Below the pieces are notes generated by a model, which saw nothing but the letters and a program-made list of their open reading frames with translations, was not told the origin of the DNA and did not search any database. DNA of 64,000 nucleotides, taken from NCBI RefSeq assembly GCF_000768065.1, contig NZ_JRKM01000001.1, positions 4,508,001-4,572,000 on the forward strand, in the 5' to 3' direction. The translations under genes were made by a program, and so were the position numbers. This DNA comes from Aquabacterium sp. NJ1 (GTDB lineage Bacteria; Pseudomonadota; Gammaproteobacteria; Burkholderiales; Burkholderiaceae_C). Each line of letters begins with the position of its first letter. The first letter of the stretch is position 1. Positions 1 through 64,000 of the stretch are shown one piece after another.

Positions 1-816
1 CTGTTCGTGGCCCAGGGCGTCAGCAAGGTCCGCCTGACCGGTGGCGAGCCGCTGTTGCGCCGGGGGGTGGCGGATCTGGCGCGTGGCTTGACGGCCTTGT
101 CGGGGCTGCAGGATTTGTCCGTGTCCAGCAATGGCACCCAGCTGGCCCGCCATGCGCGCCCCTTGCGCGAGGCGGGTGTGCAGCGCCTGAACATCAGCCT
201 CGATTCGCTGGACCGGGACTGCTTTGCCCGCATCACCGGGCGCGATTGCCTGGCCGATGTGCTGGATGGCTTGAAGGAAGCTCGGGCCGCCGGCTTTGAT
301 CCCATCAAGCTCAACATGGTTGTTCAGGCCGACGTGAATCTGGATGAAGTGCGCCGCATGGTGGCCTTTGCCATCGAGCAGGGCTTTGTGCTGCGCCTGA
401 TCGAGCCCATGCCGGTGGGTGACACCGGGCGTGCCAGCAAGGGGGTGGACCTCTCCTGTCTGGGCGAAGACCTGGCGCGTGAGCACGGCCTGTTGCCTCA
501 GGTGCTGGGGCAGGGGGCAGGGCCGGCTCGTTACTGGCGCACCCCTGATGGCGGCATGAGCCTGGGTGTGATCACACCCATGTCACGGCACTTTTGCGCC
601 TCCTGCAACCGTGTGCGCCTGGGTGTGGACGGCACACTGTACCTGTGCCTCGGCCAGAACGACCAGGTGCCGCTGGGGCAGATGCTGCGGGCCGGTGCCA
701 GCGACGCCGAGTTGACCCAGGCCATCCTGGCGGGCATCGCCGCCAAACCCGAGCGACATGAGTTCAACGAGCGCCCTCAGCAGATCGTGCGCTTCATGTC
801 CCAGACGGGTGGTTAA
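1..816 (+). CDS. moaA: GTP 3',8-cyclase MoaA, 5'-truncated by the window edge
   Basis: Radical-SAM enzyme that starts molybdenum-cofactor synthesis by converting GTP to cyclic 8-hydro-GTP. The frame is open from base 1, so the start codon and the N-terminal CxxxCxxC cluster lie outside the window. Visible family marks are RLTGGEPLLRRG near the beginning, SSNGTQL, NISLDSLD, the second-cluster cysteines in HFCASCNRVRLGVDG and YLCLG, and the C-terminal Gly-Gly tail (SQTGG) essential in MoaA. It lies 47 bp upstream of narX. Placement fits, because NarG needs the Mo-bis-MGD cofactor made by this pathway. About 270 residues remain of a usual 330-370. Confidence 0.95.
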   Translation: MFVAQGVSKVRLTGGEPLLRRGVADLARGLTALSGLQDLSVSSNGTQLARHARPLREAGVQRLNISLDSLDRDCFARITGRDCLADVLDGLKEARAAGFDPIKLNMVVQADVNLDEVRRMVAFAIEQGFVLRLIEPMPVGDTGRASKGVDLSCLGEDLAREHGLLPQVLGQGAGPARYWRTPDGGMSLGVITPMSRHFCASCNRVRLGVDGTLYLCLGQNDQVPLGQMLRAGASDAELTQAILAGIAAKPERHEFNERPQQIVRFMSQTGG

Positions 817-863
817 GCCCATGGGCTTGTCTGGCTTGATCAGGTTTCGCCCGGCGAGGGACA

Positions 864-2981
864 ATGGTGCCCTTGGGCCCGGGCATGGGCCCTGATGGAG
901 CACGGGTGGCAGCCTCTTCGGAAGACATCAAACAGCGAACAGACAGCACCAGCGCCGTCAGCAGTGACGCGCTGGATGCGCTCGGCAGCATGGGCGCGCG
1001 CATGGTCAGCAAGGGCCTGGCCTCCAAGCTGCTGGCCATTGGGGGCGCCTTTCTGGTGCTGGCCCTGGCCTCCATCGGCCTGACCCTGTGGGTGACCTGG
1101 CAACTGGAAGGGGGCGCGGCCGCCGTGAACGAGGCTGGGCGCATGCGCATGCGCAGCTACCAGCTGGCCCTGAGCCTGCAGCATCCCACGGTCGAGCAGG
1201 CAGAATTCCCGCACGACATCCAGCGCAGGCTGCAGGACTTCGAGAACAGCCTGACGCTGCTTCGCACCGGTGACCCTGGGCGCCCCTTGAGCGTGCCTTG
1301 GGATGAAGACACCCGCAGCGGCTTCACGGGCGTGAATGAGGACTGGGCGGTGCTGCGCGCCCAGGCGCTGGAGATCGCCAACGGTGCGCCGATTTCCGGC
1401 TCGCTGCGCGGCAATGTCGACGACTTTGTTTCCCGCATCGACGTTTTCGTGTCCGCCATCGAGCACCACATTGCACGCTGGACGGCCTTGCTGCACACCT
1501 TCCAGCTGGCGATGATGGCTTTGGCCGTGCTCAGCGCGCTGGCCATGCTGTACGCGGGGCACGTTGTCATCCTGGAGCCCGTTGCACGTCTGCAGAGTGG
1601 CTTGCGGCGCATCGAAGAGGGTGACTTCTCGACGCGGGTCACGGTCGATACCGAGGATGAACTGGGGGCCCTGGCCTCGGGCTTCAACAGCATGGCCGAG
1701 AACCTGCAGTCGCTCTATGGCAACCTGGAGTTCAAGGTCAAGGAAAAGACCGCCGGCCTGGAGATCAAGCAGGCACGGCTCAGTGCCCTGTACGAGGTGG
1801 CCGCGTTCGTGGCCAAGGCGGACAAGCTGGAAGTTCTGGCTCAAGGCTTCGCGCAACAGATGCGCCGCATCGCCCATGCAGACGCCGTGGCCATCCGCTG
1901 GTCTGACGAGGCCAATGAGCGTTATGTGCTGCTGGCCAGCGACTGCCTGCCCAAGATCATGGCCGAAGACGAGCAATGCGTGCTGTCCGGCGATTGCCTG
2001 TGTGGCGCTCGGGTTGACGCGAGTGGTCTGCCTGGCATCCGCGTGATCCCGATTCAGGACGCTGCCAAGGCACTGGCCAAGGCGTCTGCCGCACAAACGG
2101 TGAAAGACCACTGCGAGAAGGCCGGCTACACGACCCTGGTCACCGTGCCCCTGGGCTTGCATCAGCGCGTGCTGGGCGAGGTCGAGCTTTTCTTCAGGGG
2201 GGACCCGCACTTCAGCGAAGAAGAACGTGGTCTGTTCGAGGCCCTGGCCAGCCACCTGGCCGGGGCCATGGAAAGCCTGCGCGCAGCCGCCCTGGACCGC
2301 GAATCCGCCGTGGCGGCCGAGCGCCAGATGCTGGCCCAGGAGCTGCACGATTCCATTGCCCAGTCCCTGGCCTTCCTCAAGATCCAGATGCAGCTGTTGC
2401 GCGACGCCATGATGCGCGGCGACGACAAGGCCATCGAGGCCAGCATGAACGAGCTGGATGCCGGCGTGCGCGAAAGCTACAGCGATGTGCGCGAGTTGCT
2501 GCTGCATTTCCGTGTGCGCACGCATGCCGAAGACATCGAGCCGGCCTTGCGTGAGACCCTGTCCAAGTTCGAGCACCAGTCCGGCTTGCGTGGCCACCTG
2601 AGCTTGCACAGCCAGGGCCTGCCTTTGCCACCTGATGTGCAGATCCAGGTGCTGCACATCGTGCAGGAGTGCCTGTCCAACGTGCGCAAGCATGCCCAGG
2701 CCACGCAGGTCTGGGTGGATGTACAAACGCAGCCGGCCTGGTGTGTGTCCGTGTCCGACAATGGTTGCGGCTTCGATGTCGAGTCCGGCCCGCCGGACGA
2801 TACCCACGTGGGCTTGCGCATCATGCGTGAGCGCGCACAACGCATTGGCGCCACCTTGACCTTCCAGTCGGCCCCGGACGGGACCCGCGTCGAGCTGCGC
2901 CTGCCCAAGCTGACGGCCAGCCCGAGCCACTCACCCGGGAGTGCCGGCGCCGACACTGCCATGAACCTTGCCTCTACATGA
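864..2981 (+). CDS. narX: Nitrate/nitrite sensor histidine kinase NarX
   Basis: Membrane sensor kinase of the NarX type, 705 residues. After a roughly 50-residue cytosolic lead comes TM1 (about 56-80), then the periplasmic P-box NEAGRMRMRSYQLAL (89-103) that binds nitrate/nitrite. A second TM follows near residues 215-235, then HAMP, a GAF-like central module with the NarX cysteine cluster (QCVLSGDCLCG), and a HisKA_3 dimerisation helix with phospho-acceptor His495 in ELHDSIAQSLAF. The C-terminal ATPase has N-box QECLSNVRKHA and G-box DNGCGFD. The ATG at 864 has a purine-rich GAGGGA just upstream; a later ATG at Met47 is possible but has a weaker ribosome site. It overlaps narL by 4 bp (ATGA), so the pair is translationally coupled. 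Confidence 0.95.
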   Translation: MVPLGPGMGPDGARVAASSEDIKQRTDSTSAVSSDALDALGSMGARMVSKGLASKLLAIGGAFLVLALASIGLTLWVTWQLEGGAAAVNEAGRMRMRSYQLALSLQHPTVEQAEFPHDIQRRLQDFENSLTLLRTGDPGRPLSVPWDEDTRSGFTGVNEDWAVLRAQALEIANGAPISGSLRGNVDDFVSRIDVFVSAIEHHIARWTALLHTFQLAMMALAVLSALAMLYAGHVVILEPVARLQSGLRRIEEGDFSTRVTVDTEDELGALASGFNSMAENLQSLYGNLEFKVKEKTAGLEIKQARLSALYEVAAFVAKADKLEVLAQGFAQQMRRIAHADAVAIRWSDEANERYVLLASDCLPKIMAEDEQCVLSGDCLCGARVDASGLPGIRVIPIQDAAKALAKASAAQTVKDHCEKAGYTTLVTVPLGLHQRVLGEVELFFRGDPHFSEEERGLFEALASHLAGAMESLRAAALDRESAVAAERQMLAQELHDSIAQSLAFLKIQMQLLRDAMMRGDDKAIEASMNELDAGVRESYSDVRELLLHFRVRTHAEDIEPALRETLSKFEHQSGLRGHLSLHSQGLPLPPDVQIQVLHIVQECLSNVRKHAQATQVWVDVQTQPAWCVSVSDNGCGFDVESGPPDDTHVGLRIMRERAQRIGATLTFQSAPDGTRVELRLPKLTASPSHSPGSAGADTAMNLAST

Positions 2982-3733
2982 CCGACAACGTGACCGTTCG
3001 CCTGCTCGTGGTTGATGACCACAATCTGTTTCGCCGTGGCCTGATCGCCTTGCTCTCTCGTGACAGCCGCGTCAGCGTGGTGGCCGAGGCGCGTGATGCG
3101 GGTGAGGCGCTGAAGATGGCGCAGCTGCACAAACCCGATGTCATCTTGCTGGACAACCACCTGCCTGGTGTGCATGGCGTGGACGCCTTGCCCCAGTTGT
3201 ATGCCGCGGTGCCGCAGGTGCGCATCGTGATGTTGACCGTCAGCGAGGATGCCGATGACCTGGCCCAGGCCTTGTCCAGGGGCGCGGCGGGTTACCTGCT
3301 CAAGACCATCGAGGGCGAGGCGCTGGTGGATGCCATCTTGCGGGTGCGGGCAGGGGAGTCCGTGGTGTCGCCCGAGATGACGACCAAGCTGATTGCGGCT
3401 TATCGACAGGCCCTCAGTTCACCAGCGGAGGCCGGCGGTGCGTCCGGCGCACCCCTTGCCCCGCTTGGCAACGAGGCAGCGGAGGCTGAGCACCTGGGAA
3501 CACGGGTCGATGCACGCGGCGAGGAGCTGGCTGCTGGCATGTCCCGCCTGTCGCCACGTGAGCGCGACATCCTGCGCGAAATTGCCCGTGGTGCCAGCAA
3601 CAAGGAAATCGCCCGCACGCTGGACATCGCCGAGACCACGGTCAAGATCCACGTGCAGCACATCCTGCGCAAGCTCAACCTGACTTCGCGCGTGCAGGCG
3701 GCTGTGTTCGCCACGAGTCAGTCCAGGGATTGA
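2978..3733 (+). CDS. narL: Nitrate/nitrite response regulator NarL
   Basis: NarL/FixJ-family response regulator, 251 residues. The receiver domain covers about 8-125 with acidic pocket VVDDH, phospho-acceptor Asp59 (ILLDNHLPG) and the conserved Lys in YLLKTIEG. The LuxR-type HTH is C-terminal (LSPRERDILREIARGASN, then AETTVKIHVQHILRKL). The linker between the domains is about 35 residues longer than in E. coli NarL (216 aa in total) and rich in Ala, Gly and Pro. Its start overlaps the narX stop. It presumably controls the downstream narK promoter together with an FNR-type activator, but I found no convincing 7-2-7 NarL palindrome. Confidence 0.93.
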   Translation: MTDNVTVRLLVVDDHNLFRRGLIALLSRDSRVSVVAEARDAGEALKMAQLHKPDVILLDNHLPGVHGVDALPQLYAAVPQVRIVMLTVSEDADDLAQALSRGAAGYLLKTIEGEALVDAILRVRAGESVVSPEMTTKLIAAYRQALSSPAEAGGASGAPLAPLGNEAAEAEHLGTRVDARGEELAAGMSRLSPRERDILREIARGASNKEIARTLDIAETTVKIHVQHILRKLNLTSRVQAAVFATSQSRD

Positions 3734-3746
3734 GTCGGCAGGAAGA

Positions 3747-3760
3747 CTGATCCAGATCAA
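3747..3760 (+). promoter_or_regulatory. FNR/DNR-type box upstream of narK1
   Basis: CTGATCCAGATCAA matches the FNR consensus TTGAT-N4-ATCAA at nine of ten defined positions. It lies in the only substantial gap between narL and narK1, centred 114 bp before the narK1 ATG. It is the best site for anaerobic activation of the nar operon. No good -10 hexamer is seen at the class II spacing, so the exact transcription start is unclear. Confidence 0.7.
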
Positions 3761-3867
3761 GCCCCAGGGGTGGTAGTACTCCCAACGGATGATGTCCATG
3801 TTCGAGAGAAGGATGTTCAGAGCAGGCTGATTTTTTGACACTGCGTGGCATTGGAAAGGAGTTTCCC

Positions 3868-5130
3868 ATGTCTACGCGAGGCAAAGCCTTATCTGTCCTG
3901 GGCGTCAGCACACTGGCCTTCACGGTGTGCTTCATGGCCTGGATGATGTTCGGGGTCATCGGCATCCCGATCAAGAAAACGCTCGGCTTGAGCGCCACCG
4001 AGTTCGGTCTTTTGACCGCTACACCAGTCCTGACTGGCTCGCTCGTGCGTGTGCCGCTGGGCCTGTGGACCGACCGCTTCGGTGGCCGCATCGTGATGTT
4101 TGTCACCTTGCTGCTGTGCGTGCTCCCCATCTACCTGCTGAGTTACGCCACGCAGTACTGGCATTTCCTGGTGCTGGGCCTGTTCCTGGGGCTGGCTGGT
4201 GGTTCGTTCTCGGTGGGCACACCTTATGTGGCCCGCTGGTTCCCCAAGAGCCAGCAAGGCTTCGCCATGGGTGTGTTCGGGGCTGGTAACTCGGGTGCAG
4301 CGGTCAACAAGTTCGTGGCATCTGCCCTGGTGGTGGCCTTCGGCTGGACCATGGTGCCGAAGGTATACGCCGCCGTGATGCTGGGTACGGCCCTGATCTT
4401 CTGGTTCGGTAGCCATTCCGACCCTGCTCACCTGGTTCAATCCAAGGCCAGCCTCACCGAGCAGCTCAAGCAGCTCAAGGACCCGCGCGTGCTCAAGTAC
4501 TGCCAGTACTACAGCATCGTGTTCGGTGGTTACGTGGGCCTGAGCCTGTGGATGGTGCAGTACTACGTGGGTGAGTACGGCCTGGACATCCGCGTGGCCG
4601 CCTTGCTGGCTGCCTGCTTCTCGCTGCCTGGCGGCGTGCTGCGCGCGATCGGCGGTTACCTGTCGGACAAGCACGGCGCACACAAGGTCACCTGGTGGGT
4701 GCTGTGGGCCAGCTGGATCTGCCTGTTCATCCTGAGCTATCCGCAGACCGACTTCTCCATCAACACCGTCAATGGCGTCAAGACCTTTCACCTCGGCCTG
4801 AACGTCTACGCCTTCACCGCACTGATGTTCGCCCTGGGCATCGCCTGGGCCTTCGGCAAGGCCAGCGTCTTCAAGTACATCAGCGACGACTACCCCACCA
4901 ATATCGGCGCCATCTCCGGCATCGTGGGTCTGGCTGGCGGCATGGGTGGCTTCATCCTGCCCATCATCTTCGGCGTTCTGCTGGACATGACCGGGGTCCG
5001 CTCCAGCGCCTTCATGTTCCTCTACGGCGTGGTCTGGGTCTCCCTGATCTGGATGTACCGCACCGAAGTCCGCTCTCGTGACGTGCTGGGTGGTGAACCC
5101 CAGGGCGCGCTTGTCGGCAGCCGCGCCTGA
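3868..5130 (+). CDS. narK1: Nitrate/proton symporter, NarK1 type (MFS)
   Basis: Major facilitator superfamily nitrate transporter, about 420 residues with 12 predicted TM helices. The first helix is STLAFTVCFMAWMMFG, and the MFS signature follows as RVPLGLWTDRFGGR. Nitrate-signature glycines appear in GLFLGLAGGSFSVGTPY and GAGNSGAAVNK. It is the shorter, first member of a tandem narK pair; NarK1-type proteins are thought to be nitrate/H+ symporters and NarK2-type proteins nitrate/nitrite antiporters. I chose ATG 3868 because GGAAAGGAG lies 6 bp upstream; the frame extends back to a TTG at 3835 without ribosome-site support. First gene of the narK1K2GHJI operon. Confidence 0.9.
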   Translation: MSTRGKALSVLGVSTLAFTVCFMAWMMFGVIGIPIKKTLGLSATEFGLLTATPVLTGSLVRVPLGLWTDRFGGRIVMFVTLLLCVLPIYLLSYATQYWHFLVLGLFLGLAGGSFSVGTPYVARWFPKSQQGFAMGVFGAGNSGAAVNKFVASALVVAFGWTMVPKVYAAVMLGTALIFWFGSHSDPAHLVQSKASLTEQLKQLKDPRVLKYCQYYSIVFGGYVGLSLWMVQYYVGEYGLDIRVAALLAACFSLPGGVLRAIGGYLSDKHGAHKVTWWVLWASWICLFILSYPQTDFSINTVNGVKTFHLGLNVYAFTALMFALGIAWAFGKASVFKYISDDYPTNIGAISGIVGLAGGMGGFILPIIFGVLLDMTGVRSSAFMFLYGVVWVSLIWMYRTEVRSRDVLGGEPQGALVGSRA

Positions 5131-5162
5131 ATCACCGCATCACCTTGAACAAGGACAACATC

Positions 5163-6614
5163 ATGGCAAGCACAACTGTGTCGTCAGGGCCGGCCAAGCC
5201 GGGCAGTACCCTGGCCATCTGGACCCCGGAAGACAAGTCCTTCTGGGAGGCCGAAGGGCAGGCGATCGCCAAGCTCAACCTGTGGATCTCGGTGCCCGCG
5301 CTGTTCCTGGCCTTTGCGGTCTGGCAGCTGTGGAGCGTGGCGGCGGTCAATCTGCCGCTGCTGGGTTTCAAGTACACCACCAACCAGCTGTTCTGGCTGG
5401 CATCGGCACCCGCGCTGTCGGGTGCGACGCTGCGCATCTTCTACTCCTTCATGGTGCCGGTCTTTGGTGGCCGCCGCTGGACGGCGATCTCGACGGCTTC
5501 CTTGCTGATCCCTGCCATCGGCATCGGCATGGCGATTCAAGATCCGACCACGCCTTATCCCACCATGCTGATCCTGGCGCTGCTGTGCGGCCTGGGGGGC
5601 GGCAACTTCAGCTCCAGCATGTCCAACATCAGCTTCTTCTTCCCGAAGGAGCGCAAGGGCTCGGCCCTGGGCGTGAACGCCGGCCTGGGCAACCTGGGCG
5701 TGTCGGTGGTGCAGTTCCTCAGCCCCATCATCATCTCGGTGGGCGTGTTCGGTGTGTTCGGTGGCGACTCGCAGCAGATCGTCAACAAGGCAGGTGCGCA
5801 CGTTGAAATCTGGGCCCAGAACGCCGCCTTCGTGTGGGTGCCCTGGATCGTGATTGCCACGCTGGCCGCCTGGTTCTTCATGAACGACATCGCGGACGCC
5901 AAGGCCTCGTTCGCCACGCAAGCGGCGATCTTCCGCAACAAGCACAACTGGCTGATGTGCATCCTGTACCTGGGTACCTTCGGCTCCTTCATTGGTTATG
6001 CCGCCGGCTTCCCGCTGCTGATCAAGTCGCAGTTCAAGGATGTGAACCCGCTGGCTTACGCCTGGATCGGCCCGCTGGTGGGTGCGCTGGTGCGCCCCTT
6101 CGGTGGCTGGCTGGCCGACAAGCTCGGTGGTGCCCGTGTGACCTACTGGAACTTCATCGTCATGGCCTGCGCGGTGGTGGGTGTGCTGTTCTTCCTGCCC
6201 AAGGGCGCGCACAGTGCCTTCGCCTTGCCCTGGGGGCCTGAGGCTGGCAACTTCACCGGCTTCTTCCTGATGTTCCTGGTGCTGTTCCTGACCACGGGCA
6301 TTGGCAATGGTTCGACCTTCCGCATGATCCCTGTGATCTTCATGAACCTCAAGACCAAGGGTGTGGCCCGCAATGACGAGGCCGGCATGAACGCCGCCAT
6401 AAAGGAGGCCAACACCGAAGCCGCCGCCGTGCTGGGTTTCACCGCCGCCGTAGCGGCCTACGGTGGCTTCTTCATCCCCAAGAGTTACGGCACGTCGATC
6501 GGCGCCACGGGTGGCCCCGAAGCGGCCCTGTTGATCTTCATCGCTTTTTATCTGCTGTGCATCGTGACCACCTGGTGGTTCTATGCGCGTGACAACGCCG
6601 AGCAGCCCTGCTGA
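5163..6614 (+). CDS. narK2: Nitrate/nitrite antiporter, NarK2 type (MFS)
   Basis: Second MFS nitrate transporter, about 483 residues, predicted 12 TM helices. Nitrate-signature motifs are GLGGGNFSSSMSNISFFFP and GNGSTFRMIPVIF; VRPFGGWLADKLGGAR carries the MFS loop motif. It is expected to exchange internal nitrite for external nitrate during respiration. ATG 5163 was preferred over the TTG at 5145 because AAGGACAACATC gives a purine-rich ribosome site at suitable distance. It starts 32 bp after narK1 and ends 20 bp before narG, so all are probably one transcript. Confidence 0.92.
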   Translation: MASTTVSSGPAKPGSTLAIWTPEDKSFWEAEGQAIAKLNLWISVPALFLAFAVWQLWSVAAVNLPLLGFKYTTNQLFWLASAPALSGATLRIFYSFMVPVFGGRRWTAISTASLLIPAIGIGMAIQDPTTPYPTMLILALLCGLGGGNFSSSMSNISFFFPKERKGSALGVNAGLGNLGVSVVQFLSPIIISVGVFGVFGGDSQQIVNKAGAHVEIWAQNAAFVWVPWIVIATLAAWFFMNDIADAKASFATQAAIFRNKHNWLMCILYLGTFGSFIGYAAGFPLLIKSQFKDVNPLAYAWIGPLVGALVRPFGGWLADKLGGARVTYWNFIVMACAVVGVLFFLPKGAHSAFALPWGPEAGNFTGFFLMFLVLFLTTGIGNGSTFRMIPVIFMNLKTKGVARNDEAGMNAAIKEANTEAAAVLGFTAAVAAYGGFFIPKSYGTSIGATGGPEAALLIFIAFYLLCIVTTWWFYARDNAEQPC

Positions 6615-6634
6615 TTGGATACGGAGTAAACACA

Positions 6635-9600
6635 ATGAGCCACTTTCTGGACAAGCTGACCTATTTCGCGCAGCCCAAGCAGGGCTTCTCGGATGGGCAT
6701 GGTGTCACCACCGGCGAAGACCGCACCTGGGAAGACGCCTATCGCAACCGCTGGCAACACGACAAGATCGTGCGTTCCACCCACGGTGTGAATTGCACGG
6801 GCTCCTGCTCGTGGAAGATCTACGTCAAGGGCGGCATCGTGACCTGGGAAACCCAGCAGACCGATTACCCTCGCACCCGGCCTGATCTGCCCAACCACGA
6901 GCCACGCGGCTGTGCGCGCGGCGCCAGCTACTCCTGGTATCTGTACAGCGCCAACCGCGTCAAGCACCCCATGGTGCGCGGCGAGTTGCTCAAGCATTGG
7001 CGTGCTGCGCGTGCCGTGGCCAAGTCCCCGGTGGACGCCTGGGCGGCCTTGATGAGCAATCCCGATACCCGCCGCAGCTGGCAGAAAGAGCGAGGCCTGG
7101 GCGGTTTCGTGCGCGCCAGCTGGGACGAGGTCAACGAGATCGTGGCCGCCGCCAACGTCTACACGATCAAGCAGCATGGGCCGGACCGCATCATCGGCTT
7201 CTCGCCGATCCCGGCCATGTCCATGATCTCGTATGCCGCAGGCAGCCGCTACCTGAGCCTGATCGGTGGCGTGTGCATGTCCTTCTACGACTGGTATTGC
7301 GACCTGCCGCCCGCCAGCCCGCAAATCTGGGGCGAGCAGACCGACGTGCCTGAATCGGCCGACTGGTACAACTCGACCTTCATCATCGCCTGGGGCTCCA
7401 ACGTGCCCCAGACCCGCACCCCGGACGCCCACTTCTTCACCGAGGTCCGCTACAAGGGCGCCAAGACGGTCGCCGTCACGCCCGACTACGCGGAAATCTC
7501 CAAGCTGGCCGACATCTGGATGCACCCCAAGCAGGGCACCGATGCCGCCGTGGCCATGGCCATGGGCCATGTGATCCTCAAGGAGTTCTACTTCGACAAG
7601 CGCAGCGCGTACTTCGACGATTACGCCCGCCGCTACACCGACCTGCCCATGCTGGTCATGCTCGAAGAGCAGGACACCCCGGCCGGCAAGGCCCTGGTCC
7701 CTGGCCGCTACCTGCGCGCCAGCGACATGAGCGCCGAACTGGCCGCGGGCAGCAACTCCGAATGGAAGACCCTGGCTTACGAGCTGGATGGCCGCATCGT
7801 GCAGCCCAATGGCTCGATCGGCTTCCGCTGGGGTGCCGACGGCCGCGCTGATCAAGGCAAGTGGAACCTGGAAAGCAAGGAAGCCGTGGGCGACCGCGAG
7901 GTCAAGTTCAGGTTGTCGGTGCTGGAAGAGGGCACCCAGGCCGACATCAACAAGGTGGCCTTCCCGTACTTCGGTGGCATCGACACCCCCAACTTCAACG
8001 CCAACAAGCAAGGCGATGTGCTGCTGCGCAATGTGCCCATGAAGCGCATCACCGTGCAGGACAAGGGCGTGAGCAAGGACGTGTGGGTGGCCACGGTGTT
8101 CGACCTGCAGGTGGCCAGCTACGGTGTGAACCGCGGCCTGACCGATGCACAAGGCAATCTGGTGGACGACGGCGCCAAGTCCTTTGATGACAATGTGGCC
8201 TACACGCCCGCCTGGCAAGAGCAGATCACCGGTGTGCCCCGCGCACAGATCCTCACCGTGGCCCGTCAGTTCGCCGACAACGCCGACAAGACCAAGGGCA
8301 AGTCCATGGTCATCATCGGCGCGGCCATGAACCACTGGTACCACTGCGACATGAACTACCGCGGCATCATCAACATGCTGATGATGTGTGGCTGTATCGG
8401 CCAGTCGGGTGGGGGCTGGGCGCACTATGTGGGCCAGGAAAAGCTGCGCCCGCAAACTGGCTGGACGGCCCTGGCCTTTGCGCTGGACTGGTCGCGCCCG
8501 CCGCGCCAGCAGAACTCCACCAGCTTCTTCTATGCCCACACCGACCAGTGGCGCTACGAAAAGCTGGGCGTAGGCGAGGTGCTCTCGCCGCTGGCCGACA
8601 AGAAGATGTTCGGCGGCAGCATGATCGACTACAACGTGCGTGCCGAGCGCATGGGCTGGCTGCCCTCTGCACCCCAGCTGGAAACCAACCCGCTGAAGGT
8701 GGTGAAGGACGCGCAGGCCAAGGGCATGGACCCCAAGGACTATGTGGTCGACGCGCTCAAGAACGGCACGCTGAACCTGTCCTGCGAGGACCCGGACAAC
8801 CCAGCCAACTGGCCGCGCAACATGTTCGTGTGGCGTTCCAACATCCTGGGTTCATCGGGCAAGGGCCACGAGTACTTCCTCAAGCACCTGCTGGGCACCA
8901 CCCACGGCGTGCAGGGCAAGGACCTGGGCGCTGACGACACCAAGCCTGAAGAAGTCAAGTGGCATGCTGAAGCGCCACAAGGCAAGCTGGACCTGCTGGT
9001 CACGCTGGACTTCCGCATGAGCACCACCTGCCTGTACTCGGACATCGTGCTGCCCACCGCCACCTGGTACGAGAAGAACGACCTCAACACCAGCGACATG
9101 CACCCCTTCATCCACCCGCTGTCTGCGGCGGTGGACCCGGCCTGGGAAGCCCGTTCTGACTGGGAGATCTACAAGGGCTTTGCCAAGAAGTTCTCCGAAG
9201 TTTGCGTGGGCCACCTGGGCACCGAGAAGGAAGTGGTGCTCACGCCCATCATGCACGACACCGCTGGCGAAATGGCCCAGCCCTTTGGTGTGCAGGAATG
9301 GAAGAAGGGCGAGATCGACCTGCTGCCCGGCAAGACCGCACCGCAGATCACCGTGGTCGAGCGCGATTACCCCAACACCTACAAGCGCTTCACCTCCCTG
9401 GGCCCGCTGATGAACAAGCTGGGCAATGGCGGCAAGGGCATCGGCTGGAACACGCAGGATGAAGTCCATGCGCTGGGCGAGCTCAATGGCCTGGTGCGCG
9501 AGGAGGGCGTGAGCAAGGGCTTCCCGAAGATCGAGTCCGACATCGACGCCACCGAGGTGGTGCTGATGCTGGCCCCCGAGACCAACGGCCACGTGGCCGT

Positions 9601-10432
9601 CAAGGCCTGGGAGGCACTGGGCAAGCAGACCGGCCTGGATCACACCCACCTGGCCCTGCACCGCGAAGACGAGAAGATCCGCTACCGCGACATCCAGGCG
9701 CAGCCGCGCAAGATCATCTCCTCGCCGACTTGGTCTGGCCTGGAAAGCGAGAAGGTCTCGTACAACGCCGGCTACACCAATGTGCATGAGCTGATCCCAT
9801 GGCGCACGCTCACCGGCCGTCAGCAGTTCTACATGGATCACCCATGGATGATTGCTTTCGGTGAAGGCTTCGTGTCCTACCGGCCACCGGTGGACCTCAA
9901 GACCCTGCACGACGTGCAGGACCGCAAGCCCAACGGCCACAAGGAAATTGCGCTGAACTTCATCACGCCGCACCAGAAGTGGGGCATTCACTCCACCTAC
10001 ACGGACAACCTGTTGATGCTCACGCTCAACCGCGGTGGCCCCGTGATCTGGCTGAGCGAGGATGACGCCAAGGGCGCCGGCATCGTGGACAACGACTGGG
10101 TCGAGCTGTTCAACACCAACGGCGCCATTGCGGCCCGTGCGGTGGTGAGCCAGCGCGTCAAGCCCGGCATGGTCATGATGTACCACGCGCAGGAAAAGAT
10201 CATCAACACCCCGGGCTCTGAGATCACCGGCACACGCGGTGGCATCCACAACTCGGTGACGCGCATCGTGCTCAAGCCCACGCACATGATCGGTGGCTAC
10301 GCCCAGTTGAGCTATGGCTTCAACTACTACGGCACGATCGGCACCAACCGCGATGAGTTCGTGGTGGTGCGCAAGATGAACAAGGTCGATTGGCTGGACG
10401 ACGAAGTGTCCACGCAAGGAGAACATGCATGA
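6635..10432 (+). CDS. narG: Respiratory nitrate reductase alpha subunit NarG
   Basis: Catalytic Mo-bis-MGD subunit of membrane-bound nitrate reductase, 1265 residues, full length; reduces nitrate to nitrite on the cytoplasmic face. The N-terminal FS0 cluster ligands appear in HGVNCTGSCSWKIYV (His plus Cys) with a further Cys in HEPRGCARG. The Mo-ligand Asp lies in YDWYCDLPPASPQIWGEQ. The extreme N terminus keeps the RNRWQHDKIVRSTHGVN motif, a vestigial Tat-like sequence typical of cytoplasmic NarG. Its stop overlaps the narH ATG by 4 bp. Confidence 0.98.
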   Translation: MSHFLDKLTYFAQPKQGFSDGHGVTTGEDRTWEDAYRNRWQHDKIVRSTHGVNCTGSCSWKIYVKGGIVTWETQQTDYPRTRPDLPNHEPRGCARGASYSWYLYSANRVKHPMVRGELLKHWRAARAVAKSPVDAWAALMSNPDTRRSWQKERGLGGFVRASWDEVNEIVAAANVYTIKQHGPDRIIGFSPIPAMSMISYAAGSRYLSLIGGVCMSFYDWYCDLPPASPQIWGEQTDVPESADWYNSTFIIAWGSNVPQTRTPDAHFFTEVRYKGAKTVAVTPDYAEISKLADIWMHPKQGTDAAVAMAMGHVILKEFYFDKRSAYFDDYARRYTDLPMLVMLEEQDTPAGKALVPGRYLRASDMSAELAAGSNSEWKTLAYELDGRIVQPNGSIGFRWGADGRADQGKWNLESKEAVGDREVKFRLSVLEEGTQADINKVAFPYFGGIDTPNFNANKQGDVLLRNVPMKRITVQDKGVSKDVWVATVFDLQVASYGVNRGLTDAQGNLVDDGAKSFDDNVAYTPAWQEQITGVPRAQILTVARQFADNADKTKGKSMVIIGAAMNHWYHCDMNYRGIINMLMMCGCIGQSGGGWAHYVGQEKLRPQTGWTALAFALDWSRPPRQQNSTSFFYAHTDQWRYEKLGVGEVLSPLADKKMFGGSMIDYNVRAERMGWLPSAPQLETNPLKVVKDAQAKGMDPKDYVVDALKNGTLNLSCEDPDNPANWPRNMFVWRSNILGSSGKGHEYFLKHLLGTTHGVQGKDLGADDTKPEEVKWHAEAPQGKLDLLVTLDFRMSTTCLYSDIVLPTATWYEKNDLNTSDMHPFIHPLSAAVDPAWEARSDWEIYKGFAKKFSEVCVGHLGTEKEVVLTPIMHDTAGEMAQPFGVQEWKKGEIDLLPGKTAPQITVVERDYPNTYKRFTSLGPLMNKLGNGGKGIGWNTQDEVHALGELNGLVREEGVSKGFPKIESDIDATEVVLMLAPETNGHVAVKAWEALGKQTGLDHTHLALHREDEKIRYRDIQAQPRKIISSPTWSGLESEKVSYNAGYTNVHELIPWRTLTGRQQFYMDHPWMIAFGEGFVSYRPPVDLKTLHDVQDRKPNGHKEIALNFITPHQKWGIHSTYTDNLLMLTLNRGGPVIWLSEDDAKGAGIVDNDWVELFNTNGAIAARAVVSQRVKPGMVMMYHAQEKIINTPGSEITGTRGGIHNSVTRIVLKPTHMIGGYAQLSYGFNYYGTIGTNRDEFVVVRKMNKVDWLDDEVSTQGEHA

Positions 10433-11952
10433 AGATCCGTGCACAAATCGGCATGGTCCTGAACCTGGACAAGTGCATTGGTTGCCACACCTGCTCGGTG
10501 ACCTGCAAGAACGTCTGGACCAGTCGCCCTGGCGTCGAGTACGCCTGGTTCAACAACGTCGAAACCAAGCCCGGCATCGGTTATCCCAAGGAATGGGAAA
10601 ACCAGGACAAGTGGAATGGTGGCTGGGTGCGCAAGGGCAACGGCAAGATCGAGCCCCGTCAAGGCGGCAAGCTCAGCTTGCTGATGAAGATCTTCGCCAA
10701 CCCGAACCTGCCGCAGATCGACGATTACTACGAACCCTTCACCTTCGACTACGAGCACCTGCAGAACGCGCCCAAGTCCAAGGCGCCGCCGACCGCTCGC
10801 CCACGCAGCCTGATCACCGGCAAGCGCATGGAGAAGATCGAGTGGGGCCCCAACTGGGAAGAAATCCTGGGTGGCGAGTTCAGCAAGCGCAGCAAGGACA
10901 AGAACTTCGATGATGTCCAGAAGGACATCTACGGCCAGTTCGAGAACACCTTCATGATGTACCTGCCGCGCCTGTGCGAGCACTGCCTGAACCCGGCGTG
11001 CGTGGCGTCGTGCCCCTCAGGCTCGATCTACAAGCGCGAGGAAGACGGCATCGTGCTGATCGACCAGGACAAGTGCCGCGGCTGGCGCATGTGCGTCAGC
11101 GGCTGCCCGTACAAGAAGATCTACTACAACTGGCAATCGGGCAAGGCCGAGAAGTGCATCTTCTGCTACCCCCGCATCGAAGCGGGCCAACCCACGGTTT
11201 GCTCCGAAACCTGCGTGGGCCGCATCCGCTACCTGGGCGTGCTGCTGTATGACGCCGACCGCATCCAGGAAGCCGCCAGCGTCGAGCATGACCGCGACCT
11301 GTACCAGGCGCAGCTCGACATCTTCCTGGACCCGAATGACCCCAAGGTGATTGAGCAGGCCCGCAAGGATGGCATCCCCGATGCCTGGATGGCCGCGGCC
11401 CGCAACAGCCCCGTTTACAAGATGGCCGTGGAGTGGAAGGTGGCCCTGCCGCTGCACCCTGAGTACCGCACGCTGCCCATGGTCTGGTACGTGCCGCCCC
11501 TGTCGCCCATCCAGGCTGCGGCCAACTCGGGTGACATCGGCGTCAACGGCGAGATCCCGGATGTCAACCAGTTGCGCATCCCCGTCAAGTACCTGGCCAA
11601 CCTGCTGACCGCAGGCGACACCATGCCCGTCACGCGCGCGCTGGAGCGCATGCTGGCCATGCGCGCCTACATGCGTGGCAAGCATGTGGACGGCGTGGAG
11701 AACAAGCGCGTGCTGGATCAGGTCGGCATGGACAAGCACACCGTGGACGACATGTACAACATCATGGCCATTGCCAACTACGAAGACCGTTTCGTGATCC
11801 CGTCCGCACACCGCGAGTACGCCGAAAACGCGTTCGACGTGCGTGGCGGCTGTGGCTTCTCGTTTGGCAACGGCTGCTCGGAAGGGCAGACCGACGCCAG
11901 CCTGTTCGGTGGCAAGAAGCGCCGCACCATCCCCATCAAGTCGGAGGTTTGA
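10429..11952 (+). CDS. narH: Respiratory nitrate reductase beta subunit NarH
   Basis: Iron-sulfur electron-transfer subunit linking NarI hemes to NarG, 507 residues. Four cluster motifs are visible: CIGCHTCSVTCKNVW near the start, CEHCLNPACVASCPSG, CRGWRMCVSGCPY and CIFCYPRIE...CSETCVG. In the third motif Trp replaces a Cys, as expected for the single [3Fe-4S] cluster of NarH. ATG 10429 is chosen because it overlaps the narG stop as ATGA; the frame remains open further upstream inside narG. Confidence 0.98.
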   Translation: MKIRAQIGMVLNLDKCIGCHTCSVTCKNVWTSRPGVEYAWFNNVETKPGIGYPKEWENQDKWNGGWVRKGNGKIEPRQGGKLSLLMKIFANPNLPQIDDYYEPFTFDYEHLQNAPKSKAPPTARPRSLITGKRMEKIEWGPNWEEILGGEFSKRSKDKNFDDVQKDIYGQFENTFMMYLPRLCEHCLNPACVASCPSGSIYKREEDGIVLIDQDKCRGWRMCVSGCPYKKIYYNWQSGKAEKCIFCYPRIEAGQPTVCSETCVGRIRYLGVLLYDADRIQEAASVEHDRDLYQAQLDIFLDPNDPKVIEQARKDGIPDAWMAAARNSPVYKMAVEWKVALPLHPEYRTLPMVWYVPPLSPIQAAANSGDIGVNGEIPDVNQLRIPVKYLANLLTAGDTMPVTRALERMLAMRAYMRGKHVDGVENKRVLDQVGMDKHTVDDMYNIMAIANYEDRFVIPSAHREYAENAFDVRGGCGFSFGNGCSEGQTDASLFGGKKRRTIPIKSEV

Positions 11953-11956
11953 GACC

Positions 11957-12661
11957 ATGAAGAAGACACCGACTTACAGCCTGCGTGTGCTCGCCCGCCT
12001 GATGGGCTACCCCGATGCAGACTTGCGCGCGGCCTTGCCGGCCCTGCGCGAGGCCTTGCATGCCGAAGGGGCCTTGTCGGCCAAGCGCCTGCAAGGCCTG
12101 GACACCCTCATCGACAGCCTGGCAGCGCGCGACATTTTTGACGTGGAGACCGACTACGTCGAGTTGTTCGACCGCGGCCGCGCCACGTCCTTGAACCTGT
12201 TCGAGCACGTGCATGGCGATTCACGCGACCGTGGCCAGGCCATGGTCGACCTGCTGCAGACCTATGAGCAGGGCGGCCTGTTCCTGGACCCGTCGCAGGC
12301 CAACCGTGAAATGCCCGACTACCTGCCCGTGGTGCTGGAGTTTGTCTCCACGCAGCCCGCCGCTCAGGCTGTGGGCTTCATGAGCGAGGTGGCGCACATC
12401 CTCAACGCCATCTATGCAGCCCTGCTCAAGCGCCACAGCCTGTATGCCCACGTGCTGGGTGCGGCGCTGGAGCTGGGTGAACAGCCCATCGAGGCGGTCG
12501 AGGTGCCTGAAGAAGAGGCCCTGGACGCAGCCTGGGCCGAGCCCGATGCCTTTGGCGGTTGTTCCAGCAAGGGCCAGCAGCGGCCGGATCAGCCTCAACC
12601 CATCCAGATCGTCCGGCGCAATGCGCAGGGCGCGCAGCAAAACAGAGGAGCAGCAGCATGA
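11957..12661 (+). CDS. narJ: Nitrate reductase assembly chaperone NarJ
   Basis: TorD/NarJ-family chaperone, 234 residues, that holds apo-NarGH until molybdenum cofactor insertion and membrane docking. Family features are LRVLARLMGYPDADLRAALP at the start, YVELFDRGRATSLNLFEHVHG, and a charged C-terminal tail ending in a Gln/Pro-rich stretch. It starts 4 bp after narH and overlaps narI by 4 bp. The start is fixed by MKKTPTYSLRVLARL, where the homology begins. Confidence 0.95.
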   Translation: MKKTPTYSLRVLARLMGYPDADLRAALPALREALHAEGALSAKRLQGLDTLIDSLAARDIFDVETDYVELFDRGRATSLNLFEHVHGDSRDRGQAMVDLLQTYEQGGLFLDPSQANREMPDYLPVVLEFVSTQPAAQAVGFMSEVAHILNAIYAALLKRHSLYAHVLGAALELGEQPIEAVEVPEEEALDAAWAEPDAFGGCSSKGQQRPDQPQPIQIVRRNAQGAQQNRGAAA

Positions 12662-13353
12662 GCCTCACACATCAATTCATCTTTGGCATCTACCCGTATA
12701 TCTGCGGGGCCATCTTCCTGCTGGGCAGCCTGGCGCGCTTTGATCGCGACCAGTACACCTGGCGCAGCGAGTCCAGCCAGATGCTGGCCACGGGTACCTT
12801 GAGGGCGGGCTCCAACCTGTTCCACCTGGGCATCATTGGTCTGTTCTTCGGTCACTTCTTCGGCATGCTGACGCCGCCCGAGATCATCCACGCCCTGGGC
12901 GTGACGGCCTCGCAAAAGCAGATGCTGGCCGTGATCGCCGGTGGCACGCTGGGCAGCATCGGCCTCATCGGGCTGCTGTTGCTGATCCATCGCCGCCTGA
13001 GCAACGAGCGCGTGCGCGCCACTTCGCGTGGCCGTGACTTCCTCGTGCTGTTCTGGATCCTGGCGACGCTGTTGCTGGGCTTGTCCACCGTGCCCCTGTC
13101 GATCGAGCACAGTGATGGCGGCACCATGCTCAAGCTCATGGCCTGGGCCCAGCATGTGGTGACCTTCCGTGGTGACGCAGCCAGCTTCATCACCGATGTG
13201 TCCACGGTGTTCAAGGTGCACATGTTCATGGGCATGAGCCTGTTCGCCATCTTCCCCTTCACCCGCCTGGTGCATGTGTGGAGCGGCTTTGCCTCGGTGG
13301 GCTACCTGGTTCGCCCGTGGCAAGTGGTGCGCAGCCGCAAGATCGGCCTGTAA
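12658..13353 (+). CDS. narI: Respiratory nitrate reductase gamma subunit NarI
   Basis: Membrane cytochrome b subunit that oxidises quinol and passes electrons to NarH, 231 residues with five predicted TM helices. Candidate heme-ligand histidines lie in FHLGIIGLFFGHFFGM and in the C-terminal KVHMFMGMSLFAIFPFTRLVHVWS. The length matches the family (about 225). Its start overlaps the narJ stop as ATGA. Confidence 0.97.
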   Translation: MSLTHQFIFGIYPYICGAIFLLGSLARFDRDQYTWRSESSQMLATGTLRAGSNLFHLGIIGLFFGHFFGMLTPPEIIHALGVTASQKQMLAVIAGGTLGSIGLIGLLLLIHRRLSNERVRATSRGRDFLVLFWILATLLLGLSTVPLSIEHSDGGTMLKLMAWAQHVVTFRGDAASFITDVSTVFKVHMFMGMSLFAIFPFTRLVHVWSGFASVGYLVRPWQVVRSRKIGL

Positions 13354-13365
13354 GGAGACAAGCAC

Positions 13366-14154
13366 ATGCAAGTTGCTGAACTTACCCTGCCCGTGGCCTT
13401 GCGCGTGGGCGACGTGGTGCTGGCGGACGCTTCTGAGCTCTTGACCGATGCCGATCGGCGCCAGCGCGCCAGCCTGGAGTTGTTGCGTCAGGCGGCGATC
13501 GAAGCCGGTTTGCTGGCTGAGGATGACCCTGCACCGGAAGGTGGCGTTATCACCGAGGCCGCGGCCGAGGCGATCGACCAGTACCTGCTGCAGCAACTGC
13601 GTGTGCCCGAGCCCGACGAGGCAGCCTGCCGCCGTCACCATGCGGCGCACGCTGCGCAATACGCGATTGGCGAGCGCGTGCAGGCCCGCCACATCCTGTT
13701 TGCCGTGACGCCTGGGGTGGACGTGCAGGCCCTGCGCCAGCGCGCCGAGCAGGCTTTGCTGGAGGTGCGTGCCGATCCCAATCGCTTTGGCGAGACGGCT
13801 CGCCAGTTGTCCAACTGCCCCAGCAGCGAACGGGGCGGCGACCTGGGCTGGCTCGATGCCCAGGACTGTGCGCCCGAGTTTGCCCGGGAGCTTTTCGGGC
13901 AGACCGAAGGCACGGCCAACGTGGGCGTGTTGCCGCGACTGGTGCACAGCCGCTTTGGCCTGCATGTGGTCGAGGTGCTGGCGCGGGACCCTGGGCAGGC
14001 GCAGCCTTATGAAGCCGTGAGCGAAGCCGTGGCGCAGTCTTTGCGCCAACAAGCCTGGATCACGGCCTTGCAGCAGACGATGCGCGTGCTGGCCTCGCGC
14101 TGGGACGTGCAGGGCGTGGACCTGGACGCAGCAGACTCACCACTGATTCAGTGA
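13366..14154 (+). CDS. Parvulin-type peptidyl-prolyl cis-trans isomerase at the end of the nar operon
   Basis: 262-residue protein with a helical N-terminal region (about 1-100) and a PpiC/parvulin domain (about 100-215: ARHILFAVTPGVD, FGETARQLSNCPSSERGGDLGW, GLHVVEVLARDPG). No signal peptide is visible, so it is probably cytoplasmic, unlike SurA or PrsA. It sits 12 bp after narI with its own ribosome site (TAAGGAG), so it is co-transcribed. A parvulin gene after narI recurs in several proteobacterial nar operons, and a role in NarGHI folding or assembly is an inference from position. Confidence 0.88.
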   Translation: MQVAELTLPVALRVGDVVLADASELLTDADRRQRASLELLRQAAIEAGLLAEDDPAPEGGVITEAAAEAIDQYLLQQLRVPEPDEAACRRHHAAHAAQYAIGERVQARHILFAVTPGVDVQALRQRAEQALLEVRADPNRFGETARQLSNCPSSERGGDLGWLDAQDCAPEFARELFGQTEGTANVGVLPRLVHSRFGLHVVEVLARDPGQAQPYEAVSEAVAQSLRQQAWITALQQTMRVLASRWDVQGVDLDAADSPLIQ

Positions 14155-14160
14155 TCGTCC

Positions 14161-14868
14161 ATGGATGACCACTTATTGGAGCGCCTCAGGCGCTTCCGTA
14201 ACGACTACTTCCCGGACTACAAGGAACAGTTCCAGCATCTGGTGGAACAAGGCCAGCACCCCACGATCCTGTTCGTGGGCTGCTCCGACTCCCGGCTCGT
14301 GCCCTATATGCTGACGGGCACCGGGCCCGGCGAGTTGTTCATCGTGCGCAATGTGGGGGCCCTGGTGCCGCCCTATAACGGCCTGCATGGCCTGCACGGC
14401 ACGGCGGCCGCCATCGAATACGCGGTGCTCAATCTTCATGTGAGCCACATCATCGTGTGCGGCCATTCCCATTGCGGCGCGATGAAGGCGCTGTACGAAG
14501 AGGTGTCGCCCGAGGCCAAGAACCTGCAAGCCTGGCTGGACCTGGCCCGTGAGGCGGCCTTGCCGGTGCAGGTGTCCGAAGAGGCCTTGCGCCGCACGGA
14601 GCAACGCTCCATCGTGCTGCAACTGGAGCGCTTGATGGACTATCCCATGGTGCGCCAGCGCGTCGAGAAACGGCAGATCTCGCTGCACGGGTGGCACTAT
14701 GTGATCGAAGAGGGCGAGGTCTATGTGTTCGACGTGAAGTCTGGCCGCTTCGTGCCGGCCACGCACGCGGAACACAGTGGAACGGGGCCGTACCAGGACG
14801 TCGATCCTGACAACGGCTCCATCTTCAACGAGGTGGATGCTTCGTGGTATCCGAACGGTAACACCTGA
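14161..14868 (+). CDS. can: Beta-class carbonic anhydrase
   Basis: Zinc enzyme interconverting CO2 and bicarbonate, 235 residues. The zinc ligands and catalytic dyad are in place: Cys41, Asp43 and Arg45 (CSDSR), then His102 and Cys105 (GHSHCGAM). NVGALVPP and the GTAAAIEYAV helix are also typical. It starts 6 bp after the parvulin gene, which suggests it is the last gene of the nar transcript. No FeS or signal sequence is present, so it should be cytoplasmic. Confidence 0.95.
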   Translation: MDDHLLERLRRFRNDYFPDYKEQFQHLVEQGQHPTILFVGCSDSRLVPYMLTGTGPGELFIVRNVGALVPPYNGLHGLHGTAAAIEYAVLNLHVSHIIVCGHSHCGAMKALYEEVSPEAKNLQAWLDLAREAALPVQVSEEALRRTEQRSIVLQLERLMDYPMVRQRVEKRQISLHGWHYVIEEGEVYVFDVKSGRFVPATHAEHSGTGPYQDVDPDNGSIFNEVDASWYPNGNT

Positions 14869-14935
14869 ATGAGGGGGGGCATGAAGGCATGGTGGTGTGT
14901 ACATAATGGAGAACGATAAAAACTCAGGAGTGTCT

Positions 14936-16126
14936 ATGTCTGTATACCAAGCTGGCGTTCGTCTATTCGTTTCGCTGACCGTTCTGGCGGCCGCTTCCTT
15001 GCAGGTGGCTCACGCGGAAGATCCCTTCTTCAGCTCCAGTGTGAGCATCGGCAATCTGCGCTATCGCCTGATCGATCTGGATCCCAACGATGGCATCACG
15101 CCGGGCATCACGATCAGCGGTGGTAACTGGTTTGGCAGCACGACCTTGTCCCAGGCGCCGACCTTGTCTGATTACGGCTACAACCTTCACACGCCCACCG
15201 TCTCTGATGGGGCGGGCTATCAGGTCGGCCCGTTGGGGCAGGGCAGCCCCGCAGCGACGCTCACCCCTGATAACTCCATCAACCTGACCGCTTCCAGCAC
15301 GCAGACGAGTGCCTCGGTGACGGTCTCCAGCCTGAACGTCCAGTCGGCCTCTGCGCCCGCTGCGTACGGCAACTATGACTACACCACGTACGGCGCCAAC
15401 AGCGTCACTGGGCAGTACGGCAGTTTCGACGTCACCAACACGTCTACGCAGTACATGTCTTCGGTAAGCAGGTCGGCTAGCGTCGGAACCGTGAATGGGG
15501 ATACCCCTCAACCTGCTGTCATCCAGTTGACGGCCAATACCCTGTTGATCGTCGAAGGATCTGCCACGCTCAATATGTCTGTGGACCGCAGCAACCTGGT
15601 TGGTTCGCTGGTGTCCGAGGGGGGCACTCAGCTGGGCTACCCCATTTCTACGCCTGGCCACTATGCATCGGTGTTTAACCAGTCTGGCAGCGGTTCCGCT
15701 GATGCGTTTGCGACCATCCGTATCGGCGACAACCTCAGTGGTGTCATGGAGGCTGCGTACTTCAACAGCACGGGTTCTGGTTTCAGCCTGGGCAGGTCAC
15801 TCAGCTACAACGGCGATGGATTCAGCAGCTGGGATCCCGAGTCTCAGTCGTATGTCACCGACAGCGCCATGACCTCCAACAGTGTTGACACACAGGATTG
15901 GACGCTGAGCCTGGCCAATCTGGGGACGGGTAGCAAGACGGTGTACCTGGCGGCAAGTGTCAATGTGGATTTGAACCAGGAGGTTTCGCGCACCGAGACC
16001 ATCTCCGACGTGACTTTCACGCCTCTGGACATCACCCCAGCCATTCCCGAGCCTTCCACTTATGCGTTGATGGGCCTGGGCCTTGCTGGCATCAGTCTGG
16101 CGGCACGCCAGCGTCGTTCCCGCTGA
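14936..16126 (+). CDS. PEP-CTERM sorting-signal exported protein
   Basis: 396-residue secreted protein. It has an N-terminal signal peptide (VRLFVSLTVLAAASLQVAHA, cleavage predicted after AHA) and a C-terminal PEP-CTERM anchor: IPEPSTYALMGLGLAGISLAA followed by RQRRSR. The body is rich in Ser, Thr, Gly, Asn and Ala and looks like a beta-rich surface domain; I recognise no enzyme motif. ATG 14936 is preferred because CAGGAG lies 5 bp upstream. PEP-CTERM proteins need an exosortase (EpsH/XrtA), and none is in this window. It is unrelated in function to the flanking nar and nor genes and has its own strong terminator. Confidence 0.85.
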   Translation: MSVYQAGVRLFVSLTVLAAASLQVAHAEDPFFSSSVSIGNLRYRLIDLDPNDGITPGITISGGNWFGSTTLSQAPTLSDYGYNLHTPTVSDGAGYQVGPLGQGSPAATLTPDNSINLTASSTQTSASVTVSSLNVQSASAPAAYGNYDYTTYGANSVTGQYGSFDVTNTSTQYMSSVSRSASVGTVNGDTPQPAVIQLTANTLLIVEGSATLNMSVDRSNLVGSLVSEGGTQLGYPISTPGHYASVFNQSGSGSADAFATIRIGDNLSGVMEAAYFNSTGSGFSLGRSLSYNGDGFSSWDPESQSYVTDSAMTSNSVDTQDWTLSLANLGTGSKTVYLAASVNVDLNQEVSRTETISDVTFTPLDITPAIPEPSTYALMGLGLAGISLAARQRRSR

Positions 16127-16164
16127 CAAGCCGCCTTCTGATGCGGGCCGATTCGGCCTGTCGA

Positions 16165-16197
16165 AGCCCCGCGATCCAATCGACGCGGGGCTTTTTT
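16165..16197 (+). terminator. Rho-independent terminator after the PEP-CTERM gene
   Basis: Perfect 9-bp stem AGCCCCGCG / CGCGGGGCT with a 10-nt loop, running directly into a T tract. It lies 39 bp after the stop codon. This is the clearest intrinsic terminator in the window and isolates the nor region from the upstream genes. Confidence 0.92.
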
Positions 16198-16265
16198 GTT
16201 GCAGGGGGTAATAACATCATCAGAAAGAACGATGCTCATTACCCCACTAGATCTGTTGGGCATCT

Positions 16266-16307
16266 TTGCGCCTCATCAAATCCATGCTTGGCATGGATGC
16301 TCAGAAT
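16266..16307 (+). promoter_or_regulatory. FNR/DNR-type box and -10 of the first DNR-like regulator gene
   Basis: TTGCGCCTCATCAA (16266-16279) matches TTGAT-N4-ATCAA at eight of ten positions. A -10-like CAGAAT follows at 16302-16307, placing the box centre at about -41.5, the class II activator position. The second regulator gene (27188) has the same CAGAAT hexamer at exactly the same distance from its own box, which raises confidence in both. Confidence 0.6.
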
Positions 16308-16339
16308 GAACTCAGGTTCATGCGATCGAGAGGAGCAAC

Positions 16340-17038
16340 ATGATGGGTTCGCGCAGACTGAATGTGGTGTCCTACCTGGGCAGTCAGCCCTTGTTCAAGG
16401 ACATGTCCGCGCCTGAGTTGGCGCGCATTGCAGCAGCCTCTACCGTCAGGCGTCTGTCACGGGGGGAGGAGTTGTTTCACGCCGGGCAGTCCTGCGAAGG
16501 GCTGTATCTGGTCATCGACGGCATGATCAAGCTGTATGCCAAGGCGCCCAGCGGCCATGAAAAGGTGATCGAGGTGATCGGGGCAGGGGGCTGCGTGTCA
16601 GAGTCGCTGATGTTCAGCGAAGGCGCGCACAGCGTGAACGCCAGCGTGTTGTTCGACGTGCAGTTGCTGGTGGTGCCCAAGGACGTGCTGGTCCACGAGA
16701 TCGAGCATAACGCTGGCCTGGCCATGCGCATGCTCACAGGCCTGTCGCGACGCATGAATGGCCTGGTCAAGGACATCGAGGCCGTGACCTTGCACTCCGG
16801 CGTCAAACGGGTGGTGGACTACCTGCTGCATTCGCCCGTGGTGGGCGAGGCGCACAACACCGAGCAGGACGTGACCGTCTCGCTGCCGGCCAGCAAGGGC
16901 ACGATCGCGTCCCTGTTGTCGGTCACGCCGGAGCACTTCTCGCGCATCCTGCACGACCTGCAGGCCAATGGCCTGATCTCGGTGGAGCGCCGGCACATCC
17001 ACATCCTGGACGCACAGCGGCTGGCCAGCTACGCCTGA
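16340..17038 (+). CDS. Crp/Fnr-family regulator, DNR/NnrR type (copy 1, next to nor)
   Basis: 232-residue regulator: cyclic-nucleotide-binding-like beta-roll (about 15-130), dimerisation helix, C-terminal HTH. The recognition helix VTPEHFSRILHDL has the E-x-x-S-R arrangement of FNR, predicting TTGA half-site recognition. The FNR N-terminal cysteine cluster is absent, so it is not an iron-sulfur FNR. It fits the DNR/NnrR group, which senses NO, probably through heme. It lies directly upstream of norCB and is a close paralogue of the regulator at 27188. ATG 16340 follows GAGGAG; a second ATG is adjacent. Confidence 0.88.
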   Translation: MMGSRRLNVVSYLGSQPLFKDMSAPELARIAAASTVRRLSRGEELFHAGQSCEGLYLVIDGMIKLYAKAPSGHEKVIEVIGAGGCVSESLMFSEGAHSVNASVLFDVQLLVVPKDVLVHEIEHNAGLAMRMLTGLSRRMNGLVKDIEAVTLHSGVKRVVDYLLHSPVVGEAHNTEQDVTVSLPASKGTIASLLSVTPEHFSRILHDLQANGLISVERRHIHILDAQRLASYA

Positions 17039-17093
17039 GGCATCCGTCTGAAGAACGATGCGGGGTATCTGGCTGTGGCCAAAGCCCCGTTTC

Positions 17094-17135
17094 TTGAACC
17101 GCTTCAAGGAAAACAAGTTTTCGCAGCCCTAGTCT
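17094..17135 (+). promoter_or_regulatory. DNR-type box and putative -10 upstream of norC
   Basis: TTGAACCGCTTCAA (17094-17107) is a perfect inverted repeat TTGAA-N4-TTCAA. At the class II distance lies TAGTCT (17130-17135), a weak -10. The same TTGAA/TTCAA palindrome occurs upstream of nirS, so nor and nir probably share the NO-responsive activator. Confidence 0.72.
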
Positions 17136-17166
17136 CACGCTGTCCCTTGACAAGAAGGAGAATGGT

Positions 17167-17604
17167 ATGACCCAGGGCAAGCAAGGCGGCTTCACCAAGC
17201 AGGCCGCCCGCAATATCTTTTACGGCGGAACCGTGTTCTTTGTGCTGCTGTTTGCGGCCATTGTTTTCGACTCGGAGCGCAAGATCCCGCAGCGCTCCAA
17301 TGTGCAGAACATCACCGAGTCGGTGGTGCGCGGCAAGCACATCTGGGAAACACGCAACTGCATCGGCTGCCACACCTTGCTGGGTGAGGGCGCTTACTTT
17401 GCGCCGGAGCTGGGCAATGTCTACAAGCGCCGTGGACCCGAGTTCATCAAGGCCTGGATCAAGGGTCAACCCACCGGCGCACCTGGCCGCCGCCAGATGC
17501 CGCAGTTCAACCTCACAGACCAGCAGCTCGATGACATGGTTGAGTTCCTCAAGTGGACCAGCGAAGTCAATACCGAGAAGTGGCCCCCCAATATCGAAGG
17601 TTGA
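17167..17604 (+). CDS. norC: Nitric oxide reductase cytochrome c subunit NorC
   Basis: Membrane-anchored monoheme cytochrome c of cytochrome-c-dependent NO reductase, 145 residues, full length. A single N-terminal TM anchor (about 17-34) is followed by a periplasmic domain with heme motif C65-x-x-C68-H69 (CIGCH) and distal Met111 in RRQMPQF. It donates electrons to NorB. The start has a strong GAAGGAG site. It ends 18 bp before norB. Confidence 0.97.
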   Translation: MTQGKQGGFTKQAARNIFYGGTVFFVLLFAAIVFDSERKIPQRSNVQNITESVVRGKHIWETRNCIGCHTLLGEGAYFAPELGNVYKRRGPEFIKAWIKGQPTGAPGRRQMPQFNLTDQQLDDMVEFLKWTSEVNTEKWPPNIEG

Positions 17605-19053
<1,449 letters not shown>

Positions 19054-19085
19054 TTGGGCCAACCCGTCTGCCTTCAGAGATCAGC

Positions 19086-19907
19086 ATGGACATGCTCAGT
19101 GCCAGACAACTGGCGGGTGCACCAGATGGTGTGCCCCATTACATCCCTCAGGCGCAGGAGTGCGCGCTGTTCGAGCACGCCTGGCGCTGCCAGCTACCTT
19201 TGCTGATCAAGGGGCCGACGGGTTGCGGCAAAACCCGTTTTGTTGAACACATGGCTGCCCGTCTGGGGCGGCCGCTCATTACCGTGTCCTGCCACGATGA
19301 CCTGAGTGCGGCTGATCTGGTCGGCCGGCACCTGATCGGGCAGGGCAATACCGTCTGGCAGGATGGCCCGCTGGCCCGGGCTGTGCGCGAAGGCGCCATC
19401 TGCTACCTGGACGAAGTGGTCGAGGCCCGCAAGGACACGACCGTGGTCATGCACCCGCTGGCCGATGACCGGCGCGTGCTGCCCATCGAGCGGACGGGCG
19501 AGTTGCTGATCGCCCCGCCCGAATTCATGCTGGTGGTGTCTTACAACCCCGGCTATCAGAACCTGCTCAAGGCGCTCAAGCCCAGCACGCGCCAGCGTTT
19601 TGTGGCGCTGTCTTTCGACTATCCGGCAAGCGAGGTTGAACAGACCATCGTGCGCAGCGAGTCCGGCGTGCCTGCCGATGTGGCCGCCGGTCTGGTCAGG
19701 CTGGCCCAAGCCTTGCGCCGCGTGACGGACCATGACCTGGAGGAAACCGCCAGCACGCGCTTGCTCGTCATGGCGGCCCGCCTGATCTCCGCCGGTATGG
19801 ATGTGGACCTGGCCTGCCGCGCTGCCGTGGTGGACGCCCTGACCGATGACCCCGATACCGCCGCCGCCTTGATGGAGATTGTCCGTGGCGTCTTTGGCAG
19901 CCCCTGA
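19086..19907 (+). CDS. norQ: NorQ/CbbQ-type AAA+ ATPase for NOR activation
   Basis: MoxR-class AAA+ ATPase, 273 residues. It has Walker A GPTGCGKTR, Walker B CYLDEVVEARKD, a sensor-1 region (MLVVSYNPGYQNL) and the CbbQ/NirQ/NorQ C-terminal domain. With NorD it is needed to assemble active NorCB, probably for FeB insertion. It follows norB by 32 bp and overlaps the next gene by about 23 bp. Confidence 0.94.
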   Translation: MDMLSARQLAGAPDGVPHYIPQAQECALFEHAWRCQLPLLIKGPTGCGKTRFVEHMAARLGRPLITVSCHDDLSAADLVGRHLIGQGNTVWQDGPLARAVREGAICYLDEVVEARKDTTVVMHPLADDRRVLPIERTGELLIAPPEFMLVVSYNPGYQNLLKALKPSTRQRFVALSFDYPASEVEQTIVRSESGVPADVAAGLVRLAQALRRVTDHDLEETASTRLLVMAARLISAGMDVDLACRAAVVDALTDDPDTAAALMEIVRGVFGSP

Positions 19908-20901
19908 TCTGCAAAGCCGGCGCTGGCGTTGGCAGGTAGGCTTCTTTGTCTTTTTCCTGCTGGCGCCGGTGCTCAACCTGTTTCGGTTTGACCTGACAGA
20001 GACGCAGTTGTGGGTGCTGGGCTTCAAGTGGTCCTTGGGCATTGATGCCTTGATGAAGGGCGAGATATCGGCCACGCAAGCCGGCATCAGCCTGTTATGG
20101 CGCGGCTTGCTGCCCATCGTGCTGGTCTTGGGTGCATTTTTCAGCGTGGCCTGGCGCTATGGGCGCTTGTATTGCGGCTGGCTGTGCCCGCACTTCTCTG
20201 CGGTGGAGTTGCTCAACAAGGCCTTGCACCGCGCCATCGGCAAGTTCAGCCTGTGGGACAAGCACGTGACACGCCGCCGCAATGGCCGTGGCGAGTTCAT
20301 CCAGCCTCACCAGGCCTGGTGGCCGGTCTTCTTCGTGCTCAGCCTGCTTCTGGGCTTCACCTGGGCCATCACCTTGCTGAGTTACCTCCTGCCGCCGCTG
20401 CGCATCTGGTCTCATCTGCTTCAGGGCGGTTTGACACCTGGTGAAGCCCGCTTCTTGTGGATTGGCACGGCGGTGTTCACGACCGAATTCGTGCTGGCCC
20501 GGCACCTGTTCTGCCGCTTCGGCTGTGCCGTGGGCCTGTTCCAGAGCCTGGTCTGGATGGCCAACCCCAAGGGCATGGTGGTGTCGTTCCAGCGTGAGCG
20601 GGCCCGGGAATGCCGTACCTGTGATGCGCCCTTGGGTTCGGCCTGTGACAACGCCTGCCCGATGCGCCTGCACCCACGCGACATCAAGCGCATGATGTTT
20701 TCATGTGTGCAATGCGGCCAGTGCCTGAGCCAGTGTGACCGTTCTCAAACCAGCCAGGCGCGAACCCCGGTGCTGAAGTGGGCGGTGGGCGTGGAGGCCG
20801 TGCGCGAAACGCTGAGGCAGAAGAAGGCCGAACAGATGGCGCATGCCAATCCAGCCCAACAGGCCCCGCGGGCCTCACATGCCTCGAAGGAGCTTCGCTG
20901 A
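19885..20901 (+). CDS. Membrane polyferredoxin-like 4Fe-4S protein between norQ and norD
   Basis: About 338 residues with roughly five TM helices. A cytoplasmic-loop YCGWLCPHF motif and RFGCAVGLF resemble the NapH/CcoG/NosR-C-terminal family. The C-terminal part holds two ferredoxin-type cysteine groups (CRTCDAPLGSACDNACPM and CVQCGQCLSQC). GTG 19885 is chosen because GGAG lies 7 bp upstream; a TTG at 19879 is also possible. It overlaps norQ and its stop shares one base with the norD ATG, so it is tightly coupled to the nor operon. A role in electron supply or metal-site maturation of NorCB is inference. Confidence 0.8.
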   Translation: MASLAAPDLQSRRWRWQVGFFVFFLLAPVLNLFRFDLTETQLWVLGFKWSLGIDALMKGEISATQAGISLLWRGLLPIVLVLGAFFSVAWRYGRLYCGWLCPHFSAVELLNKALHRAIGKFSLWDKHVTRRRNGRGEFIQPHQAWWPVFFVLSLLLGFTWAITLLSYLLPPLRIWSHLLQGGLTPGEARFLWIGTAVFTTEFVLARHLFCRFGCAVGLFQSLVWMANPKGMVVSFQRERARECRTCDAPLGSACDNACPMRLHPRDIKRMMFSCVQCGQCLSQCDRSQTSQARTPVLKWAVGVEAVRETLRQKKAEQMAHANPAQQAPRASHASKELR

Positions 20902-22811
20902 TGGAAGAGTGGGTTGGCCAATGGTGGCACCGCATCGCGACGCGGCTGGCTGAGCGCCAGTATCCGCACGCCGCCGTGCGCCTGGAGGACATGAGCGGGC
21001 AGCTTGCCGTGGTCTTTCGGGCCATGGGTGGCTTGCCGCAATGGCGGCTGGCGGGTGCCAGTGAACGGCGACACAAGGGGCCACGGGGCTTGATGCAGAA
21101 GATCGCAGGCAGCGGGCAACGCTTTGCCATGCCTGTGCTGGACGCCGAGACGCTGGCCTTGCCGCCCGAATTGGCGCTGTTTGACCAGACCGATCTCAAT
21201 CGAGAGCTGTACCTGTGGCTGGCCGGGCAGGGTGCCATGCGGCTGCAGCTGTGCAGCATGGGCGACGAGGCGCATGCCGATGGGGACTGGATCAATGGCA
21301 ACCTGAAGGCCACATCGTGCCTGCTGGCGCAATACCCGGGGTGGCGGGCGCGTTACCGTCGCCTGGTCGAGCAGCATCTGGCGCAAAGGCCCGATCCCGA
21401 TGGGCTGCGTGGGTGGCAAGCCGTGTGCGAGCGGGCGGTGCAGTTGGCACTGCGGCAATCCCTTCAAACGCTGCCCGAAGGTGTGCAAGCTGGTGGCGAA
21501 TGGGATACCTTGTCCCAGCCGGTTCGATCGGATGACGTGTTGCCGGTTTGCCTGTGGGTGGACGTGTCTTCCGCTCAAACGGCTTTGGTGGCGCAGGCGC
21601 GCCAGGATCAGGCCAGGGAGGGGCAGGGCGAAGAAGCCCCCAAGCCGACCGATGGCACCCGGCGACGCGCGAAGCAGGCCTCCGAGTCTCACGAGCGCCA
21701 CGCCTTGATGATGTTCTTTCGGGCCGAGTCTCTGCTGTCGTGGACCGAGTTCGTGCGCGTCAACCGCCAGACCGATGACGACCCGGTGGAGGACTCCCGG
21801 CAGATTGCCAATGACATGGACACCTTGTCGGTGGCGCCCGGCGGGCAGACCTTGGCCTCTCGTGTGCGTTTTGATCTGGACTTGCCCAGTGCTGCGGCGG
21901 ATGACCAGGTGATCGCGCAGGGCATCCTCCTGCCCGAATGGGATCACCGCAAGGCCAGCCTCTTGCCTGACCATTGCGCGGTGCAAGTGTTGCTGCCCAC
22001 GGTGGCCGAGCCCTGGCAGGTGCCGCCCAGCTTGCGTACCACGGCCTCGCGCATGCGTCGGCGGCTGGAAAGCCTGCGTGCCATGCCGCGCTGGCAGGGG
22101 GGGCACACCAGTGGCGAACGCCTGAACATGGACGCCTGGGTGCGCTGGCAGGTCGAGTCTCGCGCGGGCGAGGGCGATGTGGCCACCTTGAGCGAGCCTC
22201 GTGTGTTCGCCCGCCCACAGCGTAGCGAGCGCAGCCTGGCTACCTTGCTGCTGGCCGACCTGTCTTTGTCCACGGACGCGTGGGCAGCTCAGGACGCCCG
22301 CGTCATCGACGTGATCCGCGACGCGCTGTATGTGTTCGGGCAAGCCATGGACGGGCTGGGTGACCCATTCGAGATGCTGGGCTTCAGCTCGGTCAAGCGC
22401 CACAACGTGCGGGTGCACGCGCTCAAGCGTTTTGATGAGCCGTGGGGCGCGGCCACGCGAGACCGGGTTGGTGCGATCAAGCCGGGCTATTACACCCGGA
22501 TGGGCGCAGCCGTGCGTTACGCTACCAAGGCGTTGTCCTTGAGGACCGAGAAGCAAAGGCTCTTGCTCCTGCTCACGGACGGCAAGCCCAATGACCTGGA
22601 CCACTATGAGGGTCGCTTTGGGCTGGAAGACACGCGTCATGCCGTGCAGGCCGCGCGATCGGCCGGCTTGCATCCGTTTTGCATCACCATCGACGAGCAG
22701 GCTGCGGATTACTTGCCCTATCTGTTTGGCCAGCACGGCTATGCGCTGGTGCACAAGCCGCAGGATCTGGTGAGCCGCCTGACCAACATCGTGGCCACAC
22801 TCAGTGCCTGA
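20901..22811 (+). CDS. norD: NorD, VWA-domain NO reductase activation protein
   Basis: 636-residue protein with a long N-terminal region and a C-terminal von Willebrand factor A domain. The MIDAS motif DLSLSTD and downstream LLLTDGKPND are visible. NorD partners NorQ in maturing NO reductase. ATG 20901 overlaps the previous stop (TGATG) and begins the family-typical MEEWVGQWWHRI. Last gene of norCBQ-FeS-norD; a minus-strand gene converges 24 bp later and no clear terminator hairpin lies between them. Confidence 0.93.
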   Translation: MEEWVGQWWHRIATRLAERQYPHAAVRLEDMSGQLAVVFRAMGGLPQWRLAGASERRHKGPRGLMQKIAGSGQRFAMPVLDAETLALPPELALFDQTDLNRELYLWLAGQGAMRLQLCSMGDEAHADGDWINGNLKATSCLLAQYPGWRARYRRLVEQHLAQRPDPDGLRGWQAVCERAVQLALRQSLQTLPEGVQAGGEWDTLSQPVRSDDVLPVCLWVDVSSAQTALVAQARQDQAREGQGEEAPKPTDGTRRRAKQASESHERHALMMFFRAESLLSWTEFVRVNRQTDDDPVEDSRQIANDMDTLSVAPGGQTLASRVRFDLDLPSAAADDQVIAQGILLPEWDHRKASLLPDHCAVQVLLPTVAEPWQVPPSLRTTASRMRRRLESLRAMPRWQGGHTSGERLNMDAWVRWQVESRAGEGDVATLSEPRVFARPQRSERSLATLLLADLSLSTDAWAAQDARVIDVIRDALYVFGQAMDGLGDPFEMLGFSSVKRHNVRVHALKRFDEPWGAATRDRVGAIKPGYYTRMGAAVRYATKALSLRTEKQRLLLLLTDGKPNDLDHYEGRFGLEDTRHAVQAARSAGLHPFCITIDEQAADYLPYLFGQHGYALVHKPQDLVSRLTNIVATLSA

Positions 22812-22835
22812 TTGGCCCCCGGCTTCGGCATCACC

Positions 22836-23288
22836 TCAAGGCGGCGTCGAGACCTCTGCCGCTTGTTCGCCGCTGGTGCGCTGCCATCTGTCTGGTGGCA
22901 GCAGGTAGTCGCGCAGCTTGCGGTCCGATCGGCGGATGTGCAGAGACAACCAGTCGCGCAGCAGCGACGACAGCTGCGATGCGGTGGTGATGCTGCCTTT
23001 TTCGTAGCGGCTTTTCAGCGCGGTGAGGTCCGCCATGAACTGGCGGTGAACCTGCTGGTGGCCCTCCAGATTCGGAAAGTGCACCGAGGCCATGACCTGC
23101 TCCTCGCGCTGGAAGTGCTCATGGGTGTAGGCCATCAAGGCCTGAAACAGGCGCCCCACGACTTCCTGGCCACATCCCTGACTGGTGGCCGTGTGCAGCG
23201 TGTTGACGAGCTCGATCAGGTGCCGGTGATCCTGGTCGATCAGGCCCAGGTCGATCACAAGGTCATCGGCCCACTCGAAATACGCCAT
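22836..23288 (-). CDS. Bacteriohemerythrin
   Basis: 150-residue non-heme diiron protein that binds O2 and possibly NO. All seven ligands of the family are visible: His21, His58 and Glu62 (HFQRE), His77 and His81 (HQQVH), His117 and Asp122 (HIRRSD). A short Pro/Gln/Ser-rich tail follows. AGGAG precedes the ATG. It is the last gene downstream of the chemoreceptor (9-bp gap), so the two are probably co-expressed. Position inside NO-metabolism genes suggests O2 or NO buffering or sensing, an inference. Confidence 0.92.
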   Translation of the reverse strand: MAYFEWADDLVIDLGLIDQDHRHLIELVNTLHTATSQGCGQEVVGRLFQALMAYTHEHFQREEQVMASVHFPNLEGHQQVHRQFMADLTALKSRYEKGSITTASQLSSLLRDWLSLHIRRSDRKLRDYLLPPDRWQRTSGEQAAEVSTPP

Positions 23289-23297
23289 AGGGGCTCC

Positions 23298-24866
23298 TCA
23301 TGCGGCTTGAAGCAGCCGGGCGTCTTCCAGCTTGAAGACGTTCACGGATTCGACCAGTGTCCTGGCCTGATGTTCCAGGGACTGGGCTGCAGCGGCGGCC
23401 TGCTCGACCAGGGCTGCGTTGCCCTGCGTGACCTGGTCCATCTGGCCCATGGCCTGGCTGATCTGGCTGATGCCGGCGGACTGGTCCTGAGCGGCATGGG
23501 TGAGGTCGCTCATGATGTCGGCCACGCGGCGCACGCTCACCACGATTTCGTCCATGGTGCTGCCGGCCTGCTCGACCAGACGGCAACCTTGCTGCACATT
23601 GCCCACCGATGTCTCGATCAAGGACTTGATCTCCTTGGCGGCTTCTGCCGAGCGGCCCGCCAGGCTGCGGACCTCGGCAGCGACCACCGCAAAGCCCCGG
23701 CCTTGTTCACCGGCCCGTGCGGCCTCGACGGCGGCATTGAGCGCCAGGATGTTGGTCTGGAAGGCGATGCCGTCGATGAGGCCAATGATGTCGGCGATCT
23801 TGCCGGATGAGGTGTTGATGGCCTCCATGGTATGCACCACCTGCGACACCACGCCGCCACCCTTGAGCGCCACATCGGCCGCCGACGAGGCGATCTGGTT
23901 GGCATAGCGGCCGCTCTCCATGTTCTGCTGCACGGTGGCGGTGAGCTGCTCCAGTGAAGCGGCAATCTGCTGCAGCGAGCTGGCTTGCTCTTCGGTGCGT
24001 TGCGACAAGTCCAGGTTGCCACTGGCGATCTCGCTGGTGGCCGTGGAAATGGTGTCCGAGCCCTGGCGCACGTGGCTGACGATCTGGGTGAGGCTGCCAT
24101 TCATGTCCTGCAAGGCGCGCAGCAGGCGGGCCAGTTCATCTTGCCCCCGCACGTCGACCTGCGAGCTCAGGTCGCCCGCTGCCACGCGCTGCGCGAGGTC
24201 CACGGCCTGCTTCAAGGGGCGCGTGATGGAGCGCGAGATCAATCTGGCCGCCATGACCCCGGCCAGCACGCCAAGGGCTGCCAGTGTGTACATCAGCGTT
24301 TGAGCCCGCTGAATGCTTGCCTGGACCTCGGTATTGCCATCGGTGACAACCTGCCGCTGAAAGTCGCTCAAAGCGGTGATGGGCGCTTGCAAGGCGTCAA
24401 TGGCCGCCAGCGTTTCGTTGTTCATGACCTCGATGGCTTGCACGCGCTGGCCATCGCTCACGAGCCCGCGGACCTTGTTGAAGGACGCTACAAAATGCCG
24501 GCGCTTCTGCTGGATGTCGGCCAGCAGCTCGCGCCCCTTGGGCAGGTAGACCAGTTGGTCCAGCGTGGCCAGCGCTTCGTCGATCAGGCGCTTGTTCTGG
24601 TCGATGGACTGGTTGATGCGCTGGATTCGATCTGCATCGTCCGTGATGAGCAAGGCCATGGTCAGGCGGGCATTGCTGCGCGTGGTGGCGTTGACCAGGC
24701 CGGCTGCTTCGGCCTTTCGCCAGTCCAGCGTGATGATGCGCTCGTTGATGTGGCCGATGTCCTTGAACTGCTGGGCGGCGATGAAGGCGGCTGCGGCCAA
24801 CATGGCCAGCAAGATGCCGAATCCCAGGGCAAGCCTTTGCCCGATGTTGAAAGAAACGCGATTCAC
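23298..24866 (-). CDS. Methyl-accepting chemotaxis protein
   Basis: 522-residue chemoreceptor from GTG 24866. TM1 is near the N terminus (RLALGFGILLAMLAAAAFIAA), followed by a four-helix-bundle periplasmic sensor domain (about 35-185), TM2 (about 190-210), HAMP and the cytoplasmic signalling domain. The invariant hairpin tip includes FQTNILALNAAVEAARAGEQ. The frame extends 41 codons upstream, but that stretch overlaps low-conservation sequence; GTG 24866 has GAGAGG upstream and starts the typical NRVSFNIGQRL. It is linked to the downstream hemerythrin gene; ligand unknown. Confidence 0.93.
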   Translation of the reverse strand: MNRVSFNIGQRLALGFGILLAMLAAAAFIAAQQFKDIGHINERIITLDWRKAEAAGLVNATTRSNARLTMALLITDDADRIQRINQSIDQNKRLIDEALATLDQLVYLPKGRELLADIQQKRRHFVASFNKVRGLVSDGQRVQAIEVMNNETLAAIDALQAPITALSDFQRQVVTDGNTEVQASIQRAQTLMYTLAALGVLAGVMAARLISRSITRPLKQAVDLAQRVAAGDLSSQVDVRGQDELARLLRALQDMNGSLTQIVSHVRQGSDTISTATSEIASGNLDLSQRTEEQASSLQQIAASLEQLTATVQQNMESGRYANQIASSAADVALKGGGVVSQVVHTMEAINTSSGKIADIIGLIDGIAFQTNILALNAAVEAARAGEQGRGFAVVAAEVRSLAGRSAEAAKEIKSLIETSVGNVQQGCRLVEQAGSTMDEIVVSVRRVADIMSDLTHAAQDQSAGISQISQAMGQMDQVTQGNAALVEQAAAAAQSLEHQARTLVESVNVFKLEDARLLQAA

Positions 24867-24985
24867 TTTGTGCCTCTCGGGGTCATGGTGGGGCACCAGC
24901 CCCTGGTGCGAGCCGTGTTGGCGCGCCTTGCCGGGCATGATCGGCCTCCAGCCTGACCCCAATGAGCGTAGGGGCAGGGCGTACT

Positions 24986-25492
24986 TCACACTTGGTGCGA
25001 GGTCTGCCCTTGAACTTGATCTGCCTCAACTGCGCGTTCGCCCGCGCAACGGCATGCGCCATGGCCGCCACAAGCGTCTGTCGAAGCGTGTTGCGCCTGT
25101 GCGTGCAGCTCGTTCATGGATTGCGCCTGTGCCTTGACCTGCTTGAGCAGGGCTTCGGCCTGTGCCGCATCGAAATCAGCGTGGTAAGCCTTGTTGACCC
25201 CTTGTTGGCCCAGTTGGAGGTGCGCTGTGGCCTGGACCTGATGCTGTGCCAGAGAAGCCTTCACGCAACTCAGGGCGCAGCCATCAATCGCGAGGATCGG
25301 CCGCCCTTGCTGGACGGCGTCCTGCAGCTTGCGCACCAGGCTGGGCACGCGCCCGCCGATGCCCGCGATACACGACATTTCCGCGTAGCCCTCCCGGTCA
25401 AGCCGAACGGCCAGGTGGTTGGCGAGTTGGGCTGCACTGGAGCAGCCAGAGCAGGCGTAGACCAGGGTGAGGTGTTCGGTGTCGCGGGGCAT
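24986..25492 (-). CDS. DGC-domain putative zinc-binding protein
   Basis: 168-residue cysteine-rich protein. It has Cys14 and Cys17 (ACSGC), Cys41, and the name-giving Asp70-Gly71-Cys72 followed by Cys76 (IDGCALSC), as in the DGC family of putative zinc-binding proteins. The C-terminal tail adds CGGHGACRC. The start at 25492 has AAGGAG at good spacing; the frame runs further upstream into the preceding gene but is not conserved-looking there. It lies 11 bp after an NnrS-like gene. DGC-family genes recur in denitrification clusters; function unknown. Confidence 0.8.
   Translation of the reverse strand: MPRDTEHLTLVYACSGCSSAAQLANHLAVRLDREGYAEMSCIAGIGGRVPSLVRKLQDAVQQGRPILAIDGCALSCVKASLAQHQVQATAHLQLGQQGVNKAYHADFDAAQAEALLKQVKAQAQSMNELHAQAQHASTDACGGHGACRCAGERAVEADQVQGQTSHQV
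25016..25029 (-). promoter_or_regulatory. Candidate FNR/DNR box inside the DGC-protein gene, upstream of the chemoreceptor
   Basis: TTGATCTGCCTCAA matches TTGAT-N4-ATCAA at nine of ten positions. It lies within the 3' end of the DGC-domain gene, about 156 bp before the chemoreceptor start. It may drive the chemoreceptor-hemerythrin pair, but no good -10 is seen at class II spacing and chance occurrence in coding sequence cannot be excluded. Confidence 0.35.
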
Positions 25493-25503
25493 GAGAGGCT
25501 CCT

Positions 25504-26595
25504 TCAAGGGTGACACTGCCGCCAGGACCAGGCGGCACTGATCACGGTCAAGGCGAACACCAGGATGGCGATGGCGTTGAGCGTGCTGCCCGTGACGAGC
25601 CATGCGGCATCGTTGTGACCCATCACGAGGCGAATGAAGATGGAGGTGTGGAGGAGGGCCAGGGGCAGGTAGAAGCGCATGTCGAAGTGCAGCTTGACGC
25701 GCGCCACGGCCGGCAGGATGACGGGCGCATGCCCCATCACCATGCTGATGATGAAGCCCAGGCCGAGGGCGTGCAATGCGGCATCGCGCGTGGCCATCCC
25801 CAGGCTCATGCCCACCCAGCACAGGCCGGACACGCCCAGCCAGGCATAACCCAGCAGCAGGCAGGCGGCCATGTAGCGGCTCAAGCCATCGGCCCTGATC
25901 GTGTGGCGGGCAATGTCAAAGCTGATCAACCAGCCTGAAAGAGCGAACAGGCCCAGGCCCCACAGCAACAAAGCGGCCTGGTCCTGCCATTCAGCCAGCA
26001 CGATGCCGGCCAGCAGCAGCGCCAGGCACGCGCCCAGTGAGGGGCTTGACCATGGGCGTACCCGCATCAGTCGGGTCATCTCCAGCCGTTCGGCGGCGAT
26101 GGTCAGCACCAGGAAGCCCAGCCAGGCCAGCAAGGTGCTGTTGGCCAGCCCGTGGTGCATGAAGCGCACATTGCCCAGCAACCAAGCCAGGGCCGATACC
26201 AGCAGCAGCCAGGTGTGGCGCGCAGCCTGCCTGCCAACGATGAACACATTGACCAGCACGAATACCGCGCCAGCCAGCACCATCAGCAGCATGCCAATCC
26301 AGGCTTGCCCCGCCATCAGGCAGACAGCGCCCAAGGCCGATGCCAGCGGCGCCGTAAAGGCCCATGACGCGTGCAGTGCCACAGCGCGCTCGATGCCGAT
26401 GACCGTGCCTAGAAAGCCGCAGACCATCAGGGCCGCGTGCAGGCTGGCCGCCGGCAGTACCCAGGCCGCTGGCAGCCAGCCGATGATAGGCACGCCGGCC
26501 CGCATCAAGCCTCCGGCCAGACCGGTGAGCAGGCTGAATGCCACCAGCCCGATCAGGGCGGGGCGGGCCCATGTCGATGCGGAACGGCTGCGCAT
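25504..26595 (-). CDS. NnrS-like polytopic membrane protein
   Basis: 363-residue protein with about 10-12 hydrophobic helices and little soluble sequence. His-containing helices (ASLHAALMVCGFLGTVIG; ALHALGLGFIISMVMGH; LHFDMRFYLPLALLH) resemble the NnrS family of heme-associated membrane proteins linked to NO tolerance. It is more divergent than the NnrS at 30332. ATG 26595 was chosen because it lies just after the upstream stop; an earlier in-frame ATG at 26628 would overlap the DUF59 gene. Likely one operon with the genes at 26603 and 24986. Confidence 0.65.
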   Translation of the reverse strand: MRSRSASTWARPALIGLVAFSLLTGLAGGLMRAGVPIIGWLPAAWVLPAASLHAALMVCGFLGTVIGIERAVALHASWAFTAPLASALGAVCLMAGQAWIGMLLMVLAGAVFVLVNVFIVGRQAARHTWLLLVSALAWLLGNVRFMHHGLANSTLLAWLGFLVLTIAAERLEMTRLMRVRPWSSPSLGACLALLLAGIVLAEWQDQAALLLWGLGLFALSGWLISFDIARHTIRADGLSRYMAACLLLGYAWLGVSGLCWVGMSLGMATRDAALHALGLGFIISMVMGHAPVILPAVARVKLHFDMRFYLPLALLHTSIFIRLVMGHNDAAWLVTGSTLNAIAILVFALTVISAAWSWRQCHP

Positions 26596-26602
26596 CCTGA
26601 GT

Positions 26603-26938
26603 TCACCAGTGCATGAGGCGGCGCGCATTGGCGCTCATGCAATCGGGTGTCCAGGGCGGCTCCCACACCAGCTCGACCTCGATCGCCGTCTCCATGGGCA
26701 GGATCTGTTCCAGTTCGGCGTGCACCTCATCGATCAGCATGTCCGTCACGGGGCAGGCCGCCGAGGTCATGGTCATGCGCACATGCACTTTGTCCTGGCT
26801 GATGTCCACGCCATAGATCAGGCCGACATCCACGATGGACAGGGACACCTCCGGGTCCACCACATGGCGCAAGGCCTTGGTAATGGGCTCGCGCCACAGG
26901 TCCTCACCAGTGAAGTTCAGCGGGCTGTTGTCTGTCAT
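26603..26938 (-). CDS. DUF59/MIP18-family (PaaD/SufT-like) protein
   Basis: 111-residue single-domain protein of the DUF59 family, involved in iron-sulfur cluster assembly or protein metallation. Seen here are DPEVSLSIVDVGLIYGV and the conserved Cys62 in MTSAACPVTD. It is the first gene of a minus-strand group with the NnrS-like and DGC genes. The partner protein is not known; position suggests maturation of a NO-metabolism metalloprotein. Confidence 0.85.
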   Translation of the reverse strand: MTDNSPLNFTGEDLWREPITKALRHVVDPEVSLSIVDVGLIYGVDISQDKVHVRMTMTSAACPVTDMLIDEVHAELEQILPMETAIEVELVWEPPWTPDCMSANARRLMHW

Positions 26939-27013
26939 GGAGATATCCGTTGTGCGCTTGACGCAGCCATGTTAAAAAACAAAAAGGCCTTTGGGCTGAG
27001 TTAGTCAGGGCGG

Positions 27014-27027
27014 TTGCGGTGTGTCAA
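27014..27027 (-). promoter_or_regulatory. Candidate FNR/DNR box / -35 upstream of the DUF59 gene
   Basis: On the minus strand TTGACACACCGCAA has the TTG-N8-CAA skeleton and contains a perfect -35 hexamer TTGACA. It is about 80 bp upstream of the DUF59 start. No good -10 is found at 17 bp, so whether it acts as -35, activator site or neither is open. Confidence 0.35.
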
Positions 27028-27110
27028 GTGGTTTTTCCTGGGCGTCATTCGATAGGGCTACTCCTTTCGAACGAGGGCGCCACAAGGTTGTATCGGCCGA
27101 CTGGTGGACT

Positions 27111-27152
27111 TTGAGCTAGCGCAAATCCACGGTGGCTGCGTGTTTCCAGAAT
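27111..27152 (+). promoter_or_regulatory. FNR/DNR-type box and -10 of the second DNR-like regulator gene
   Basis: TTGAGCTAGCGCAA (27111-27124) keeps TTGA and CAA of the FNR consensus (seven of ten). CAGAAT follows at 27147-27152. The box-centre-to-hexamer distance is identical to that at the first regulator gene (16266-16307), with the same hexamer. It predicts a start near 27159 and a 29-nt leader. Confidence 0.55.
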
Positions 27153-27187
27153 CCGCGCAAATCGTTGATCACGCAGGAGTCCATTGC

Positions 27188-27886
27188 ATGCTTTCCACGA
27201 GTCTGGACATCCCCAGTTATCTGTCTGTCTTGCCCTTGTTCCATGAAATGCGTCCGGCCGAACTGGGGCGCATCGCCGAGTCGGCCGTGCTCAGGCGTTG
27301 TGAGCGAGGCGATGAAATCTTCCGCGTGGGCCAGGTGTGCGACGGCTTTCACGTGGTGATGGGCGGGCAGGTCAAGCTGTATGCCTTGTCACCCAGCGGC
27401 CATGAAAAGGTCATCGAAATCATCAGCCCGGGCAACTCCTTTGCCGAGGCGCTGATGTTCACGGGCAAGCCTTACATCGTGAACGCCCAGTCCTTGTGTG
27501 ACAGCCTGATCCTGACCGTCAGGAAGCAGGCGGTGATGGACGAGATCGCACACGACCCTCGTTTTGCCTTGCGCATGCTGGCAGGCATCTCCAGGCGCTT
27601 GCACGGGCTGGTGCAGGATGTTGAATCGGCTGCGCTGCATTCGGGCATCCAGCGCGTGATTGGTTACCTGCTGCGCGACCAGTGCCTGGAAGACGTGGCA
27701 CCCGGGCAGACCACCACCGTGTCGCTGCCTGTCAGCAAGGCGACGATCGCGTCCCTGTTGTCCTTGACACCCGAGTATTTCTCGCGCGTGTTGCGTGAGC
27801 TGGAGGACGGTGGTTACATCGCCATCGACCGGCGTGACATCCGCATCCTGGATGTGCAGGGCTTGTCGCGCTATCACCTCCAGTAA
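27188..27886 (+). CDS. Crp/Fnr-family regulator, DNR/NnrR type (copy 2, next to ubiUVT)
   Basis: 232 residues, the same length as the copy at 16340 and closely similar throughout, for example the shared PSGHEKVIE and TIASLLS. The recognition helix LTPEYFSRVLREL carries the FNR-like E-x-x-S-R. No FNR cysteine cluster is present. ATG 27188 has AGGAG eight bp upstream; the longer frame from 27104 lacks support. It lies 55 bp upstream of ubiU. Two such regulators may separate NO-responsive from O2-responsive control; which does what cannot be read from sequence. Confidence 0.88.
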   Translation: MLSTSLDIPSYLSVLPLFHEMRPAELGRIAESAVLRRCERGDEIFRVGQVCDGFHVVMGGQVKLYALSPSGHEKVIEIISPGNSFAEALMFTGKPYIVNAQSLCDSLILTVRKQAVMDEIAHDPRFALRMLAGISRRLHGLVQDVESAALHSGIQRVIGYLLRDQCLEDVAPGQTTTVSLPVSKATIASLLSLTPEYFSRVLRELEDGGYIAIDRRDIRILDVQGLSRYHLQ

Positions 27887-27929
27887 CTCACCTCCGGTAG
27901 TTCACCTCGCGTCATTCACCAGCAGTCAA
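27874..27929 (+). repeat. Four imperfect 14-bp direct repeats across the regulator stop codon
   Basis: Consecutive 14-mers TCACCTCCAGTAAC, TCACCTCCGGTAGT, TCACCTCGCGTCAT and TCACCAGCAGTCAA run without gaps from the last codons of the second DNR-like gene into the ubiU leader. The first two contain TCACCTCC, identical to the anti-Shine-Dalgarno end of 16S rRNA. They end 12 bp before the ubiU ATG, which itself lacks a good ribosome site. Confidence 0.75.
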
Positions 27930-27941
27930 CAAAGGCCCCAC

Positions 27942-28955
27942 ATGAACACCCCCAGACGGCCGGATCTGGTTTGCCCGGCCGGCTCCCTGCGTGCATTGCA
28001 AATGGCGGTGGACGCTGGCGCCGATGCGGTCTACATGGGCTTGAAGGATGCGACCAATGCGCGCAATTTCGCGGGCCTGAACTTTGACCAGAACCAGGCC
28101 ACACAGGGCGTGCGTTACGCCCGTGACCGAGGCCGGCAGGTGCTGATGGCCCTGAACACCTATGCCCAGGCCGACAACCCGCAACGCTGGTTTGATGCGG
28201 TAGACATGGCCGCCGACATGGGCGTGCATGCCGTGATCCTGGCGGACCCGGCCGTGATGGCCTACAGCCAGCGGCGCCACCCCAACTTGCGCTTGCACTT
28301 GTCTGTGCAGGCCTCGGCCACCAACTACGAGGCCATCGGCTTTTACCGAGAACGTTATGGCATCCAGCGGGCGGTGCTGCCGCGCGTGCTGACCATGTCG
28401 CAAGTGGCCCATGTGATCCGCCATACCGATGTCGAGATCGAGGTCTTCGGCTTTGGCAGCCTGTGCGTGATGGTGGAGGGGCGTTGTGCCTTGTCGTCGT
28501 ACGCCACGGGGCAGGCACCCAATACCGCCGGCGTGTGCTCGCCACCTTCGGCCGTGAGGTGGGATGCCGATGGTGACAAGGTCAACGCCCGCCTGGGTGG
28601 CATCCTGATCGACCAGTTTGCGGCAGATGAACCACGTGGCTACCCCACGTTGTGCAAGGGCCGGTTTGATGTCGATGGTGATGTGGGCTACGCGCTGGAA
28701 GAGCCTACCAGCCTCAACACGCTGGCCATCCTGCCTGAGCTGGTGAAGGCGGGTGTGTCGGCCATCAAGATTGAAGGCCGCCAGCGCAGCGCCGCTTATG
28801 TCGAGCAGGTGACGCGCACGTGGCGGCAGGCCATCGATGCCTGCATGGCGCAGCCCGATCGATTCAGCGTGCAGCCCACGTGGACCAGTGCCCTGGGGCG
28901 GCTGGCCGAAGGGCAGCAACACACCCTGGGTGCTTATTCGCGCCCTTGGCAATAG
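27942..28955 (+). CDS. ubiU: UbiU, O2-independent ubiquinone hydroxylation protein (U32 peptidase family)
   Basis: 337-residue U32-family protein. Cys175, Cys182, Cys199 and Cys238 are spaced 7, 17 and 39 residues apart, exactly as the [4Fe-4S] ligands of E. coli UbiU. With UbiV and UbiT it lets ubiquinone be made anaerobically, needed because nitrate respiration here runs without O2. N-terminal DLVCPAGSLRALQMAVDAGA is typical. ATG 27942 is chosen from homology; the frame is open far upstream inside the regulator gene. It is followed by ubiV 26 bp later. Confidence 0.93.
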   Translation: MNTPRRPDLVCPAGSLRALQMAVDAGADAVYMGLKDATNARNFAGLNFDQNQATQGVRYARDRGRQVLMALNTYAQADNPQRWFDAVDMAADMGVHAVILADPAVMAYSQRRHPNLRLHLSVQASATNYEAIGFYRERYGIQRAVLPRVLTMSQVAHVIRHTDVEIEVFGFGSLCVMVEGRCALSSYATGQAPNTAGVCSPPSAVRWDADGDKVNARLGGILIDQFAADEPRGYPTLCKGRFDVDGDVGYALEEPTSLNTLAILPELVKAGVSAIKIEGRQRSAAYVEQVTRTWRQAIDACMAQPDRFSVQPTWTSALGRLAEGQQHTLGAYSRPWQ

Positions 28956-28981
28956 GGGCTGTGCCCCTGAAGAGGACGGTG

Positions 28982-29878
28982 ATGTTCGATTTGAGCGTGG
29001 GGCCGGTGCAGTACTACTGGCCGAGGCAGACCCTGACAGACTTCTATGCGATCGTGGCCGATTCGCCCGCTCGCACTGTCTGTCTGGGCGAGGTGGTGTG
29101 TTCCCGCCGCCATGAAATGAAGCCCGAGGACTGGCTGGATCTCGCGCGCGACCTTCGGCAGGCTGGCAAGGAAGTCGTCATCGGCACGCAGGCCTTGCTG
29201 GAAACCGAGGCCGAGTTGCGCAGCCTGCGCCGCTGGGTCGAGCAGGGCGACTTCATGCTGGAGGCCAATGACGCGGCCGCCGTGCGCATGCTGGCCGGCC
29301 ACACACCCTGGGTGCTCGGGCTGCACGTGAACATCTACAGCGCACCGGCCCTGGCCGAGTACCTGGCCCTGGGCGCAACACGCTGGGTGCCAGCCGTGGA
29401 GTTGTCGCTGCAAGCCGTGGCCCAGGTCAATGGTGGCGGCGCCAGCGTGCAGACCGAGGTGTTCGCATTCGGCCGCATGCCGCTGGCCTTGTCAGCGCGC
29501 TGTTTCACGGCGCGCCACCATCATCTGCAGAAGGATGCTTGCGCCTTCCGTTGCCAGGAAGATCCGGACGGCCTGACCCTGCGCACGCGTGAGGGGCAGT
29601 CCTTCCTGGCGCTCAATGGCATCCAGACGCAGTCGGGCTCGGTGCATTGCCTGCTGGGTCAGAAGCAGGCTTTGGTGGACGCCGGTGTCACGCGGCTGAG
29701 GCTGTCGCCCACCTCGCAGGATTTCGGTGACGTCGTGCGGCAGTTCGATGCCGTGATGAACCACGGTGCACCTGCTGGCGAGGCCATCGCCAGCCTGCAA
29801 GCCCTGCGCCTGCCGGGGCCCTTGTCCAACGGTTTTGCCCAGCCGCGTCGTGCGGGCATGGATTGGGTCACCTCATGA
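28982..29878 (+). CDS. ubiV: UbiV, O2-independent ubiquinone hydroxylation protein (U32 peptidase family)
   Basis: 298 residues. Candidate [4Fe-4S] ligands are Cys40 (LGEVVCSRRHE), Cys174, Cys187 and Cys191; the last three have the 13- and 4-residue spacing known for E. coli UbiV. It forms a heterodimer with UbiU. The start MFDLSVGPVQYYW fits the family. Its stop overlaps the ubiT ATG by 4 bp. Confidence 0.92.
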   Translation: MFDLSVGPVQYYWPRQTLTDFYAIVADSPARTVCLGEVVCSRRHEMKPEDWLDLARDLRQAGKEVVIGTQALLETEAELRSLRRWVEQGDFMLEANDAAAVRMLAGHTPWVLGLHVNIYSAPALAEYLALGATRWVPAVELSLQAVAQVNGGGASVQTEVFAFGRMPLALSARCFTARHHHLQKDACAFRCQEDPDGLTLRTREGQSFLALNGIQTQSGSVHCLLGQKQALVDAGVTRLRLSPTSQDFGDVVRQFDAVMNHGAPAGEAIASLQALRLPGPLSNGFAQPRRAGMDWVTS

Positions 29879-30345
29879 AAGACACCCCTTTGCCCGTGCC
29901 CGCTTGGCTGCGCCGCGTCGTGAGCCGGCTGCCCGTGTGGCCGCCGTCCATGGTGGCGGCGCAGGCGCTCAACCGCTTGTGGTGGCCCATGGTGGACGGC
30001 GAAACCCGCCAGGCCTTGTCCGGCCGCGTGGTGGTCTTGCAGGTGGATGACCTGGGCCTGAGCTTTCGCTTGATCGCACAGGCGCAGGGGCTGGCGCCCG
30101 CACCGGGTGGCCAGCCTGCCACCTTGACCCTGCGTGCGAGCGCCCCCGTCTACTGGCGGCTGTTGCAAGGCCAGGATGACCCTGACACCTTGTTCTTCGA
30201 CCGGCTGATGGTCATGGAGGGGGACACCGAATTTGGCCTGTTGCTGAAGAACACGCTGGATGCCGTGGGGCCACCGCGCTGGCCGTCGCCGACATCCTCG
30301 CGAAGCGCGAGCGCGCAAGCTGGGGCCGCCCATGCTCGCCGCTAA
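29875..30345 (+). CDS. ubiT: UbiT, SCP2-domain accessory protein of anaerobic ubiquinone synthesis
   Basis: 156-residue SCP2 sterol-binding-domain protein of the YhbT/UbiT type, thought to bind lipid ubiquinone intermediates. Core SCP2 sequence is at about 25-120 (LTLRASAPVYWRLLQGQDDPDTLFFDRLMVMEG, read in segments). The Ala/Ser/Arg-rich tail is probably disordered and overlaps nnrS by 14 bp. The ATG at 29875 overlaps the ubiV stop (ATGA). Confidence 0.88.
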   Translation: MKDTPLPVPAWLRRVVSRLPVWPPSMVAAQALNRLWWPMVDGETRQALSGRVVVLQVDDLGLSFRLIAQAQGLAPAPGGQPATLTLRASAPVYWRLLQGQDDPDTLFFDRLMVMEGDTEFGLLLKNTLDAVGPPRWPSPTSSRSASAQAGAAHARR

Positions 30346-31570
30346 GCCTGGCTGGCGCTTCTCGACCCTGCTGGCGGCGCCGCACCGCCTGAGCTTCTTC
30401 ACGGCTGCCTGCGTGATGGCCGCGTCGGCCTTGTGGTGGTGGGTGGAGATCATGGCCCGTGCTGGCCTGTGGCCGTCCTTGAGCACGGCCTCGCCGCCCA
30501 CTTTCGTGCACGCCGTGGTGATGAGCCTGGGCTTCATGCCCTTGTTCTTTTCCGGCTTCCTGTTCACAGCGGGGCCCAAGTGGCTGCAGATGCCCGAAGT
30601 GCCCGCACGTGCCATTCGGCCAGCCGTGGTCATCACTGGCGCGGGCTGGGTGCTGGTGCTGTGCGGTTCTCATCTGCACCATCTGCTGTCGGCCCTGGGG
30701 GCGGCGCTGGCGGCTGGTGGATGGGGCATGCTGGCCTGGCGTTTCATGGGCCTGGTCCGGCTCAGCCGGGCGCGTGACAAGCTGCATGCCAGCCTGATCG
30801 CCCTGGCCAGTGCGCTGGGCGTGCTGGCGATGTTGTCTGCCGCGGCGGGGCTGGCCCTGCGTGATTACGGCGTCATCCACCTCGCTGCGCAGCTGGGCTT
30901 GTGGCTGTTCATCGTGCCGGTTTATGTGAGCGTGGCCCACCGCATGATCCCGTTCTTCACGGCCTCGGCCTTGCCCATTCTGGATGCCTGGCGTCCCAAC
31001 TGGTTGCTGTGGTCCCTACTGGGGTTTGTGGGCCTGCAAGGGCTGTGGGTGGTGAGCGATGCCGCTGGCTGGCAGGGCGTGATCCTTTCCAGCTTGCGTG
31101 CCTTCAGTTCGCTTGCCGGGGGCCTGCTGGTGCTGGGCCTGGCGGTGCGCTGGGGCCTGGTGCAAAGCCTGCGCATCCGTTTGCTGGCCATGTTGCACAT
31201 CGGCTTTGTCTGGCTGGGGCTGGCGCTGTGCCTGGATGCGGTCGCGCAGCTCATGGGGGACGGCTTGTGGAACCTGTTGCCTCTGCACGCCCTGACCATG
31301 GGCTTTCTGGGCAGCATCCTGCTGGCCATGGCCACGCGGGTCAGTTGCGGCCACAGCGGCCGCACGCTCACGGCGGACAACCTGGCCTGGGGTTTGTTCT
31401 GGGGCTTGCAGGTGGCCGTGGTCTTGCGCCTGCTGGCCATCGTGTGGCCGGCGCAATCCAGCTGGCTGTTGCTGGGCGGGGCCACCGCTTGGCTGCTGGT
31501 GATGGGCGGCTGGGCGCTGCGTTATGGCCGCTGGTATGGCCTGCCCCGGGTAGACGGCAGGCCGGGCTGA
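30332..31570 (+). CDS. nnrS: NnrS family membrane protein
   Basis: 412-residue polytopic protein of the NnrS family, heme- and copper-containing in Rhodobacter and linked to NO tolerance. About 12 TM helices are predicted. Family marks are FFTAACVMAASALWWW, FVHAVVMSLGFMPLFFSGFLF, VAHRMIPFFTASALP and LHALTMGFLGSILLAMATRVS. ATG 30332 lies inside the ubiT 3' end and starts MLAAKPGWRF; the frame extends 24 codons upstream without ribosome-site support. It is the last gene of the dnr2-ubiUVT-nnrS group. Confidence 0.9.
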   Translation: MLAAKPGWRFSTLLAAPHRLSFFTAACVMAASALWWWVEIMARAGLWPSLSTASPPTFVHAVVMSLGFMPLFFSGFLFTAGPKWLQMPEVPARAIRPAVVITGAGWVLVLCGSHLHHLLSALGAALAAGGWGMLAWRFMGLVRLSRARDKLHASLIALASALGVLAMLSAAAGLALRDYGVIHLAAQLGLWLFIVPVYVSVAHRMIPFFTASALPILDAWRPNWLLWSLLGFVGLQGLWVVSDAAGWQGVILSSLRAFSSLAGGLLVLGLAVRWGLVQSLRIRLLAMLHIGFVWLGLALCLDAVAQLMGDGLWNLLPLHALTMGFLGSILLAMATRVSCGHSGRTLTADNLAWGLFWGLQVAVVLRLLAIVWPAQSSWLLLGGATAWLLVMGGWALRYGRWYGLPRVDGRPG

Positions 31571-31596
31571 TCAAGCCGCACGCGGTTCGGGATCAG
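31567..31596. terminator. Possible bidirectional hairpin between converging genes
   Basis: CTGATC and GATCAG form the outer stem and CCGC/GCGG an inner one, covering the stop codons of nnrS and of the facing minus-strand gene. There is no T tract, so terminator activity is uncertain. Confidence 0.35.
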
Positions 31597-31997
31597 TTCA
31601 AGTTGACCGCGTCGCCATCGCGGTTGAAGGGGATGAAGTTCCCCAACTGGCCGGCCTTGATGGCTTCGACCATGCCTTGCAGATAGGCTTCGACGTCCTT
31701 GCTGCTGGGTGCCTTGGGGCCGATGCCCGCCACGCCCGCCACGAACACGATCACCCATTGCGGGCTGAACTGCGCCGCTTCCTTAACCAGCGCGGCGAAG
31801 CTGCCGATCTCTTCAGGTGTTTTGTCGACGCAGGTAGTGGGGGCCAGTTCACCGCCATGGCCAGCCGCAAAGGCGGCGCGCTGCTCGGGCGAGGCGTTGT
31901 CTGGCAGGGTGGCTTCGGCGAACACCAGCAGCAGGCGCTGCGCGTCGGGTTGCTGGCGGGCGGCCTGAAGCAAGTCATCAAAGGTGGAAATCTGCAT
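31593..31997 (-). CDS. Conserved hypothetical protein downstream of nrdG
   Basis: 134-residue soluble protein with no catalytic motif I recognise. It begins MQISTFDDLLQAARQQPDAQ and has a likely alternating beta/alpha fold (RLLLVFAEATLP; WVIVFVAGVAG). A C-terminal PFNRDGDAVNLN ends it. Similar small proteins occur in other Burkholderiales and are sometimes labelled as ribonucleotide-reductase associated; that label comes from context only. It starts 30 bp after nrdG on the same strand, so co-transcription with the class III reductase is likely. Confidence 0.7.
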   Translation of the reverse strand: MQISTFDDLLQAARQQPDAQRLLLVFAEATLPDNASPEQRAAFAAGHGGELAPTTCVDKTPEEIGSFAALVKEAAQFSPQWVIVFVAGVAGIGPKAPSSKDVEAYLQGMVEAIKAGQLGNFIPFNRDGDAVNLN

Positions 31998-32027
31998 GGG
32001 GTGTTGGCCTTGTGTAAGGTGGCCAGT

Positions 32028-32720
32028 CTATCGAAGTTCGAGCGTCAAGCCCGTGTCCCGCAGGCGTTGCAACAAGGCGGCGCTGGGTGGTGCCCAGGTG
32101 GCGGTGAGGTCGGCGTGTTGCGTGTGGGCAGGGCGGAACTGCTGGATCACCCAGTGCTGGATGCCCAGCCGCACGAGCGAGTCGGCCAGTGCGGCGAGCT
32201 GGTCGTCACTGTGCAGGTCGGGGTGGTAAGTGGTGCGGATCTCCAGGCCCAGGTTCTGGCGCTTGATGGCCTGCAGCACAGCCTGGAGGCTGCGCCAGGC
32301 GGGCAGGCCGCTGCGTGGCATGTCGGTGACCGCTTCGTAGTCAGCAAAGTTGGCCTTGATGTCAAAGCCGATCCAGTCAAGCATCGGCAGCACCTTCTCC
32401 AGCTTGTCGGGGTAGATGCCCGCCGTGTGCAGCCCGGCTTTGAAGCCCATGCTGCGCACGGTGTCGATGGCGTCCCCCAGTTCGGGGTCGAGGGTGGGTT
32501 CCCCACCGCTGAACACGACCCCGTCGAGCAGGCCTTTGCGGCGCGCCAGCGTGCCCACCACGTGCTGCCAGCCCGCAGGCGTGCCGCCTTCGCGGCTTTG
32601 CAGATCCACGTTGTGGCAGTAGTGGCAGCGCCAGGGGCAGCCCTGCACGAACACCACGGCGGCCAGCTGGCCTGGCCAGTCCGAGGTGCTCAGGGGGGTG
32701 AAGCCACCAACTTTCAGCAT
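32028..32720 (-). CDS. nrdG: Anaerobic ribonucleotide reductase activating enzyme NrdG
   Basis: 230-residue radical-SAM activase that generates the glycyl radical on NrdD. The cluster motif is Cys28-x3-Cys32-x2-Cys35 (GCPWRCHYCHN), followed by FSGGEPTLD for SAM binding. It is longer than E. coli NrdG (154) and closer to the NrdG2/'anaerobic ribonucleoside-triphosphate reductase activating protein' type. Its ATG overlaps by 7 bp the stop of the small glycyl-radical ORF, so the two are translationally coupled. Confidence 0.92.
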   Translation of the reverse strand: MLKVGGFTPLSTSDWPGQLAAVVFVQGCPWRCHYCHNVDLQSREGGTPAGWQHVVGTLARRKGLLDGVVFSGGEPTLDPELGDAIDTVRSMGFKAGLHTAGIYPDKLEKVLPMLDWIGFDIKANFADYEAVTDMPRSGLPAWRSLQAVLQAIKRQNLGLEIRTTYHPDLHSDDQLAALADSLVRLGIQHWVIQQFRPAHTQHADLTATWAPPSAALLQRLRDTGLTLELR

Positions 32721-32893
32721 GCCTTGCCAGGCTCCTTGAAGTAGATGCGTTCGGCGAACTCACCCTTCTTGCCCGTGTTGAACGAGGACACCGGGCGGTG
32801 GTAGCCCATCACGCGGGTCCAGATCTCGCAGCGCTGGCGCTCGTTGTCAGCGAGAACGGGGTGGGCAGCTTGGGGTTGGCGAATGGTCATCAT
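32714..32893 (-). CDS. Stand-alone glycyl-radical segment of class III ribonucleotide reductase (59 aa)
   Basis: Short ORF of 59 residues beginning MMTIRQPQ and ending GKAC. It contains TRVMGYHRPVSSFNTGKKGEF, read as RVMGY plus HRPVSSFNTGKKGEF, which corresponds to the C-terminal glycyl-radical loop of NrdD (RVxGYxRPVxxxNxGKxxEF), with Gly30 as the radical site. The large NrdD ORF upstream ends just before this segment. The ORF is in the same frame as nrdD, separated from it by one UGA and 42 further bases with no other stop. CAGGAG lies 9 bp before its ATG, so separate translation is plausible; readthrough of UGA is an alternative. It overlaps nrdG by 7 bp. Confidence 0.82.
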   Translation of the reverse strand: MMTIRQPQAAHPVLADNERQRCEIWTRVMGYHRPVSSFNTGKKGEFAERIYFKEPGKAC

Positions 32894-32935
32894 GGTTGAT
32901 TGCTCCTGGTCGAGTGGGGAAAGTGGTCGGTCATG

Positions 32936-34978
32936 TCAGTGGTGAGGGCAGCAGGTGTCGGCCTGCTGGGGTTCGGTGCGCTTGCGGGCAAGGGCCTCTT
33001 CGTCACACTTGGGGCAGAACTCGTGTTCACCTGACAGGTAGCCGTGTACCGGGCAGATCGAGAACGTCGGGGTGATGGTGATGTAAGGCAGCCTGAAGCG
33101 CGTCAGGGCACGTTTGACCAACTCCTTGCAGGCGTTCGCCGAAGACACGCGCTCGCCCAGGTACAGGTGCAAAACAGTACCACCCGTGTACTTGGCCTGC
33201 AAGGCCTCCTGGCGCTCCAGCGCTTCGAACGGGTCGTCGCAGAAGCCCACGGGCAGTTGCGAGGAGTTCGTGTAGTAAGGCATGTCGCTGGGGCCGGCTT
33301 GCAGGATGTCGGCGAAGCGCTTGAGGTCTTCCTTGGCGAAGCGGTAGGTGGTGCCTTCTGCCGGTGTGGCTTCGAGGTTGTAGAGGTGGCCGGTTTCTTC
33401 CTGGATGTCCGTGATGCGGGCGCGGATGTGGTCCAGGAAGCGCAGCGCAAAGGCCTCGCCCCACGGTGTGGTGATGTTTTCCTGGTCGCCCGTGAAGTTG
33501 CGGATCATCTCGTTGATGCCGTTCACGCCAAGCGTGGAGAAGTGGTTGCGCAAGGTGCCCAGGTAGCGCTTGGTGTAGGGGAAGAGCCCGTTGTCCATGT
33601 GCTGCTGGATCACCTTGCGCTTGATCTCCAGGCTGTTCTTGCCCAGCTCGATCAGCTCGTCGGTGCGCGCCAGCAAGGCGGCTTCATCGTCCTTGTACAG
33701 GTAGCCCAGGCGTGCGCAGTTGATGGTCACCACACCCAGCGAGCCGGTCTGCTCGGCCGATCCGAACAGGCCGTTGCCGCGCTTGAGCAACTCACGCAGG
33801 TCCAGCTGCAGGCGGCAGCACATCGAGCGGATCATGTTGGGCTGCAGATCCGAGTTCAGGAAGTTCTGGAAGTAGGGCAAGCCGTACTTGGCCGTCATCT
33901 CGAACAGGCGCTCGGTGTTGGGGTGATCCCAGAGGAAGTCCTTGGTGATGTTGTAGGTGGGGATGGGGAAGGTGAAGGCGCGGCCCTTGGCGTCGCCGCG
34001 CATCATCACGTCGATGTAGGCCTGGTTGATCAGGTCCATCTCCACTTGCAGGTCGCCATAGGCAAAGGGCATTTCAACGCCTGCGATGACGGGTACCTGC
34101 TCCTTGAGGTCGTCGGGGCAGGTCCAGTCAAACGTCAGGTTGGTGAAGGGGGTTTGTGTGCCCCAGCGTGAAGGCACGTTGAGGTTGTAGACCAGCTCCT
34201 GGATGCACTGGCGGACTTGCTCGTAGCTCAGGCTGTCCTTGCGCACATAGGGCGCGAGGTAGGTGTCGAAGGAGCTGAAGGCCTGGGCACCGGCCCATTC
34301 GTTTTGCAGCGTGCCCAGGAAGTTGACGATCTGGCCCACGGCGCTGGACAGGTGCTTGGGTGGGCCGGCTTCCACTTTGCCGGGCACACCGTTGAGGCCT
34401 TCGTGCAGCAAGGTGCGCAGCGACCAGCCGGCGCAGTAGCCCGAGAGCATGTCCAGATCGTGGATGTGGATGTCGGCCTCGCGGTGGGCATGGCCGATCT
34501 CCGCGGGGTAGACGTGGGCCAGCCAGTAGTTGGCGATGACCTTGCCCGAGACGTTGAGGATCAGGCCGCCCAGCGAGTAGCCCTGATTGGCATTGGCGTT
34601 GACACGCCAGTCTTGCTGCGAGAGGTATTCGTTGACCGAGCGCTCGACGTCCACGGCGCAGGCCTTGTCGCGGCGCAAGGTGCTGCGCTGCTCGCGGTAG
34701 ACGATGTAGGCACGGGCCGTGTTGAAGTGGCCTGCTTCGATCAGCGTGCGTTCGACCTGATCCTGGATCTGCTCGACGGTGGGCACGCGCCGCTGCAAGG
34801 TGAGGCTGACCATGCGGGCCAGGTCGGCAGCGCGCAGGGCGTCGAATTCACCGGTGGCCTGGCCTGCGCTTTCGATGGCGTGGGCGATCTTGTCCAGATG
34901 GAAGCTGGCGGTGGCGCCATTGCGCTTGATCACGGCGACCGCGCAGGCCTCCGTCGAGGCGAGGGGGGTGTCTGGCAT
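32936..34978 (-). CDS. nrdD: Anaerobic ribonucleoside-triphosphate reductase large part NrdD (lacks glycyl-radical loop)
   Basis: 680 residues. An N-terminal ATP-cone (about 10-100: VIKRNGATASFHLDKI) is followed by the ten-stranded barrel region with SLRTLLHEGLNG, NLTFDWTCPDD and MCCRLQLDLRELLKRG. The zinc site CPVHGYL...FCPKC is near the end. The protein then stops with QADTCCPHH instead of continuing into the RVxGY glycyl-radical loop, which is encoded by the separate 59-aa ORF downstream in the same frame. Together they total about 740 residues, normal for NrdD. It makes dNTPs without O2, matching the anaerobic island. Confidence 0.93.
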   Translation of the reverse strand: MPDTPLASTEACAVAVIKRNGATASFHLDKIAHAIESAGQATGEFDALRAADLARMVSLTLQRRVPTVEQIQDQVERTLIEAGHFNTARAYIVYREQRSTLRRDKACAVDVERSVNEYLSQQDWRVNANANQGYSLGGLILNVSGKVIANYWLAHVYPAEIGHAHREADIHIHDLDMLSGYCAGWSLRTLLHEGLNGVPGKVEAGPPKHLSSAVGQIVNFLGTLQNEWAGAQAFSSFDTYLAPYVRKDSLSYEQVRQCIQELVYNLNVPSRWGTQTPFTNLTFDWTCPDDLKEQVPVIAGVEMPFAYGDLQVEMDLINQAYIDVMMRGDAKGRAFTFPIPTYNITKDFLWDHPNTERLFEMTAKYGLPYFQNFLNSDLQPNMIRSMCCRLQLDLRELLKRGNGLFGSAEQTGSLGVVTINCARLGYLYKDDEAALLARTDELIELGKNSLEIKRKVIQQHMDNGLFPYTKRYLGTLRNHFSTLGVNGINEMIRNFTGDQENITTPWGEAFALRFLDHIRARITDIQEETGHLYNLEATPAEGTTYRFAKEDLKRFADILQAGPSDMPYYTNSSQLPVGFCDDPFEALERQEALQAKYTGGTVLHLYLGERVSSANACKELVKRALTRFRLPYITITPTFSICPVHGYLSGEHEFCPKCDEEALARKRTEPQQADTCCPHH

Positions 34979-35058
34979 GCGGGGCTCCTGCTAGATGTAG
35001 TGTTTGGTTGGTCTTCAAAACGCTACGGGTAGTGTTCCGATCTGGAGAGGCCTTACGG

Positions 35059-35072
35059 TTGACCCTGGTCAA
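35059..35072. promoter_or_regulatory. FNR/DNR-type palindrome between nrdD and hmp
   Basis: TTGACCCTGGTCAA is a perfect TTGAC-N4-GTCAA inverted repeat (eight of ten FNR positions). For nrdD on the minus strand it would be centred at -41.5 with AACACT (35031-35036) as a weak -10 and a 46-nt leader. It could also influence hmp, whose likely -10 is about 45 bp away. Confidence 0.6.
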
Positions 35073-35099
35073 TCCGGAGGCAGGATTTCAAGGTTCTTA

Positions 35100-35122
35100 A
35101 ACATTCATGTAGAATGAATGTT
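35100..35122 (+). promoter_or_regulatory. NsrR-like 23-bp palindrome over the hmp -10 region
   Basis: AACATTCAT and ATGAATGTT form a perfect 9-bp inverted repeat around five central bases. Total length (23 bp) and bases AA-AT-CAT agree with the NsrR operator layout (AANATGCATTT half-sites) at 8 of 11 positions per half. A good -10, TAGAAT (35110-35115), lies inside the palindrome, so a bound repressor would block the promoter. NsrR is the usual NO-sensing repressor of hmp; no nsrR gene is in the window. Confidence 0.7.
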
Positions 35123-35151
35123 ATTGAAATTGAAGCACCTCAAGGATTTCC

Positions 35152-36363
35152 ATGTTGACCCAGACCCATCGCGAACTTGTCAAAGGCACGGCAGCCCTGC
35201 TCAAGGAGCAAGGCGTGGCATTGACGCGTCATTTCTATGCCCGCATGTTCGAGTACAACCCCGAACTCAAGGCTATCTTCAACCAGGGCCACCAGCGTGA
35301 AGGCAGCCAGCAGCAGGCCCTGGCCATGGCCGTGGCGGCTTATGCGCAGCACATCGACAACCCCGGCGTGCTGATGCCGGTGCTGGAATTGATCGCCAAC
35401 AAGCACGTGAGCCTGGGCATCCGCGCGGAGCATTACGCCATCGTCGGGCGCCATCTGCTGGCATCCATCCGCGAGGTGCTGGGTGCACTGGCCACGGACG
35501 AGCTGATCGAGGCCTGGGGCGCTGCCTACGGCCAACTGGCTGATGTGCTGGTGGGCATCGAGAACAAGCTGTATGCACAGGCGGCACAGGTGCAAGGCGG
35601 CTGGAGCGGCTGGCGCAACTTCCGCGTCGAGCACAAGCAGGTTGAGAGCGAGGAGATCACGTCCTTCTACCTGGTGCCTGCCGATGGTGGCGAGGTGCCT
35701 GCCTACCAGCCTGGGCAATACGTGTCGGTGAAGCTGTTCGTGCCAGCGCTGGGCTACAGCCAGCCGCGCCAGTACAGCCTGTCTGCCGCGCCTGGCGGCC
35801 AGTCGCTGCGCATCTCGGTCAAGCGTGAAAGCGGGGACGAAGAAGCAGCGCGCCCGCAGGGCATGGTGTCCAACCTGCTGCACGCCAGTGTGAAGGAAGG
35901 TGATGTGATCGAGGTGTCGCCACCCATGGGCGACTTCGTGCTGCACCAGGACCGCGACAACCCCGTGGTGCTGATCAGCGCCGGCGTGGGCCTCACGCCC
36001 ATGGTGTCGATGCTGGAGGCCTTGACCCGGAACGCGCCCAAGCGCGAGGTGCGCTTCATCCACGCTTGCCGACATGGCGGCGTGCACGCCTTCCGTGAGC
36101 ATGTGGCCAACGTGGCGGCGGGCAACCCGCGTGTCAAGGCCAAGGTTCACTACGAGTTCCCGCGTGAGGAGGACCAGGCCCATCCGCATGAAGTTGGCCG
36201 CATCGAACTCTCGCGCCTGCAGGACTTGTTGCCCAGCGGCGAGGCGGACTTCTATGTGTGCGGCCCCAAGCCCTTCATGCAGGCACAGATGGCCGCCTTG
36301 AAGGCCATGCAGGTGCCGGCAGAACGCATCCATGCCGAGGTGTTCGGCACGGGCGGTGTCTGA
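35152..36363 (+). CDS. hmp: Flavohemoglobin Hmp (nitric oxide dioxygenase)
   Basis: 403-residue flavohemoglobin that oxidises NO to nitrate with O2 and NAD(P)H. The globin domain (about 1-140) has Tyr29 in the distal pocket and proximal heme His85 (NKHVSLGI). It is followed by FAD-binding (RQYSLSAAPGGQSLRIS region, about 205-225) and NAD-binding domains (SAGVGLTPMVSM, FYVCGPKPFM). Full length, divergent from nrdD, and converging with nirN. Confidence 0.96.
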   Translation: MLTQTHRELVKGTAALLKEQGVALTRHFYARMFEYNPELKAIFNQGHQREGSQQQALAMAVAAYAQHIDNPGVLMPVLELIANKHVSLGIRAEHYAIVGRHLLASIREVLGALATDELIEAWGAAYGQLADVLVGIENKLYAQAAQVQGGWSGWRNFRVEHKQVESEEITSFYLVPADGGEVPAYQPGQYVSVKLFVPALGYSQPRQYSLSAAPGGQSLRISVKRESGDEEAARPQGMVSNLLHASVKEGDVIEVSPPMGDFVLHQDRDNPVVLISAGVGLTPMVSMLEALTRNAPKREVRFIHACRHGGVHAFREHVANVAAGNPRVKAKVHYEFPREEDQAHPHEVGRIELSRLQDLLPSGEADFYVCGPKPFMQAQMAALKAMQVPAERIHAEVFGTGGV

Positions 36364-36371
36364 TGCTGGCG

Positions 36372-36417
36372 GGCAGGGCGCAAGGCCCTGCCTGTTGGCA
36401 CCTCAGTGCGAGGTGCC
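36372..36417. terminator. Two tandem hairpins between hmp and nirN
   Basis: GGCAGGGC/GCCCTGCC (36372-36392) and GGCACCTC/GAGGTGCC (36397-36417) are perfect 8-bp stems with five-base loops in the short gap between converging genes; the second includes the nirN stop. No T tract follows either, so they may act as weak bidirectional terminators or RNA-stabilising ends. Confidence 0.5.
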
Positions 36418-38100
36418 TTCCGAGCGCGTGATCTTGTTGAACACGTTGTACTTGCCCACGGGTTTGCTCATGGGCAGGCGCTTGACTTCTTTCAGCGTGG
36501 TGGCGTCGTACACGATGAGGGCGCCGTTCATCTCCCACAGGCTGGCCAGCGCGTAGCGGCCATCGCGCGTGAACTCGATGTGCGCCAGGGTCTGGCCTTC
36601 AGGTGCCTTGACCTGGGCCACGGGCTCCAGCGTGGTCTTGTCGATCACGGTGAGGATGTGCTTGGCTGTTGGCGACATCATCGAGTCCGCCCACAGGTAG
36701 CGAGACTGCTCGTGGCTGCGCATGAAGAAGCCCGGGCCCGGCGTGGGGATCTGCTTGATGATCTGCCAGGTCTTCATGTCGATGACGCTGATGAGGCCTT
36801 GCTGCAGATTGGGCGTGGCCAGCACGGTCTGGCCTTTGTACTGGAAGCTGATGCCTGAGCCTAGATGCGGCATGCCAGGCAAGGGCAGGGTGGCCACGCG
36901 CTGGCGAGCATCCAGGTTGATGACCTGGGCGCTGGGCTCTTCGGCGGCGGGGCTGGATGAAGCCGCTGTGGCGCCCGATGCCGGCCCCGAGCTCGCACTG
37001 GCTGCGGAGGCGGGTTTGATGGCTGCAGCCGGGCGGCCCGCCCCGATCACATGCCTGTAGGGCGGATCAAAGAAGAAGTCGTCCAGCGGCTGGCTCAGGG
37101 GCGTGCGGCGTATGCCCAGGTAGCCGTTCTTGGCAATGGCCTCGCCCATGCGGAAGTCATGCACATAACCATCATGGATGGGCTCGGCCTTCGGGTTGTA
37201 CGAGATCTCCCATAGCTCGGGCAGGTCCTTGAGCGCCACGATGAAACTCTGGCGCGGTGCGGCGTCATATACCGCAGACACGCGTGAGTGCTGCTTGCCG
37301 TCCAGGCTGGTGGCAGGGTAGATGCGCACGAGCTTGAGGTCGGCATCGAACAGCACGACGTTGCCGGGCAGGTAGTTGCCGGCCAGTACCCAGCGGCCAT
37401 CACCCGACACGGCCACATTGCGCATGTTCAGGCCGGCGCGCACCTCGGCCATTACCTGCAGGGTGTAAAGGTCGTACTTGGTGATCCAGCCATCGCGCGA
37501 GCCGAAGTACACGAAGCGGCCATCCGGCGAGAACTTGGGGCCACCATGCAGGGCGTAGCGGCTGGCGAAGCGGTGGATGACTTCCAGCTTGTCGCCGTCC
37601 ACGATGGAGACGTGGTGGTCACCGCCTTCCACCACCACGAAGAGGTTGAGCGGGTCGGCCTGCCAGACGGGTTTGGCCTGTGCGTTTGGTGCAGGCGAGG
37701 TTTCGGTGCGCGAGGCGCGGATGTCCTCGTCGCGCCAGGTGGGGGTAGGCTGAACCGGTGTGTAGACCCAGTTGGCCAGCTGCGTGATCTGCTCTTCGCT
37801 CAGGGTGCCGCCAAAGGCGGGCATCTGGGTGGCGGGGCGGCCCTGGCCGATCACCTTGATGGCTTCGGCCTTGCGCAGGCGCTCCAGGCTTTCTGGCAGC
37901 AGTGCGGGGCCCATGCCGCCGGTGCGCTGCTCGCCGTGGCAGGTGGCGCAGTGCTGCTTGAACAGTTGGGCCGCAGGAACAGGGGCGGTAATGGGGGCGG
38001 TCACGGCTGCAGGAGCGGGCTCGGCGGCGCGGCTCATGTCCCAGCCCATCAGGAGCATGGCGACGGCCAGCAGCACGCGCCAGATGACATCGGTGATCAT
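36403..38100 (-). CDS. nirN: NirN, cytochrome c/d1-type dihydro-heme d1 dehydrogenase
   Basis: 565-residue periplasmic protein: signal peptide (about 1-26), cytochrome c domain with Cys51-x-x-Cys54-His55 (CATCHG) and Met in TQMPAFGG, then an eight-bladed d1-type propeller. The C terminus KYNVFNKITRSEGTSH is characteristic of NirN and distinguishes it from NirS. NirN performs the last step of heme d1 formation. A 35-residue Ala/Ser/Pro-rich insertion (about 353-388) interrupts the propeller, unusual for this family. Start 38100 gives a proper signal peptide; the frame extends 10 codons upstream. Confidence 0.88.
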   Translation of the reverse strand: MITDVIWRVLLAVAMLLMGWDMSRAAEPAPAAVTAPITAPVPAAQLFKQHCATCHGEQRTGGMGPALLPESLERLRKAEAIKVIGQGRPATQMPAFGGTLSEEQITQLANWVYTPVQPTPTWRDEDIRASRTETSPAPNAQAKPVWQADPLNLFVVVEGGDHHVSIVDGDKLEVIHRFASRYALHGGPKFSPDGRFVYFGSRDGWITKYDLYTLQVMAEVRAGLNMRNVAVSGDGRWVLAGNYLPGNVVLFDADLKLVRIYPATSLDGKQHSRVSAVYDAAPRQSFIVALKDLPELWEISYNPKAEPIHDGYVHDFRMGEAIAKNGYLGIRRTPLSQPLDDFFFDPPYRHVIGAGRPAAAIKPASAASASSGPASGATAASSSPAAEEPSAQVINLDARQRVATLPLPGMPHLGSGISFQYKGQTVLATPNLQQGLISVIDMKTWQIIKQIPTPGPGFFMRSHEQSRYLWADSMMSPTAKHILTVIDKTTLEPVAQVKAPEGQTLAHIEFTRDGRYALASLWEMNGALIVYDATTLKEVKRLPMSKPVGKYNVFNKITRSEGTSH

Positions 38101-38113
38101 GTGCAAACCGCTT

Positions 38114-39370
38114 TCAGGTTTCGGTGGCAATAGGGATGGAAACCTTGCGGCCTTTCGAGCTTTTCGGGCTGCTGAACGGTGTCACGGCCACGCGCGTGGC
38201 GGCCGTGTGGGTCTGCAGGCCGATCTCGTGGTCGTCCAGGTAGCAACCGGGGTCTTCCGCCCAGGGGTTGCCGGTGACCTGCTCGGCGCGCACGCGCGTG
38301 TTGCCTCCGCACAAGTCCAGGTGGACGCAGCTGGCGCAGCGGCCTTCGACTGGGCGGGGTTGGGTCTTGAGGCCGGCCATCAGGGGCTCGCTCGTGTCGG
38401 ACCAGATTTGAGAGAAGGGGCGCTGGCGCACATTGCCCAGGCTGTGGTGCCACCACATGGTGTCGGGGTGCACATCGCCCAGGTTGTCGATGTTGGCGAT
38501 GTGCAGGCCCGAGGCATTGCCGCCCCAGGCACGCAGGCGTTCGCGCAGGGCGGGGGCCCATTGAGGCATGTGCTGGCGCAGCCAGGCCAGCAGGTAAGGC
38601 GCATCGGCGTCGTTGTTGCCGGTGACGTATTCTTCGTCGCGGCCTTCGAGCGCGGCCTTCCAGGCGGTGGCGAACAGCAGGTCCAGTGCATCACGGGTGG
38701 CGCTGAAATGGGCGTCCTTGGCGCGGTGGATGTTGCCGCGGCCCGCGTAGTTCAGGTGAGAGAAGTAGAACTTGGCGATGCCCTCGTCGCGCATGAGTTG
38801 CAGCAGCGCGGGCAGGTCATGCGCGTTCATGGCCGTCATGGTGAAACGCAGGCCCAGCTTGACGTCGCGGGCCTTGAGCAGGCGCAGGGCGTTCAGCGAA
38901 GCATCGAAGGCGCCTTCCAGCCGGCGGAACTTGTCATGCGTTTCGCGCAGGCCATCCAGGCTGATGCCCACGTACTCGAAGCCCGCCTGGGCGATGCGCT
39001 CGGCCATGGGCTCGTCGATCAGCGTGCCATTGGTGGACAGCGCCACGTAGAAGCCCTTGTCGCGCGCGCGGGCTGCGATCTCGAACAGATCGGGGCGGAG
39101 CAAGGGCTCCCCGCCGGACAGGATCAGCACGGGCACGCGGTAGTTGCGCAGGTCGTCCATCACGTTGAACACCTCGTCGGTGCTCAGCTCGCCCGGGTAG
39201 TCGTGGTCGGCAGACAGGGCGTAGCAATGCTTGCAGGTGAGGTTGCAGCGGCGGGTCAGGTTCCAGATGACGACGGGCCCCGGTGGCGTATGGCCATGGC
39301 GGGCCAGCGGGTAGCTGCCTTGTCGCTCGGCCTGGACCACTTCGCGCAGGTATTGGGAGATGCGAAACAT
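38114..39370 (-). CDS. nirJ: NirJ, radical-SAM heme d1 biosynthesis protein
   Basis: 418-residue radical-SAM enzyme that replaces propionates of didecarboxysiroheme with oxo groups. The cluster motif is Cys42-x3-Cys46-x2-Cys49 (RCNLTCKHCY), followed by ILSGGEPLLR. The C-terminal SPASM-like cysteines are CASCVHLDLCGGN and GCYLDD. ATG 39370 has AGGAG upstream; the frame is open for 95 more codons but that part is not NirJ-like. It ends 13 bp before nirN. Confidence 0.95.
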   Translation of the reverse strand: MFRISQYLREVVQAERQGSYPLARHGHTPPGPVVIWNLTRRCNLTCKHCYALSADHDYPGELSTDEVFNVMDDLRNYRVPVLILSGGEPLLRPDLFEIAARARDKGFYVALSTNGTLIDEPMAERIAQAGFEYVGISLDGLRETHDKFRRLEGAFDASLNALRLLKARDVKLGLRFTMTAMNAHDLPALLQLMRDEGIAKFYFSHLNYAGRGNIHRAKDAHFSATRDALDLLFATAWKAALEGRDEEYVTGNNDADAPYLLAWLRQHMPQWAPALRERLRAWGGNASGLHIANIDNLGDVHPDTMWWHHSLGNVRQRPFSQIWSDTSEPLMAGLKTQPRPVEGRCASCVHLDLCGGNTRVRAEQVTGNPWAEDPGCYLDDHEIGLQTHTAATRVAVTPFSSPKSSKGRKVSIPIATET

Positions 39371-39390
39371 GAGGGGCTCCTGGTTGGGGC

Positions 39391-39873
39391 TCAGGCGGCT
39401 TGCAGGCGCAGGCCGGTCTTTTTCAGGATGGCCGTGCTGTAGAGGATGTCGAAGCCTTTGCAGGCATCGGCCAGCAGGCAATGGATGCGGCCCGCTTCGC
39501 GCTCGACTTCGGCGCGGCTGTGGCCATGCACCATGGCAAACAGGTTGTAGGGCCATTCGGGCAGGGCGCGTGGGCGGCGGTAGCAGTGCGACACCGTGGG
39601 CAGCGCGCCGATCTTGGCGCCCAGTTCGTCCACCAGGGCATCGTCCACATCCCACACGGTCATGCCGTTGGCGGTGTAGCCCAGCTTGTAGTGGTTGGGC
39701 ACGGCGCCAATGCGGCGGATCAGGCCTTCGTCCAGCATGCCCGCCAGGCGCTCGCGCACCACGGCCTCGGGCACGCCCAGTTGGGCGGCTACCTGGGCAT
39801 ATGGGCGTGGCACCAGCGGCAGGCCGCCTTGCGTGGCCGTGATGAGGCGGCGGTCGAAATCAGTGAGTGACAT
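39391..39873 (-). CDS. nirH: NirH, siroheme decarboxylase subunit (AsnC/Lrp-like fold)
   Basis: 160 residues. An N-terminal winged-helix-like part (LITATQGGLPLVPRPYAQVA) is followed by an Lrp ligand-binding-like domain with the conserved RRPRALPEWPYNLFAMVHG stretch. The ending ILKKTGLRL is typical of NirH. With NirDLG it decarboxylates siroheme in heme d1 synthesis; despite the Lrp-like fold it is an enzyme subunit, not a regulator. It overlaps nirG by 14 bp. Confidence 0.9.
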   Translation of the reverse strand: MSLTDFDRRLITATQGGLPLVPRPYAQVAAQLGVPEAVVRERLAGMLDEGLIRRIGAVPNHYKLGYTANGMTVWDVDDALVDELGAKIGALPTVSHCYRRPRALPEWPYNLFAMVHGHSRAEVEREAGRIHCLLADACKGFDILYSTAILKKTGLRLQAA

Positions 39874-40420
39874 GGGGCACCCCTTGGCTGGTCTGGCCGG
39901 CGCGTTCGCGCTTGGCCAAGGCGGCCTGGGCGCTCAAGCGCAGTTCCACGAAGAACTCGCGCTCCTTGGGAAAGGCAAACACGCGCAGGCCGGTCTGGGC
40001 TTCGATCTGTTGGCAGGTCTGCTTGACCTGATCAGGCGTTTCGCCGGCAATCACGAACCACATATTGAGCTGGTGCGTGCGGCGGTAGTTGTGGGCCACG
40101 GCGGGCAGGGCGTTGACCTGCTCGGCCACGCGCTCAAAGTCGGCTTCGGGCACAGCCATGGCCGCCAGCAGGAACTGGCCACCCGCACGTTCGATCTGGA
40201 ACAGGGGCCCGAAGCGCGTGAGCAGGCCGGTGTCGAGCAGGCGCTGCAGGCGTTGCAGCACCTCGTCTTCCGTGAGGCCCAGGTCGGTGGCCACGTCTGC
40301 AAAAGGACGTTCGGTCAAAGGCAGGCCGCCATGCAGCCGGTCAATCAACTGGGCATCGACATGATCCAGCCAGGCGCTGGGCAGGCCATCGAGTCGAGTG
40401 GGGTCATGCAGCTTGTTCAT
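39860..40420 (-). CDS. nirG: NirG, siroheme decarboxylase subunit (AsnC/Lrp-like fold)
   Basis: 186 residues, same fold as NirH and NirDL: DAQLIDRLHGGLPLTERPFADVA then HNYRRTHQLNMWFVIAG. FPKEREFFVELRL near the C terminus fits NirG. Start 40420 begins MNKLHDPTRLDG and overlaps nirDL by 17 bp; the frame is open upstream but in shadow of nirDL. Confidence 0.87.
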   Translation of the reverse strand: MNKLHDPTRLDGLPSAWLDHVDAQLIDRLHGGLPLTERPFADVATDLGLTEDEVLQRLQRLLDTGLLTRFGPLFQIERAGGQFLLAAMAVPEADFERVAEQVNALPAVAHNYRRTHQLNMWFVIAGETPDQVKQTCQQIEAQTGLRVFAFPKEREFFVELRLSAQAALAKRERAGQTSQGVPHVTH

Positions 40421-41441
40421 GGGCGGCCTCTGTGGGAGCCGTGTCGGACAGGGCACGGAAATAGCGGCCGCCCGTCTGCTTGAAACGGGTGCCGCTGAAC
40501 AGGGTCTGGCGTGGGTAGTCGCCCAACCCGGCTTGTTGGATGGCGGATTCGATGATCTCGCTGACGGCCTCGCGGCTCTGCCCGTGCACCATGAAGTAGA
40601 GGTTGTAGGACCAGTCACGATGGCGTTCGCGCCGGTAGCACAGGGTGATGCCGGGCTGTGAGGCCAGCCGGGCGCCGCAGGCGTCCACCAGCTCGTTGGG
40701 CACGTCGAGCACGGTCATGGCATTGGCGCTGATGCCCAGGTCATGATGGCGCACCACCACGCCGAAGCGGCGCAGCGTGCCTTGCGCCAGCCAGCGGGTC
40801 AGGGTCTGGCGGATGCGTTCGGTGGACCAACCCAGGGCCTCGGCCCAGGCATCGTAGGGGCGGGGCATGATGGGCAGGCCTTCCTCCACCAGGGCCGCCA
40901 GGCGTTCATCTGCCACGGCCACGGGGGTGCCGCGTTGGCGTTGTGCAGGGTGAGCCTCACCGGGGTGAGGGGACTGCTTGGTCTGGCGCAGGTCGAACCC
41001 CAGGTCGATGCGGTAAGGGCGCACCATGGGCAGGCGCAGGGCCTTGAGTCCGGTGGCGTCTTCCAGCTGGTTGACCTGGGCGTGCACCGTGTCGCGGTCG
41101 CGGCCTGTGATGACGAACCACAGGTTGTAGTCGTGTTCACGTTCGTAGTTGTGGTTGACGCCTTCGATGGCGTTGACCCGTTCGGCCACGCGGGCGAGTT
41201 GGGCCTCGGGCACCGACAGGGCGCACAACATGGCCGCACCACCCACCCCTGCGCCCCAGATGCCACCGATGCGGCTGACGCTGCCTTCCTTGAGCAGGCG
41301 GCGGTAGGTGGCCAACACGGTGGCTTCGTCGCTGCCGCAGCGCAGGGCCACACCGGCAAACGGCGTGTCGGACAGCGGGAAATCGCGCTGCCAGTCATTG
41401 AGCAGCAACTGATCCAGAGCGGGACGGTCGGACAGGTTCAT
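40404..41441 (-). CDS. nirDL: NirDL fusion, siroheme decarboxylase
   Basis: 345-residue fusion of two Lrp-like modules: NirD-like (about 1-150, NHNYEREHDYNLWFVITG) and NirL-like (about 175-330, CYRRERHRDWSYNLYFMVHG), joined by a Gln/Pro-rich linker (about 153-175). Fused NirD-L proteins are known in several denitrifiers, whereas Pseudomonas has separate nirD and nirL. The start lies one base after the nirF stop, implying coupling. Confidence 0.9.
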   Translation of the reverse strand: MNLSDRPALDQLLLNDWQRDFPLSDTPFAGVALRCGSDEATVLATYRRLLKEGSVSRIGGIWGAGVGGAAMLCALSVPEAQLARVAERVNAIEGVNHNYEREHDYNLWFVITGRDRDTVHAQVNQLEDATGLKALRLPMVRPYRIDLGFDLRQTKQSPHPGEAHPAQRQRGTPVAVADERLAALVEEGLPIMPRPYDAWAEALGWSTERIRQTLTRWLAQGTLRRFGVVVRHHDLGISANAMTVLDVPNELVDACGARLASQPGITLCYRRERHRDWSYNLYFMVHGQSREAVSEIIESAIQQAGLGDYPRQTLFSGTRFKQTGGRYFRALSDTAPTEAAHEQAA

Positions 41442-41442
41442 G

Positions 41443-42624
41443 TCAAAACCCCATGCGTGCTGCGCGGCTGGTGAAGAAGATGCCGCTGGGTGAGGGCAGG
41501 CTCAAGGTGCTGAGCGTCTGCAAGGTCTGTGTGTCGATGATGGAAACCAGGTTGGCGTCGCGCGAGGAGATCCACACGGCCTCGCCGCGCGGTGTGAACT
41601 CCATGTGGAGCACGGCCTTGCCGGGCTCCAGCGTCTGCACGATCTGGCGCGATTGCGTGTCGATGACCTGGACGCGGTGGTAGTCGGGCACAGCGAAATT
41701 GACCCAGACCTGGCGGCCATCGGGGCGCGCCATCACGAACACGGGCTGGCCCGCCACGGGGATGCGGCCCACTTCCTGCCAGGTGTCGGTGTCCACGATC
41801 AGGACCTCGTGGTGCCCGATGGCGGGCAGCCAGGCTTGCCGGCCAGCCACGGCCCAGCCGCGCAGGTGGGGCATCTTGTAGACGGGCAGGGGTTGCTGGC
41901 CGCGGCCATAGCCTTGCAGGATGCGGCGGGCCTGAGGTTGGGGTGCCCACAGGTCGATGAGGGTCAGGCCGTCTTCGCCAAACAGGCCGGCGATGTAGTA
42001 GCGGCCGTCCGGTGTGACCAGGGCGTCATAGGGCTGGTGGCCGATCTGCGTGAACTTCTGCAGGGCCGGTTTTTGCGGCGTGCTGAGGTCGGCGATCCAG
42101 ATCTGGTCGGCATCGAACAGCGAGAAGATGAAGCGGTGGCCGGGCAGGTCCGCCAGGCCCACCACGCGGGACAGCTTGCCGGGCGCGTACTCGGCGGGGA
42201 TGTCGGCCACCAGGGCGAGGGTCTGGGCATCGAACACCTTGACGCCGCCGGGCTCGTAGTTCTGCGCGGCCACGAGGCGGCCGTCTTGCGAGATCGCCCC
42301 GCCGATGCTGTTGCCGGCCTGCTGGGTGCGGGCTTCGATCTGGCGGGTGAGGATGTTGAGCTTGGTGAGCGCACCATCGCGGCCGAACACATAAGCGTGG
42401 GCGCCATCGCGCGAGAACACCACGGAGGCGTGAGACAGATCGCCCAGGCCCGCGATGTCACCCAGCACTGTTTGCGTGCTGGTGTTGACCACGGCCACGG
42501 TGCCATTGGCGCGCTCGATCACGACGCCCAGGTCACCTGTACCGACGGGAGTTGGCGCACTGGCGCAGGCCGCGAGGATGAGCGTCAGGCTCAGCGAGAG
42601 GATCAAGCGCAGGGTGGTGGTCAA
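41443..42624 (-). CDS. nirF: NirF, heme d1 biosynthesis lipoprotein
   Basis: 393-residue d1-propeller-like protein without a cytochrome c domain. The N-terminal signal ends in a lipobox (LILAAC, Cys20), so it is probably membrane-anchored in the periplasm, as known for NirF. The C terminus PSGIFFTSRAARMGF is typical. It acts late in heme d1 synthesis with NirN and NirS. It appears to start with TTG 42624, overlapping the nirC stop as TTGA, with AGGTGAAAC upstream; no better start precedes the signal peptide. Confidence 0.93.
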   Translation of the reverse strand: MTTTLRLILSLSLTLILAACASAPTPVGTGDLGVVIERANGTVAVVNTSTQTVLGDIAGLGDLSHASVVFSRDGAHAYVFGRDGALTKLNILTRQIEARTQQAGNSIGGAISQDGRLVAAQNYEPGGVKVFDAQTLALVADIPAEYAPGKLSRVVGLADLPGHRFIFSLFDADQIWIADLSTPQKPALQKFTQIGHQPYDALVTPDGRYYIAGLFGEDGLTLIDLWAPQPQARRILQGYGRGQQPLPVYKMPHLRGWAVAGRQAWLPAIGHHEVLIVDTDTWQEVGRIPVAGQPVFVMARPDGRQVWVNFAVPDYHRVQVIDTQSRQIVQTLEPGKAVLHMEFTPRGEAVWISSRDANLVSIIDTQTLQTLSTLSLPSPSGIFFTSRAARMGF

Positions 42625-43007
42625 GGCTGTTTCACCTCAGGAAAACCGCGCAGGAGTTGCTGGGCAATCCAGCGCGCGTCTTGTTCATCGAGCATGCCCT
42701 GCCAGCCGGGCATCGGGGTGCCGCTGCGGCCTTGCAGGATGGTTGAAACCAGCGCAGCCACAGGGCGATCAGCCAGTGCCTCGGGCGTCAGGGCAGGGCC
42801 GAGGCCGCCTTTGAGGCGCATGCCGTGGCAGGAGCCGCAGTCCTGTCTGACGATGTGGATGAGGGTCTGTTGCCTGGCTGGCGATGGTTCGGTATCGCTT
42901 GCCTGAGACCACGCCCCACCGGCCAGCAGGCACAGCGCCCCCACGGTGGCTTGTCGGCATGCGGCCACCCATCCCGGGCTGAGTGGCTGGAGGATGTCTG
43001 GCCGCAT
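42621..43007 (-). CDS. nirC: NirC, small periplasmic c-type cytochrome
   Basis: 128 residues: N-terminal signal/hydrophobic segment (about 12-36), heme motif Cys57-x-x-Cys60-His61 (CGSCHG) and Met in GTPMPGW. Position between nirM and nirF fits NirC, a proposed electron acceptor for NirN or donor for NirS. Start 43007 is chosen because it gives the signal peptide; the open frame extends into nirM in a different frame. Confidence 0.85.
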   Translation of the reverse strand: MRPDILQPLSPGWVAACRQATVGALCLLAGGAWSQASDTEPSPARQQTLIHIVRQDCGSCHGMRLKGGLGPALTPEALADRPVAALVSTILQGRSGTPMPGWQGMLDEQDARWIAQQLLRGFPEVKQP

Positions 43008-43030
43008 GTTGTTTGCCGCTGAAGGTCCGC

Positions 43031-43345
43031 TTACTGCGTCTTCAGGATCAGTTCCACGGCCCCCTTGAGGTCGGCGTCGCTGATCTTCTCTGCGGGGTTG
43101 GGCGGCATGGGGATGGGGCCCCACACACCCGAACCACCCTTGCGGACCTTCTCGGCCAGCCTGGTGGGCGCTTCCTTGTCGCCCTTGTACTTGGCGGCGA
43201 TGTCCTTGAAGGCCGGGCCGACCACTTTCTTGTCCTTGGCATGGCAGGCCATGCAGCCCGCCTTGGTCATGGCTTCATCGACGGTGGCCATGCTGCTGCC
43301 TGCAGCCAGCGCCAGGGCGCTCAGGATCAGGATACGTTTGATCAT
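43031..43345 (-). CDS. nirM: NirM, cytochrome c551/c552
   Basis: 104 residues: signal peptide (cleavage after SMA near residue 20), heme motif Cys31-x-x-Cys34-His35 (CMACH), distal Met in WGPIPMPPN. It is an electron donor to NirS and possibly NorC. It follows nirS by 22 bp. Confidence 0.93.
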   Translation of the reverse strand: MIKRILILSALALAAGSSMATVDEAMTKAGCMACHAKDKKVVGPAFKDIAAKYKGDKEAPTRLAEKVRKGGSGVWGPIPMPPNPAEKISDADLKGAVELILKTQ

Positions 43346-43367
43346 GATGTGCTTCCTCGTGTGGGGG

Positions 43368-45188
<1,821 letters not shown>

Positions 45189-45205
45189 TCAGATAGAGCA
45201 AGGGC

Positions 45206-45247
45206 ATGTTCGACCTGGGAAACAGGACTGTCCTTGAAGCAGTTCAA
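45206..45247 (-). promoter_or_regulatory. DNR-type box and putative -10 upstream of nirS
   Basis: TTGAAGCAGTTCAA (45234-45247; the minus strand reads TTGAACTGCTTCAA) is a perfect TTGAA-N4-TTCAA inverted repeat, the same palindrome as upstream of norC. At class II distance on the minus strand lies GAACAT (45206-45211), a weak -10, giving a leader of about 113 nt. The rest of the 319-bp gap between nirS and the DUF481 gene shows nothing further that I can support. Confidence 0.7.
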
Positions 45248-45405
45248 GAAATCAGGCCCCCTGGCCGGCCTGACGCAAAGGGGCGACGGCCGACTCGGCG
45301 GCGTTTGAGTTGGCGCAAATGCGCCCGGGCGGCCGGTTGCGAGCCGATCCGGGGCTGGAGTCCGGGCATGATGCTGGCCTGTGTGAATCAGCCTGAGTTG
45401 ACGGT

Positions 45406-46194
45406 ATGGATGAGATGAAGGGCGGGCGGCGCCAGCGCGGAGGTGGATGGCATGGCCTGCTGGTGGTGACGTATGCCCTGATTGCGCTGATTGGCCTGAT
45501 GGACCTTGGCGTGGCCCAAGCCGAAACCCCGGTGCAGGACAAGCTGACGGGCGACGTTGACGGGCAATACAGCTACAACAAGTCCGAGTACACCAGCCGC
45601 CGGCTGACATTGGCCGCCGACCTGGCCTACCCCATGCCTCAGCGTGAACTGGACGGCGAGCTGCGCTTTGACCGCGAGTACATCAAGGAGGAGGGCGTGC
45701 CGCAGGCCATCAACCGGGACCGGTATGACGCCAGCGTGAAGTTCAAGCAGTTCTTCGACGATGAGCCGTATTACCTGTATGTGTCGCCACGCGTGCGTCA
45801 CAACCGCTTTGGTTACTACCAGTCGGCGCAGGCCATGCGGGTGGGGGCGGGCCGCAAGTTTGGTGGCGATGGCAACTGGAACCTGAGCCTGGAGCTGGGC
45901 TCCGGTTACCGCGTGGCCCATTCCGAAGACGATGACAATATCAGCGAGGTGCTCTACACCACCAGTCTGAAGGCTTCCTGGGACATCACGGACCAGCTGT
46001 CGCTGAAGTTCAATGGCGTGCAAGAGCAAAGCCGCCGCGAGACCTTCCGCACCATGAGCCTGGCCTTGCGCAACAAGCTGACCAACCACATCGGCTTGAA
46101 GTACGAGGTGCTGTACCGCCGATCCTTTCCCTTCGACTCACAAGAGAAGGATGGCGAGTTGTCCGCCGATTTCGGCGTGAGCTACAGCTTCTGA
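45406..46194 (+). CDS. DUF481-family outer membrane protein
   Basis: 262-residue predicted beta-barrel: hydrophobic N-terminal signal (about 17-39, cleavage near AQA-ETP), alternating amphipathic strands, and a C-terminal Phe (VSYSF) typical of outer-membrane insertion. The sequence resembles the DUF481 (YdiY-like) family. It is divergent from nirS; a denitrification role is not implied by sequence. Confidence 0.75.
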   Translation: MDEMKGGRRQRGGGWHGLLVVTYALIALIGLMDLGVAQAETPVQDKLTGDVDGQYSYNKSEYTSRRLTLAADLAYPMPQRELDGELRFDREYIKEEGVPQAINRDRYDASVKFKQFFDDEPYYLYVSPRVRHNRFGYYQSAQAMRVGAGRKFGGDGNWNLSLELGSGYRVAHSEDDDNISEVLYTTSLKASWDITDQLSLKFNGVQEQSRRETFRTMSLALRNKLTNHIGLKYEVLYRRSFPFDSQEKDGELSADFGVSYSF

Positions 46195-46219
46195 CCCTGA
46201 TCCTGGCTTGGGGCTGGCC

Positions 46220-47296
46220 TCAGTGCGAGGTCTTGAGGGCGTAGTCCGCCGGTTTGCCCTTGAGCCCCTTGGCCACCAGGTAGCTGAAGTAGCGGCTGCC
46301 CGCGCGGACCTCCATGGCACGCCAGCCCGGAATCCGGTAGCGGATGGACGTGGCACGGTGCAGGCCCGCGACCACGCTCAGCACCGCTGCCCACACCGGG
46401 TGACGGGGGATGTGCAGCTGATCGGCCCACGCGGAGCCCAGCAGCCGGCGCGACACGGCCTCCAGCGCACCTTGTGGCAAGAAGAAGGGTGATTGCCAGG
46501 CCAGCCCCTGGTGCACGGCGGCCACCAGCGTCCGGCTGTTGTCGTCCGGCTTGATCAGATCGCGCTGGAAGTATTGATACAGCCGGGCCTCATCCTCCAG
46601 CGTGTCGGGCAGCAGGCTGAGGTCCACGCCCTGCAGGTGGTTGCCCCAGCGCCAGAGCAACTGGTAGCTGCGTGCTTCTTCGTCACTGACGCGCACGCCC
46701 AGGCTGCTCATGCTGTTGAGCAGGATGCTGCTGAAGCCCAGCGCGGTGAGGCTCAGTTGCAACTGGTTGATGGGTCCGCCCAATTCGGCATTCGGCCATT
46801 GGGTGCGGGTCAGCACATGGTGGCGCACCATGGCATGCAGCAACCTCACGCGGATGATGGCCTGGTGCCCCGGTGCGCCCACCTTCAGGCCACCAGGCTG
46901 CATCACCGCATGGACCATGGTTGATGTTTCGAACAGGCGGCGGACCACGTCCTGGCGCAGGCGGCCTGTGTGCAACAGCACTTTGGCCGAACCCGGCGGC
47001 GTGTAGGTGATCAGCAGGCTGCCCAGCACGAACGAGGCGATGGACAAGGGCGCACAGCGCAGAAACAGCTCCTGGCCCGCCTGCATGGCGTCCACATCGG
47101 CCCAGGACGGCACATGGTTGACGCTGTCCATGAACTGCCGGTAGACGCCGCCTTCCTGATCCGCCAACTGGCGCACCTGGCCCAGAAGGTCGCCATCCCG
47201 GCGCCCGTTTTTCATCAAGGCCTCGATCACGGCATCGGCCAGCGCGTCGCCACGTTGGGATAAGTGCTGGTAGGCCTCGGGTGTGGGAAGCGGCAC
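46220..47296 (-). CDS. MpaB-like oxygenase (DUF2236 family)
   Basis: 358-residue protein resembling the latex-clearing-protein/MpaB heme oxygenase superfamily (DUF2236): mostly helical, with TSTMVHAVMQPGGLKVGAPGH (read in parts), RLLHAMVRHHVL and a His-rich central region that could bind heme. It starts with GTG 47296 (AAGGTG upstream). It is divergent from the AraC-type gene, so probably its regulatory target. Substrate unknown. Confidence 0.72.
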   Translation of the reverse strand: MPLPTPEAYQHLSQRGDALADAVIEALMKNGRRDGDLLGQVRQLADQEGGVYRQFMDSVNHVPSWADVDAMQAGQELFLRCAPLSIASFVLGSLLITYTPPGSAKVLLHTGRLRQDVVRRLFETSTMVHAVMQPGGLKVGAPGHQAIIRVRLLHAMVRHHVLTRTQWPNAELGGPINQLQLSLTALGFSSILLNSMSSLGVRVSDEEARSYQLLWRWGNHLQGVDLSLLPDTLEDEARLYQYFQRDLIKPDDNSRTLVAAVHQGLAWQSPFFLPQGALEAVSRRLLGSAWADQLHIPRHPVWAAVLSVVAGLHRATSIRYRIPGWRAMEVRAGSRYFSYLVAKGLKGKPADYALKTSH

Positions 47297-47406
47297 GATG
47301 TCACCTTAGTTGTTCATTACGATGGGCCCAGCTTAGTGAGCGGCCCGGCGGCTTGTCTTGACCGGGTTGACAGGGCGTTTTGACACCGCGAAGCGATTTT
47401 GGGGAG

Positions 47407-48528
47407 ATGACCATCACCGTGCTGACTGCCGCAGGCTTTTATCTGCGTTACCTGCTTGACGCGCTGGCTGGCCTGGGTGTGGATCTGTCGGCAGACCTGC
47501 GCGCGATGGGGCTGGACCAGGCCGCGCTGGCCGAGCCATCCAGCCGTGTGTCGCTGGACGTGATCGATCAGATCCTGAACAAGGCCGTGCAGGCCGATGC
47601 GGCACACCAAGCGCTACTGGCGAATCAGGCTTTGGGGGCACCTTCAGGGCAGGCGCCTGGGCTGCCACTCGGTTTGAGGCTGGGGGCCGCCGTGACGCCT
47701 GTGGCGCTGGATGTGCTGGCCTACGCGAGCATGAGCAGCAGCACCTTGGCCGAGGCCATCGCACTCCTGTGCCAGTTCGAGCCCTATCGGCTGGGCTTCG
47801 CCCGATGTGACATGCGGTACGAAGGTGAGGAGGCCCTGGTGGAGATGCAGGTCTCGGGCTCATGGGCGAGCCTGCCCTTGCAGATCGAAGCGGCGTTTGC
47901 CGGCTGGGTGGAGTTCGGGCGCTGGATCACGGGCAATGTGTCTCACCCCACGTGCATCGAGTTCGCGCACCAGGCCCAAGCGCCCGTGGCCGTGTATGAG
48001 GCCTTCTTCCATTGCCCGGTGTATTTCGAGCGCCCGTGCCATGCGGTGCATGTGTCTGCCCCGTTGTTGAGCAGGCCGCTGGCGGCGTCCAATCCTCATG
48101 TGAGCCACCTGATGCGCGAGGAGTTGCAACGTCGCGTGGCGCGCTACGCCAAAGGCGAACAGTTCATGGTGCGGCTGGTGCAGGCCATCGAGGCCTGCCT
48201 GGCCGATGGCACGCCTTCGCTGGACCAGGTGGCACAGGCCATGTCGCTGGCGCCGCGCCAGTTGCGCGCACAGGCCTCGGAGGCGGGCACCACCCTGGTC
48301 AACGAGGTGGACGCCGTGCGCCAGCGCCTGGCTCGCCAGTACCTGGCCGCCAGCATGCCGCTGGCCGAGATCAGCCAGCGGCTGGGGTACTCGGAGCAAA
48401 GCGCCTTCAGCCGGGCCTGCGTGCGCTGGTTCGGTGTCAGCCCGGGCAAGTGGCGCCCGGATCAGGCCGCCAGCACCACCACGTTCTGCCCGGCGGACAC
48501 GGCGCCACCTTCGCGGCAACGCACCTGA
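47407..48528 (+). CDS. AraC-family transcriptional regulator
   Basis: About 373 residues. The N-terminal region resembles the OruR/ArgR-type 'arabinose-binding-like' domain ([20 protein letters not shown]), and the C-terminal double HTH (about 265-365) contains [23 protein letters not shown] 47407 is uncertain: GGGGAG abuts it, and TTG 47380 or GTG 47419 are alternatives. Its 3' end overlaps the converging carboxylase gene by 67 bp. The divergent MpaB-like gene is the likely target. Three TTGAC repeats lie at 47358-47385 upstream. Confidence 0.85.
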
Positions 48529-51500
48529 AGCACCTGGCCGTTTGAGGGGGCCAGCACCGGGAACTCCATCTTCATGGATTCCACGATCGCCAAGGTCTGC
48601 CCTTCGGTGACTTGCTCGCCTTCCTGGACGAGCACCTTCCACACGCTGCCGGGCACGGGGCTGCCCACGGCACTGGCCCCCTCGGGCACGGCGTCGGCAT
48701 CCGCGGCCGGTGCGTGATCGGGCTCGCTGAGGCTGCCGTCCTGGCCAGAGGCCCGCCAGCGTTCACGCTCGGCATCAAAGGCGGCCTGCTGGGTCTGCTT
48801 GAAGGCGTCGATGCTGTCAGCGTGTTGCGACAGGAAACCCAGATACTGCCGGAGGCTGAACTGGCCTTCCTCGACCTTGAGCTGGAGCCGGCCCGCGGGG
48901 AAGTCGCGCCGCATCTGGGCCAGTTCGGCTTCGCTGACAGGGTAGAAGCGGATCTGGTCAAAGAAGCGCAGCAGCCAGGGTTTGCCGGGCTCGAAGTCGG
49001 CCGCACCACTGGCCGCATCCCGCCAGCGGTTCCACATCTGCACCGTGCGGCCCACGAACTGGTAGCCCCCTGGGCCCTCCATGCCATAGACGCACATGTA
49101 GGCGCCACCAATGCCCACGGCGTTCTCGGGGGTCCAGGTGCGCGCGGGGTTGTACTTGGTGGTGACCAGGCGGTGGCGTGGGTCCAGCGGCGTGGCCACG
49201 GGGGCGCCCAGGTAGACGTCGCCAAGGCCCATCACGAGGTAGCTGGCGTCGAACACGATGCGCTTGACGTCTTCGATGCTGTCCAGCCCATTGATGCGGC
49301 GGATGAACTCGATGTTGCTGGGGCACCAGGGCGCGTCAGGCCGGACCGATTGCATGTACTTCTCGATGGCCAGACGCGTGGCGCTGTCGTCCCATGACAG
49401 GGGCAACCACACCGTGCGGGTCGGCACGACCAGGTCATCGGTGCCGGCCAGGCTGGCTTCGGCTTGATCGAGCGCGGCCACCAGCTCGGCACGGGGCAGG
49501 CGCGAGGGCTCGAAATGGATCTGCAGTGAGCGGATGCCGGGCGTCATGTCCACGATGCCTTCGAGCGCACCCTGGCCGCGCAGGGCCTGCAAGGCGCTCA
49601 TCACGGCATGCACGCGAAAACGCAGCGTGAGGTCCAGTTGCAGCGGGCCGTATTCGACCAGGATGTAGCGGTCGCCAGCCTGGCGGATGACGCGGGCAGG
49701 GCGGGTCTGGGGTGCTTCGGGGTCTGCATCACGCGTATCGACGACAGGCGACAAGCTGGTGGTGACTTCGCTGGCCGGCACGCTTTGAGGCAGGTTGGGG
49801 AAGCCGGTCTGCGGTGCGGCTTGGGCTGCCTCCTGATGCGGCGTCGAGCGGGGGCCCAGCGTCTTGATCAGGGCGTCCTGTGCGGCTTGCATGGCCAGGG
49901 CCTGCTCCAGCGTCAGGGCGTGGAAGCGCACCGTGTCGCCGGCTTTGAGCTGGCCCAGCTTCCAGCGTTCTGCACCCACCACCACGGCCGGGCACACGAA
50001 GCCGCCCAGGCTGGGGCCATCGGGGCCAAGGATCACCGGCATGTCTCCCGTGAAATCGATGGCACCGATCGCGTAGGCGTTGTCGTGGATGTTGGAGGGA
50101 TGCAGGCCGGCCTCGCCACCGTCCGTGCGCGCCCACTGGGGCTTGGGCCCGATCAGGCGCACACCGGTGCGGCTGCTGTTGTAGTGCACCTGGTAGTCGG
50201 TCGAGAAAAAGACGTCGATGTCTGCCGGGGTGAAGAAGTCCGGTGCGCCATGGGGGCCATACATCACGCCGATGTCCCAGTGGCGGGTCAGGGTGGGCAC
50301 CAGATCCGCGGGCAGGGCGTGGCCCAGGTGGGGCGCCGGGGCAGATGCCTCGGCCCACGTCGGCGCGCCATCAGGCACAGCGCCGGCGTGCAGCATGTCG
50401 CCGGTGCGCAGCGCACGGCCTGCATGGCCGCCGAACTGGCCCAGCGTGAAGGTGCTGCGGCTGCCCAGGTAGAGCGGCACATCCAGCGCGCCTTGAACCG
50501 CCAGATAGGTGCGCCCACCACCTTCGGCCAGTGGTGCGGTGCCCAGCTTCAAGGTGCTGCCTGCCCGGATGGCCAGCGCACGGTTGAACGCCTGCTCATA
50601 AGGCAGGTGTTCGCCATTGAGGGTGACCGGCATGGGCGCACCGGCCAGTGCGATGACCATGTCGGCATGAAAGCGCAGGGTCGGGCCACCCACGGTGCAT
50701 TCCAGGGCTGCGGCGCCCTCACCGTTGCCGATCAGCTTGTTGGCCAGGCGCAGGTGCAGTTCGTCCATGGGGCCACTGGGCGGCACGCCCACATCCCAGT
50801 AGCCGATGCGGCCCGGCCAGTCCTGCACGGTGGTCTGCACGCCGCCGTCGATGACCTCGATGGCACGCGGTTGCCATTGGAACTCGCCCAGCGTGCGGGT
50901 CACCACCTGCCCCTGGATGAACACAGGCGAGGCTGCCACGGCGCGCAGGTAGCGCAGATTGGTCTCAATGCCCGCCAGGCGCGTTGCGGCCAGCGCCTGC
51001 TGCAGCTTGCTCACCGCTTGTTCGCGTGTGTCCGCCGTGACGATGAGCTTGGCCAGCATGGGGTCGTAAAAGGCGGGTACATCGGTGCCTCGCTCAACCC
51101 AGCCGTCCACGCGTGCATCATCCGGGAAGACCACCTCGGTCAGCACGCCCGCGCTGGGCTGGAAGTTGCGAGCGGGGTCTTCGGCATACAGGCGCACCTG
51201 GATGGATGCACCTTTGGGCTGAGGTGCCTGCAGCGCCCATTGATCGCCGCGCGCCAGCTTCACCATCCATTCGACCAGGTCGATGCCGGTGACCTGCTCG
51301 GTCACGCCGTGTTCCACCTGCAGGCGGGTGTTGACTTCCAGGAAGTAGAAGGCACCGGTGTCGGCGTCCAGCACGTACTCGACGGTGCCAGCAGAACGGT
51401 AGGACACGGCCTGGCCCAGGCGCACGGCGGCCTCCAGCAAGGCCTCGCGTGTGGCGGCAGGCAGCCCGGGGGCGGGTGTTTCTTCGATCACTTTCTGGTT

Positions 51501-52226
51501 GCGTCGCTGGGCCGAGCAATCACGCTCGCCCAATGCCGCCACCTGGCCGCGTCCATCGCCAAACAACTGCACCTCGATGTGGCGGGCGCGTTCAACGAAC
51601 TTTTCCAGGAAAAGGCCCGCGTCCTTGAAGTTGGCGCGAGCCAGTCGTGCCACGGCTTCATAGGCCGCATCCAGCTCGGCTTCATTGCGCACCAGGCGCA
51701 TGCCGATGCCGCCGCCACCTGCCGTGCTTTTGAGCATCACGGGGTAACCAATGCGGCTGGCTTGTGCACGGGCATCGGCCGCGTCCTGCAGCAGATCGCT
51801 GCCAGGCAGCAGCGGCACCTGATGCTGCTGGGCGAGTTCGCGCGCAGTGTGCTTGAGGCCGAAGGCCTTCATCTGCGCTGGCGTGGGCCCGATGAAGGCG
51901 ATGCCCGCTTCTTCGCAGGCCTGTGCGAAGCCGGGGTTTTCCGACAGGAAGCCGTAGCCGGGGTGGATGGCGCCAGCGCCTGTGGCCTTGGCGGCGGCGA
52001 GGATGCGGTCGACGTCCAGGTAGCTTTGGGCCGCCGGTGCCGGGCCAATGCACACGCTGGCATCGGCCATGGACACGTGGCGCGCGTCGGCATCGGACTC
52101 CGAATAGACGGCGACCGAGCGCAGGCCCATCTTGCGCAGGGTCCGGATCACACGGCAGGCGATGGCACCGCGGTTGGCGATCAGGACGGTATCGAACCTG
52201 GGTTGGCGTTGGGTGGTGTCAGTCAT
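48462..52226 (-). CDS. Biotin-dependent guanidine (urea-type) carboxylase
   Basis: 1254-residue enzyme of the urea carboxylase family. Order: biotin carboxylase (about 10-455, with [16 protein letters not shown] and [16 protein letters not shown]), KipA/AHS2-like carboxyltransferase part (about 475-790), KipI/AHS1-like part (about 870-1100), and a biotinyl domain with Lys1219 in ESMKMEF. Such proteins are usually labelled urea carboxylase. Here the two DUF1989 genes and a guanidine-I riboswitch upstream argue that guanidine is the substrate, as shown for such operons in other bacteria; specificity cannot be read from the domains alone. No allophanate hydrolase follows; the gene ends inside the converging AraC-type gene. 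Confidence 0.9.
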
Positions 52227-52232
52227 GCGTGT

Positions 52233-52925
52233 TCAGTCCCAGACCAGGAATTGCGCGGGGGTGGGGTTGTAGGCATTGCACGGGTTGTTGAGCTGCGGGC
52301 AGTTGGACACCAGCATCAGCACGTCCATCTCGGCGCGCAGCTCCACGTACTTGCCGGGGCCGGAGACCCCGTCGGCAAAGGTGAGCTGGCCGTCCTCGGT
52401 GACCGGCACGTTCATGAAGAAGTTGACGTTGGGCACAAGGTCCCGCTTGCCCAGGCCGATGTCGGCGTGCTGCAGCGCGATCAGGTAGTTGTCGCGGCAG
52501 CTGTGCATGAACTTCTTCTGCAAGGCATAGCGCACGGTGTTGCTCTCGGCTGCGCAGGCGCCACCCAGGGTGTCGTGTCGCCCGCAGGTGTCGGCCACGA
52601 TGGTGAGCATGGGCTTGCCCTCACTGGACATCAGCACCGAACCCGTGGTGAGGTAGATGCCACCTTGCGCCAGCATGGTGTCGGTGGCGCTGTAGTGCTC
52701 GGCCGCATCGTTGGCGTTGTAGAAGATCACGTCCACCGCCTGGTTGCCCTCCAGGTCCACGATGCGCAGGGTCTGGCCTTGCGCGATGTGCAGCAGATAG
52801 GGCTCGCCGGATGGCAGCACGTGGTTGAGAACGGCTTGCGCCGGATCCAGATGGCTTTCCTGGATGCGCACGGCTGTGGCGGAGGGCGTTGGCGTCGTTG
52901 GCGCGTAGTCAGCGTTGGCGTTCAT
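52233..52925 (-). CDS. DUF1989 protein, carboxyguanidine deiminase subunit (UAAP2-type)
   Basis: 230-residue DUF1989 protein, formerly 'urea amidolyase associated protein 2'. Motifs include LEGNQAVDVIFYNANDAAEHY, DTLGGACAAESNT and NVNFFMNVPVTEDG (segments). Family members with this neighbourhood form CgdAB, which converts carboxyguanidine to allophanate and ammonia. Ends 6 bp before the carboxylase gene and starts 16 bp after the other DUF1989 gene. Assignment to CgdA versus CgdB is uncertain. Confidence 0.87.
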   Translation of the reverse strand: MNANADYAPTTPTPSATAVRIQESHLDPAQAVLNHVLPSGEPYLLHIAQGQTLRIVDLEGNQAVDVIFYNANDAAEHYSATDTMLAQGGIYLTTGSVLMSSEGKPMLTIVADTCGRHDTLGGACAAESNTVRYALQKKFMHSCRDNYLIALQHADIGLGKRDLVPNVNFFMNVPVTEDGQLTFADGVSGPGKYVELRAEMDVLMLVSNCPQLNNPCNAYNPTPAQFLVWD

Positions 52926-52941
52926 GGCAGGGCGCTCCGGT

Positions 52942-53856
52942 TCAGAGGTAGTACATGTCGGCGTTGTGCAGCGCCCGCGCGCACTCGGGGCGGAAGGCGC
53001 GGTTGAAGTCGTCGGGCAGGGCAGGGCCAGACTTCCACGCAGCGAGGCCCACCTTGCCGGGCGCGTACGTCTTGCTGGGGTCCAGGGGATGAGGCGCGGT
53101 GGAGAAGGCGATCAGCGTGTCCATGTCGAAGCGCAGCTCGACCATCGCACCCGCCGCCGCATGGCCCGGCGCAAACTGGAATCGCCCATCGGCATCCACC
53201 GACACCTTGCTGAAGAAGTTGACGGGCGCGATGAGGTCACGTTTGCTCAAGCCGTATTTGCCGATCTCGATCAGCAGGCCGTCCTTGCCGCTTCGGTACA
53301 TCGCATTGCGATGCGTGTGGAAGCTGCGGTCTCCATATTGGGCATGCAGGCGCTCGGCATCCAGCAAGGCGCCCATGGGGTCGTGCCAGCCCAGGCTGTC
53401 TTCGGTGATGCTGGCCAGTGCGCGGCCCATGTCGCTCATCAACACGTGGCCGCGCGTGTAGTGGGCCGTGTGCTGTGCCTTGAGCGAGTCCGGCATGTTG
53501 TAGCGCTCCAGCTTTTCCCGGGCGTGATACAGCACCATGCTGAGGTTCGCACCAGCGTCCAGCGCCACCAAACGCAGGCGGCTTCCCCTCGGCATCACAT
53601 AGGACCAGTGGCCACCGCCTGGCACGATCTCGGACCACATCACGCGCTCGGCGGGCAGCTCAGGTGCAAAGCCTCGCCAATGCGGCCATGCGTCTACCGG
53701 CTGGCTGGATGGTGGGTTGGCAGGGGAGGCTGTGTGCGCATCTGCGCCGGGGGTACCTGAGGGGCCATGATCGCGGCGACCGCGACCATGGCTCCAGGTA
53801 CGGGCGTCAGACAGTTCATCACTGGATGACGGACTACGCTGTTCGTCGGCTTGCAT
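52942..53856 (-). CDS. DUF1989 protein, carboxyguanidine deiminase subunit (UAAP1-type)
   Basis: 304 residues, second DUF1989 partner (formerly 'urea amidolyase associated protein 1'). The family domain starts near residue 75 (VPGGGHWSYVMPRGSRLRL, then HTHRNAMYRSGKDG and APVNFFSKVSV). The first ~70 residues are Ser/Asp/Pro/Arg-rich, look disordered and are longer than usual for the family. ATG 53856 follows GGAGGG and lies 60 bp after the riboswitch; the frame runs on through the riboswitch but cannot be coding there. First gene of the guanidine operon. Confidence 0.87.
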   Translation of the reverse strand: MQADEQRSPSSSDELSDARTWSHGRGRRDHGPSGTPGADAHTASPANPPSSQPVDAWPHWRGFAPELPAERVMWSEIVPGGGHWSYVMPRGSRLRLVALDAGANLSMVLYHAREKLERYNMPDSLKAQHTAHYTRGHVLMSDMGRALASITEDSLGWHDPMGALLDAERLHAQYGDRSFHTHRNAMYRSGKDGLLIEIGKYGLSKRDLIAPVNFFSKVSVDADGRFQFAPGHAAAGAMVELRFDMDTLIAFSTAPHPLDPSKTYAPGKVGLAAWKSGPALPDDFNRAFRPECARALHNADMYYL

Positions 53857-53915
53857 CAGGCACCCTCCAAGGCAGGTTGAAAGCACGTGAGAGGACACTT
53901 CATGCGCTGAAGCGA

Positions 53916-54022
53916 ACCTCCCGGGCTTTTGTCCCGCCGTGGAGCCAGTGTCGGTATGCAGCCGACTCGGGCCGGCAGCTCTCGGACCAGTCACCCCGCT
54001 GTGCGGAGCCGGAACCCTAGCC
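53916..54022 (-). ncRNA. Guanidine-I riboswitch (ykkC class)
   Basis: On the minus strand the conserved ykkC blocks occur in order: CTAGGGTTCCGG (54020-54009), ACTGGTCCGAGAGCTG, and ACGGCGGGACAAAAGCCCGG near the 3' end. These match the guanidine-binding aptamer consensus and its pairing pattern. The element lies in the leader of the DUF1989-DUF1989-carboxylase operon, so guanidine should switch it on. No T tract follows, so regulation at the ribosome site (about 50 nt downstream) is more likely than intrinsic termination. Confidence 0.93.
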
Positions 54023-54131
54023 ACCTTTTCAAAGCAACGACCATGAGCCGTTCCTCTCTGTGCTTTTCAATGAGCAAGAGTGATGCCAGGTCGCGGCAGG
54101 CGGCTTCAAGGCGCCTGGAGGGCGTTCTGGG

Positions 54132-54175
54132 CCTGGTTTGAGCCTTGTTTGAACCTTGTTCGCGCCCCGTTTGAG
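54132..54175. repeat. Four imperfect 11-bp direct repeats upstream of the riboswitch operon
   Basis: CCTGGTTTGAG, CCTTGTTTGAA, CCTTGTTCGCG and CCCCGTTTGAG follow one another without gaps. They lie in the 557-bp gap between the DUF1989 gene and the histidine kinase gene, about 110 bp upstream of the riboswitch 5' end. The 11-bp period is about one DNA turn, as for a cooperative binding site. No other structure is evident in the remaining gap (54176-54413). Confidence 0.6.
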
Positions 54176-54413
54176 CTTCTCGGGCGGCCGCCTGCCTGAT
54201 CCTGGTGCGCGACCCTGGTGCAAGACCGGACCGGGTGTTTTCCGGGGCTCGGATCTGGTGCGTTCCCCCGGCTTGAGGGGGCTGGAATGTCCTGTTCTGC
54301 CGCATTTGTGCAGTGCACCCAAGGGCGTTTACGGTGTTGTCGGGGCTCGCCGCTGTTGATACTGAACTTGTCGCCTGGGGTTGTTGTCTGGTCCTTGTCG
54401 GGTGACCCACCAC

Positions 54414-56360
54414 ATGTCTGCCGATCAAGCTCACGCCAAAACACTGTCCGAACAAGTCCGCATCACGCGGACCCGGCTGCTCTTTTCCCACATCCCGCTG
54501 GGGACGTCCGTCGCCGTCGGCCTGGGCTGCCTGATCACCCTCATGGTGGCTTACCTGGTCGATGGGGCGATCGGCCTGCACGCCTGGATCTGGCTGGGTG
54601 GGCTGGTGGCGCTGTCGTTGTCGCACATCCACCGCAGTCTCAGGTTCTTCCGATCCAGAGACCGGGGCCATCCTGCCTGGTTGAAGCGGGTCAAGTTGTC
54701 CATCCTGGTGCTCAGCACCTGGTGGGGCGGCCTGCTGTGGGCCATGCCCATCCAGGGCCATGTCGATGTGCAGGCCGCCTTGGTGGGGGCGCTGATCGGC
54801 CTGGCAGCCTGCGGCGCCTTCATGCTGACGGTGGACCGGGCCAGCGCGCGTTGCTGGTTCACGCCCATGCTGATGTCGGTGGCGGCGTACTGCGCAGCGC
54901 AGGGCTCGGTGCTGGGCCTGTTCGGTTTCATCAATGTGGCGGGCTTCATCGGTGTGCTGTGGCTTGAAACCGGGCGCGCGCACCGCCGCATGGACGAGTT
55001 GCTGTTCCTGCGCTTCACCAATGACCGCGTCACCGCATCCCAGGCCGCCGCCTTGCGCGAGGCGGAGGAACTGAACCAGGCCAAGGGGCAGTTCCTGGCC
55101 ACCATGAGCCATGAGATGCGCACGCCGCTACACGGCATCCTGGGGCTGTCGCGTCTGATCCGGGCCGAGCTGCAAAGCCAGGATGCGCACGAACGCATGA
55201 ACCTGCTGGAGGCATCAGGCCAGCACCTGCTGGGTGTGATCAACGACGTGCTGGACTACTCTCGCCTGCAAGCCGGCCGGATGGAGTTGTCCCCTGCGGC
55301 GCTTCGCCTGCCTGCGCTGGTTCGCGAGGTGACCTCGCTGGCGGCGGTCAACGGGCTCGACAAAGGGCTGGATGTGGCCATGGCCTGCGAGCTGCCTGAT
55401 GACTATGTCGTCGAGGTGGATGGCGGCCGCCTCAAGCAGATCCTCTACAACCTGCTGGGCAATGCCGTGAAGTTCACCGAGCGCGGCAAGGTGACCATGC
55501 GGGTGCGGGAGATCGCCGATGCGCGCGCAGGCCAGCGGCAAATCAGCCTGGAGGTCGAGGACACCGGCATCGGCATCCCCTCGCATGAGCTGAGCCGTGT
55601 GTTCGACGCCTTCCATCAGGTGGATGGCCGCTACGAGCGCCGGACGGCCGGCAGCGGCCTGGGGCTGAGCATCGCGCGTGAGCTTTGCCTGGCCATGGGC
55701 GGTGACCTGACCTGCGACAGCGAGGCCGGCAAAGGCTCTGTTTTTCGCTGCGTGTTGCCCTTGAAGCGCGTACCGGCGCCCGTGGTGAGCGACGCCGCAT
55801 CCGCAGCCCAGGTTGCGCCTCGGGCCGCCATGGCCCCCGTACATCATGAGACACCGGCTGGCGCTGCGGTGCCGCGCGAAGCCTTGCCCGAGGCAAACGG
55901 CAAGCCTGTGCATGACAGCGCCACACAGCAGGCGGCCACCGTGCTGCTAGTGGAGGACAACCCCGTGAACGCCATCGTGGCGCGCACCGAGCTGGAGCAA
56001 ATGGGTTTGCAGGTGGCGCACGCCGAAAACGGCCAGCTCGCGCTGGACTGGCTGGCCGAGCACGAGGCGGATCTGGTGCTCATGGACTGCCACATGCCCG
56101 AGATGAACGGCTTTGACGCCACCCGACACATCCGCGCCATCGAGAGCCAACGCGGCGATGCGCCCGTGCCCATCGTGGCGCTCACGGCCAGCACGCATCA
56201 GGACGTTCAGCAAGCCTGCTTGCAGGCCGGCATGAACGATTGCTTGTCCAAACCCTTCCTGCACGGGGAGCTGCTGCGCATCGTCAAGCGGCATGTGAGC
56301 GACCGTAGCCGACGCGCCCGCCGAAGGCAGCGCGGCCCTGGCCTCGTGGTCGCGACCTGA
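54414..56360 (+). CDS. Hybrid sensor histidine kinase/response regulator
   Basis: About 648 residues. Five or six TM helices at about 28-190, then a cytoplasmic HisKA domain with phospho-acceptor His233 (MSHEMRTPLHGIL), HATPase (N-box LYNLLGNAVKFTERG, G1 VEDTGIGI, G2 GSGLGLSIA), an Ala/Pro-rich linker, and a C-terminal receiver with Asp558 (LVLMDCHMPEMNG). No periplasmic sensor domain is seen, so the membrane part may sense. No cognate regulator is adjacent. ATG 54414 starts the hydrophilic MSADQAHAK; a start at 54381 is open but unsupported. Confidence 0.9.
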   Translation: MSADQAHAKTLSEQVRITRTRLLFSHIPLGTSVAVGLGCLITLMVAYLVDGAIGLHAWIWLGGLVALSLSHIHRSLRFFRSRDRGHPAWLKRVKLSILVLSTWWGGLLWAMPIQGHVDVQAALVGALIGLAACGAFMLTVDRASARCWFTPMLMSVAAYCAAQGSVLGLFGFINVAGFIGVLWLETGRAHRRMDELLFLRFTNDRVTASQAAALREAEELNQAKGQFLATMSHEMRTPLHGILGLSRLIRAELQSQDAHERMNLLEASGQHLLGVINDVLDYSRLQAGRMELSPAALRLPALVREVTSLAAVNGLDKGLDVAMACELPDDYVVEVDGGRLKQILYNLLGNAVKFTERGKVTMRVREIADARAGQRQISLEVEDTGIGIPSHELSRVFDAFHQVDGRYERRTAGSGLGLSIARELCLAMGGDLTCDSEAGKGSVFRCVLPLKRVPAPVVSDAASAAQVAPRAAMAPVHHETPAGAAVPREALPEANGKPVHDSATQQAATVLLVEDNPVNAIVARTELEQMGLQVAHAENGQLALDWLAEHEADLVLMDCHMPEMNGFDATRHIRAIESQRGDAPVPIVALTASTHQDVQQACLQAGMNDCLSKPFLHGELLRIVKRHVSDRSRRARRRQRGPGLVVAT

Positions 56361-56421
56361 CGGCGATTAGATCGCCATCTGATCTCGACCTGGCCCGCGC
56401 TGCTGACCCGGACCCGGTCGC

Positions 56422-58314
56422 TCAGCGCGTCAACGGCCTGGTGCGCTCCATCATCCAGGCCAGCGCATCGCCTTCCAGCAGCGGCATCAGGCGGCGGTGC
56501 ACCTCAGCATGGTAGGCATTGAGCCAGGCCAGCTCGTCATCGCGCATCAGGTTCAGGTCAATGCAGCGCGTGTCGATCGGGCACAGTGTGAGCGTCTCGA
56601 ACGCCAGGTACTCGCCATGCTCTGGCGTGCCCACCGGCGCATCAGGCACTTGCGGTGCCAAGGGCACGTTCAACACCAGGTTCTCGATGCGGATGCCCCA
56701 TTGCCTGGGGCGATACAGCGCCGGCTCGATGGACGTGATCATGCCCGGCTGCATGGCCATATTGGGATCCGGCATGGCCTTGGAGATGGACTGCGGCCCC
56801 TCGTGCACATTGAGGAAGTAGCCCACGCCGTGTCCTGTGCCATGGCCGAAATCCATGCCGTGCTCCCACATGGGCGCGCGCGCCACGGCGTCAAGCATGG
56901 GGCCCAGGGTGCCGCGCGGAAAGCGCATGCGCGACAAGCCCATGGTGCCTTTGAGCACCAGCGTGTAGTCGCGTTTCTGGGCCGCGCTCGGCGTGCCGAT
57001 GGCCCAGGTGCGGGTGATGTCCGTGGTGCCACCCAGGTACTGCGCCCCGGAGTCGATCAACAGTAGCCCTTCGGCGCACAAGCCCTGTGGCGTGCTGATC
57101 TGGGCGTGTGACTCAGGCGTGGCGCGGTAATGCGGCTGGGCGCCATTGCCATTGAAGCCCGCGATGGTGGGGAAGCTCAGTGACACATAGCCGGGTTGCC
57201 TGGCGCGCTCGGCGCTCAGGCGCTCGTCGATCGTCAACTCGCTGATGTGTTCGCGGCCCAGAGCCTGTTCCAGCCACGCGTAGAAGATGCACATGGCGGC
57301 GCCATCGCGCTCCATCGCCTCGCGGATGAAGGCGGCCTCGGCATCGGTCTTGCGCGACTTGGCCAGTGTGCTCGGGTTGATGGCCTCGATCACCTTGACG
57401 CCATCGGGCACGGCTTCACGCAGGCCCCAGGTGATGCGTTTCGGGTCGATAAGCAGGCAGGCGCCTTGGGGCAGGGCGCGGATCGCGGGCAGGGCTTGCG
57501 CATATGGCTGCACCCGCACACCGTCGTTCAGCAACCGTGCCTGCAAGGCGGCATCCACCTTGCCTTCACCCACAAAGAGATCGACCTTGTCCAAGCTGAC
57601 CAGGGCGTGCCCGAGGAACACGGGGTTGTAGTCCACATCCGCGCCGCGCAGGTTCAACAGCCAGGCCAGGTCATCGAGCGTGGCGATCCAGTGGTGCGTG
57701 GCGCCTTTGTCCTGCATGGCCTGGCGCAAGGCGGCCAGCTTGTCGCGGCGGGGCGTGGCGGCATAAGGCAGGGCATGCTCGTACACGGCAGCCGTGGGCA
57801 AGCCCGGGCGATCGGGCCAGATGCCATCCAGCACGTCGTCCTGGGTGCGAAGTTGCCATTGGCATGCCTTCAGGGCGTCGGCCAGCATCTGCGCCTGGGC
57901 CAGGCCCATCACCGTGCCATCAACGGCAAGGGTAAGCGTCTGCTTCTGGTCGGCATTCAGCGCGGCCAGATCAGGCTGCTCGACCAGCCATTGCACATAG
58001 GCGGGTACGGCCGGGCCATCGAGCTTGACCAGGTCCACGCCACTGCCGGCCAGTTCGGCCTCGGCTTGTTCCCAATAGCGGCTGTCGGTGAACACGGCGG
58101 CGCGGGTGGGTGACACCATCAGCGTGCCGGAAGAGCCGGTGAAGCCGCTGAACCAGACGCGCCCTTGCCAGCGCTCGGGCAGGTACTCGGACAGGTGCGG
58201 GTCGCTGCTGGGGATCAGCGCGGCGTGCCAACCTTTCTCGGCCAGGCGGCCACGCAGGGCTCGAAGTCGTGCGGAGATGGGGCTGGCTGCAGGGGCGGGG
58301 GCAGGAGCGTTCAC
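56422..58314 (-). CDS. Aminopeptidase P family protein (M24B metallopeptidase)
   Basis: About 630 residues, the large three-domain Xaa-Pro aminopeptidase type. The C-terminal pita-bread fold carries metal ligands in LLIDSGAQYLGGTTDITRTW, GTGHGVGYFLNVHEGP, SIEPALY and IRIENLVL. The two N-terminal creatinase-like domains precede it. GTG 58314 is chosen because family similarity begins there; the frame is open for 24 more codons and no clear ribosome site decides. It removes N-terminal residues from peptides with Pro at position 2. Confidence 0.9.
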   Translation of the reverse strand: MNAPAPAPAASPISARLRALRGRLAEKGWHAALIPSSDPHLSEYLPERWQGRVWFSGFTGSSGTLMVSPTRAAVFTDSRYWEQAEAELAGSGVDLVKLDGPAVPAYVQWLVEQPDLAALNADQKQTLTLAVDGTVMGLAQAQMLADALKACQWQLRTQDDVLDGIWPDRPGLPTAAVYEHALPYAATPRRDKLAALRQAMQDKGATHHWIATLDDLAWLLNLRGADVDYNPVFLGHALVSLDKVDLFVGEGKVDAALQARLLNDGVRVQPYAQALPAIRALPQGACLLIDPKRITWGLREAVPDGVKVIEAINPSTLAKSRKTDAEAAFIREAMERDGAAMCIFYAWLEQALGREHISELTIDERLSAERARQPGYVSLSFPTIAGFNGNGAQPHYRATPESHAQISTPQGLCAEGLLLIDSGAQYLGGTTDITRTWAIGTPSAAQKRDYTLVLKGTMGLSRMRFPRGTLGPMLDAVARAPMWEHGMDFGHGTGHGVGYFLNVHEGPQSISKAMPDPNMAMQPGMITSIEPALYRPRQWGIRIENLVLNVPLAPQVPDAPVGTPEHGEYLAFETLTLCPIDTRCIDLNLMRDDELAWLNAYHAEVHRRLMPLLEGDALAWMMERTRPLTR

Positions 58315-58453
58315 GGGGTAGGGGCGGCGCCTGGTTGCGCGCAGGTCAAAAACAGGCCCCCATGTTGCCACGAGCCGCGCGGCCATGGGTTGGCCGGGGT
58401 GAAGCGGTGGCGGAGGCCAGACACCCCAGCCACCGCGTGTGGCTCAAGCTGGC

Positions 58454-59977
58454 TCAGCGAGCCGGTGAGGGCTGCGCGCCGGCCGGGCCCGCCGAAGCTG
58501 ACGGTGCCGGCGTGACAGCCGGGGTGGCTGCGGTCACGCTCACGGGTGGCACGGGGGGCGGTGCCACGCGCACCAGCATGGCATTGGGCTCCAGCGCGTG
58601 CGGGTCCGGGAACACGCGTGCGTGGCGCTGCGAGGTGAAGTAGGCCCAGGCCCAGTCCATCATCACCACCGTGCGGTTGCGGAAGCCGATCAGGAAGTAC
58701 ACGTGCACGAACAGCCAGAACAACCAGGCCGAGAAGCCGCTGAACTTGATCTGCTTGTTGGTGAAGGGGATGTCCAGCATCGCCACGGCGGCGCGCTTGC
58801 CGATGGTGGCCATCGACCCGTAGTCGAAGTAGCGGAAGGCCTGGGGCTCCAGCCCCTTCATGCGGCGCATGATGTTGAACGCGGCCTTGCGGCCCATCTG
58901 CTTGGCGCCCGGGCTCACGCCAGGAACGGGCGTGGGGTGCTTGGGGTCCAGGTAGCTCTTGGCCGAAGCCAGGTCGCCCACCACATAGATGTTGCCGTGC
59001 CCGGGGATGGTGAGATCAGGCTGCACGATGACACGGCCAGCACGGTCCAGCTGGCAACCGGTGCTCTTGGCCAGGGCGCGGCCCAGCGGTGAAGCCGCCA
59101 CGCCTGCGGCCCACACCACGGTGCGGCTGGGCAGGAAGTGCGAGCTCACCTTGGTGCTGCCATCAGGCTGGGTTTCGTTGATGTCGTAGTGGATGCCAAA
59201 CGCCGTGATGTTGGTGACCTTGGCGCCCGTCAGCACCTCGGCGCCCAGCATCTCCAGCTGCTCTTTGGCTCGCTTGGACAATTCCTCTGTGAAGGTGCCC
59301 AGCACACGCGGTGCGCCCTCCAGCAAGATGACGCGTGCCACGCGCGAGTCGATGCGACGGAACTCGGCGCTCAAGGTCTGCTGCGCGATTTCAGCCATGG
59401 TGCCGGCCATTTCCACACCGGTGGGGCCCGCGCCCACCACGGCGAAGGTCAGCCAGGGTTCGCGTTTGGCAGGGTCGGTCTCGCGCTCGGCCTGCTCGAA
59501 GGCCGTCAGCACGCGACGGCGAATGGTGAAGGCGTCACCCAGTGTCTTCAGGCCGGGCGCGTACTTGGCCCAGTCGTCTCTGCCAAAATAGCTGTGTGTC
59601 GCGCCAGCGGCCAGGATCAGGTGGTCATAGTGGATGTGTTCGCCGCCATCCAGCACCACGCAGTCCGAAGCGGTGTCGATGGACGTCACTTCGCCCATAA
59701 GCACGGTCAGGTTGCCGCGCGCAATCTGCTTGCGCAGGATGTGGCGGATCGGGCCAGCAATGGCCGGTGCCGGCAGGCCGGCCGTCGCCACCTGGTACAG
59801 CAGAGGCTGGAACAGGTGGTGGTTCGTGCGGTCAATCACCACGATCTCGACGTCCGCGCCAGACAAGGCCTTGGCCGCCTCCAGGCCGCCAAACCCGCAG
59901 CCGATGATGACGACGCGGGGTTTTTGCTGCGCAGGGGTTGATCCGGTACCAGAGAACGACGAGGTAGATAGGGTCAT
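58454..59977 (-). CDS. ndh: Type II NADH dehydrogenase (Ndh)
   Basis: 507-residue non-proton-pumping NADH:quinone oxidoreductase. FAD motif VVIIGCGFGGLEAA is near the start and NAD motif FAVVGAGPTGVEMAG is central; NIYVVGDLASAKS is the third flavoprotein motif. A hydrophobic segment (FSAWLFWLFVHVYFLIGF) near 415-440 anchors it to the membrane. The C-terminal 45 residues are Ala/Pro-rich and probably disordered. ATG 59977 lies just inside a longer TTG frame. It could feed electrons to the quinone pool used by Nar. Confidence 0.93.
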   Translation of the reverse strand: MTLSTSSFSGTGSTPAQQKPRVVIIGCGFGGLEAAKALSGADVEIVVIDRTNHHLFQPLLYQVATAGLPAPAIAGPIRHILRKQIARGNLTVLMGEVTSIDTASDCVVLDGGEHIHYDHLILAAGATHSYFGRDDWAKYAPGLKTLGDAFTIRRRVLTAFEQAERETDPAKREPWLTFAVVGAGPTGVEMAGTMAEIAQQTLSAEFRRIDSRVARVILLEGAPRVLGTFTEELSKRAKEQLEMLGAEVLTGAKVTNITAFGIHYDINETQPDGSTKVSSHFLPSRTVVWAAGVAASPLGRALAKSTGCQLDRAGRVIVQPDLTIPGHGNIYVVGDLASAKSYLDPKHPTPVPGVSPGAKQMGRKAAFNIMRRMKGLEPQAFRYFDYGSMATIGKRAAVAMLDIPFTNKQIKFSGFSAWLFWLFVHVYFLIGFRNRTVVMMDWAWAYFTSQRHARVFPDPHALEPNAMLVRVAPPPVPPVSVTAATPAVTPAPSASAGPAGAQPSPAR

Positions 59978-60049
59978 GCGCGACAAGAGGGAAGGTGGGA
60001 CGAACAGGCGCCGGGCAGCTTGCGCGCCAGCGTCCTAAAGAACTAGGTA

Positions 60050-60058
60050 TTTATACCA
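60050..60058 (-). promoter_or_regulatory. Putative extended -10 promoter of ndh
   Basis: On the minus strand TGGTATAAA is an extended -10 (TGN plus TATAAA), 73 bp before the ndh start. It is the most AT-rich spot in the 146-bp gap. The -35 is poor, as is common with extended -10 promoters. Confidence 0.55.
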
Positions 60059-60123
60059 GTAACCCACTCTTTCATGTGGCTTTGCACCTCCCTGGTGCGC
60101 CCCTTGATTGCGGGTAAATTGCA

Positions 60124-62046
60124 TCAAATCGCCCCTTGGCGCAGGGGTGGGCAGGCTTCGGCGTCCGAGGTGAGGGGCGCTTTCGATATGACGAAACCGG
60201 CTTTGCCCGCATGCTTGGCCGCGTACATGGCCGCGTCTGCGCGCTGGCACAAGGCTTCGCCGGTTTCGCCGTCCTGCATGATGGCCGCCCCGATGCTGGG
60301 GCTGACCACCACAGCGTCCCCGTCCATGTCATGCGGCACCGACAGGCGCTCAACGATGCGCTGGCAGATGCGTACCACCTCACCCGGGTTGCCCGCACCC
60401 TCCAGGATCACGGTGAATTCGTCACCTGCCAGGCGGCACACGCAATCAGTCAGCCGCACGCAGGTCAGCAGGCGCCTGGCCACCTCGGCCAGCAGCTTGT
60501 CGCCCGCGGCGTGGCCGTAGCGGTCGTTCACGCCCTTGAAGCCGTCCAGGTCCACATACAGCACGGCCAGGGCCTGCGGGTTGCGTCGGGCCCGCGCCAA
60601 GGCCTGGCCCAGGCGTTCGCCAAAGGCGCGGCGGTTGGGCAGGCCGGTCAGGCTGTCGTGGCGGGCTTGCTCGGCCAGTTCGCGCTGGTGCGCCTTGAGC
60701 ACGGAGATGTCGCTGAACACCCGGATGTGCTGGGTGATCTTCTGCAGGTCATTGCGCAGGGTGCTCACGCTCAACCAGGTATCCAGATTGCGCCCATCCT
60801 GGCAGACCTGGTGGCTCTCGCCCGACCAACGCTGGCTGCCACGCAAGGCTTGCGTCACGCCCGGCAGGTGCGATTCACGCAAGGGCGGCATCCCCAGCAA
60901 TTCGGCGCTGCGCCCGATGACCTCGGCGGGTGTCATGCCCGTCAGGTTGAGGAAGGCCGGGTTCACCATCACGATGCGGTCCACGGCATCGCTCACCACG
61001 ATGGCCTCACCGGTCTCGTCGATCACCCGCGAGGCCAGCTTGAGTTGCGCGGCGGCTTCCCGCTGCGCGGTCACATCGTGGGCGATGGACAGGATATGGT
61101 CGACCTCGCCGTCCACGCCATACACCGGCGCCTTGATCAGGTCCACGATGCGCTCACCGTTGGGCGTGTTGTAGACCAGATTGGGAAAGTGGTGGATGCG
61201 CGGGTCGCGCAGCACGGCCAGATCCTGCTCGTCACCGCGGCGCGTGATCTCTGGCGGCAGCAGGCCGTTGGCCTTGCGATGCAGCACCTTGTTGGCGGGC
61301 AGTTGCATGATCTCTGCGGCCGCCTTGTTCCACACCACATACTCGCCAGCGGTGCTGGGGCGGGTGCTGCGCGCGAACACGGCCATGGGCAGGCAGTCCA
61401 CCAGCGTGCGGTAGAAAGCTTCACGTTCACGGGCTGCATCCATGGCCTGATGCGATTCGGTGATGTCGCGCGACACCAGCGCCACGCCACCATCCAGCGG
61501 GATGATCTGGTGGTGCAGCCAGCGTGCACCCAGCTGGTCGCCCTGGCGGGCATACAGATGCTCCTCGATCTGGGGCAGCCCGGACTCGATGGCGGCGTTC
61601 ACAAGATGCAGGAAGCTGTGCTGCAGCTGCGAGGGCAGCACGTCCATCAGCATCTGCTCCTGAAGCGGTGAGGCGTCGGCACCCAAGAGATCGTGGGCGC
61701 GCTGGTTGGCCTGCGCGATCTGGTATCCCAGGAAGCGGCCAAACGGGTCTCGCCTGGGTTGCAGCATCACGATGCCCACCTCGCAGCCCGTGGCCACGGC
61801 CTGCCAGAGCCGCTCGGTCTGCAAGGTCTGGTGCAGGCACCGGTGCATGCGCCTGTGGCAGAGCCACATGCTCAAGCCCGCCGCCCCGGCAATGAGCGCG
61901 CCCGGCCATTGGGCTGCAAAATGTGGCGAGGACGACAACACAAGACCGATCGCCAGGCCTGCGGTGGACAGCAATTGCGCTGTTGCCGAAGGGCGACGAT
62001 GGGTGGTGGGCGTCCCCATGGTCATCGAATGGATGAGCGAAGACAT
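60124..62046 (-). CDS. PAS-domain diguanylate cyclase-like protein (AGDEF variant)
   Basis: About 640 residues: two N-terminal TM segments (about 24-65), three PAS/PAC domains (about 75-450), and a C-terminal GGDEF domain (DSLTGLPNRRAF, YVDLDGFKGVNDRYGH). The signature is AGDEF (RLAGDEFTVIL), a variant that keeps the catalytic Asp-Glu-Phe; activity is possible but not certain. No EAL domain. ATG 62046 is preferred to a GTG two codons earlier. It is divergent from the Ser/Thr kinase gene. Confidence 0.88.
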   Translation of the reverse strand: MSSLIHSMTMGTPTTHRRPSATAQLLSTAGLAIGLVLSSSPHFAAQWPGALIAGAAGLSMWLCHRRMHRCLHQTLQTERLWQAVATGCEVGIVMLQPRRDPFGRFLGYQIAQANQRAHDLLGADASPLQEQMLMDVLPSQLQHSFLHLVNAAIESGLPQIEEHLYARQGDQLGARWLHHQIIPLDGGVALVSRDITESHQAMDAAREREAFYRTLVDCLPMAVFARSTRPSTAGEYVVWNKAAAEIMQLPANKVLHRKANGLLPPEITRRGDEQDLAVLRDPRIHHFPNLVYNTPNGERIVDLIKAPVYGVDGEVDHILSIAHDVTAQREAAAQLKLASRVIDETGEAIVVSDAVDRIVMVNPAFLNLTGMTPAEVIGRSAELLGMPPLRESHLPGVTQALRGSQRWSGESHQVCQDGRNLDTWLSVSTLRNDLQKITQHIRVFSDISVLKAHQRELAEQARHDSLTGLPNRRAFGERLGQALARARRNPQALAVLYVDLDGFKGVNDRYGHAAGDKLLAEVARRLLTCVRLTDCVCRLAGDEFTVILEGAGNPGEVVRICQRIVERLSVPHDMDGDAVVVSPSIGAAIMQDGETGEALCQRADAAMYAAKHAGKAGFVISKAPLTSDAEACPPLRQGAI

Positions 62047-62205
62047 GGACACCCCGACTGCAAATAAATAACAGTTGCCGGGTTTTCGGATGATCTATGC
62101 GCGGCTTGAGGGGTGTTTTCCGATAGGTGGGATGCCCAGCCTGCGTTAAGCTGCCCCCCACTGCATCAACGACCCCGTGTGTTGAGAGGGCTGCCGGCAT
62201 ACCGG

Positions 62206-63924
62206 ATGGCCATCATCCGTTCCATGCCGACCATTTCCGAGCACGACGCACTACCTGCAGGCACCCGACTTGGCGAGTTCGAGATCCAGAAGATCCTGGG
62301 TATCGGCGGCTTTGGCATCGTCTACCTGGCGATGGACCATGCCCTGCAGCGCCTGGTGGCCATCAAGGAATACATGCCCGCCGCACTGGCCGGGCGTGGG
62401 CCTGACAACGACGTCATCGTGCGTTCGGCCGCCGGCGCGGAGACCTTCACACTGGGCTTGCGCTCGTTCATCAACGAGGCACGCCTGCTGGCCCGCTTCG
62501 ACCACCCCTCGCTGGTCAAGGTCTACCGCTTCTGGGAGGCACACGGCACCGCCTACATGGTGATGCCGTATTACCAGGGCCAGACGCTGTTGCAGGTTCG
62601 CCGCGCCATGAGTGGCCCGCCAGACGAGGCCTGGTTGCGCCGCCTCATCATGCCCCTGCTGGGCGCGCTGGAGTGCCTGCACAAGGAAAACGTCTTCCAC
62701 CGCGACATCGCCCCGGACAACATCCTCTTGCTGGACGACGAAGATGGCCCGGCCAGGGGCCGCCCCGTCCTGCTGGACCTGGGGGCTGCCCGCAAGGTCA
62801 TCGGCGACCATTCGCAAACGCTGACGGCCATCGTCAAACCCAGCTTTGCGCCCATCGAGCAGTACGCCGAAACAGTCCAGATCCGCCAGGGGCCATGGAC
62901 GGATCTGTACGCACTGGCTGCCGTGGTGCACTTCTGTATCACCGGACGCCCGCCCATGCCCGCGACCGCGCGCGCCGTGCACGACGATCTGCCCACCTTG
63001 AAGCAGATGAGCTCGGGCCTGGCCAGCGGCTTCGATTGCCACCTCAGTGAATCTTTCGCCAGCGCCATCGACCACGCGCTGGCCGTTCGGCCGCAGGATC
63101 GGCCGGAATCCATCGCGGCCTGGCGCGAGGCCTTGTCAGGCATCGTCAGCGCGCCCGCTGCAGGCGTCGAACATGGGCCGGACTGGTCGCCCCAGACCGT
63201 CCTGGTTCGTCAGGAAGGCCACGAAACATCGCCAGGGCACAAAGCCATCGAGGCCCAGGCCTACATGACCACCATCCCGGCGGCAGGGCAGCTCCATGCG
63301 CCACCGACCTGGCCGTCCGCGCGGCAGCCAGGTGATACCGTGCCCGTGACCATGCCCCTTTCACCGCCGCCCCAGCCTCGCGATGCGGTGGCGCGGGGCT
63401 TGGCCAGTGGCCGCTCGCACGGTTGGTCACGCCATGGCCTGAAGTGGGCGCTTGCAGCCTTGGTACTGTTTGGGGTAATGGCCATCTGGTGGCTGCAGCG
63501 GACCAGTCACAAGGCGCGGCCTCAAGATGCGCTGACGGTGGCCGCACAGCAGGCCGTCGCTAAAAAAGCGGCCTCGACGCCCGATGCGAGGCGCGCGGAT
63601 CCATCAGGCGCCAATACCCGACCAGAAGCTCGACAGGATGCCCGATCGGATACCCGCAAACCAACGACCACCCTGGCCGCAGCCAGCGCCAGCGAAGCCA
63701 GGCCCCGGCGCCAGGCCCGTCAGGAAAGCGCGGCACCTCGCAAGGACGAAGAACGGGTTGCAGACACCAATGAGCCACTCAACCCCCGCAAGGCCTGCTC
63801 GGGCAAGTCGTTCATCTTGCTGGCCATCTGCATGAAGCGCCATTGCGCCAGGCCTGAATACGCGGCCCACCCGGAATGTGAGCGCATGCGGCAGCAGGAG
63901 GCGGCCCAGCGCCCCAATTACTGA
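62206..63924 (+). CDS. Hanks-type Ser/Thr protein kinase with a C-terminal membrane anchor
   Basis: About 572 residues. Cytoplasmic kinase domain (about 24-300): glycine loop GIGGFGIVY, catalytic Lys54 (VAIKEY), HRD with Asp167 (FHRDIAPDNIL), and DLG in place of DFG with Asp191, common in bacterial kinases. A Pro/Gln-rich linker is followed by a TM segment (about 412-432) and an extracytoplasmic Lys/Ala/Arg-rich tail ending in a small Cys-containing unit (RKACSG, ICMKRHCARPEYAAHPECE). ATG 62206 or 62224 are both possible. Targets unknown. Confidence 0.88.
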   Translation: MAIIRSMPTISEHDALPAGTRLGEFEIQKILGIGGFGIVYLAMDHALQRLVAIKEYMPAALAGRGPDNDVIVRSAAGAETFTLGLRSFINEARLLARFDHPSLVKVYRFWEAHGTAYMVMPYYQGQTLLQVRRAMSGPPDEAWLRRLIMPLLGALECLHKENVFHRDIAPDNILLLDDEDGPARGRPVLLDLGAARKVIGDHSQTLTAIVKPSFAPIEQYAETVQIRQGPWTDLYALAAVVHFCITGRPPMPATARAVHDDLPTLKQMSSGLASGFDCHLSESFASAIDHALAVRPQDRPESIAAWREALSGIVSAPAAGVEHGPDWSPQTVLVRQEGHETSPGHKAIEAQAYMTTIPAAGQLHAPPTWPSARQPGDTVPVTMPLSPPPQPRDAVARGLASGRSHGWSRHGLKWALAALVLFGVMAIWWLQRTSHKARPQDALTVAAQQAVAKKAASTPDARRADPSGANTRPEARQDARSDTRKPTTTLAAASASEARPRRQARQESAAPRKDEERVADTNEPLNPRKACSGKSFILLAICMKRHCARPEYAAHPECERMRQQEAAQRPNY

Positions 63925-63940
63925 AGCGCCTGCAAAGGGC

Positions 63941-64000
63941 TCAGGCCGCGGCTCGGTCGTTGTTCTGGCGCAAGGCCAGCCAGGTCTGTTGCAGCAGGCG
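63941..64000 (-). CDS. Possible 3' end of a minus-strand gene cut by the window edge
   Basis: The minus strand is open from base 64000 to a TGA at 63941, giving the last 19 residues of a hypothetical protein (RLLQQTWLALRQNNDRAAA). It converges on the kinase gene with a 16-bp gap, as expected for a real gene, but the fragment is too short to identify. Confidence 0.35.
   Translation of the reverse strand, partial: RLLQQTWLALRQNNDRAAA

What the first reader, a model, noticed from the sequence alone, without database searches (positions are those of the whole stretch)
32714..34978. NrdD and its glycyl-radical loop are split by one in-frame UGA
Seen: nrdD ends with CPxC zinc ligands and then TGA at 32938-32936. 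Reading on in the same frame for 14 codons reaches ATG-ATG and a 59-residue ORF holding RVMGY...GKKGEF, the loop that carries the radical glycine in normal NrdD. There is no second stop and no frameshift, and CAGGAG sits before the second ATG. Established: class III reductase requires that glycine on the same active site. Inference: either the enzyme works as two chains, analogous to the YfiD spare part for pyruvate formate-lyase, or some ribosomes read through UGA. Because nrdG overlaps the small ORF, the arrangement looks maintained rather than degenerate.
Basis: partly seen in the sequence, partly recalled or inferred. Interest (0 to 1): 0.8.

Follow-up and report, generated by a model that had tools for sequence, protein, structure and literature searches.

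The report
Radical enzyme split into two proteins
In this Aquabacterium relative, and in many other bacteria, the oxygen-free DNA-building enzyme ribonucleotide reductase appears to be made as two separate proteins, with the essential radical-carrying piece as its own tiny protein, and some viruses of bacteria seem to carry just that tiny piece, possibly as a replacement part.

Summary
nrdD (680 aa, no glycyl loop), a 59-aa ORF holding RVMGY, and nrdG2 adjoin. Among 161 distinct junctions from relatives the stop is TGA, TAA or TAG, the small ORF lies in any frame, the gap varies, and 158 small ORFs have a start with an SD-like site. No SelB reaches its cut-off in this genome. So these are two genes, not read-through or decay. 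Both parts occur in the same 39 of 100 genomes; one relative has them 9 kb apart; fused forms nest among split ones; Omnitrophota show separate splits. Best reading: a class III ribonucleotide reductase whose radical glycine sits on a small separate subunit, activated by NrdG, docking into the NrdD core (inferred). RefSeq annotates both pieces in some records; my ten searches of open-licence papers found no description. In Cupriavidus necator H16, G650, which I recall as the published radical site, lies in the zinc knuckle HGY. Unexpected: 128 viral contigs encode the small domain; all 50 searched whole held it without an NrdD core. They are candidate spare parts.

The parts
32936..34978 (-). 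nrdD core (alpha chain), 680 aa: ATP-cone plus class III catalytic barrel plus zinc knuckle, no glycyl-radical loop; stop TGA at 32936-32938
   Evidence: NF006126 1127.5 bits, profile 4-658/684; PF13597 2-530/562
34682..34933 (-). ATP-cone (residues 16-99)
   Evidence: PF03477 75.3 bits
33812..33823 (-). finger loop MCCR (residues 386-389), candidate thiyl-radical cysteine site
   Evidence: invariant in alignment A3; motif class as in PMC9669993 section 9
33005..33055 (-). putative zinc knuckle CPVHGY...CPKC (C642, H645, C655, C658)
   Evidence: invariant in A3; zinc role taken from known NrdD structures, not tested
32894..32935 (-). 42-nt spacer between the two genes; ribosome-binding site AGGAG at 32903-32907, 9 nt before the ATG
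   Evidence: start plus SD-like site in 158 of 161 junctions
32714..32893 (-). small gene, 59 aa: separate glycyl-radical subunit of NrdD (ERQRCEIWTRVMGYHRP)
   Evidence: (PF13597 530-562/562, 32.5 bits)
32804..32806 (-). codon of Gly30, predicted radical glycine (RVMGY)
   Evidence: invariant in A1, 13 rows
32028..32720 (-). nrdG2, 230 aa, radical-SAM activase; overlaps the small gene by 7 nt
   Evidence: TIGR02495 179.8 bits, cut-off 131.15
35059..35072 (-). FNR/Dnr-type palindrome TTGACCAGGGTCAA, 81-94 bp upstream of the nrdD start
   Evidence: the only match in 64 kb (0.11 expected; 11 of 100 shuffles had at least one); regulatory role inferred

Best explanation
The locus encodes a two-chain class III (anaerobic) ribonucleotide reductase. 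Gene 1 makes the NrdD core with ATP-cone, barrel, finger loop and zinc knuckle. Gene 2 makes a ~60-residue subunit that carries only the glycyl-radical loop. Gene 3 makes the activase NrdG2. SHOWN: the gene structure, its conservation as two independently started genes, near-perfect co-occurrence, occasional physical separation, nested fused forms, and that the parts match contiguous parts of one NrdD family model. INFERRED: NrdG2 installs the radical on Gly30 of the small protein; the small protein docks into the core so that Gly30 meets the finger-loop cysteine, as the covalent loop does in ordinary NrdD; because it is a separate, cheap chain, an oxygen-cleaved copy can be replaced without remaking the 76-kDa core. 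Separation also suits the known need of this domain to flip out for activation.
Against: No protein, activity or EPR evidence here. The model is moderate (mean pLDDT 71; 62, 79 and 58 in the three blocks 701-730; finger loop 383-414 under 50), joins the chains through an artificial linker, and the aligner gives only first and last aligned residues, so it shows compatibility at most, not binding, and cannot place Gly30 against the finger loop. From memory, Siedow et al. 1999 assigned the radical of the C. necator H16 enzyme to G650 of the large chain, which would contradict this; one search places G650 in the zinc knuckle CPTHG650YL. 3 of 161 small ORFs lack a clear start/SD by my rule, and L319 has no evident ATG start. 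In the class sample the two parts do not match perfectly: 37 genomes with the small/loop match, 36 with the core, 34 shared; the 3 and 2 unshared ones are weak, truncated or other NrdD. Many sequences are from MAGs.
Confidence: 0.88

Rival explanations
1. Read-through or recoding of UGA (ordinary suppression or selenocysteine) makes one 754-residue chain.
For: In the window the frame is open across a single TGA; 30 of 161 junctions have an open frame across one stop codon.
Against: 41 of 161 junctions have TAA or TAG, and 123 of 161 have the small ORF in another frame. L064, a relative whose small protein is 90% identical, has three TGAs in the gap. No SelB over cut-off in the own genome; the two best hits (186 bits, cut-off 242) lie in 438- and 450-codon frames, the size of EF-Tu (EF-Tu size recalled).
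Confidence: 0.02
2. Sequencing error or a decaying pseudogene.
For: A single in-frame stop in an essential enzyme is a typical sign of error.
Against: Same arrangement in complete plasmid records of C. necator H16, Sulfuricystis, Azospira, Sulfuricurvum, Shinella, Bradyrhizobium and Paracoccus; purifying selection; intact overlapping nrdG.
Confidence: 0.01
3. The large chain uses a glycine of its own (the HGY glycine of the zinc knuckle, G646 here, G650 in C. necator H16) and the small protein is only an accessory.
For: Recalled, not seen here: a G650A mutant of H16 NrdD behaved like the deletion strain (Siedow et al. 1999). H16 NrdD has a computed mass of 76,191 Da and G650 lies in THGY, so the recalled numbers fit this chain. 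G646 is invariant in alignment A3.
Against: That glycine lies between putative zinc ligands, and fused NrdDs have it as well as the usual RVxGY loop after it. The small gene's loop is invariant at G and Y in the 13 rows of A1; 80 of 80 first-type viral orphans have RVMGY (my regular expression asked for G and Y/F, the collection scan for neither).
Confidence: 0.05
4. The linked small gene is a repair part for a core that normally works otherwise (strict YfiD model), not an obligatory subunit.
For: YfiD-type spare parts exist for pyruvate formate-lyase, and others were thought possible (PMC8683613, passages seen).
Against: The core lacks the loop altogether, so it has nothing to repair; core and small gene co-occur in the same 39 of 100 genomes.
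Confidence: 0.04

Closest known systems
Class III ribonucleotide reductase NrdD (T4, T. maritima, P. copri, S. thermophilus structures; NF006126/PRK08270 subfamily)
   Same: ATP-cone, barrel, MCCR finger loop, zinc knuckle, RVxGY loop sequence, NrdG2 activase next door; the 36 best Foldseek rows are NrdD chains
   Different: The glycyl-radical loop is a separate gene; in the fused members and in known structures it is the C-terminal part of the same chain
YfiD/GrcA and Y06I (of phage T4, recalled), autonomous glycyl radical cofactors of pyruvate formate-lyase
   Same: A small free-standing glycyl-radical domain completing a large core; orphan copies on viral contigs
   Different: Matches NRDD, not a YfiD family; in the window it would be an obligatory subunit rather than a repair part
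Split class II RNR NrdJa/NrdJb (P. aeruginosa; PMC9669993, passages seen)
   Same: An RNR divided into two chains near its C-terminus
   Different: Class II, B12-dependent; NrdJb is described as carrying IscU-like and zinc domains, not a radical residue
PHROG 4132 (phage family, 179 positions, 'unknown function')
   Same: The window small protein and 8 of 8 viral orphans scanned match within its positions 114-162
   Different: The profile has about 110 further N-terminal positions not matched here; no function assigned there

Membership tests
Class III RNR (NrdD), as a two-chain variant | NrdD catalytic domain over curated cut-off | tested here: met
   NF006126 1127.5 bits (cut-off 548), TIGR02487 457.7 (326.35), PF13597 576.9 (26.2)
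Class III RNR (NrdD), as a two-chain variant | Glycyl-radical loop RVxGY encoded by the locus | tested here: met
   On the separate 59-aa protein, PF13597 530-562/562, 32.5 bits (cut-off 26.2)
Class III RNR (NrdD), as a two-chain variant | Radical loop on the same polypeptide as the barrel | tested here: not met
   Stop at 32936-32938; the separate gene is conserved. This is why it is filed as a variant
Class III RNR (NrdD), as a two-chain variant | Cognate radical-SAM activase NrdG | tested here: met
   TIGR02495 NrdG2, 179.8 bits (131.15), overlapping gene
Class III RNR (NrdD), as a two-chain variant | Glycyl radical and NTP reduction | not testable with these tools
   needs EPR and assay
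YfiD/GrcA autonomous glycyl radical cofactor | Sequence membership of a GrcA/glycine-radical family | tested here: not met
   Only PF13597 in Pfam, and only NrdD models in NCBIfam, at E up to 1
YfiD/GrcA autonomous glycyl radical cofactor | Restores an oxygen-cleaved glycyl radical enzyme | not testable with these tools
   biochemistry
UGA recoding (selenoprotein or read-through gene) | UGA and frame conserved in relatives | tested here: not met
   TAA/TAG in 41 of 161 junctions, other frames in 123 of 161
UGA recoding (selenoprotein or read-through gene) | SelB in the genome | tested here: not met
   10 matches, none over the cut-off of 242.25 bits, best 185.6

The most novel reading that the evidence does not exclude
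The glycyl-radical domain of class III ribonucleotide reductase is a mobile, exchangeable part. Phages and plasmids carry it alone (PHROG 4132 and relatives), in versions resembling different cellular NrdD subfamilies (WTRVMGYHRP and VYSRVVGYLRP). After infection the viral domain is activated by host NrdG and docks onto host NrdD, as the radical subunit of split hosts or as a spare part for oxygen-cleaved fused hosts, keeping dNTP synthesis running anaerobically. It would be the class III RNR counterpart of Y06I, the PFL spare part (of phage T4, recalled).
Probability: 0.5. Interest if true: 0.88.

Novelty: new variant of a known kind. Interest (0 to 1): 0.78.

Why it matters
Class III RNR is generally described as one chain that stores its own glycyl radical. 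Here a widespread lineage appears to store it on a dissociable subunit of about 60 residues. That would give biochemists a natural system in which radical installation, docking, transfer and oxygen damage can be studied with separable parts. It may also correct an older assignment: in C. necator H16 the glycine that I recall as the published radical site (G650) is in the zinc knuckle, and the likely radical glycine is G36 of a neighbouring 66-residue protein. A JBC 2021 paper (PMC8683613, passages seen) says that spare-part proteins may exist for glycyl radical enzymes other than PFL; the orphan domains on viral contigs and plasmids make that testable and give a candidate function to a phage family of unknown function.

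Tried and rejected
Read-through/Sec: rejected. Sequencing error or decay: rejected. Isolated phages: tblastn of the window small protein gave no match at E<=1e-3, and a viral orphan gave only weak matches at E<=1 (best 0.03), so the orphan claim rests on IMG/VR contigs and plasmids. Literature: ten searches, open-licence papers only; judged from listings and passages, I found no description of a split NrdD. Siedow et al. 1999 is not held and is quoted from memory. Papers seen: passages only of PMC9669993 (plus section 9), PMC9531940, PMC4390871, PMC11226230, PMC4860495, PMC8683613, PMC3019208, PMC2795772, PMC5645315, PMC4493059 (plus section 13), PMC12662201; the rest as search listings.

Dropped or set aside: of 310 loci with a core among 323 (redundant), labelled 234 split, 53 fused, 18 unclear, 5 'ZN_noGly'. 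Those five are repeats of two cores (L145/L163/L267 and L158/L165), later counted as split, as were by eye L310, L313, L320 and L321. Only loci labelled split entered the 161 junctions. Massilia H-1 (L107) and Paludibacterium (L102) have frame-broken cores, probably sequence error. G229 has a small-like match at a contig end with a scrambled frame, not counted as an orphan. My first regular expression missed GKxxEH variants, corrected. Alignment A2 misplaced the small rows, replaced by A3. Rows under 40% identity or without the whole core were left out of the tree; 77 of 172 rows went in. The tree is a quick one with midpoint root and some long branches (L162, L270, L158, L316; L161/L211 is long too), so fissions and fusions cannot be counted apart.
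Full report
1. What is in the window. The window lies in an Aquabacterium-like genome (the nearest named relatives of the small ORF are Aquabacterium; the genome itself is unnamed). On the minus strand, nrdD runs 34978..32936 (680 aa). It is followed by TGA, a 42-nt spacer in the same frame without a further stop, and a 59-aa ORF (32893..32714) with RVMGY; nrdG (230 aa, NrdG2, TIGR02495) overlaps that ORF by 7 nt. The large protein covers Pfam NRDD positions 2-530 and the small one positions 530-562 of the same model. AGGAG stands 9 nt before the first ATG. The only FNR/Dnr-type palindrome of the window sits upstream of nrdD at 35059-35072 (0.11 expected, 11 of 100 shuffles had at least one). 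Neighbours are UbiV of anaerobic ubiquinone synthesis and an NO-inducible flavohemoprotein, a plausible anaerobic-nitrate setting (inference).

2. Two genes, not recoding. Of 100 genomes (own plus relatives) 39 hold the small ORF and the same 39 hold the NrdD core, 38 of them over its cut-off (sets compared by hand from the two lists). By the listed coordinates 39 of 40 core/small pairs lie within about 300 nt on the same strand; in G067 they are 9 kb apart on one contig. In every match the open frame is 63-285 aa, never full length. Of 370 genomes of the class, 37 have a small/loop match and 36 a core match, 34 of them shared; G229, G286 and G330 have only a loop match (contig end, weak, and another NrdD type), G181 and G302 only weak core matches below cut-off. 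Of the 34, four are fused (G110, G149, G386, G453). In 397 genomes of the phylum, 20 have a core: 17 split, 3 fused. Of 80 named loci from species genomes, the best of 569 that encode a relative (a capped list), 76 are split, 1 fused and 3 unclear; titles name Pseudomonadota and also MAGs labelled Omnitrophota, Coriobacteriaceae, Actinobacteria, Verrucomicrobiota/Opitutaceae and Thermoflexus. Over all loci labelled split, 161 distinct junctions give stops TGA 120, TAA 31, TAG 10; stop-to-loop distance modulo three 0:38, 1:51, 2:72; range 28-302 nt; a start codon with an SD-like site in 158 of 161. The control, in-frame ATGs inside the cores, gives 142 of 1586; the junction rule may choose among several upstream starts, so it is somewhat more lenient than the control. 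dN/dS of the small gene against seven relatives is 0-0.11 (44 codons). No SelB match reaches the cut-off in the genome. L064, from a relative whose small protein is 90% identical, has three TGAs between the parts.

3. Evolution. In a tree of 77 cores built without the loop, 49 split and 4 fused rows form one supported clade. Inside it, a fused Acidiphilium plasmid enzyme (L204) is sister to a split one, and a fused G764 enzyme (L161) is sister to split Sulfuricurvum (L211), both on starred branches, the second pair on long ones. Fused Actinomyces oris (L205) branches near the base. SZUA-601 (L125, partial) is a fused form with a long linker and two tandem copies of the loop. In another, mostly fused clade, genomes of the Omnitrophota sample show splits in two places: L310, L313, L320 and L321, and, more weakly, L319 (no evident ATG start). 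In L310 and L313 the core ends after the third zinc ligand and the small protein begins near a cysteine that aligns with the fourth; L320 and L321 look alike. This suggests, but does not show, a zinc site shared by two chains. The root is a midpoint, so gains and losses cannot be separated; seven changes among the three labels are needed. In the Actinomycetota sample 7 of 198 genomes are over the cut-off: by the labels, 4 fused, 2 unclear and the split seed genome.

5. How it most likely works. From class III chemistry (PMC12662201 and PMC11226230, passages seen): the glycyl-radical domain flips out of the core, NrdG abstracts a hydrogen from glycine, the domain returns and the radical passes to the active site. 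Here that moving domain is its own protein, so flipping out can become dissociation (inference). An oxygen-cleaved copy could be replaced by a new small chain (inference).

6. Cupriavidus necator H16. The same arrangement is annotated on pHG1: 676 aa 'ribonucleoside triphosphate reductase', 66 aa 'nrdD', then the activase. Other plasmids show the same two-piece annotation, while in some records the small piece is 'hypothetical' or has no listed gene. From memory only, Siedow et al. 1999 showed that nrdD and nrdG of pHG1 are needed for anaerobic growth and assigned the radical to G650 of a 76.2-kDa NrdD; that chain has 676 residues, 76,191 Da, and G650 lies in CPTHGYL, the zinc knuckle. The canonical loop is in the 66-aa protein, at G36 (sequence). 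If my memory of the paper is right, its radical assignment needs re-examination; a G650A phenotype could equally follow from damage to the zinc site. The paper is not held here, so this point needs checking.

7. Orphan domains on mobile elements. A scan of IMG/VR with the split-type domain found 128 contigs encoding it; 80 were kept. In none of the 80 loci did blastp find an NrdD core or NrdG within the fetched stretch, though some stretches end close to the gene. No completeness was shown for these records, so a core elsewhere in the virus is not excluded. A second scan with the VYSRVVGY type gave 360 contigs and 80 kept: 46 fused NrdD, 26 orphans, 2 labelled linked, 1 cut, 5 without my motif; of the 2, L445 looks like a fused enzyme in broken frames and was not followed. 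Of 29 of these viral records searched whole, 28 have only the C-terminal part (positions 509-562); one (L464) has a loop-less core plus the small gene upstream of it. Of 20 large neighbouring ORFs, one from each of 20 first-type contigs, PHROGs assigned head, packaging, connector or tail functions in 12 and replication or RNA-binding functions in 4; 2 matched only families of unknown function and 2 had no match. Start plus SD-like site: 66 of 80, 11 without, 3 not judgeable; dN/dS median 0.21 over 165 pairs, range 0.02-0.70, 116 under 0.3 (pairs are not independent). Nine of nine proteins scanned match PHROG 4132, 'unknown function'. Plasmids: 28 records have the small domain and 27 a core, 26 of them both by comparing the lists; Allochromatium vinosum pALVIN01 and A. 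tepidum pAt1 carry the domain and no core on the whole plasmid, and Geoalkalibacter has a core alone. A second, unlinked copy in G336 sits near a class II NrdJ, SSB and a lambda-exonuclease-family protein. Caveats: scans are pattern-based and favour conserved loops; contigs are partial and some are near-duplicates; isolated phages gave no convincing match.

8. Verdict. It is best read as a two-gene class III RNR, annotated piecewise in databases and, as far as the ten paper searches here reach, undescribed. The phage and plasmid orphans are the more novel part.

Noticed in passing
L324-L403 and 26 of L404-L483 (IMG/VR viral contigs): Orphan NrdD glycyl-radical domains without an NrdD core in the fetched stretches; nine proteins scanned match PHROG 4132 of unknown function; some have a cysteine-rich N-terminal extension.
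   Followed up: yes
L125:3-1679 (same gene in L189): Fused core and loop with a long linker and two tandem copies of the glycyl loop in one frame (MAG), nested among split enzymes.
   Followed up: partly
L206:3980-4189 (pALVIN01), L207:2460-2645 (pAt1): Solitary glycyl-radical domain genes on Allochromatium plasmids: no NrdD core on the whole plasmid and no nrdG among the neighbours shown.
   Followed up: partly
L266 (G336:C3:9000-27000): Second, unlinked copy of the small gene near a class II NrdJ, SSB and lambda-exonuclease-family protein; looks like a mobile element.
   Followed up: partly
L464:3335-6422; G216:C2, G462:C37, G901:C34, G1137:C26, G1046:C9: In-frame insertions of several hundred residues inside NrdD cores (model positions about 218-266; near PF13597 position 100 in L464, about 340 aa), probably inteins.
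   Followed up: no
L310, L313, L320, L321 (Omnitrophota sample): Separate NrdD splits that cut inside the zinc knuckle; the fourth zinc cysteine may be supplied by the small chain.
   Followed up: partly
L202:1795-3825 (C. necator H16 pHG1): G650, recalled as the published radical glycine, lies in the zinc knuckle CPTHGYL and not in an RVxGY loop.
   Followed up: partly
L209 (Azospira pAZI09 53620-63748): Cassette of class I alpha subunit, split nrdD, small nrdD, nrdG and class I beta subunit beside an integrase and a Tn3 transposase on an IncP-typed plasmid.
   Followed up: no
NZ_CP126016.1 48231-51612 (hit H33, not fetched): A Bradyrhizobium japonicum plasmid nrdD match in two pieces with an IS3-like transposase under it, apparently interrupted by the insertion.
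   Followed up: no
window 35059-35072: Only FNR/Dnr-type palindrome of the window, between nrdD and the divergent flavohemoprotein gene.
   Followed up: no
L107 (Massilia sp. H-1), L102 (Paludibacterium denitrificans): NrdD cores broken into several frames, probably assembly or sequence errors.
   Followed up: no
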